A DNA stretch of 23,383 bases from a virus: the IMG/VR virus record IMGVR_UViG_3300042879_003734, positions 1 to 23,383 of that record; one strand, written 5' to 3'. Below are positions 1 to 23,383 of the stretch, piece after piece. Within the stretch, counting starts at the first letter, position 1, and every line of letters starts with the position of its first letter. The notes under the pieces were generated by a model. It ran no database searches, was not told the origin of the DNA, and saw only the letters and a program-made list of their open reading frames with translations. The position numbers and the translations under genes were made by a program.

Positions 1-165
1 GGCAACGTACTCAAGACCGTCCATCGAACCCTGTTCGCTGATAATCTTTCCCTTATCGTTTATGATCTTTGCATTATATGACTCATACTGGGTATATGGC
101 ATAGTTAAAAGTTCAGCAAAGCGGTAAACGGAGGCAGGTTTGATTATCAGGTTTAGCGGGTTCAT
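1..165 (-). CDS. Phage protein of unknown function, N-terminal 55 residues only (runs off window)
   Basis: The ATG at 165..163 opens a frame that stays open to base 1, so only the first 55 residues are present and the C-terminus lies outside the window. The start overlaps the stop of the preceding 145-aa gene as ATGA, which supports both the start and translational coupling. The visible part (beginning MNPLNLIIKP) is a mixed alpha/beta-looking stretch with no signal peptide or membrane segment and no motif I recognise. It ends the same minus-strand run as the putative virion genes at 565-4711, so a virion or head-assembly role is possible, but that is inferred from position only. Confidence 0.6.
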   Translation of the reverse strand, partial: MNPLNLIIKPASVYRFAELLTMPYTQYESYNAKIINDKGKIISEQGSMDGLEYVA

Positions 166-599
166 TTTTGATCTGTTAATGGTAAGAGTTTTCTATCTAT
201 CCTAGGATCGGTTGCCAGTTTAGAATAATCTATGTCTGGTATGTTTTTGATGTTGAACTGAAGAAAAATCAAAAAACTTTTCAAATAGCTGTGAAATTTT
301 ACTTCATGTTTCATGAAAAGAAGTTCAGCAGCTGCCTGATCACCAAAGACATTCCTAAGAACAATCAAGTGATTAACAATTAATCTTTCTTTTATAGACT
401 TCAAAGTTCTTGCTTTATGAAATCTAAAGATCAATCGCTTAACGTATTTGATACGCTTTAAGTCTTCCAAAAATTCTGAACTTGAAGCACAGCTAGCATT
501 AAAATAATGCTTTTTGGCGAACGATAAAAAATAATCTTCGTTCTCCTCTGTCTCTTTCATTAGTTCAGTGTTCACAACCACAGTCTGTCTCTTCACCAT
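162..599 (-). CDS. Conserved phage protein of unknown function, 145 aa
   Basis: This is a 145-residue, mostly helical, basic protein. Its central part (about residues 60-115) contains a hydrophobic/basic stretch with the pattern NHLIVLRNVFGDQAAAELLF. I associate that pattern with a small conserved protein of T4-like phages, but I cannot name its function. It has no signal peptide or clear membrane helix and no cysteine motif. Its start overlaps the end of the 175-aa gene by 35 nt, and its stop TGA overlaps the ATG of the next gene, so it is embedded in a tightly coupled minus-strand operon. Other ATGs downstream would shorten it, but the long overlap is tolerated elsewhere in this genome. Function unknown. 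Confidence 0.75.
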   Translation of the reverse strand: MVKRQTVVVNTELMKETEENEDYFLSFAKKHYFNASCASSSEFLEDLKRIKYVKRLIFRFHKARTLKSIKERLIVNHLIVLRNVFGDQAAAELLFMKHEVKFHSYLKSFLIFLQFNIKNIPDIDYSKLATDPRIDRKLLPLTDQK

Positions 600-1092
600 T
601 ACGAACCACTTGCATGTTAAAACGAATTAAATGACTTGGAGTCTTCTCTACTTGAATCATCAGATCATAATCAAAGCTGTCATCAAGGCCGGGGGTTTTT
701 GAGAATGGTTCCTTAGTAAGATCAGTCTTTAGATCCTTAGCTACACCAAATACACCAAGTCCGGGAGCGCCGTACTGATAAAGCTTGATTATATTTGTGC
801 CGAGATCCATTTTCACTGGACGGAAATCCAATCCAATGATATTGAGTTTGTTCTTGATGACAGCCAATGCGCCATCTGGATCTAGGAATTCTTTCCCACT
901 GTAAGCATGTAGGAAAGCATTAATGCGATCAAGCATTGCATTGTTGCCAAGACGATGGGTTCCATAGTCAGATAGAGCGCTATTGCGGCTTCCTGTTGGA
1001 TCACCACCTTGTAAGCTTCCGCCTTCAGTGTGTTCTCCACCACCCATTTCCATCAAGGATTGTAATTTTTTGTTCAGTTCTTTAAATTTCAT
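565..1092 (-). CDS. Hypothetical phage protein, 175 aa
   Basis: A Shine-Dalgarno AGGA sits 8 nt before the ATG at 1092, so this start is well supported. The first ~45 residues are Gly/Ser-rich and probably flexible (MGGGEHTEGG region). The remainder looks like a folded alpha/beta domain, with GLDFRPVKMD and a C-terminal strand-rich part ending in DCGCEH. There are no recognisable catalytic motifs. The gene lies in the minus-strand run of putative late genes, 20 nt after the 407-aa gene. An AATAAATA sequence at 1117-1110 resembles a late promoter core but also spans the upstream stop codon, so it may be chance. I do not recognise the family. Confidence 0.7.
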   Translation of the reverse strand: MKFKELNKKLQSLMEMGGGEHTEGGSLQGGDPTGSRNSALSDYGTHRLGNNAMLDRINAFLHAYSGKEFLDPDGALAVIKNKLNIIGLDFRPVKMDLGTNIIKLYQYGAPGLGVFGVAKDLKTDLTKEPFSKTPGLDDSFDYDLMIQVEKTPSHLIRFNMQVVRNGEETDCGCEH

Positions 1093-1112
1093 GAATTTTT
1101 TCCTATATCTAT

Positions 1113-2336
1113 TTATTTGTTAAAAAATTGCTTAAGATAAGAAACTGCCTGCTGAACACCATTTTTATTGCTGTCCATGGCAGATTCCAATTGTTTCAAA
1201 TTAGACTCTTCTTTTAAAATGCTCTTGTTTAGAATTTCATTGGCAAAGTTTTCTGCAACTTTCTTCCATTTGCCCTTCTTTTTCTTGTAGCACTTTGCAG
1301 CCCAAGCATTGGCGTAGGCGCTAGGATATACATCAAACTTTGCTTTTGCCTGAGCAATGCAAGAACTCCACTTTTTAGGATTCTTTGCTTTGTTTTCTGA
1401 AGCTTCATCTAGCAGTTCTGATTCTTCCTTAAGCATTGAAGTTACAGACTGTTTGCTCCAAGTCTTGCAAGCCCAATATCTTGCTTTCCAGCGTGGTCCC
1501 GGAGTATCACAATTATGTCTGGCTCTAAAATTTTTCCTTCGTGCGGGATCATCGCGCTTAATTTCCATGTTAGGATCGCCAAAGTTTACCTTAACAACAT
1601 TACCTTTATCATTCTTTACATAAACTTTGTACTTCTTTACATCCCCTCGCATTATCTTGTTTAGCTTTACCTTTTTGCCACCAGATTCTGCGCTTTCTTC
1701 CAGTTCTCCCCATTCATTGATAATGTTGGAGAGACCTTCGCCAAACAAACCAAAAGGTTCATTTATTTTTAATTTTAGAATAGTTTCGCAACCTTCGTTT
1801 ACTCCATTATGGCATCTAACATCAATGTTTAAAATGCCATCGACATCTTCAACATCATTTACCTCAAACAAGTTTCCTCTTTTATCAATGAAAATGTCAT
1901 AGGCTTCTAATTCATTTGCTTCTACTAATGGATAAAAACTTTTTAGTCCTTCAGTTGACTCTACTATAAATTTTTCTGGCATAAAATTTTCCTCTACCTT
2001 TTTTGCAGCTCCAGTTTCAACGAAAATGGGTTTCATTCCCTTGCCGCCTGCACCCTTTTTGCCGCGACCTCTTTCAGCCTGTGCTGCTCTTTTTCTTTTG
2101 ACAAACTTTGCAATTCCTTTTTTACCAAGCTTCTGTGCTTTTTGTTTGCTCAAGCAGGCAGCATAAGCAGAGCCTTCTTTGGCATCGCCACATTTGCCTA
2201 CTCTTTTTCCTGTGCTGTCATATCTATCCCAACCCGGACCACCGCCAGCAGATTCTCGGTTAAACCACTTCCCAAGTCCCGAATCACTATAAACCTTTTC
2301 ATTCAACTGTTTATATAATCTATCACGCATTGTCAT
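1113..2336 (-). CDS. Lys/Cys-rich modular phage protein, 407 aa, probably virion-associated
   Basis: The start is marked by AAGGA 7 nt upstream, and its ATGA overlaps the stop of the 792-aa gene. The protein looks like a string of small basic modules. Residues ~20-90 contain a Gly/Trp segment, two Cys (C49, C61) and a basic KKGIAKFVKRKRAA tail. Residues ~140-200 form a possible folded domain with paired Cys. Residues ~250-295 hold a module with NFRARHNC and RYWACKTW. Residues ~317-360 hold KKWSSCIAQAKAKFDVYPSA and a Lys-rich end. From memory, such short Cys/Lys modules recur in conserved proteins of T4-like marine phages, some near head genes, but I cannot assign a function. The Cys pairs could bind metal (inference). 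Confidence 0.7.
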   Translation of the reverse strand: MTMRDRLYKQLNEKVYSDSGLGKWFNRESAGGGPGWDRYDSTGKRVGKCGDAKEGSAYAACLSKQKAQKLGKKGIAKFVKRKRAAQAERGRGKKGAGGKGMKPIFVETGAAKKVEENFMPEKFIVESTEGLKSFYPLVEANELEAYDIFIDKRGNLFEVNDVEDVDGILNIDVRCHNGVNEGCETILKLKINEPFGLFGEGLSNIINEWGELEESAESGGKKVKLNKIMRGDVKKYKVYVKNDKGNVVKVNFGDPNMEIKRDDPARRKNFRARHNCDTPGPRWKARYWACKTWSKQSVTSMLKEESELLDEASENKAKNPKKWSSCIAQAKAKFDVYPSAYANAWAAKCYKKKKGKWKKVAENFANEILNKSILKEESNLKQLESAMDSNKNGVQQAVSYLKQFFNK

Positions 2337-4711
2337 TTGTCTGTCCTTGGCTTATCTGCTGGCTGACCTTTATATTTACCATTGTCCGCACGGTTTGCAC
2401 TTTTGCTTCGCACTCTGATATTGCTGTCTGAACTAGTTCCACCATTTCTCAATGGACGTTTATGATCTACATCTTTTCCATCACCTTTGCGAACTAATCC
2501 CTTTTTCTCCATCTTGCGTCTTGCTTTGACTCTAGCTGCTCTCTTTTTTATCTGAGATGGTTTTCCATGAAAAAGTTTATATTCTCTTTTATAATTTCTT
2601 TTTCGCTTCTTGGCTTCTTGAAGATTTTCAGCGCACTTCATGACCAAGTTAGGTGATTCAGTCAACAATGAAGACATTTTATTTAAGACTGGTACTATTA
2701 AATCTTTGCAGTTTTCTATACCATCGTATCGTGTTTCTACTATAATCTGAGCATCTTCAAATGATAAAAGATTTGTTTCATACAAGGCACGCAATACGTC
2801 ATCATTTTCCAAGCTCTCAAGAAGTAGATTGTTTGCAACCAAATAACTCTCTTCAAAAGATGCTGCAACCAATTCTTGATCTCTGGCTACAGGAATCTTG
2901 AAAGTCTTTCCATGAACTTTAATCTTGTTGTATTCTACGCCATGAATGTCTTTTGGTTTCATTCCGGGCAATAAACTGAAGTTCATGTCTATTACGAAGT
3001 TTTGCATCAAGAAAGAAGAAAACAAATCAATTGGCGAAGGATTAACAGGAATCATGTTCATATTAAGCATTTCACGCATTTGCATATAAGGATCCATTTG
3101 CATCGCAGGATCCATTGGCTGTTCTGTTTGTTCAACTACAACCTTGAATTTGTTTATTTTGCTCTTTTGTAGGCCAAATTCTTTTTCATTACTCTTGATT
3201 GAAATGTCGCTATTTGCAGCGACTGCAGCAAAGTATTCATTGCTCAGAGGAAATAAACCTTCTACTGTGACCAAATGGGTTGGTCCTGCTTCTGGTACAA
3301 CAGAGCCATCGCCTCTCAACTTATTAGTGACAGCATTCTGCATAAATGTCTTGGTAAATACTCCTTTGGCTCCACGCTGCGAGGTTATGAATCTTTCCAA
3401 AGTTTTCTTTGTCATTTTTTCAAAAACTTTGTATGATATAGCAGGATTCATCTCACCAGATGGCATCATCATGGGTCCTAGATTTTGCCCAGAAGCACTG
3501 ATAACAGGTTCTGCCTGCAAGAAAGCAGCCATGGCTGGATCTTTTGATGCTTTGCTGAAGTAATTATCATCTATAAGGCCCATTGGAAGATTTGCAGTCA
3601 TTTGTCCAAGTGCAGACAAAGTTTCCCCAAAACCTGCATCTTGTTGCATCAATGATGGATCTTGTAGTGTTTGTGCTAAACTTCTTTGAAGGGTTGATCT
3701 AGAATGCTTACCGTGCTGAGTAAAATCTTTAGTGGACAAAGAAATTTCACCCTGAGCATTTACAGTAAATCTATTTTGGTCACAAGCAAATTCTACATTT
3801 CCTTCTGGGGTGCTGCTTCCCAGACCAGCTTCAGATGCTGTTACCATCAATTGAATGCAACGATCGCCAAACTGTGATAACATTTTCTTGGCGGTATCAA
3901 AGGCTTCTTTACCGAACTTTGTATAAGCACCATTTTTGATGTTTGCCAAGAATGAAAGTTCTTGATCGCCAGCACCAGCCTTGATTCTAGCAAGGGTTAC
4001 GATGGCATTGGTTATTTGTTCATTGAAAGAAAGATCTATATCAGCAATACCAAATTGATTTGCAACTGTTTCATAAGAGAGACTGTCGAATTCTTTATCC
4101 GACATGGGATCTCTATTTTGTAAAAAGAATTCTTGACGTAGATCAAAAGGCATTGACCCCATTTGCACAGGATCGGTTTTACCAAAGCTGGCAATCAAAT
4201 CGTCTATGCTCATTTTCTTTGGTTTGGTAAATTGTTGTGGAACGGGTTCTGGCCCTTCCATGTCTGAGGATCTATTGTCAGTCACTGCTTCTTTTTCTCT
4301 TTTCTTTTGTTTAGCCGCAGCTTTCTTTTCCAAAGATCCAAACAGCTGCTGAGAAGCCTGTGTTTGTACGAAATTTTCTTCTTTGGTAATTGACTGAGCT
4401 TTTTCTAAAGTTGTTTCGGACTGAGGATCTATTATCTGATGATATTTGGAATTATATGAATCTTTATAAATCAATTCCACCTGACCAGTATTTGTTTTTA
4501 CTGGCAAAATTTGCTTTAAAAGTTCAGATTTTGGGAGTTGAGATTTTTTGGGTTTACTTGCCCGTTCGGCTCGTTTACGGGCAGCATCTCTGGACTTTTC
4601 CGTGGTTGCCGTGCTCATGCTCGTTTCTTTACGAACAGATTCACCGACCTTCCCTGCGTCCTTGGATTCGGCTTCAGCTAGATATTTTAAAAAATTTAGT
4701 GAATATTCCAT
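2333..4711 (-). CDS. Large putative virion protein with C-terminal HNH-like domain, 792 aa
   Basis: This long acidic/polar protein has a basic, low-complexity N-terminal third (Lys/Ala/Glu stretches to about residue 150) and a large central region of unrecognised fold (about 170-690). It ends in a very basic ~94-residue tail (about 699-792). The tail contains a DH pair (D749, H750) in KGDGKDVDHKRP, then SNIRV and SKSANR, which is the order of residues in HNH-type domains without the zinc Cys pairs. It is the first gene of its run: a GCTAAATA late-type core lies 9 nt before the ATG and no Shine-Dalgarno is present. A head or packaging-linked role is inferred from position and from the nuclease-like tail. 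It is not a classic homing endonuclease because the HNH part is a small appendix. Confidence 0.7.
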   Translation of the reverse strand: MEYSLNFLKYLAEAESKDAGKVGESVRKETSMSTATTEKSRDAARKRAERASKPKKSQLPKSELLKQILPVKTNTGQVELIYKDSYNSKYHQIIDPQSETTLEKAQSITKEENFVQTQASQQLFGSLEKKAAAKQKKREKEAVTDNRSSDMEGPEPVPQQFTKPKKMSIDDLIASFGKTDPVQMGSMPFDLRQEFFLQNRDPMSDKEFDSLSYETVANQFGIADIDLSFNEQITNAIVTLARIKAGAGDQELSFLANIKNGAYTKFGKEAFDTAKKMLSQFGDRCIQLMVTASEAGLGSSTPEGNVEFACDQNRFTVNAQGEISLSTKDFTQHGKHSRSTLQRSLAQTLQDPSLMQQDAGFGETLSALGQMTANLPMGLIDDNYFSKASKDPAMAAFLQAEPVISASGQNLGPMMMPSGEMNPAISYKVFEKMTKKTLERFITSQRGAKGVFTKTFMQNAVTNKLRGDGSVVPEAGPTHLVTVEGLFPLSNEYFAAVAANSDISIKSNEKEFGLQKSKINKFKVVVEQTEQPMDPAMQMDPYMQMREMLNMNMIPVNPSPIDLFSSFLMQNFVIDMNFSLLPGMKPKDIHGVEYNKIKVHGKTFKIPVARDQELVAASFEESYLVANNLLLESLENDDVLRALYETNLLSFEDAQIIVETRYDGIENCKDLIVPVLNKMSSLLTESPNLVMKCAENLQEAKKRKRNYKREYKLFHGKPSQIKKRAARVKARRKMEKKGLVRKGDGKDVDHKRPLRNGGTSSDSNIRVRSKSANRADNGKYKGQPADKPRTDK

Positions 4712-4720
4712 TTGTCATAA

Positions 4721-4728
4721 TATTTAGC
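4721..4728 (-). promoter_or_regulatory. Late-type promoter core GCTAAATA
   Basis: GCTAAATA reads leftward 9 nt before the ATG at 4711. It differs from the T4 late consensus TATAAATA in the first two bases. With the usual spacing, transcription would begin about 4 nt before the ATG. No ribosome binding site precedes this gene, consistent with a leaderless message. Confidence 0.4.
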
Positions 4729-4729
4729 T

Positions 4730-5356
4730 TTACTTCTTGGGAGGATTTTTTTTGTTCATGGTTGCAGGAGGAGTGCTGCAAGTTGCCAAAGTCCATTCTT
4801 TGTATGATTTTTTCTGCCCCTTGGCTACCATATAAAGCTCTTTCTTCTGGCCATTAATTTTTTTAGCAAATTCTGGGATATTAGTGACCAAAACTATCTC
4901 ATTTGTTTCCCAATTTTTAAAAATTGCCGTTTGGGTTACGATCTCATACTTCTTCTTATTAGCTGGATTTTCCCCAATAGATCTACTTGCTCCCGGAGTT
5001 TCCTTTACAGGTCTAATTTCAACAGGCTCCCACCCCTTATAGCTCTTACGTTTACCATTCATGATCTCACAAATTTTTACGATTGAAAGATCATTTTTCT
5101 TGCAAAACTCACTCATGCTCTCAAAGAATACTTTCTCGCCAGTATCCTTTCTTTTCAACCAATAACCGTTTTTGACAATATAATCATTTCTCCAAAGCCA
5201 CTCGCCTTTATCATTTTGATAAAACATTCCACCATTGTCTTGAACAAATTTTTCACGATGAAGATGTGATCTTGAATTTTCATTCATCATGAACCATAAT
5301 TTTGTGTTCCGACGATTTACTCGTTCTTCGATGTCAACTATTCTTTCTCTGTGCAT
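4730..5356 (-). CDS. NUMOD/IENR-like DNA-binding protein without a nuclease domain, 208 aa
   Basis: The protein carries two related modules, about residues 60-113 and 145-192. Each has an aromatic/beta segment, a helix-turn-helix-like stretch (MSEFCKKNDLSIVKICEIMNG and NIPEFAKKINGQKKELYMVA) and a closing KSYKGW or KSYKEW. This pattern matches the NUMOD1/IENR repeats that recognise DNA in intron- or intergenic-encoded homing endonucleases. No GIY-YIG, HNH or LAGLIDADG catalytic motif is visible. The start has AAGGA 8 nt upstream and overlaps the exonuclease gene by 23 nt, so the two are co-expressed. It may be the DNA-binding remnant of a homing endonuclease or a regulator. A run of eight A residues lies in the last codons. 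Confidence 0.75.
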   Translation of the reverse strand: MHRERIVDIEERVNRRNTKLWFMMNENSRSHLHREKFVQDNGGMFYQNDKGEWLWRNDYIVKNGYWLKRKDTGEKVFFESMSEFCKKNDLSIVKICEIMNGKRKSYKGWEPVEIRPVKETPGASRSIGENPANKKKYEIVTQTAIFKNWETNEIVLVTNIPEFAKKINGQKKELYMVAKGQKKSYKEWTLATCSTPPATMNKKNPPKK

Positions 5357-6014
5357 TTTTATATTCCTTATATTTTTCGATTATGTTACTTAATTTTTTA
5401 ACATAATTAATCGGTTTGTCGATGAATACTTGACTGGTTCCGTCTTCGCAAGAAATCAAGATAACAAACTGATTAACCTTTATTCCGGTTCTTTCCTGCA
5501 ACATCATTGCATAAGCAGTTGCTTGCATGAAATAATTTTCAATATCTTCTTTTCTCTTTTCCTTGGTGCTTGCCTTAAAATCTATGATCGACAATTCACC
5601 ATCATAATCAGCAATGCAATCTGTTCTTCCAGCAAGTTCCAATAAAGAAGACCAAAGAGGAGCTTCGATCATTCGAATATTGTCAATCTTATGCAACAAA
5701 GGTTGAATTCTAATAAAGATATCCAACATGTTTGGCATCAAAGATTCAAAATCAATATCCTCATTATTTAAATATGATTCAATCAATGAATGAAAATCAT
5801 TGCCCCGGGTTGTGACCCGTACACTTTCTTTTGGATTCTTTTTTCTCCACTCAGCAAAAAACTTTTGCTTTTCGAAGCCAACTACTGTTGTTACAGAAGG
5901 AAATGTTCCTTCTGGCGTAGAATATGAACGACCTGTATCGGTTGTTTCCTCTTGTAAAGAACCAACAATAGAAATTTTATTATGATTATATTTTTTAATA
6001 GGTAACAAAGTCAT
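5334..6014 (-). CDS. PD-(D/E)XK exonuclease, RecB/MGME1-like, 226 aa
   Basis: Motifs of the RecB-like PD-(D/E)XK nuclease family occur in order: a histidine in RGNDFH (H75), a glutamate in IEAPL (E117), GRTD with the catalytic Asp (D132), the core DFK (D145, K147) and a QATAYA helix (164-169). These form a single metal-dependent nuclease domain, like the MGME1-type exonucleases found in many T4-like phages. Acting on single-stranded or free DNA ends in recombination or replication is likely. It heads a two-gene unit with the NUMOD-like protein, under its own sigma70-like promoter whose -10 lies 8 nt before the ATG. No Shine-Dalgarno is seen. Confidence 0.85.
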   Translation of the reverse strand: MTLLPIKKYNHNKISIVGSLQEETTDTGRSYSTPEGTFPSVTTVVGFEKQKFFAEWRKKNPKESVRVTTRGNDFHSLIESYLNNEDIDFESLMPNMLDIFIRIQPLLHKIDNIRMIEAPLWSSLLELAGRTDCIADYDGELSIIDFKASTKEKRKEDIENYFMQATAYAMMLQERTGIKVNQFVILISCEDGTSQVFIDKPINYVKKLSNIIEKYKEYKNAQRKNS

Positions 6015-6022
6015 ACAAATAT

Positions 6023-6051
6023 ATTATACCAAAAATTATAGATTAACGCAA
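6023..6051 (-). promoter_or_regulatory. Sigma70-like early promoter of the exonuclease gene
   Basis: The -35 TTGCGT (6051-6046), a 17-bp spacer and the -10 TATAAT (6028-6023) read leftward; the -10 is preceded by TGG, an extended -10 form. The predicted start of transcription is near 6016, only 2 nt before the ATG at 6014, so the message would be essentially leaderless. The upstream 977-aa gene ends at 6053, just outside the -35. Confidence 0.7.
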
Positions 6052-6052
6052 A

Positions 6053-8986
6053 TTATTTAGAGAGAGTTGCAGCGTATTTCCCGTAAATATCTTTCAAAAT
6101 CAAATTCCAATCTTCAGTTCCAACTCCTGTGCGAGTAGTTTCGGTTTCTTCTTCTGGAACTTCTATTCCGGGCCCACCAGCTCCAGCTCCACCGCCTTTC
6201 TTTGGCTTAGGAAGAGGATTTACGGGACCACTAGTATCTTTTATTGTTTCAAATTTTGTTGCTCCAGCAGCAGTAGAAGTATTTGTTAAAGTATTCAATA
6301 CTGTTGCAGCAACAGCTGCTGTTGTGGCTGCTGTAGATGGTTTAAGATCTGCAACAGGTGCTTTCTCGGCAGATGGAACTTGTTCTTTGCCAACTTGCGC
6401 AACTTTATCTGTTGTAACTGATGGCTGCTCTGCCTTTGCAACAACTCTTGATTGTCCAATTTCTGAAGGAAGTTCTGCTGTTAGTTTAGTAAATGTTTTT
6501 GTTGCTATCTTTTCTGGGCCATCTGTTTGTGGTAAAACTTCTGCAGCAGGAATACTACCGGGAGCTACAGCAACTTGTTTTGGTAGTTCCGGTAATGATG
6601 GTTGAGCACTAGGAGTAGCGACTCTAGCTCCAGATGTTGTTTCTGGTGCTTTTATCTCTAATCCCTTTACAGTTTTTAGTGTAAGAGGAATTCTTTCAGA
6701 AGGTTCTGGTAGTGTCTCTGTTGGTGGTGTACCTCCAGTTGCTTTTTCTACTTTTGGTTCTTCCTTATCATATTCTGGCAATGTAACTGCTACATTCATT
6801 CCACCTTCGGAAGGTTCATATTCGGGCAGAGAAACCGGAGTATTCATGCCACCCATATTAGATGGTGTTTTTACTTGTTTTGGTGCTTCAACACTTACAC
6901 CAGAAACAGGTTTTTCTGGAGCTTTTGGCTGTGAAGCTGCTGTGGGACGAACAGTCGTGTCAATCTTTGCAACTTCTTGTCGTACACTTGGAACAGATGG
7001 CTCTACGGCTCTGGCAGTAATTCTTGGACCAATTGGCTCTGGTAAAACCATTGTATTTAATGTTGCAAGATTAGCAGCAGCATTTACAGCCAATACCTTT
7101 GGGTCTAGCTCGGCCTTTGCTCTTTGAATATTTTTTACCATATTCTTTACAAAGTCTTGTGCGTTCCATACGCCTCTTTGAACTGGACCAACTGCAGGCT
7201 TTTCTGCTGGTGTTCTTAAATGTTTTGGAACTGATGGGCTTATTCTTGGTGCAACTTCATAACCAATAGATGGACTCCCACCTTCTACTGCTGCCTTAAG
7301 TCTTGCCTCAATATTTTTTGCAAGCCGAGCAGCAATATCTCCGTATCCTTTAATTACACCAACACCCTTGGCAATAGCTTCTTTTCCAGAAATTTTTACA
7401 GGAGCAGCAGGTTGACTCTGGAATCTATCTCTTTCTGTTGTAGCAATTCTTGGCCTAGGAACACGAGCAAGATCAAAAGTTGGTGCTGCTGTTGCAAAAT
7501 CTGGTCTTGGACTAATTCTTTCTGAAGGTACTTCTGGGGTTTCTGCTTCAATTCTTTCTTTGGTTGCTTGTCTGGCAGCTTGTCTTAAAACTTCAGGAGA
7601 AAATATTTCACCTTTTCCCCAAATTCTACGAAGCAACTCGCTGTTCATTGCCTTCCACTCTTGTTGTCCCAGTCTTCCCTTTTCTCCGCTATCTGTAGAC
7701 CATTCAGGTTGTTCTGCAGCTTTCTTTCCTTCAACAGAACCACCTTTTAATTCTCTTTGTGCCATCGATTCTTGCGACTTGGCACGTGCTATAAATTCTT
7801 CCTGTCCTCTTGTGACTCTGGCAAGTTCTCTATTAAATTGACGAATTCTACCAACAGGATAAGTTGCTGGAGCGCCACTAACTGCTTCTACGCCTCTTGC
7901 TACAGTTTTAGCACCGGGAGCGGCCATTGCTGCACCAAGACCCAATTGTACTGGATCTGTAGCAGTTGCCATATCTTTCAATCCCATTCCAGCAAAAGTT
8001 GTAGTCAATGCTTGACGTGTCAATTCACTGGCGGTAGATGGTGCTACTCTGGCTGCTGCAGGAAGCAGTGGAGTAGTGAGTCTAGCAACACCAGCTGCAG
8101 CAGCAGGGGCAGCAGCAGCTGCAGCACCTATTGCTGCAATGGTTGGTAAATTCTCACCGACATTTTTCAAAGTTTCTGCAGAACCACTAGCAATTCCTCT
8201 TGGAATACCAGATCCTCTAGTTTCAATTGTAGTTAATGGCATCATCTCAACTGCCATTTTATTTGTCATGAACTGTTCGTCTGAAGCAAATTTAGAGGGA
8301 TCATCCCCGTACATCTTTTTAAGCTCTGCTTCTGTTTTGCCAGTTGTTCTTTCTTTGAATTCTTGGTAAGCTTTTAATTGTGCTTTTCGTTGTAGTGTCG
8401 GAATATTGGGAACGCCCGGGCGGGTTGGTCCTTCTGCTGCTTGATATTGTTGTAAGGCTTCTATTTCTGCAGAAGGAACTTCAATGCCTTCCCAACCTTT
8501 AATGCCCTTTGATTCTAATTCTTTTTGATACTTTTCTATGTCAGCAGTAGTCTGAGTAACTTTTTCTTCACGCTCTCTTGTAGTTTGGCCCATTTTTTCT
8601 TGACCGGGACCAAACATTCCAAATGAACGCATTTGTTTTTCAACCCATTCAAAGTCAGGAGCAGTGGCTACTGCTCCTCGGGCAGCAGCTCTTGGAATTT
8701 CTCTTATCAAATCTGAAAGAGTGCCAACAGCTTTTCCAAACAAACTTTCCTGTTCTGGTTCTGGACGAACTGGTTGTGAAAATTGTTCTGGTTCTCTTGG
8801 TTTAGCCCTCATTTCTCTTTGACGGGCTCTCATCTCCGCGCCATCTTCATTTAAAATTTCACAAGTTTTTTCAAATATAAAAAGTTGTCGTCCTTCAGAC
8901 AATCTGGTATAATCTGATATAAGCTTTGTTTCCAAAGCTTTATTTGTCAGGTCATTGAAGTGTTTCATCAATGTATTTACTTTCAT
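6053..8986 (-). CDS. Large Ala/Pro/Thr-rich, mostly disordered phage protein, 977 aa
   Basis: The N-terminus (about 1-55) looks helical. It is followed by charged Glu/Arg-rich sequence. A strongly Ala-rich hydrophobic stretch (about 275-320) could be a membrane-interacting or coiled segment. Beyond about residue 400 the sequence is Pro/Ala/Thr/Val/Glu-rich linker of low complexity, with an imperfect tandem unit (GGMNTPVSLPEYE / GGMNVAVTLPEYD). A short ordered-looking end finishes WNLILKDIYGKY. No enzymatic motif was recognised. Its size and composition suggest an internal or ejected virion protein, or a flexible structural or adhesin protein (inference). The start overlaps the 64-aa gene by 35 nt; a second ATG at 8968 is equally possible, as neither has a good Shine-Dalgarno. 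Confidence 0.7.
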   Translation of the reverse strand: MKVNTLMKHFNDLTNKALETKLISDYTRLSEGRQLFIFEKTCEILNEDGAEMRARQREMRAKPREPEQFSQPVRPEPEQESLFGKAVGTLSDLIREIPRAAARGAVATAPDFEWVEKQMRSFGMFGPGQEKMGQTTREREEKVTQTTADIEKYQKELESKGIKGWEGIEVPSAEIEALQQYQAAEGPTRPGVPNIPTLQRKAQLKAYQEFKERTTGKTEAELKKMYGDDPSKFASDEQFMTNKMAVEMMPLTTIETRGSGIPRGIASGSAETLKNVGENLPTIAAIGAAAAAAPAAAAGVARLTTPLLPAAARVAPSTASELTRQALTTTFAGMGLKDMATATDPVQLGLGAAMAAPGAKTVARGVEAVSGAPATYPVGRIRQFNRELARVTRGQEEFIARAKSQESMAQRELKGGSVEGKKAAEQPEWSTDSGEKGRLGQQEWKAMNSELLRRIWGKGEIFSPEVLRQAARQATKERIEAETPEVPSERISPRPDFATAAPTFDLARVPRPRIATTERDRFQSQPAAPVKISGKEAIAKGVGVIKGYGDIAARLAKNIEARLKAAVEGGSPSIGYEVAPRISPSVPKHLRTPAEKPAVGPVQRGVWNAQDFVKNMVKNIQRAKAELDPKVLAVNAAANLATLNTMVLPEPIGPRITARAVEPSVPSVRQEVAKIDTTVRPTAASQPKAPEKPVSGVSVEAPKQVKTPSNMGGMNTPVSLPEYEPSEGGMNVAVTLPEYDKEEPKVEKATGGTPPTETLPEPSERIPLTLKTVKGLEIKAPETTSGARVATPSAQPSLPELPKQVAVAPGSIPAAEVLPQTDGPEKIATKTFTKLTAELPSEIGQSRVVAKAEQPSVTTDKVAQVGKEQVPSAEKAPVADLKPSTAATTAAVAATVLNTLTNTSTAAGATKFETIKDTSGPVNPLPKPKKGGGAGAGGPGIEVPEEETETTRTGVGTEDWNLILKDIYGKYAATLSK

Positions 8987-9146
8987 TCAAATTATTGAGT
9001 TTGAACCCCAATACTTTTTCCTCTATTTTCTTAACCTTGTTGGTTGCAAATGGAGAAAGAGGCTTATAGGTTGAAATTTTATGGGTATGTAACTTTTCAG
9101 CCTTTTCGCAAAGGTTATTTAAATGGGCTAAAATTGCTTTATTCAT
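8952..9146 (-). CDS. Small hypothetical protein, 64 aa
   Basis: This short, basic, helix-forming ORF (starts MNKAILAHLNNLCEKAEKLH) lies directly upstream of the 977-aa gene and overlaps it by 35 nt. It is preceded by a late-type core CCTAAATA 8 nt before the ATG, with no Shine-Dalgarno. Its first helix loosely resembles the N-terminus of the downstream protein (Asn/Leu/Lys-rich helix), but the similarity is too weak to call paralogy. The promoter placement and lack of any other gene in the gap make it likely to be real. Function unknown. Confidence 0.6.
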   Translation of the reverse strand: MNKAILAHLNNLCEKAEKLHTHKISTYKPLSPFATNKVKKIEEKVLGFKLNNLNESKYIDETLQ

Positions 9147-9154
9147 ACTGAAAT

Positions 9155-9162
9155 TATTTAGG
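9155..9162 (-). promoter_or_regulatory. Late-type promoter core CCTAAATA (leftward)
   Basis: CCTAAATA lies 8 nt before the ATG at 9146, with a predicted transcription start about 3 nt before the ATG. It is back to back with the rightward TATAAATA at 9166-9173, only 3 bp between the cores. Confidence 0.45.
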
Positions 9163-9165
9163 ATC

Positions 9166-9173
9166 TATAAATA
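9166..9173 (+). promoter_or_regulatory. T4-type late promoter TATAAATA (rightward)
   Basis: An exact match to the T4 late consensus TATAAATA lies 7 nt before the ATG at 9181. Transcription would begin about 2 nt before the start codon. No Shine-Dalgarno is present. Confidence 0.7.
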
Positions 9174-9180
9174 ATATTGA

Positions 9181-9369
9181 ATGATAAAGCAATCTGACGG
9201 AAAATTTATCGTCACAGACTCTACAGGTGAAAAAATTTTAGGTACGCATGAGTCCAAAGAACAAGCAATTAAACAGTTGCAGGCAATCGAAATTTCGAAG
9301 AAAAAACGGGAACAGCAAGACGAATCCCGAATCATGTCATTCTCCACGTTTATCAAAGAAAATGCTTGA
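9181..9369 (+). CDS. Small conserved phage protein, 62 aa
   Basis: The pattern KQSDGKFIVTDSTGEKILGTH, then an EQAIKQLQAIEISK helix, matches a small beta-beta-alpha module common in T4-like phages: a short beta hairpin with a GK..V.S..G pattern, followed by a helix ending in AIE.SK. Its C-terminus (MSFSTFIKENA) looks like a separate short tail. No function is assigned. It is the first gene of a rightward late unit. Its stop TGA overlaps the start of the HNH gene by 8 nt, indicating coupling. Confidence 0.75.
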   Translation: MIKQSDGKFIVTDSTGEKILGTHESKEQAIKQLQAIEISKKKREQQDESRIMSFSTFIKENA

Positions 9370-9853
9370 GAATTCAGTACTTCTTCTGAATTTTGATCAA
9401 AGTCCCTTGAATGTCATTACAATGCGAAGAGCATTGGATCTAATGACAAAGAATAAGGTTTATTACGAAGAAACTTCGGATCATATAAACATAAAGTGCA
9501 TAGACAGGGAAGTAAAAATTCCCAAAGTCATGATTTTGAAATATTATGTCAAAGTTCCACTTAAGAAGACATATCCGAGTAAGAAAAACATTCTAAGGCG
9601 CGATAAATATATCTGTCAATATTGTAATGTGGAATTGATGGAACATAACGCTACAGTTGACCATATAGTTCCCAGACATAGAGGTGGAAGTAATAGTTGG
9701 GTTAACATGGTTGCTGCCTGCAGAGATTGTAATCTTTACAAAGGCAACCGAACACCCAAAGAAGCAAAAATGGAACTTTTGAGTAAACCAAAAGAACCAT
9801 GTTACAATTTAATTTTTGATGATATCTTAAAATTCTTTTTGAGGAAAAAATAA
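9362..9853 (+). CDS. HNH endonuclease (McrA-like, Cys4 zinc), 163 aa
   Basis: A classic zinc HNH domain occupies residues ~70-135: CQYC (C85, C88), the DH pair (D100, H101), an Asn in WVN (N115), then CRDC (C120, C123). The N-terminal ~60 residues (VLLLNFDQSPLNVITMRRAL) are the usual N-terminal part of this family of HNH proteins. The ATG at 9362 was chosen because it follows directly on the 62-aa gene (8-nt overlap) and begins where family homology begins; an in-frame ATG at 9248 lies inside the upstream gene. It probably nicks or cuts DNA, either as a free-standing homing enzyme or in packaging or host DNA attack. Its stop overlaps the next start as TAATG. Confidence 0.85.
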   Translation: MLENSVLLLNFDQSPLNVITMRRALDLMTKNKVYYEETSDHINIKCIDREVKIPKVMILKYYVKVPLKKTYPSKKNILRRDKYICQYCNVELMEHNATVDHIVPRHRGGSNSWVNMVAACRDCNLYKGNRTPKEAKMELLSKPKEPCYNLIFDDILKFFLRKK

Positions 9854-10143
9854 TGCCAACTTATTCGTTCTTATGTGAAAATTGCAAACACAAATTTGAT
9901 GAAAATTTGTCAATGAAAGATAACGATAAGCCCATCAAATCTCCTTGCCCTCAGTGTGGCAAGAAAGCCGTTATACGCGATTATATGAGCGAAGGGGTGG
10001 GAATGGCCATGGACACTACTCTAAGCCCTAATAAGGCAACTGGGGGCGCTTGGAACGAGCTTATGAACAAGATGAAGACCACTCTGCCCCCCAGACATAG
10101 ACGAAAATTAGACGCTGCTTCGGAACTTCGTGGCGGTGGCTAA
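9853..10143 (+). CDS. FmdB-like zinc-ribbon protein, 96 aa
   Basis: The start MPTYSFLCENCKHKF, with two CxxC knuckles (C8/C11 and C32/C35), is typical of the FmdB-type zinc ribbon, a small putative regulatory domain widespread in bacteria and phages. Residues beyond ~45 form a polar tail ending in Gly. GAGG lies 9 nt before the ATG, and the start overlaps the stop of the HNH gene (TAATG), so it is translated from the same message. The role in phage is unknown; binding to nucleic acid or to host RNA polymerase components is a plausible inference. Confidence 0.85.
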   Translation: MPTYSFLCENCKHKFDENLSMKDNDKPIKSPCPQCGKKAVIRDYMSEGVGMAMDTTLSPNKATGGAWNELMNKMKTTLPPRHRRKLDAASELRGGG

Positions 10144-10146
10144 GAA

Positions 10147-10154
10147 CATAAATA
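10147..10154 (+). promoter_or_regulatory. Late-type promoter core CATAAATA
   Basis: CATAAATA, one base from the T4 late consensus, lies 8 nt before the ATG at 10163. The predicted start of transcription is about 3 nt before that ATG. It supports the ATG rather than an upstream GTG at 10130 as the start. Confidence 0.5.
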
Positions 10155-10162
10155 TTCATAAC

Positions 10163-10546
10163 ATGGGAACAAATTTTATACTAGAAAAGTATTTTTCGGA
10201 AGAACAGGACGCATATCGAATGGGTCCAAAAAATTCTTCTGAGAAACACTGTACTATTGTTCCCAAACAAGATCTTGCTGGTTTCCTTTATTACATCTTA
10301 CCAGATGTGAAAAAGAAAAGTTTGGATGATTATCCCTACGGGGATGGCGTTGCAATGGCCATCAAACTTGCTGTAGAAAATGGCAAAAAATATATCAAAT
10401 TTAGCAATAAAAATGAAAAGCTAAACGATACTCTTGCCAGACTGGTAAAAGATGGAGTATTAAAGGAAAATTGGGAAAACTACGAAATTCTCAAAACCAC
10501 ACCAGCACCAATCGTAGAAGAATACTCAGTCAGATCTCTTGATTGA
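10163..10546 (+). CDS. Hypothetical phage protein, 127 aa
   Basis: This soluble alpha/beta-looking protein begins MGTNFILEKYF and contains no recognised motif. A possible GTG start at 10130 overlaps the FmdB gene, but the ATG at 10163 sits 8 nt after a CATAAATA core, the spacing seen at other gene starts in this phage, so I prefer it. It is the last gene of the rightward unit. It ends convergently with the RuvC-like gene, overlapping it by 17 nt, and a hairpin follows 35 nt after its stop. Function unknown. Confidence 0.7.
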   Translation: MGTNFILEKYFSEEQDAYRMGPKNSSEKHCTIVPKQDLAGFLYYILPDVKKKSLDDYPYGDGVAMAIKLAVENGKKYIKFSNKNEKLNDTLARLVKDGVLKENWENYEILKTTPAPIVEEYSVRSLD

Positions 10547-11090
10547 GTTTAGCATCTGCTAAAATTTTAGTAATATAAAAACTGTCGATAATATCCGTAA
10601 CAGGATTCGACAGTGTCTTTTGGCCCAATACACTTTTCAAATCTACAAATGATTCTTTCTCAAAGCAATCATACATTGCTTGTTTGTCTGCATTTCCTTT
10701 TCCCGTCGCTATCTTCTTGACTCTGCTCGGTTCAATCACACTTAAAGGAATTGCATTTTTATATAACTTATGTTTTAATATTCCAACATTTTCGGCAAGA
10801 TGAAATATTCTTCCAGTTGAATTATATGCGTATCCTTCCAATGAAACTTCCGAAGCACCAATGCATAGATTGAGTGCCCAAGAAGATATCGTGTCGAATC
10901 TTTCTGTATCACAATCATAATCTGGAAACAACTCTCCAGTTATGTTGTTCATAAACTTGTTTGCGTACTTTTTTGTATCTGTCAAAAAATAAAAATGACA
11001 GTTTTCAAAACAAAACTTTTGTCTGAGATCGAAGAGACACAGACAAGGAGAAGTCATAGAATAATCTATACCAATAACAGTATGAAACAT
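10530..11090 (-). CDS. RuvC-like Holliday junction resolvase, 186 aa
   Basis: The order of motifs fits the RNase H-fold RuvC family. GIDYSMTSP has the first catalytic Asp (D9). A strand ending in SLEGYAY supplies E85. Then come IEPSRVKKIATGKGNADKQ, the conserved Lys/Gly segment of phage and pox RuvC-like resolvases, and finally TDIIDSFYI with D165/D168. It would resolve branched DNA before packaging, the job done in T4 by the unrelated endonuclease VII. It is driven by an exact TATAAATA late core 5 nt upstream of the ATG. The 3' end overlaps the convergent 127-aa gene by 17 nt, and a strong inverted repeat lies within codons 160-170. Confidence 0.85.
   Translation of the reverse strand: MFHTVIGIDYSMTSPCLCLFDLRQKFCFENCHFYFLTDTKKYANKFMNNITGELFPDYDCDTERFDTISSWALNLCIGASEVSLEGYAYNSTGRIFHLAENVGILKHKLYKNAIPLSVIEPSRVKKIATGKGNADKQAMYDCFEKESFVDLKSVLGQKTLSNPVTDIIDSFYITKILADAKLNQEI
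10581..10620 (+). terminator. Possible intrinsic terminator of the rightward unit, inside the resolvase gene
   Basis: ACTGTCGA (10581-10588) and TCGACAGT (10607-10614) are perfect 8-bp arms, with an inner ATCC/GGAT extension and a GTCTTTT tail. It lies 35 nt after the stop of the 127-aa gene. Read leftward, the same hairpin is followed by TTTTTATATT, so it could act in both directions, although leftward it lies inside the resolvase coding sequence. Confidence 0.5.
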
Positions 11091-11095
11091 CCTAT

Positions 11096-11103
11096 TATTT
11101 ATA
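11096..11103 (-). promoter_or_regulatory. T4-type late promoter TATAAATA of the resolvase gene
   Basis: An exact TATAAATA reads leftward and ends 5 nt before the ATG at 11090. At T4 spacing, transcription would start exactly at the A of the ATG. It lies directly after the stop codon of the HNH gene that ends the replication operon. Confidence 0.7.
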
Positions 11104-11109
11104 GGAGTT

Positions 11110-11400
11110 TCATCTGGGCATCAAGTTTTTATAAAAATTTACCAGCTTAGAAAGTTCATCAAGAGTTGCCGCACCCTTCATTCTATTTGCTTTGAAAGAC
11201 ACAATAACAACATTGTCTTTGGTATAACCTTTTGTGTTGTCTATTCTATCCAACGAAGGCGAATTTGATAAGCTATAAGGATATATCGGTATACCAAGTA
11301 CAGGACAAGTTTTTGGAATTACTATGTCTTTAGCAGTTAGGTTAAAGTCAAGTTTCTTCAACTTTGCCCTGTACTTGGCATACTTGAGCATGTCGCTCAC
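11110..11400 (-). CDS. Small HNH-like nuclease family protein downstream of RNR, 96 aa
   Basis: The core LKYAKYRAKLKKLDFNLTAKD, a CPVLGIPIYP strand, SPSLDRIDNTKGYTKDNVV, then SFKANRMK, is a recognisable phage/bacterial family with a DRID...GY..NV...AN pattern. I consider it HNH/endonuclease VII-related, though zinc Cys pairs are absent. The start is uncertain. I chose GTG at 11400, which has AAGAAG 6 nt upstream and lies 10 nt after the RNR stop. ATG at 11391 is close by, and ATG at 11481 would overlap the RNR end by 71 nt. Position just behind an essential nrd gene is typical for free-standing homing endonucleases (inference). Confidence 0.65.
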   Translation of the reverse strand: MSDMLKYAKYRAKLKKLDFNLTAKDIVIPKTCPVLGIPIYPYSLSNSPSLDRIDNTKGYTKDNVVIVSFKANRMKGAATLDELSKLVNFYKNLMPR

Positions 11401-11410
11401 GATATTCTTC

Positions 11411-13297
11411 TTACATGATCTGGCACGCCCCACCTTGGCAGGCGTACTCTTTGGCCGATTCCGTGTTGTCTTCTTTTTCATATTGAGAAAGTTTTCTGAA
11501 ATCAACTTTGATCTTTGGATGCTCGTTGTACACCGCTTGGTCAATTCTTTCAAATGGTGCTTGAGCATAGCTGTGGGAATCTCCACCGGGAAGGAAAGAA
11601 ATTCCTGTAGCGCAATCAAAGTTCTCCCAGAGCCACTGGCCAACCTCAAGGAATTCTGCATCCGTGTAGTTCACGGTGATCGAAGGCTTGTGGTGGCAAT
11701 AGTGCTCTTGATAAATTTTCCAGATGTCCAAGTGAGCAATCGCACGAAGATCTTCTGTAGTCATTGTACCCTTTGGCGCTTTCATGGCAAAGGTAAAGAC
11801 AGCGGTAGAGCCGGGATTGATTACATCGTCCTCGCATGGGACACCCTGATCTTTCATGAGATTATAGATTGGATCCTTCTTGTCAATGCGAACTCTACGG
11901 TAGTAGAAATCAGCATAACGAGGATGCAATCCAGATGCAGAATCAACCAAGCAAGAGGTGGTCCCCTCTGGCTTCACGCAAGTAATAGACTTGCTGGGAT
12001 TGATTCCAAGCTTTTCTGCCCAAGTAAGATTGGTTGCTGTGGCATGATCTCTTAAAGTCTCAAGAAGCTTGATGAGCTTTGGCTTTCCATCAAGACCGCT
12101 TGTGAGCTTGTTATCAAAGATTCCTGTCATAGACACACCAAGCAATCTTTCGTCTTCGCAGTTCTGCTTCCACTCAGGACGGAGATAAGGGAATTTAGTA
12201 AATGTAGACTGAACTGTACCAATGATTGTTGCAATCTCTATCTTCTTCTTGAGAGAAGCCTGTGTGTCGGTTGGACGAACAACGACGGTAGAAAGATTGC
12301 AGAACTCAAATGGCTTGAGAATAATCTCAGAGCAAGGATTGGTTCCGTACTCTGCAGTCTCGTCTCTTCCTTGTCTTCCCGCCTGCTCTTGGAGCGCCTT
12401 GCGGTTAATCATTCCACGCTCACCGCTATGGCTGTTGTAAAGCGAAGTCCACTCTTCAAGGAACTGTCCCATTGGTGGGCGACCACGATATACTGCGGAG
12501 TTATTTGCATAAGAACGGAATCCTGCTCCGTCCCACCAAGCTCCGCTCTTGCACATTGCCATCTCTCGGTCAGAAAGATCGCTGAGTGAAATCATCGCAG
12601 AACGGCGCACACCACCGACGATAACAGCATTAGCAATAGCACAACAAATATCGTGACACTCAAGAGCGCTAAGTCTTCTTCCAACTGATCCATAAAAAAC
12701 CTTTACAATGAATTTCAACAGATTATCAAGCGGAGCAGGACCACTTGCCCGACCACCAAAGGTCTTCAGTCTTGCTCCTGCTGGACGAATGGCAGAGAGA
12801 TCCCACTTTACATGGCGACCTTCGTAGAGATGATAAAGAATAGTTTTTAGACCATTTCCCCATCCCTCTTTGGAGTCTTCTATTTTCACAACTGTATTAA
12901 AATCTTTTTCGATTTTATTTGCAACGATGGGAAGCTTGTCTGTATACTGATGTTCGACACTGTAACCAACACCAGTTCCGTTCATCAGAATAACAAACAA
13001 TTCAGCAAATGACTGAATAGAGTCAATTGGAAGATAAGAGCAATTATAGATGCATGTATTGTCATGATCCAATGCTGGCCCTGCAGTCATGAGGCTTCTC
13101 ATAGAGGGAAGAACCTCAAGATTTAGAATGGCCTGCTTAACATCAGGACGCTCTAGAAGTTGAGGAACTTTGTTTGTAAAATAATTCCACCAACGGTCAA
13201 CACATTCGCTCCAAGTTTCTCTTCGGTTTTCTGCATTCAACCAACGAGAGTAGCGAGAGATAAAAATGAATTCTTGAAAAGCTGATAAATTTTGCAT
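11411..13297 (-). CDS. nrdJ: Class II (adenosylcobalamin-dependent) ribonucleotide reductase, 628 aa
   Basis: The N-terminus (EFIFISRYSRWL, then RRETWSECVDRW) matches the monomeric RTPR-type class II reductases. The Cys in NCSYLP (C86), the active-site NPCSEI (C322, E324) and a C-terminal redox pair CQGGACQIM (C620, C625, CX4C spacing) are all present, so the enzyme should be active. It makes deoxyribonucleotides for phage replication using B12 and thioredoxin-type reductants. At 628 residues it is shorter than the Lactobacillus enzyme (739), suggesting a reduced allosteric region (inference). AAAGGA lies 7 nt before the ATG. It follows ThyX in the replication operon. Confidence 0.93.
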   Translation of the reverse strand: MQNLSAFQEFIFISRYSRWLNAENRRETWSECVDRWWNYFTNKVPQLLERPDVKQAILNLEVLPSMRSLMTAGPALDHDNTCIYNCSYLPIDSIQSFAELFVILMNGTGVGYSVEHQYTDKLPIVANKIEKDFNTVVKIEDSKEGWGNGLKTILYHLYEGRHVKWDLSAIRPAGARLKTFGGRASGPAPLDNLLKFIVKVFYGSVGRRLSALECHDICCAIANAVIVGGVRRSAMISLSDLSDREMAMCKSGAWWDGAGFRSYANNSAVYRGRPPMGQFLEEWTSLYNSHSGERGMINRKALQEQAGRQGRDETAEYGTNPCSEIILKPFEFCNLSTVVVRPTDTQASLKKKIEIATIIGTVQSTFTKFPYLRPEWKQNCEDERLLGVSMTGIFDNKLTSGLDGKPKLIKLLETLRDHATATNLTWAEKLGINPSKSITCVKPEGTTSCLVDSASGLHPRYADFYYRRVRIDKKDPIYNLMKDQGVPCEDDVINPGSTAVFTFAMKAPKGTMTTEDLRAIAHLDIWKIYQEHYCHHKPSITVNYTDAEFLEVGQWLWENFDCATGISFLPGGDSHSYAQAPFERIDQAVYNEHPKIKVDFRKLSQYEKEDNTESAKEYACQGGACQIM

Positions 13298-13317
13298 ATG
13301 GTTTTCCTTTGGTGTCT

Positions 13318-14013
13318 TTATTTATTATTACAATTTTTTGTTAATTCTTCCCAAGAAACTGGAAAGAGCGGCGATATACAATCCCCGATAGCCTTTGCGT
13401 ATTCGCGAACTTCCCATTGTGCATGGGCATCAATTCTCTGAGCATAAATTCTCGCAAAAGCTGAGAGCGAACCTGTCCACCACCACTCAGTGAATGTTCC
13501 TTGTGGGAGAACGGCTCTTGCCTGTTCTGGGGCGATACCTTGTTCCAAAAGATTTTCATAAGTTTCCAATGCTTTCTTTAATACTACATTATACTCAAAA
13601 GTAGCTTTGGCTGCAAGTTCAAAGTCATCCACAAAATCAGAGCTTCCTTGTTTTGCACCATCAGTTGGAGCATTTCTCCATATGGGCGTATAAAACTCTG
13701 GGGTATCAGTAACATATCTTCGGCTAACTTCATTTTCTACTAAACCTACCTTATGCTTAAACAATTGTGTACGAATAAAAATTGGAGCCTTGATTCTCAA
13801 AGAAATCTGAGGATGAGCGAACGGTGTCCAGTGTTTATGCTTAGAAAGATATCGAATTAATTTGACATCTCTCTCTGATAACTTATTATCACTTTCCCAG
13901 TTGCTTTCTTTGTTGAAAGAAACACGAGCTGCGTTTGCAACCATTAGATCATCACCCATGCAGGCCATAAGATCCACATGGCCCATATTCAAAACACTCA
14001 CACGCTTTAACAT
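13318..14013 (-). CDS. thyX: Flavin-dependent thymidylate synthase ThyX, 231 aa
   Basis: The ThyX signature region reads QLFKHKVGLVENEVSRRY (residues 83-100). The usual RHR is replaced by KHK and the pattern has the longer X8 spacing before SRRY, as in some phage enzymes. The conserved N-terminal AARVSF and the C-terminal half with QARAVLP, TGSLSAFARI and R..AQWE..EYA are present. It methylates dUMP to dTMP using FAD, NADPH and methylene-tetrahydrofolate. GAGG lies 6 nt before the ATG at the very end of the 75-aa gene. With RNR and dUTPase it forms the nucleotide-supply part of the genome. Confidence 0.95.
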   Translation of the reverse strand: MLKRVSVLNMGHVDLMACMGDDLMVANAARVSFNKESNWESDNKLSERDVKLIRYLSKHKHWTPFAHPQISLRIKAPIFIRTQLFKHKVGLVENEVSRRYVTDTPEFYTPIWRNAPTDGAKQGSSDFVDDFELAAKATFEYNVVLKKALETYENLLEQGIAPEQARAVLPQGTFTEWWWTGSLSAFARIYAQRIDAHAQWEVREYAKAIGDCISPLFPVSWEELTKNCNNK

Positions 14014-14014
14014 A

Positions 14015-14242
14015 TTAAACCTCTAAATCTTTATCATCATCTTCATCTATAAACTTTAATTCTACACCCGGAATATCAACGCTATCCTTGGCATAATCAA
14101 CTGCCTTCTGCCAAAGATCTTTATCCATCTCTTTGATATACTGGCTGAAATAAGAGTTAAACTGAAGAAAAGCCTGACAGACTTTCATTTGAGCTTCCTC
14201 ATTCAATCCTTCAAAATCATCTCCAAAATTTTCATCTATCAT
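14015..14242 (-). CDS. Small acidic protein of unknown function, 75 aa
   Basis: This very acidic, helical protein has a C-terminus rich in Asp/Glu (FIDEDDDKDLEV). The start at 14242 was chosen because its ATGA overlaps the primase stop and GGAG lies 6 nt upstream; an ATG 12 nt earlier (14254) is less well supplied. It sits between primase and thyX and ends 1 nt before the thyX start region. It could be a DNA-mimic or a partner of the replication proteins, but nothing in the sequence identifies it. Confidence 0.7.
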   Translation of the reverse strand: MIDENFGDDFEGLNEEAQMKVCQAFLQFNSYFSQYIKEMDKDLWQKAVDYAKDSVDIPGVELKFIDEDDDKDLEV

Positions 14243-15219
14243 GACTTTCTCCATGCTAAAAATTTTAGTCTAGCTGCATTATCTGAATACGTATTAGTAT
14301 CTAGCATCTGTATTGTCTTTTCTCTTCCATATTTTAAACACATTTCATTTATGTCCTTTTCATCTATTTTTGGCCATATTACAATCTTATAACCTTCATC
14401 TATTGCCTGCTGCATCATTCCATGCAATGCAATATTTCTTGGCTCATTATCGAATGCAAATACAACATTCTTTCCTCTAATCTTTGATGGTATATCAAAA
14501 CTGGACCCAACCATGGCTATTGCATTTGGCAAAAACAAAGAATCAAGAGGACCTTCAACGACATATACTTTGTTCAAAGCGTTTATCTTGTCAAGTCCAT
14601 ACCACAGTCTTTCTACATGCGGAGACTTATATGTAATATACCTTATCTTTGCATTTTTGTCAAATGATCTTCCCTGAACACCTATGATCTTTCCTGAATC
14701 ATCAAAAAATGGAATGACCAAACGAGGTTCCTGAATGGATGTTTTGAAAAACTTAACAGCAATCTTGGAAAAATCATCTATGTAATAGAGTAAATTATGT
14801 TTCTCTTCAGGTATGCCACGATCAATCACGTACTTTCTAGCGTAATGATTCTTGGGAAGATCAATTATACTGGTTCCGATATAAGATGGAATTACTCTTT
14901 CCGTAGGTTGAATAAATGCTTCTTGAAGAGTCACACCATGAATTCTTGAACTATAACATTCAAAGGCATACTCTTTGGCAAGATGTGGAGAAAGATTCTC
15001 AAGAACAGTTTTTACCGTGCAAGAAAACCCGCAGTTATGGCACTTGTAATAATAGTGATCTTTATTTACGTAGAAGTAACCACGAGTCTTGGATTTGTTG
15101 CGTTGTGAATCACCACACTTAAAACAACGACAAGTAGCAAGCCCATCCTTCTTCCACTTGAATTTAACAAGTGAAGAGGATACCATATTAATGAACTTTT
15201 TCTCTATGGCCGTATTCAT
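14239..15219 (-). CDS. T4 gp61-like DNA primase, 326 aa
   Basis: A zinc-binding domain (C32/C35 and C60/C63) is followed by a TOPRIM-type catalytic domain with VVEGPLDSLF (E222, D226) and FAFDNEP (D256, N257), the layout of T4 gp61 and DnaG-type primases. Length is close to T4 gp61 (342 aa). It would make RNA primers on the lagging strand in complex with the gp41-like helicase, whose gene lies immediately upstream. I chose the ATG at 15219, which overlaps the helicase stop as TGATG; an in-frame TTG 12 nt earlier is less likely. The stop overlaps the next start as ATGA. Confidence 0.93.
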   Translation of the reverse strand: MNTAIEKKFINMVSSSLVKFKWKKDGLATCRCFKCGDSQRNKSKTRGYFYVNKDHYYYKCHNCGFSCTVKTVLENLSPHLAKEYAFECYSSRIHGVTLQEAFIQPTERVIPSYIGTSIIDLPKNHYARKYVIDRGIPEEKHNLLYYIDDFSKIAVKFFKTSIQEPRLVIPFFDDSGKIIGVQGRSFDKNAKIRYITYKSPHVERLWYGLDKINALNKVYVVEGPLDSLFLPNAIAMVGSSFDIPSKIRGKNVVFAFDNEPRNIALHGMMQQAIDEGYKIVIWPKIDEKDINEMCLKYGREKTIQMLDTNTYSDNAARLKFLAWRKS

Positions 15220-16622
15220 CACATCTGCCAATCAAGACCTGCTTTTTCAGCAGCCTTGGAAACAGCTCTATAATAATTCTCTTCTTCGGACAACTTTTCC
15301 TTATTGCTGCTCTGGTTTGCACTGACCATCACAGGCTGACCTTCCTCCTCAACGTCGGAAAGCTTCATCTTGCTGAAAGAAACACCAACTACAAACTTCT
15401 TGTTGACTGAGGTAGTATTGTAACGATTCTTCAACTGCTTGACCATCAATTGATTAACATCATCAAGCTCATCTGTGCGGATCAAAGCAGCAAAGAAGTC
15501 TGCAGTGGCAGGAAGACCGAAAGACTCCGAGGTGTCCTCAAGGCCGATATCAGTGCTGCTGAACCCAGTTCGATTAACCTGAGTTGCACTAAAAAGAGGC
15601 ACATCAAACTCAACAGCAAGACCTCTTAGTTCTTCTGCGATAGCCTTGATATAATGGTAACTATTGGTATTTCCCGTATTCTTAATTCTAGACGAAGAAC
15701 AAATATTCAAGTAATCGATGAAGATAATATCGGGAACAAACTTCTTCTTCGTCTTCAATTCCTTAAGTAGAATTCTAAAATGACTAACGCTGGCTCCACC
15801 AGTGGGATACTCTTTAATAATAAGTCTTCCGTTGCAGGAGGACTTAAGGTTATCCATTTTCTTTTTGTAGACAGAACGAGGCATGTTCTTCAGATCCTGA
15901 ACAGGAATGTCAAGAAGATTTGCATCAATTCTCTCTGCAATTCTTTCCTCGGCCATCTCAAGAGTTATATAAAGAACATTAAGATTTTGCATCAAACAAG
16001 CAGAGGCGTGGTGGCAAAGAAAGAGACTCTTACCACATCCAGTACCAGCCATGATGATGTTCAAGGTCTTGGAAGGAGTACCGCCTCCTGTGATCGTATT
16101 GAAATACTCAAGATCAAATGGAATTCTACGCTCGGTCTTGCTGTAAAAGTCAAAACGAAGTTCAGAATCTTCAATAAAATCGTGACCAACGCGAGTGTCA
16201 AAGCTTACTGCCAAGGCGTCGGAAAGAATCTCTGGAATCGCGTTTTCAGTAATGTTCTTTTCCTTGTCCCCGATAATGGAAATAGATTCCATGATGGCGA
16301 GGTGCAAAGCTCTATCCTTACAAAACTTTTCTGTCTTCTCAAGAAGCCATTTATAATCTTCTCTGTCAGTATTGTTGTAAAGTTCACTGATGAGCTTCTT
16401 GGAGTTTTTAAAAGTATCTTCACTCACTCCATTTTCAGACTCAATAAGCATATCCAAAGCATCTTTAGTAGGAAGCGATGAATAATTGGTGACAAAATTA
16501 TTGATGTGAGTAAAAATTATTTGTTCAGGTAGAGATTGAAAATACTCCCTCTTCATGAAAGGGAGTACTTTGCGGCAAAACTCTTCGTTCTTAGCGAGAT
16601 TCTTAAGAATGATTTTTTCCAT
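15219..16622 (-). CDS. T4 gp41-like replicative DNA helicase (DnaB family), 467 aa
   Basis: The N-terminus MEKIILKNLA...FCRKVLPFMKREYF aligns with the start of T4 gp41, which is why I prefer the ATG at 16622 over an upstream one at 16640. The Walker A GTGCGKS (193-199), the LEMAEERIAERIDAN segment, the Walker B IIFIDY (D303), SATQVNR and a late KNRYN arginine region match the RecA-fold motor of gp41. The hexamer unwinds DNA 5' to 3' on the lagging strand and recruits the primase. Upstream it overlaps the 125-aa gene by 20 nt; downstream it is coupled to the primase by a TGATG overlap. Confidence 0.95.
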   Translation of the reverse strand: MEKIILKNLAKNEEFCRKVLPFMKREYFQSLPEQIIFTHINNFVTNYSSLPTKDALDMLIESENGVSEDTFKNSKKLISELYNNTDREDYKWLLEKTEKFCKDRALHLAIMESISIIGDKEKNITENAIPEILSDALAVSFDTRVGHDFIEDSELRFDFYSKTERRIPFDLEYFNTITGGGTPSKTLNIIMAGTGCGKSLFLCHHASACLMQNLNVLYITLEMAEERIAERIDANLLDIPVQDLKNMPRSVYKKKMDNLKSSCNGRLIIKEYPTGGASVSHFRILLKELKTKKKFVPDIIFIDYLNICSSSRIKNTGNTNSYHYIKAIAEELRGLAVEFDVPLFSATQVNRTGFSSTDIGLEDTSESFGLPATADFFAALIRTDELDDVNQLMVKQLKNRYNTTSVNKKFVVGVSFSKMKLSDVEEEGQPVMVSANQSSNKEKLSEEENYYRAVSKAAEKAGLDWQM

Positions 16623-16980
16623 ATGGCTCTTCGTGGACATCTGCCTCTAGATCTTCCTCTTCGCCCAACGATGGATCGATGGAAGATGTCATATTGATGT
16701 CCTGTCTGTTGACTATTATATCATACAGTATCTCTCCAACGAAGTCAACAAACTCTTGGTCATTAATATCTACTTTAATATTTTCTGGAGATTTCATGAC
16801 TTCAAGATCAAAATTAATACTAAGATTTTCATTTACAACGTCAAAACTAACTCGTTGAAATCTAAATTCAACATTCTTATACGGATTTATTAAAATTCTT
16901 ATGGGTAGAGTATCTGTGTCTTTGTATTCTTCAACTTCATCAAGAAATACATAAGAATCGCTTAAATCATGGTTGGCCAT
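16603..16980 (-). CDS. Acidic protein of unknown function between uvsX and the helicase, 125 aa
   Basis: A clear Shine-Dalgarno (AAAGGA, 7 nt upstream) selects the ATG at 16980 rather than an earlier one at 17007. The protein is acidic, with a strand-rich central part (FRFQRVSFDVV, LSINFDLEVM) and a disordered acidic C-terminus. It overlaps uvsX by 14 nt and the helicase by 20 nt. T4 also has a small gene (gene 40) between uvsX and 41, but I see no sequence evidence for homology. It may be an accessory factor of recombination or helicase function (inference from position). Confidence 0.7.
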   Translation of the reverse strand: MANHDLSDSYVFLDEVEEYKDTDTLPIRILINPYKNVEFRFQRVSFDVVNENLSINFDLEVMKSPENIKVDINDQEFVDFVGEILYDIIVNRQDINMTSSIDPSLGEEEDLEADVHEEPYGKNHS

Positions 16981-17986
16981 ATTTGAAATCCTTTTGAACT
17001 TCTTCATCGATCTTTTTCAAAACCTCTTTGGTAAAATATTTTTCAGGGTCTTCGTCAATATTTTTCTCAAATACTTTTGTGCCATCAGGAAGTTCTATTC
17101 TAGTAGATACTTTCTTGAAGACATTATATTTAATCGCCAAATCAGTCAAACCATAGTAGCGGCTCAATCCTGAGCTATAGTTTAGCCGCGTTTCAACGAA
17201 CATATTTTCTTTGGTAAATCTGTTTTTGTAATTCGTACACTTAATGAAGTTTCCTATGATGCCTTCATCTGTTCTATCTTTGCTCTTTGAGAGCATGATG
17301 ATAGTGCTCGCAGCGTACTTAAGACCTACGCCACCTCCAAGATCCTTGGTTGGAACATAAGAACCAATCACCTGATACGTGTGGTTGGTTAGTAGCATTG
17401 GAATTTGAGCTTTGCCAAGCTTCATAGTGAGGACACGGAAAGCAGCCTTATTCTGCTGTGCCTTAGTCATATCTCGGACATTTTTTCCTTCAGCAGAATC
17501 TGTCATCTCTTTTTCAGTAGACAACATTCCCAAGGAATCTAAGACCATAAACATTGGTTTTCTGTCCTCTTCAGGAGTTTCAAGCACATCATTGACAATC
17601 TTAAGTGCTTGAGTCTTGAACTCCTCAATGGTAGCAACTGGAACAACCGCAATGCGCTTAGTATCCAGTCCTCTCTCTTCGAACATACTTCGGGTCACAG
17701 CCTGCTCTGTGTCAAAGTAAACAACCACACCATCTTTGTGGTCATTTAAAAACTGCCGTGAGATTCCAATAGCATAGAATGTTTTTCCAGTTGCAGGATC
17801 TCCAGCCAAACAAGAAATCTTATTTGCGGGAAGCCCTCCGTATAATGAACCAGACAACAAAGCATTGAGCACATAAGAACCTGTGTCAATAAACTTTGTT
17901 ACATCCGAACCGGGAATTCCGTCTGCTGCGATGCTTGCGTCTTGGTTATCAATCTTACTCAATAAATTTTCAAGATATTTCGACAT
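16967..17986 (-). CDS. uvsX: UvsX/RecA-like recombinase, 339 aa
   Basis: A Walker A GDPATGKT (62-69), a Walker B-type FMVLDS (D150) and a glycine-rich KDLGGGVGLKYAAS loop are laid out as in T4 UvsX, a phage RecA homologue; length is close to that protein. It forms filaments on single-stranded DNA and drives strand exchange in recombination-dependent replication. GGAAG lies 5 nt before the ATG at 17986. A TATAAATA sequence just before the Shine-Dalgarno overlaps the stop of the upstream gene and may give extra late transcription. The C-terminus overlaps the 125-aa gene. Confidence 0.93.
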   Translation of the reverse strand: MSKYLENLLSKIDNQDASIAADGIPGSDVTKFIDTGSYVLNALLSGSLYGGLPANKISCLAGDPATGKTFYAIGISRQFLNDHKDGVVVYFDTEQAVTRSMFEERGLDTKRIAVVPVATIEEFKTQALKIVNDVLETPEEDRKPMFMVLDSLGMLSTEKEMTDSAEGKNVRDMTKAQQNKAAFRVLTMKLGKAQIPMLLTNHTYQVIGSYVPTKDLGGGVGLKYAASTIIMLSKSKDRTDEGIIGNFIKCTNYKNRFTKENMFVETRLNYSSGLSRYYGLTDLAIKYNVFKKVSTRIELPDGTKVFEKNIDEDPEKYFTKEVLKKIDEEVQKDFKYGQP

Positions 17987-17996
17987 ATTTACTTCC

Positions 17997-18004
17997 TATT
18001 TATA
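17997..18004 (-). promoter_or_regulatory. Possible late promoter core TATAAATA before uvsX
   Basis: An exact TATAAATA reads leftward 10 nt before the uvsX ATG. Part of it is the stop codon of the 87-aa gene, and a Shine-Dalgarno follows, so it may be chance. If active, it would give late expression of uvsX with a ~5 nt leader. Confidence 0.35.
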
Positions 18005-18263
18005 CTTGATCCAACAAATTATTCAAATCTTTTATTTCTTCTTTTAGCATAAGAATTTCTTCTTGTGCTTCGGTCAATTTAGCTCTTAGCTCTTCTGCTT
18101 CTTTTTGATATTTCTTCATCATTTCATAGTTAGATGGAAGATTTTTGGGATATTCAAAAGTTTTATCCCAATCTATATCTTCTTTTTTCAACTTAACTTT
18201 TTTAGTGTAATACTTATTCATAATGTTATCCAAAAATGTGTTATCCATTTCATAATAGTTCAT
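18000..18263 (-). CDS. Small coiled-coil protein, 87 aa
   Basis: The N-terminal half is basic/aromatic (MNYYEMDNTFLDN, then KKVKLKKED). The C-terminal ~40 residues are a strong heptad-type coiled coil (AEELRAKLTEAQEEILMLKE). It lies 2 nt after the DNA polymerase stop and just before uvsX, without an obvious Shine-Dalgarno, so it is probably translated by coupling. No family was recognised; oligomerisation with a replication protein is possible. Confidence 0.7.
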   Translation of the reverse strand: MNYYEMDNTFLDNIMNKYYTKKVKLKKEDIDWDKTFEYPKNLPSNYEMMKKYQKEAEELRAKLTEAQEEILMLKEEIKDLNNLLDQV

Positions 18264-18265
18264 GG

Positions 18266-20764
18266 TTATTCAAAAAATGATTCAAGAGTTTGATTTGTGT
18301 CTGTGGTCCAGCCTATTACTTCGGTTACATTCCTAAGTGGCTCTAGAAAAGTTTTTTCAAACTGCATTTCAAAGTCTGCAAACTTTTCCAAATTAAATTC
18401 TTTTGGAGGTACATTTTGAAATCCTATGACTCTTTCCCGACTGTCCCTGCCATAAGGATTAGGCACCTTTAGATGAATAAATTTTATCTTATCACCTTCG
18501 CCTATTACAGAATGCTTCTCTTCAAGCCCTAGCTTTTTGATCTGGTAATTATACAGCAAAGCAGCCTTAGTTGCAATAGGTGTTGACTTGCGATATATAG
18601 TTTCTTTGTCACAATATGTGTTCATCCCTGCAATTTTTCTTGGGGATGATATTTTTTCTATGGGTTGAGCAAAAAATTCTTCTCGGAACTTAGAAACAAA
18701 TTTAAGCAATGCATCATTATTTTTGGTAAGCATTATCTTAAGTGCAATCTTTAAATTCTCACGAACAAGATGTGGAGTGCTGGATCGTGCAGTTTCCATA
18801 CCCATGATTTTTACTTTTGGTTCAGTGAATCTCACACCTTCCTTGTCGAAAACACAAAGAGCATATCTTTTCTTTGCCTTGAAAATACCAGAGGTTGCAA
18901 TAACTTCTCTCTTGAATTGAAGTCTCTTTTCTTTGCACCCAAAGAGATCTCCAAGTTGATTCATTGCTTTTTCCAAAACAGGTTGAATTGCTTTTTTGGC
19001 AGAGTTATCAAGAAAGTCTACTATTTCACTTTCTTCTACTCCAACTTTTTCGACAATCGGATTCATGTTAATATACAGAGAATCAGTGTCGGCAGCGATG
19101 ACAACATCAAGGTTTGGTTGCTTTGTTATCTTGATAAAATATTCATTTATTTTCTTCTCTGCTGTACGAATTACATACTGACCAGTCATAGTAACAGCAA
19201 CGGCCAACTCAGGGGATGAGTATACGAATCCCGGATTTCCTAGACAACCATACAAACTGTTGGCCAAAATCTTCTTAACTGATTGCTTGATTGAAAGCGC
19301 TGCGATTCTGTCAGTCAGAGAACCTTCTTTGTCGCCATTCTTTTCCTTTACCTTTTCCAGTTCAATCATTTGCTTTTTGGCTTCCTGCCTTTGATTGAAT
19401 GTTCTTTCGATGAGAATTGGAATGAATCCCTTTTCGGTCATAGAAAAAACAGCACCGTTTGATGCCACACAATGTCCTTTGGCGGTCTGGTCTTTAACAA
19501 ATGCTTTAAGATCTTCTTGAGGATTCAGATAATCATCCACACCCCACTTTGAATTGTGCAGAACAAGAGTATCCGGACTTATGTTAAACTGCATAATGAT
19601 GCTTGGATACAGACTTGTAGCATCAAAACTTACTACATTATAATAAAAACCGGGAGTTACTTCCTTGACATAGGCCCCAATAAACTGTTCATCTTTATCG
19701 TAAAACTTCTTAAGCTGAGGAACAACTTTGTGATCTTTCAAATAGTCAAAGCAAATGCTTTCCCAGATTTTAGTGGAAAAGAACACTCCATCGAAGTTAA
19801 TCTTTGCTTCAAATGCAATAGAAACAGCCAGCTCTATAAGACGCAGCTTTTTCTCAAGCTTTTCAACAAGCAAGGTATCTTGAACATTATATTCGAAGAA
19901 TCTCTGATAATTCTTTTTATAGAATTCACGCAAAGAACCATAGTCTGAATAGTCAACTTTTGTCTCACCCAGTTCAACTTCAGAAATATATGCAAGTGCA
20001 TAGCTTTCTTGGTTTGTTCCAGAAAACTTCTTGTAAAGTTCGATGTAATCCAACACCATATACCCCGGAATATCTACACTGTAGTAGATTCTTCCGTTTG
20101 CTGCGTATTCTCTTTTACGCAGAAATCCCCATGGACTGAACTTATTGGCAAATGCCTGTGAGACTATACGCTCTGCCCGATTTACAATATAGGGCAAATC
20201 GAAGTTGCGAATATTCCAACCAGTTAAGATGTCTGGATCCAACTTTTTTACCATGTCAAAAAACCCAGACAACATGGCCTCTTCAGTGTCATAATGATGA
20301 ACAAAAACATCTTCCGAAACACATGGCGTAAGGGTAAAGCTATGCGTTTCTTCACCACACTTAATAGTTATGAGAATAATCTTTTCGTTTGCCGTCGCAA
20401 TATCTGGAAAGCCATGCTCACACTCGGTCTCAATATCAATGTAAAGAGTCTTCAGTTGCTTAAAATCATAACTAACATTTTCCGGAAAAGTTTCATATAT
20501 GTACTGCTGGACAAAATCTGCAGTTCCATAGATGGCAAAATTATCCATATCCCGATATTCATCAATAAAACTTCTAGCATCAAGAATGGACGAAAAATCC
20601 ATCCTTTTCAATTTTGTTCCAGTAAGAGATGTATAGTCTCCGGAAGGCTCTTGCAAATAAAAAGAAGGCGCGAAAGCTTCCTTTCGCGTCTCCCTGATTC
20701 CGTTGTTGTAGCCTCGGTATAGAACGTTGCTACCACGGACAACTATGCTAGTGTAGAATTGCAT
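18266..20764 (-). CDS. Family B DNA polymerase, T4 gp43-like, 832 aa
   Basis: Three exonuclease motifs are intact: YIDIET (D110, E112), NIRNFD (D189) and YNVQD (D296), so it should proofread. Polymerase motif A (SFDATSLYPS, D381), motif B (KKILANSLYG, around 497-506) and motif C (AADTDSLYI, D559 and D561) follow in order. It is slightly shorter than T4 gp43 (898 aa). It is the replicative polymerase and heads the replication operon. Its sigma70-like promoter overlaps the stop codon of the Nmad1 gene, and the ATG lies 7 nt after the -10, with no Shine-Dalgarno. A palindrome spans the -10. Confidence 0.97.
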   Translation of the reverse strand: MQFYTSIVVRGSNVLYRGYNNGIRETRKEAFAPSFYLQEPSGDYTSLTGTKLKRMDFSSILDARSFIDEYRDMDNFAIYGTADFVQQYIYETFPENVSYDFKQLKTLYIDIETECEHGFPDIATANEKIILITIKCGEETHSFTLTPCVSEDVFVHHYDTEEAMLSGFFDMVKKLDPDILTGWNIRNFDLPYIVNRAERIVSQAFANKFSPWGFLRKREYAANGRIYYSVDIPGYMVLDYIELYKKFSGTNQESYALAYISEVELGETKVDYSDYGSLREFYKKNYQRFFEYNVQDTLLVEKLEKKLRLIELAVSIAFEAKINFDGVFFSTKIWESICFDYLKDHKVVPQLKKFYDKDEQFIGAYVKEVTPGFYYNVVSFDATSLYPSIIMQFNISPDTLVLHNSKWGVDDYLNPQEDLKAFVKDQTAKGHCVASNGAVFSMTEKGFIPILIERTFNQRQEAKKQMIELEKVKEKNGDKEGSLTDRIAALSIKQSVKKILANSLYGCLGNPGFVYSSPELAVAVTMTGQYVIRTAEKKINEYFIKITKQPNLDVVIAADTDSLYINMNPIVEKVGVEESEIVDFLDNSAKKAIQPVLEKAMNQLGDLFGCKEKRLQFKREVIATSGIFKAKKRYALCVFDKEGVRFTEPKVKIMGMETARSSTPHLVRENLKIALKIMLTKNNDALLKFVSKFREEFFAQPIEKISSPRKIAGMNTYCDKETIYRKSTPIATKAALLYNYQIKKLGLEEKHSVIGEGDKIKFIHLKVPNPYGRDSRERVIGFQNVPPKEFNLEKFADFEMQFEKTFLEPLRNVTEVIGWTTDTNQTLESFFE

Positions 20765-20781
20765 GTGGTATATTATACCAC
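20765..20781. repeat. Perfect 17-bp palindrome over the polymerase -10
   Basis: GTGGTATA and TATACCAC form perfect 8-bp arms around a single T. It covers the -10 TATAAT and reaches to the base before the ATG of the DNA polymerase, the place expected for an operator or an RNA hairpin at a message start. Half of it (GTGGTATA) also occurs at the dUTPase promoter. Confidence 0.6.
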
Positions 20782-20799
20782 CTTTTTACGGTCTTTCAA
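20772..20799 (-). promoter_or_regulatory. Sigma70-like early promoter of the DNA polymerase gene
   Basis: The -35 TTGAAA (20799-20794), a 16-bp spacer and an extended -10 TGGTATAAT (TATAAT at 20777-20772) read leftward. The predicted start is at 20765, 1 nt before the ATG. The -10 contains the stop codon TAA of the upstream Nmad1 gene, so the promoter is embedded in coding DNA. Confidence 0.7.
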
Positions 20800-21090
20800 T
20801 AGCCCAGCAAGAATTACTGAATAGTTTATCATGTCTACGATTGCGTCATAGACGCTTTCGTTTTCGATAGAAAGTTCACCACGATTTAAAAAAGTGGAGA
20901 TTCTTGACATTTTATCGGTCATTCGAATCAAAACACCCAACTCTGCCGAGCTAAATCCCAAATATTCAGCTCTTCTAAAATTTAGAAACGGGTCTTCGCC
21001 ACATGCGTAGTCATTATTCTTCTTACGCATAAGTTCTAGAGCTTCTTGCGAGATGGACTGATGCAATTTAAATAGATCTTCTCTTGTCAT
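20773..21090 (-). CDS. Nmad1/DUF1599-like protein (nucleotide modification associated domain 1), 105 aa
   Basis: The pattern EALELMRKKNNDYA, then PFLNFRRAE, LGVLIRMTDKMSRI and ESVYDAIVDMINY is that of the DUF1599 / nucleotide modification associated domain 1 family, a MazG-like helical fold that occurs in many phages, some with modified DNA. A role in nucleotide pool control or DNA modification is inferred. The ATG at 21090 was chosen because a strong promoter predicts transcription from about 21092; the in-frame ATG at 21108 would lie upstream of that start. It ends 8 nt before the polymerase ATG. Confidence 0.8.
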   Translation of the reverse strand: MTREDLFKLHQSISQEALELMRKKNNDYACGEDPFLNFRRAEYLGFSSAELGVLIRMTDKMSRISTFLNRGELSIENESVYDAIVDMINYSVILAGLLKDRKKVV

Positions 21091-21098
21091 ATAGCCAT

Positions 21099-21127
21099 AT
21101 TTTAGCATCGAAAATGCAAATTGTCAA
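21099..21127 (-). promoter_or_regulatory. Strong sigma70-like promoter of the Nmad1 gene
   Basis: The -35 TTGACA (21127-21122, consensus), a 17-bp spacer and the -10 TAAAAT (21104-21099) read leftward. The predicted start is about 2 nt before the ATG at 21090. The -35 lies only 2 bp from the rightward late core at 21130-21137. Confidence 0.7.
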
Positions 21128-21129
21128 GT

Positions 21130-21137
21130 TATAAATA
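21130..21137 (+). promoter_or_regulatory. T4-type late promoter TATAAATA of the membrane cassette
   Basis: An exact TATAAATA reads rightward 21 nt before the ATG at 21159. Unlike most late starts here, a Shine-Dalgarno (GGAG at 21149-21152, 6 nt before the ATG) follows, so this message has a short leader of about 16 nt. Confidence 0.65.
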
Positions 21138-21158
21138 TTAAGTCGCCCGGAGTTTTTC

Positions 21159-21767
21159 ATGGAATTATTAGCCCTCATAGATTATACAAAATTTTTAGAA
21201 ACTATTTCCATTATTATTGCAGCTGGAGTAGGAGTAATATGGGGAGTGATAAAATTTTGGCAAACAAAACCAAGAAGTGATAATTTTTTAAGCATTCATA
21301 ACGAAATCCACGAATTACTGACAGAACTTAGAGTTATTACAAAATCAATGAGAGCAAGCATAATTCAATTCCATAATGGTGAATATACCATGGATGGAAT
21401 TTCTATGCGTAAATTTTCTGTTACACACGAATCCACACATAAAGGTTATACATCTCAAGTTAATAAATTAAAATCTAGTCTTTGTTCTATGTTCATTCCT
21501 CTGTTAAATCATGTTGTGGATAATAAAAATTTAATTTATTCGACTTCAGCACTTTCTGAAAGTTTTGTAAAATCATTTTTTGAGGATGAAAATATTTGTA
21601 ATTATGCATGTCTTCCCATAAAAAATAAAGGAACAAACGTAGGATTTATTTTAATTCAATGGCATGATGATTTTGGTCCAAAGAATGAAGAGCATGATGT
21701 TTACATGAAACATTTTGATTCCATAAGAGATTCGGTACAAATTCAACTTTCACAACAAAGAAACTGA
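21159..21767 (+). CDS. Membrane-anchored GAF-like phage protein, 202 aa
   Basis: Residues ~12-34 form one hydrophobic transmembrane helix. A helical linker follows, then a domain with RASIIQFHNGEYTMDGISM and KFSVTHEST (about 66-92), which recurs in phage and bacterial GAF-like sensor domains, with further beta strands to the C-terminus. Topology would place most of the protein in the cytoplasm. It starts a rightward unit with a late core and Shine-Dalgarno, and its stop is followed 7 nt later by the next ATG. A role in lysis timing, envelope attachment or superinfection control is possible but not shown. I do not know the function. Confidence 0.75.
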   Translation: MELLALIDYTKFLETISIIIAAGVGVIWGVIKFWQTKPRSDNFLSIHNEIHELLTELRVITKSMRASIIQFHNGEYTMDGISMRKFSVTHESTHKGYTSQVNKLKSSLCSMFIPLLNHVVDNKNLIYSTSALSESFVKSFFEDENICNYACLPIKNKGTNVGFILIQWHDDFGPKNEEHDVYMKHFDSIRDSVQIQLSQQRN

Positions 21768-21774
21768 GGTAAAT

Positions 21775-22209
21775 ATGCCAACGGAACTAATATCATTGCT
21801 TGGAGGAGGACTAACAGGATTTCTCTTCCGCTATTGGGCACAAAGAGCCCAAGATCAAAAAGAAATGTTTAAGATGGCAATAGAGGCCAACAAACAAACA
21901 ACAGATAACCAAGATAAAGCAGCACAAAGAGTGCCACTAGACGTAGGCAAGGGAGTAAGACAGCTAATAGTCTTAGCATGCCTTTTTGCAGTAGTTGCAG
22001 CTCCATTTGTTCTTCCTTTCTTTGGAATTTCAACCTTTGCTGAATTTACTCAGAAGCAACCTGAAGGATTCTTTGGTTTAATCCCAGAAACAACTCGTAA
22101 ATATTTTGTAGAAATTCCGGGATATTTATTCGCTGAAGAGAATCGTCAAGTTCTACTGGCCGTGGTCGGATTTTACTTTGGTACAGCCACAGGAGGAAAT
22201 AAATCATGA
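21775..22209 (+). CDS. Small multi-TM membrane protein, holin-like size, 144 aa
   Basis: Hydrophobic segments occur at about 6-22 (Gly-rich, amphipathic), 63-85 (IVLACLFAVVAAPFVLPFFG) and 123-141 (VLLAVVGFYFGTATGG), separated by a charged helix (26-62). GAGG lies 5 nt before the ATG. The size and layout resemble holins and a membrane protein I recall from marine T4-like phages. With a lipoprotein gene next, it may be part of a lysis cassette, but no endolysin is present in the window. Its stop overlaps the lipoprotein start (ATGA). Confidence 0.7.
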   Translation: MPTELISLLGGGLTGFLFRYWAQRAQDQKEMFKMAIEANKQTTDNQDKAAQRVPLDVGKGVRQLIVLACLFAVVAAPFVLPFFGISTFAEFTQKQPEGFFGLIPETTRKYFVEIPGYLFAEENRQVLLAVVGFYFGTATGGNKS

Positions 22210-22472
22210 AATATCTTTTACCACTACTGTTACTAGCCTCTTGTACAAGCCCTCAAATCATTTCACCGTTAGACAAAAAGGGAAACCCAATTCATAGCGT
22301 CCTTAAAGAACCATTCTTTGGAGCACCAAGTCAAGCTTCAGAATGGAGCTTTTGGTATGTAATAATTTGTGTAGTCACACTTTGGCTAGTTTGGAAAGAA
22401 TTTAAATCAATAAAATGGCCAAAGAAAAAATCAGACGATACCAGTACTCCCAAACCCACCGATCCTATTTGA
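22206..22472 (+). CDS. Small lipoprotein with a transmembrane helix, 88 aa
   Basis: A short signal sequence (MKYLLPLLLLASC) ends in a lipobox with the lipid-bearing Cys at position 13. After a polar segment, a second hydrophobic helix (about 45-66, WSFWYVIICVVTLWLVW) is followed by a Lys/Pro/Thr-rich tail. GGAGG lies 9 nt before the ATG, within the end of the preceding gene. Lipid anchoring plus a second membrane segment suggests an envelope-spanning or spanin-related role (inference). It converges on the dUTPase gene with a 42-nt overlap of coding sequences. Confidence 0.75.
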   Translation: MKYLLPLLLLASCTSPQIISPLDKKGNPIHSVLKEPFFGAPSQASEWSFWYVIICVVTLWLVWKEFKSIKWPKKKSDDTSTPKPTDPI

Positions 22473-22946
22473 CTTTTGTGATGGTTCGTAAATAGTTTCT
22501 TCTATTTCAGCCTGCTCGTACTTTACAACTTCTCCCTGAGCAATTCTATCTCCATGATAAATTTTTATCATTTGGTCAGTTGTATTGAGCATAATTAACT
22601 TAGTTTCATTAACATAATCCTCATCAATTACACCCTCACAATTAGCAAGAATAAGTCCATATTTCAATGCTACACCAGAACGAGGATGTAAACGAATAGA
22701 ATAGCCTTCTGGAATATCAAAAATCAATCCAGTGCGGATCAATGCTCTTTCCGAGGGAGCAAGAGCAATAAAGTGTTTCCCGTTTTCGCTATCAAAATTA
22801 GTCTTAATTTGAGATTTTTCTTTACCATTAAAAAGAGTAATGTCCTCTTTATCAATGAATGCTGATAAATCAAAGCAAGCTGCTTTTCTTGTTTGATAAT
22901 TGGGAAGTTCTGCTGATGGTTCTACTTTATATACTTTTAGGATCAT
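22431..22946 (-). CDS. dut: Deoxyuridine triphosphatase (trimeric dUTPase), 171 aa
   Basis: All five dUTPase motifs are present in order: FDLSA (I), PRSGVALKYGL (II), CEGVIDEDY with the catalytic Asp (III), GDRIAQ (IV) and the glycine-rich RIGGFGSTG tail (V). It hydrolyses dUTP to dUMP, keeping uracil out of DNA and feeding ThyX. The ATG at 22946 is preferred over an in-frame TTG at 22964, because the latter lies within the promoter; the -10 ends 6 nt before the ATG. Motif V is encoded in the 42 nt shared with the convergent lipoprotein gene. Confidence 0.95.
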   Translation of the reverse strand: MILKVYKVEPSAELPNYQTRKAACFDLSAFIDKEDITLFNGKEKSQIKTNFDSENGKHFIALAPSERALIRTGLIFDIPEGYSIRLHPRSGVALKYGLILANCEGVIDEDYVNETKLIMLNTTDQMIKIYHGDRIAQGEVVKYEQAEIEETIYEPSQKSNRIGGFGSTGIV

Positions 22947-22952
22947 ATTTAA

Positions 22953-22980
22953 ATTATACCACAAAATTAAAATATGTCAA
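22953..22980 (-). promoter_or_regulatory. Sigma70-like early promoter of dut
   Basis: A consensus -35 TTGACA (22980-22975), a 16-bp spacer and an extended -10 TGGTATAAT (TATAAT at 22958-22953) read leftward. The predicted start coincides with the A of the ATG at 22946, giving a fully leaderless message. The -35 includes the stop codon of the preceding 107-aa gene. Confidence 0.75.
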
Positions 22981-23300
22981 GTAATTTCAAGCACAGAAAC
23001 AAATGCATGGACATATCCAGTATACCCTGCAGTTGCCCTAAGTGTATTATTGGCTTCTAATACTACTGGAGCATCTAAAGCTTGCAAAGTTGTAGACACA
23101 GGTATTGCAGCATTTGTTATTAAAGAATATGCGGTAGAGCCTTTAACAGCCTCTAGAGTAACAAGTACACCACCACCTGCTTGTATATTACTTAAATTTA
23201 CACTATTAATAATAGCAGTCCCGGAACACAATCCCGGATAAATTGTGGTTGCGGCGGTTGTTCCTAAAATTGTTCCAAAACTTTTATATGTCTCTGGCAT
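22977..23300 (-). CDS. Small virion-type beta-sheet protein, 107 aa
   Basis: The sequence is a series of short beta strands rich in Thr, Ala, Val and Gly, with repeated patterns such as TTIYPG, AIINSVNLSN, VSTTLQALDAPVVLEANNTL and FVSVLEIT. This matches a very common small protein of marine tailed phages, thought to be a virion decoration or tail-associated protein with a jelly-roll-like fold (recalled, not searched). AAGGA lies 8 nt before the ATG. It follows another minus-strand gene and lies upstream of dut, whose promoter begins in its stop codon. Confidence 0.75.
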   Translation of the reverse strand: MPETYKSFGTILGTTAATTIYPGLCSGTAIINSVNLSNIQAGGGVLVTLEAVKGSTAYSLITNAAIPVSTTLQALDAPVVLEANNTLRATAGYTGYVHAFVSVLEIT

Positions 23301-23311
23301 AATATAATTCC

Positions 23312-23383
23312 TTAAAAATTAAACTCGTTTGAAGATTCTTCTTGGTTTGGTAATTGTATTCCAAAAAAATTTGCTGCACTTTC
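23312..23383 (-). CDS. C-terminal end of an unidentified protein (partial)
   Basis: An open minus-strand frame runs from the window edge to a TAA at 23314-23312. It encodes 23 residues (ESAANFFGIQL, then PNQEESSNEFNF). It is co-oriented with, and 11 nt upstream of, the 107-aa virion-type gene, so it is probably another late gene. Too little is visible to identify it. Confidence 0.5.
   Translation of the reverse strand, partial: ESAANFFGIQLPNQEESSNEFNF

Follow-up and report, generated by a model that had tools for sequence, protein, structure and literature searches.

Promoters placed for probable leaderless expression at the heads of early and late transcription units in a lineage of T4-like phages

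Genes that head transcription units in a T4-like phage, represented by the 23,383-nt stretch of viral DNA analyzed here (the window), are very probably expressed as leaderless mRNAs, in early units and in some late ones. This reading comes from the placement of promoters relative to start codons, as seen at four σ70-type promoters in the window and the genes behind them:

dut promoter, 22953..22980, minus strand: −35 TTGACA at 22975-22980, 16-nt spacer ending in TGG, −10 TATAAT at 22953-22958, 6 nt to the ATG at 22946
Promoter of the DUF1599 (Nmad1-like) gene, 21099..21127, minus strand: −35 TTGACA at 21122-21127, 17-nt spacer, −10 (TGC)TAAAAT with its hexamer at 21099-21104, 8 nt to the ATG at 21090
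pol promoter, 20772..20799, minus strand: −35 TTGAAA at 20794-20799, 16-nt spacer ending in TGG, −10 TATAAT at 20772-20777, 7 nt to the ATG at 20764
Exonuclease promoter, 6023..6051, minus strand: −35 TTGCGT at 6046-6051, 17-nt spacer ending in TGG, −10 TATAAT at 6023-6028, 8 nt to the ATG at 6014
dut, 22431..22946, minus strand: dUTPase of 171 aa (PF00692, 3.6e-20; phrog_135), with a predicted leaderless mRNA whose +1 would be 22946
DUF1599/Nmad1-like gene, 20773..21090, minus strand: 105 aa from ATG 21090 (PF07659, 1.3e-4, 22.7 bits against a cut-off of 25)
pol, 18266..20764, minus strand: T4 gp43-like family B DNA polymerase of 832 aa (phrog_262, 2.5e-265)
Exonuclease, 5334..6014, minus strand: PD-(D/E)XK nuclease of 226 aa (phrog_298, 6.4e-62; PF12705, 2.6e-8)

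An earlier note on this DNA had described four promoters close to an ATG, an extended −10 common to three of them and the absence of a Shine-Dalgarno (SD) sequence at the leading genes, and all three observations held. The dut promoter matches the consensus at 12 of 12 positions and those of pol and the DUF1599 gene at 11 of 12, each with the TG. The extended −10 TGGTATAAT is found at pol, dut and the exonuclease; these are the only three cases in the window in which it is closely followed by an ATG, compared to none for a reversed-pattern control. No SD-like tetramer stands at the proper distance from any of the four genes, all of which start with ATG, while 12 of 24 other scored starts have one. 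The enrichment over shuffled upstream sequence that the note had set as a test is also clear. Promoters scoring at least 11 lie 5–9 nt before four of the 28 gene starts in the window, a number never reached in 1000 dinucleotide shuffles (mean 0.05, maximum 1). At 10–45 nt the same score occurs at one start, which is about the shuffle level (mean 0.23; matched in 211 of 1000). The promoter–ATG geometry is thus confirmed, and the note understated it.

The start codons of the leading genes are fixed by N-terminal conservation. Alignments of dut with its relatives begin at or beside residue 1, and pol aligns with cyanophage gp43 over its full length from residue 1 (41–43% identity). The DUF1599 ORF has an in-frame ATG further upstream, at 21108, that overlaps the promoter; judged by relatives L004 and L005, its true start is ATG 21090. 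While the promoter of this gene stands, the label "Nmad1" that the note had given it is weak, as the PF07659 score falls below the cut-off. We note that transcription from the DUF1599 promoter can also reach pol.

We propose that the host σ70 holoenzyme would bind these −35/extended −10 promoters, in which the −10 hexamer (−12 to −7) ends 6 nt, and sometimes 7–8 nt, before the AUG. With this spacing, the first RNA base should be the A of the AUG or lie 1–2 nt before it. The ribosome would then be recruited by the 5′-terminal AUG instead of an SD; internal operon genes retain SDs or stop/start overlaps. A match to TATAAT is by itself not enough to set +1 to the exact base, and at pol and the exonuclease, with 7–8 nt, a canonical +1 would leave leaders of 1–2 nt.

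The spacing is maintained as the surrounding sequence changes. In close relatives with 98, 81, 65, 53 and 41% pol identity, 6–9 nt are retained at dut, DUF1599 and pol wherever the contig holds the gene (except at pol in L323–L325, where the geometry is lost), while spacer and discriminator sequences diverge. The DUF1599 distance is 8 nt in the window, 9 in L004, 8 in G002 and 6 in both L321 and L324; that of pol is 7 nt in L004, L005 and L321/L322 and 6 nt in L008; and that of the exonuclease is 8 nt in G002, as in the window. A tabulation of −10-to-ATG distances in relatives, which the earlier note had proposed, showed the tightest lock at dut: the −10 ends exactly 6 nt before the ATG in 32 of 39 non-redundant upstream regions and 7–10 nt before it in none, counting homologous promoters that are not independent events. 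All 39 relatives start with ATG, and the strongly conserved columns of the upstream alignment are the −35 and the extended −10. The exonuclease family was rejected as another broad example of this kind, since across the family at large the peak at 6 nt is no more than a small one (4/57). A hairpin or operator at the pol −10 was likewise discarded as a general feature, being strong in the window and L322 and absent in G002.

Pooling the window with G002 and G006–G009 (585 kb) gave 121 strong promoters, 50 of which have an ATG at 6–8 nt, 35 of them at exactly 6 nt; another 33 ATGs are spread across 9–59 nt. Of 32 non-redundant cases at 6 nt in this pool, 29 have a pyrimidine at −1 (p about 1e-6), as expected for a YR start site. 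Around 33 strong promoters on eight contigs, 21 ATGs but a single GTG fall at 4–9 nt; in more distant pol lineages, GTG is the start in 3 of 11. The geometry is not unique to the window phage; it recurs at six or more points of the pol tree and is found on many other IMG/VR contigs. Among the matches listed, a pattern scan of IMG/VR that was blind to protein had 6 nt as the commonest spacing in its 5–9 nt range, and the genes following the promoters were for the most part replication or nucleotide genes; for this and a second promoter scan, spacing can be interpreted within one scan, among those matches, and rates cannot. Control motifs gave near-zero counts.

The earlier note had tied the layout to early units. 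Its early part stands, but the restriction does not, because gp55-type late boxes also lie close to ATGs. The box TATAAATA occurs exactly 5 nt before an ATG 17 times in the phage group, with a peak at this distance, compared to a mean of 0.93 and a maximum of 4 for anagram controls (n = 30). T4 late boxes occupy −13 to −6 (PMC1524935), so a 5-nt gap to the ATG would place +1 on its A, and late transcripts from this subset of genes are predicted to start there. One example is in the window:

T4-type late promoter box TATAAATA, 11096..11103, minus strand: exactly 5 nt before the ruvC-like ATG at 11090, with a predicted leaderless late mRNA
RuvC-like gene, 10530..11090, minus strand: Holliday junction resolvase of 186 aa (phrog_159, 2.9e-27)

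The CCTATAAATAATAGGATG arrangement at this gene is common to the window, G002, G009 and L322. G006–G009 encode gp55 (E about 1e-46 to 1e-49); it was not found in the partial record of G002.

Textbooks take T4 expression, with its leadered mRNAs, as the model for large lytic phages. The phages studied here resemble T4 in their σ70-type early promoters, their TATAAATA late boxes (in the window and relatives), the gp43-type polymerase of the window (phrog_262) and the gp55 of relatives, whereas T4 mRNAs have leaders. In the 99 kb of T4 that we examined, strong early boxes are separated from ATGs by 25–39 nt and late boxes by 14 nt or more, and no distance is below 14 nt, in agreement with the note's view that the layout is atypical of T4; the window promoters lack the T4 combination of at least 14 nt plus an SD. 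Nor is the layout general among T4-like phages, as 79 other T4-like loci peak at 20–24 nt and the pol clade holding the cyanophage references is without it.

A closer match comes from the unrelated Thermus phage phiYS40, for which leaderless middle and late mRNAs have been reported along with IF2/IF3 shifts (PMC3594737). In the same test, 4 of its 10 strong promoters lie 6–7 nt before an ATG. Both are lytic phages with such promoters at replication genes, in phiYS40 including its own DNA polymerase and the RNR alpha gene; however, phiYS40 has a family A polymerase, is reported to use the layout at middle and late genes and infects a group rich in leaderless genes, whereas the window lineage is T4-like, with σ70 promoters and gp55-type late boxes. 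The leaderless mRNAs that the earlier note had inferred are thus supported by spacing conserved to the nucleotide in dozens of diverged relatives, by N-terminal conservation, by the −1 pyrimidine and by the match to phiYS40 against the contrast with T4.

Phage mRNAs that start at the AUG have a precedent in lambda cI transcribed from PRM. That case is one prophage repressor gene rather than a lineage-wide layout. A founding case from lambda phage is cited in a survey of cellular genomes, which described bacterial TA-led leaderless genes by a TANNNT −10 about 12 bp (from its first T) before the start codon, no SD and an ATG (Zheng et al. 2011, PMC3160421). The window promoters and the dut relatives carry this signal about 10–12 bp before the start codon, here at phage unit heads and with a second, phage-specific promoter class. 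Our literature search on leaderless mRNAs and transcription starts in T4-like phages found no paper. The leaderless mechanism itself is already known; on our best reading, its proposed use at both early and late unit heads of a T4-like lineage is new. We consider it reasonably likely that the promoters of a widespread, uncultured T4-like lineage, the host-σ70 ones as well as many of the gp55 late ones, have been moved to the distance that puts +1 on the A, leaving unit heads leaderless and free of SD-dependent initiation, perhaps aided by a phage-induced shift in the initiation machinery.

There is nearly an even chance that the phage simply follows the habit of its host. If the host uses leaderless mRNAs widely, any of its phages would place promoters in this way, and no phage-specific strategy is needed; this disputes the reason for the layout, not the leaderlessness of the mRNAs. 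Leaderless mRNAs are documented in α-Proteobacteria, with 171 mapped in Sinorhizobium meliloti (PMC3616915), and the SAR11 phage HTVC008M has the same late pattern. The host of the window phage is perhaps α-Proteobacterial. The class II RNR is closest to those of Roseobacter, Lentibacter and rhizobial phages, closely followed by Streptomyces phages, and a permuted tmRNA is found in G002 and called in similar form in G006 and G007; together these lean weakly toward the α-Proteobacteria. Searches for the host by pol in GTDB genomes and by tmRNA tag pattern gave no match, and none of five relatives encodes an IF3. Against the host explanation, the host searches matched nothing, and the T4-like phages phiM12 and phiM9 (Sinorhizobium) and Cr30 (Caulobacter) lack such a spacing peak in their first 50 kb, which also leaves a general feature of α-Proteobacterial T4-like phages unsupported.

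It is unlikely that the transcripts instead have very short leaders (1–5 nt) or slightly variable starts, with initiation through an A/U-rich start context and not strict 5′-AUG recognition. The 7–9 nt spacings at pol, the exonuclease and DUF1599 and the 6–11 nt spread of HTVC008M early promoters would fit this, but the exact locks at 6 nt for dut and 5 nt for late boxes, along with the −1 pyrimidine, point to +1 on the A in most cases. We give still less credence to promoters that serve other transcripts, from internal or downstream units, with these genes translated by coupling on longer read-through mRNAs. The gene order would allow it: the DUF1599 TAA stop lies within the pol −10 box, 8 nt before the pol ATG, and the dut ATG follows the end of a same-strand ORF by 30 nt. 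However, coupling predicts neither an exact promoter–ATG distance that persists while other upstream sequence diverges nor its recurrence at unrelated genes. Finally, short A/T-rich motifs are frequent at 38% G+C, but chance TATAAT-like strings can be dismissed on the shuffles, the control motifs and anagrams and the sharp single-position peaks.

If leaderless expression of unit heads is correct, translation initiation mode is a trait that phages switch, gene callers that rely on SDs can misplace phage starts, and leaderless translation could matter in lytic infection of aquatic bacteria. The late half is directly testable in HTVC008M, a cultured T4-like phage of Candidatus Pelagibacter ubique. 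At five annotated gene starts of this phage (6280, 7562, 31132 and 49760, and 18916 on the minus strand) a TATAAATA box lies exactly 5 nt upstream, as in the window lineage, but there is no early lock at 6 nt; in the library searched, we found no paper reporting leaderless expression for it. As a minor point, we dropped the idea that a G+C jump at about 48 kb marks G002 as a chimaera. A comparable G+C-rich run of small genes occurs in G006, where it has 6-nt promoters of its own and a tRNA gene set that matches that of G002.

Judged by its sequence, the 23.4-kb virus record that forms the window covers part of the genome of an uncultured T4-like phage and encodes a gp43-like polymerase, a UvsX/RecA-like protein, a DnaB-like helicase, class II ribonucleotide reductase (RNR), ThyX, dUTPase and a RuvC-like resolvase. 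The earlier note had described four sigma70-like promoters lying unusually close to start codons, and re-reading the sequence recovered each at its site, with these distances between the -10 hexamer and the ATG:

ATG 20764, minus strand: polymerase gene (pol), 7 nt
ATG 22946, minus strand: dUTPase gene (dut), 6 nt
ATG 21090, minus strand: DUF1599 (Nmad1-like) gene, 8 nt
ATG 6014, minus strand: exonuclease gene (exo), 8 nt

The four start codons are secure from alignments: Pol aligns with T4-like polymerases from residue 1 onward, Dut with its relatives from residue 1 or 2, the exo start is backed by the related genome G002, and the DUF1599 ATG matches the start in related contigs L004 and L005. 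The genes were also said to lack a Shine-Dalgarno sequence, and indeed an SD-like tetramer precedes none of them; one is present at 12 of the 24 other scored starts in the window. Promoter scores of at least 11 at 5-9 nt occur at 4 of 28 gene starts; when their upstream regions were dinucleotide-shuffled 1000 times, a trial gave 0.05 such starts on average and never more than 1.

The pol -10 box is also the centre of a palindrome, GTGGTATAATATACCAC (window 20765-20781), whose counterpart in the related contig L322, AAGGTATAATATACCTT, carries compensating changes; the G002 version is only imperfect. In read-through mRNA it would fold into a hairpin directly next to the pol AUG, which is reminiscent of the autoregulation of T4 gp43.

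Close relatives (pol identity 98% for L004; 81% for G002 and L005-L007; 65% for L321 and L322; 53% for L323-L325; 41% for L008) keep the dut and DUF1599 geometry so far as their contigs hold these genes, and those holding pol keep its geometry, L323-L325 excepted, while the sequence between and around the hexamers varies. Across the window, G002 (1-48.2 kb), L008 and a further contig, L017, 18 strong promoters are followed by 12 ATGs in the 6-8 nt range and by none in the 9-59 nt range. The spacing is most often 20-24 nt in a set of 79 other T4-like loci, whose 100 promoters lead to 36 ATGs, 4 of them at 6-8 nt.

Because promoters shared by homologous genes do not count as independent cases, we analysed further gene sets. 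Four larger relatives, G006-G009 (108-137 kb, pol 52%), scanned over their full length, each have a peak at 6-8 nt (12, 13, 8 and 8 ATGs from 23, 37, 17 and 24 strong promoters, respectively), with control motifs near zero. When these were tabulated with the window and G002 (585 kb), the ATGs behind 121 strong promoters numbered 35 at a spacing of exactly 6 nt, 10 at 7 nt, 5 at 8 nt and 33 scattered across 9-59 nt; position -1 is a pyrimidine in 29 of 32 non-redundant 6-nt cases. Since the sigma70 hexamer lies at -12 to -7, 6-nt spacing puts the predicted +1 on the A of the ATG. One region of G006 (26000-32500 in contig L560; 26-32 kb), richer in G+C than the remainder of its genome, is a run of small genes, many with their own extended promoter, its -10 (TACAAT or TATCAT) 6 nt ahead of the ATG. 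G002 likewise has many small genes at ~48-64 kb, where G+C is 0.45-0.51 vs ~0.36 elsewhere in the genome.

Among 39 non-redundant upstream regions of dUTPase relatives, all with ATG starts, a -10 box (at least 5/6 match) lies exactly 6 nt from the ATG in 32 and at 7-10 nt in none. With two outgroups removed, the strongly conserved columns of the remaining 37 comprise a -35 CTTGAC and a TGnTATAAT whose last base is at -7; conservation is poor in the 6 nt that follow, except for a pyrimidine bias at -1 (33/37). In 94 non-redundant polymerase upstream regions, -10 matches number 7 at 6 nt, 4 at 7 nt and 0 at 5, 8, 9 and 10 nt, where ~0.8 is expected per position. On the polymerase tree the trait must have changed six or more times along supported branches, and it is absent from a 47-member clade containing the cyanophage references. 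When IMG/VR was scanned for perfect extended promoters without regard to protein, 6 nt was the commonest spacing within the 5-9 nt range among the matches listed; of the 56 ATGs at that spacing, 33 open an ORF of at least 60 codons. Nineteen such ORFs (6-8 nt) were searched, and 11 of them have functions in DNA or nucleotide metabolism. Among the 11 are three phrog_298 exonucleases, which share their family with exo of the window, and one phrog_262 polymerase, which shares its family with pol.

The earlier note had confined the device to early genes. The sigma70 promoters at 6-8 nt stand, but the early-only limit does not: TATAAATA occurs exactly 5 nt ahead of an ATG 17 times in the window, G002 and G006-G009, whereas 30 anagrams of it average 0.93 such placements and never exceed 4. 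The window's case is the ruvC-like gene, an arrangement common to G002, G009 and L322. T4 late boxes occupy -13 to -6 from the transcription start (PMC1524935), so a 5-nt spacing again puts the predicted +1 on the A of the ATG, and the two promoter classes, despite unlike box-to-start distances, converge on the same predicted position. All four larger relatives encode gp55, and HTVC008M, a T4-like Pelagibacter (SAR11) phage that is in culture, has five late boxes at 5 nt, all at annotated gene starts. By these sequence comparisons, the layout is confirmed to reach past early genes and past this phage.

As the earlier note held, this is not typical of T4, whose early ATGs lie 25-39 nt from strong promoters and in which no late box is closer than 14 nt to an ATG in the 99 kb examined. 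The first 50 kb each of phages phiM12, phiM9 and Cr30 show no short-spacing peak. The Thermus phage phiYS40, whose middle and late genes are reported to be leaderless (PMC3594737), has ten strong promoters in its first 50 kb by the same criterion; four of them fall at 6-7 nt, including those of its own polymerase and RNR alpha genes.

The promoter positions, their spacing and its conservation, the lack of Shine-Dalgarno sequences and the contrast with T4 are direct observations, and the spacing is confirmed. Transcription would start on the AUG or at most 2 nt from it, and the ribosome would load on the 5'-terminal AUG; the conserved spacing and the contrast with T4 support such leaderless reading of the leading genes. 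Leaderless phage mRNAs are already known; the variant here is a T4-like lineage, and its interest lies in the exact spacing and the reach to late promoters. A search of five relatives for an IF3 homologue found none. Weak clues to the host come from the RNR, closest to those of alphaproteobacterial phages, and from permuted (two-piece) tmRNAs in relatives:

L013:10372-10559, minus strand: G002, Rfam RF04321 match
L561:11851-12226, minus strand: G006, ARAGORN call
L570:1244-1643, minus strand: G007, ARAGORN call

The tags predicted for them, ATTKAAPMRMAA and ANIKAAPMRMAA, are conserved, and a search of GTDB genomes with the tag pattern gave no match. The G002 tmRNA has its own TGGTATAAT promoter, ending 8 nt ahead of the Rfam 5' end.

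Two further elements lie in the window. On the plus strand at 8885-8945, an extended promoter (TTGTCG-17-TGGTATAAT) and, no more than ~8 nt beyond it, a hairpin (AAGCTTTG-N4-CAAAGCTT) run antisense to the beginning of the gene at 6053-8986 and are kept in L004 and G002; they could be the source of a tiny RNA or a by-product of coding constraint. On the minus strand, an ORF at 11110-11661 overlaps the nrdJ 3' end in a different frame. Its C-terminal part resembles a small HNH-type protein, and its real start probably lies past the nrdJ stop.
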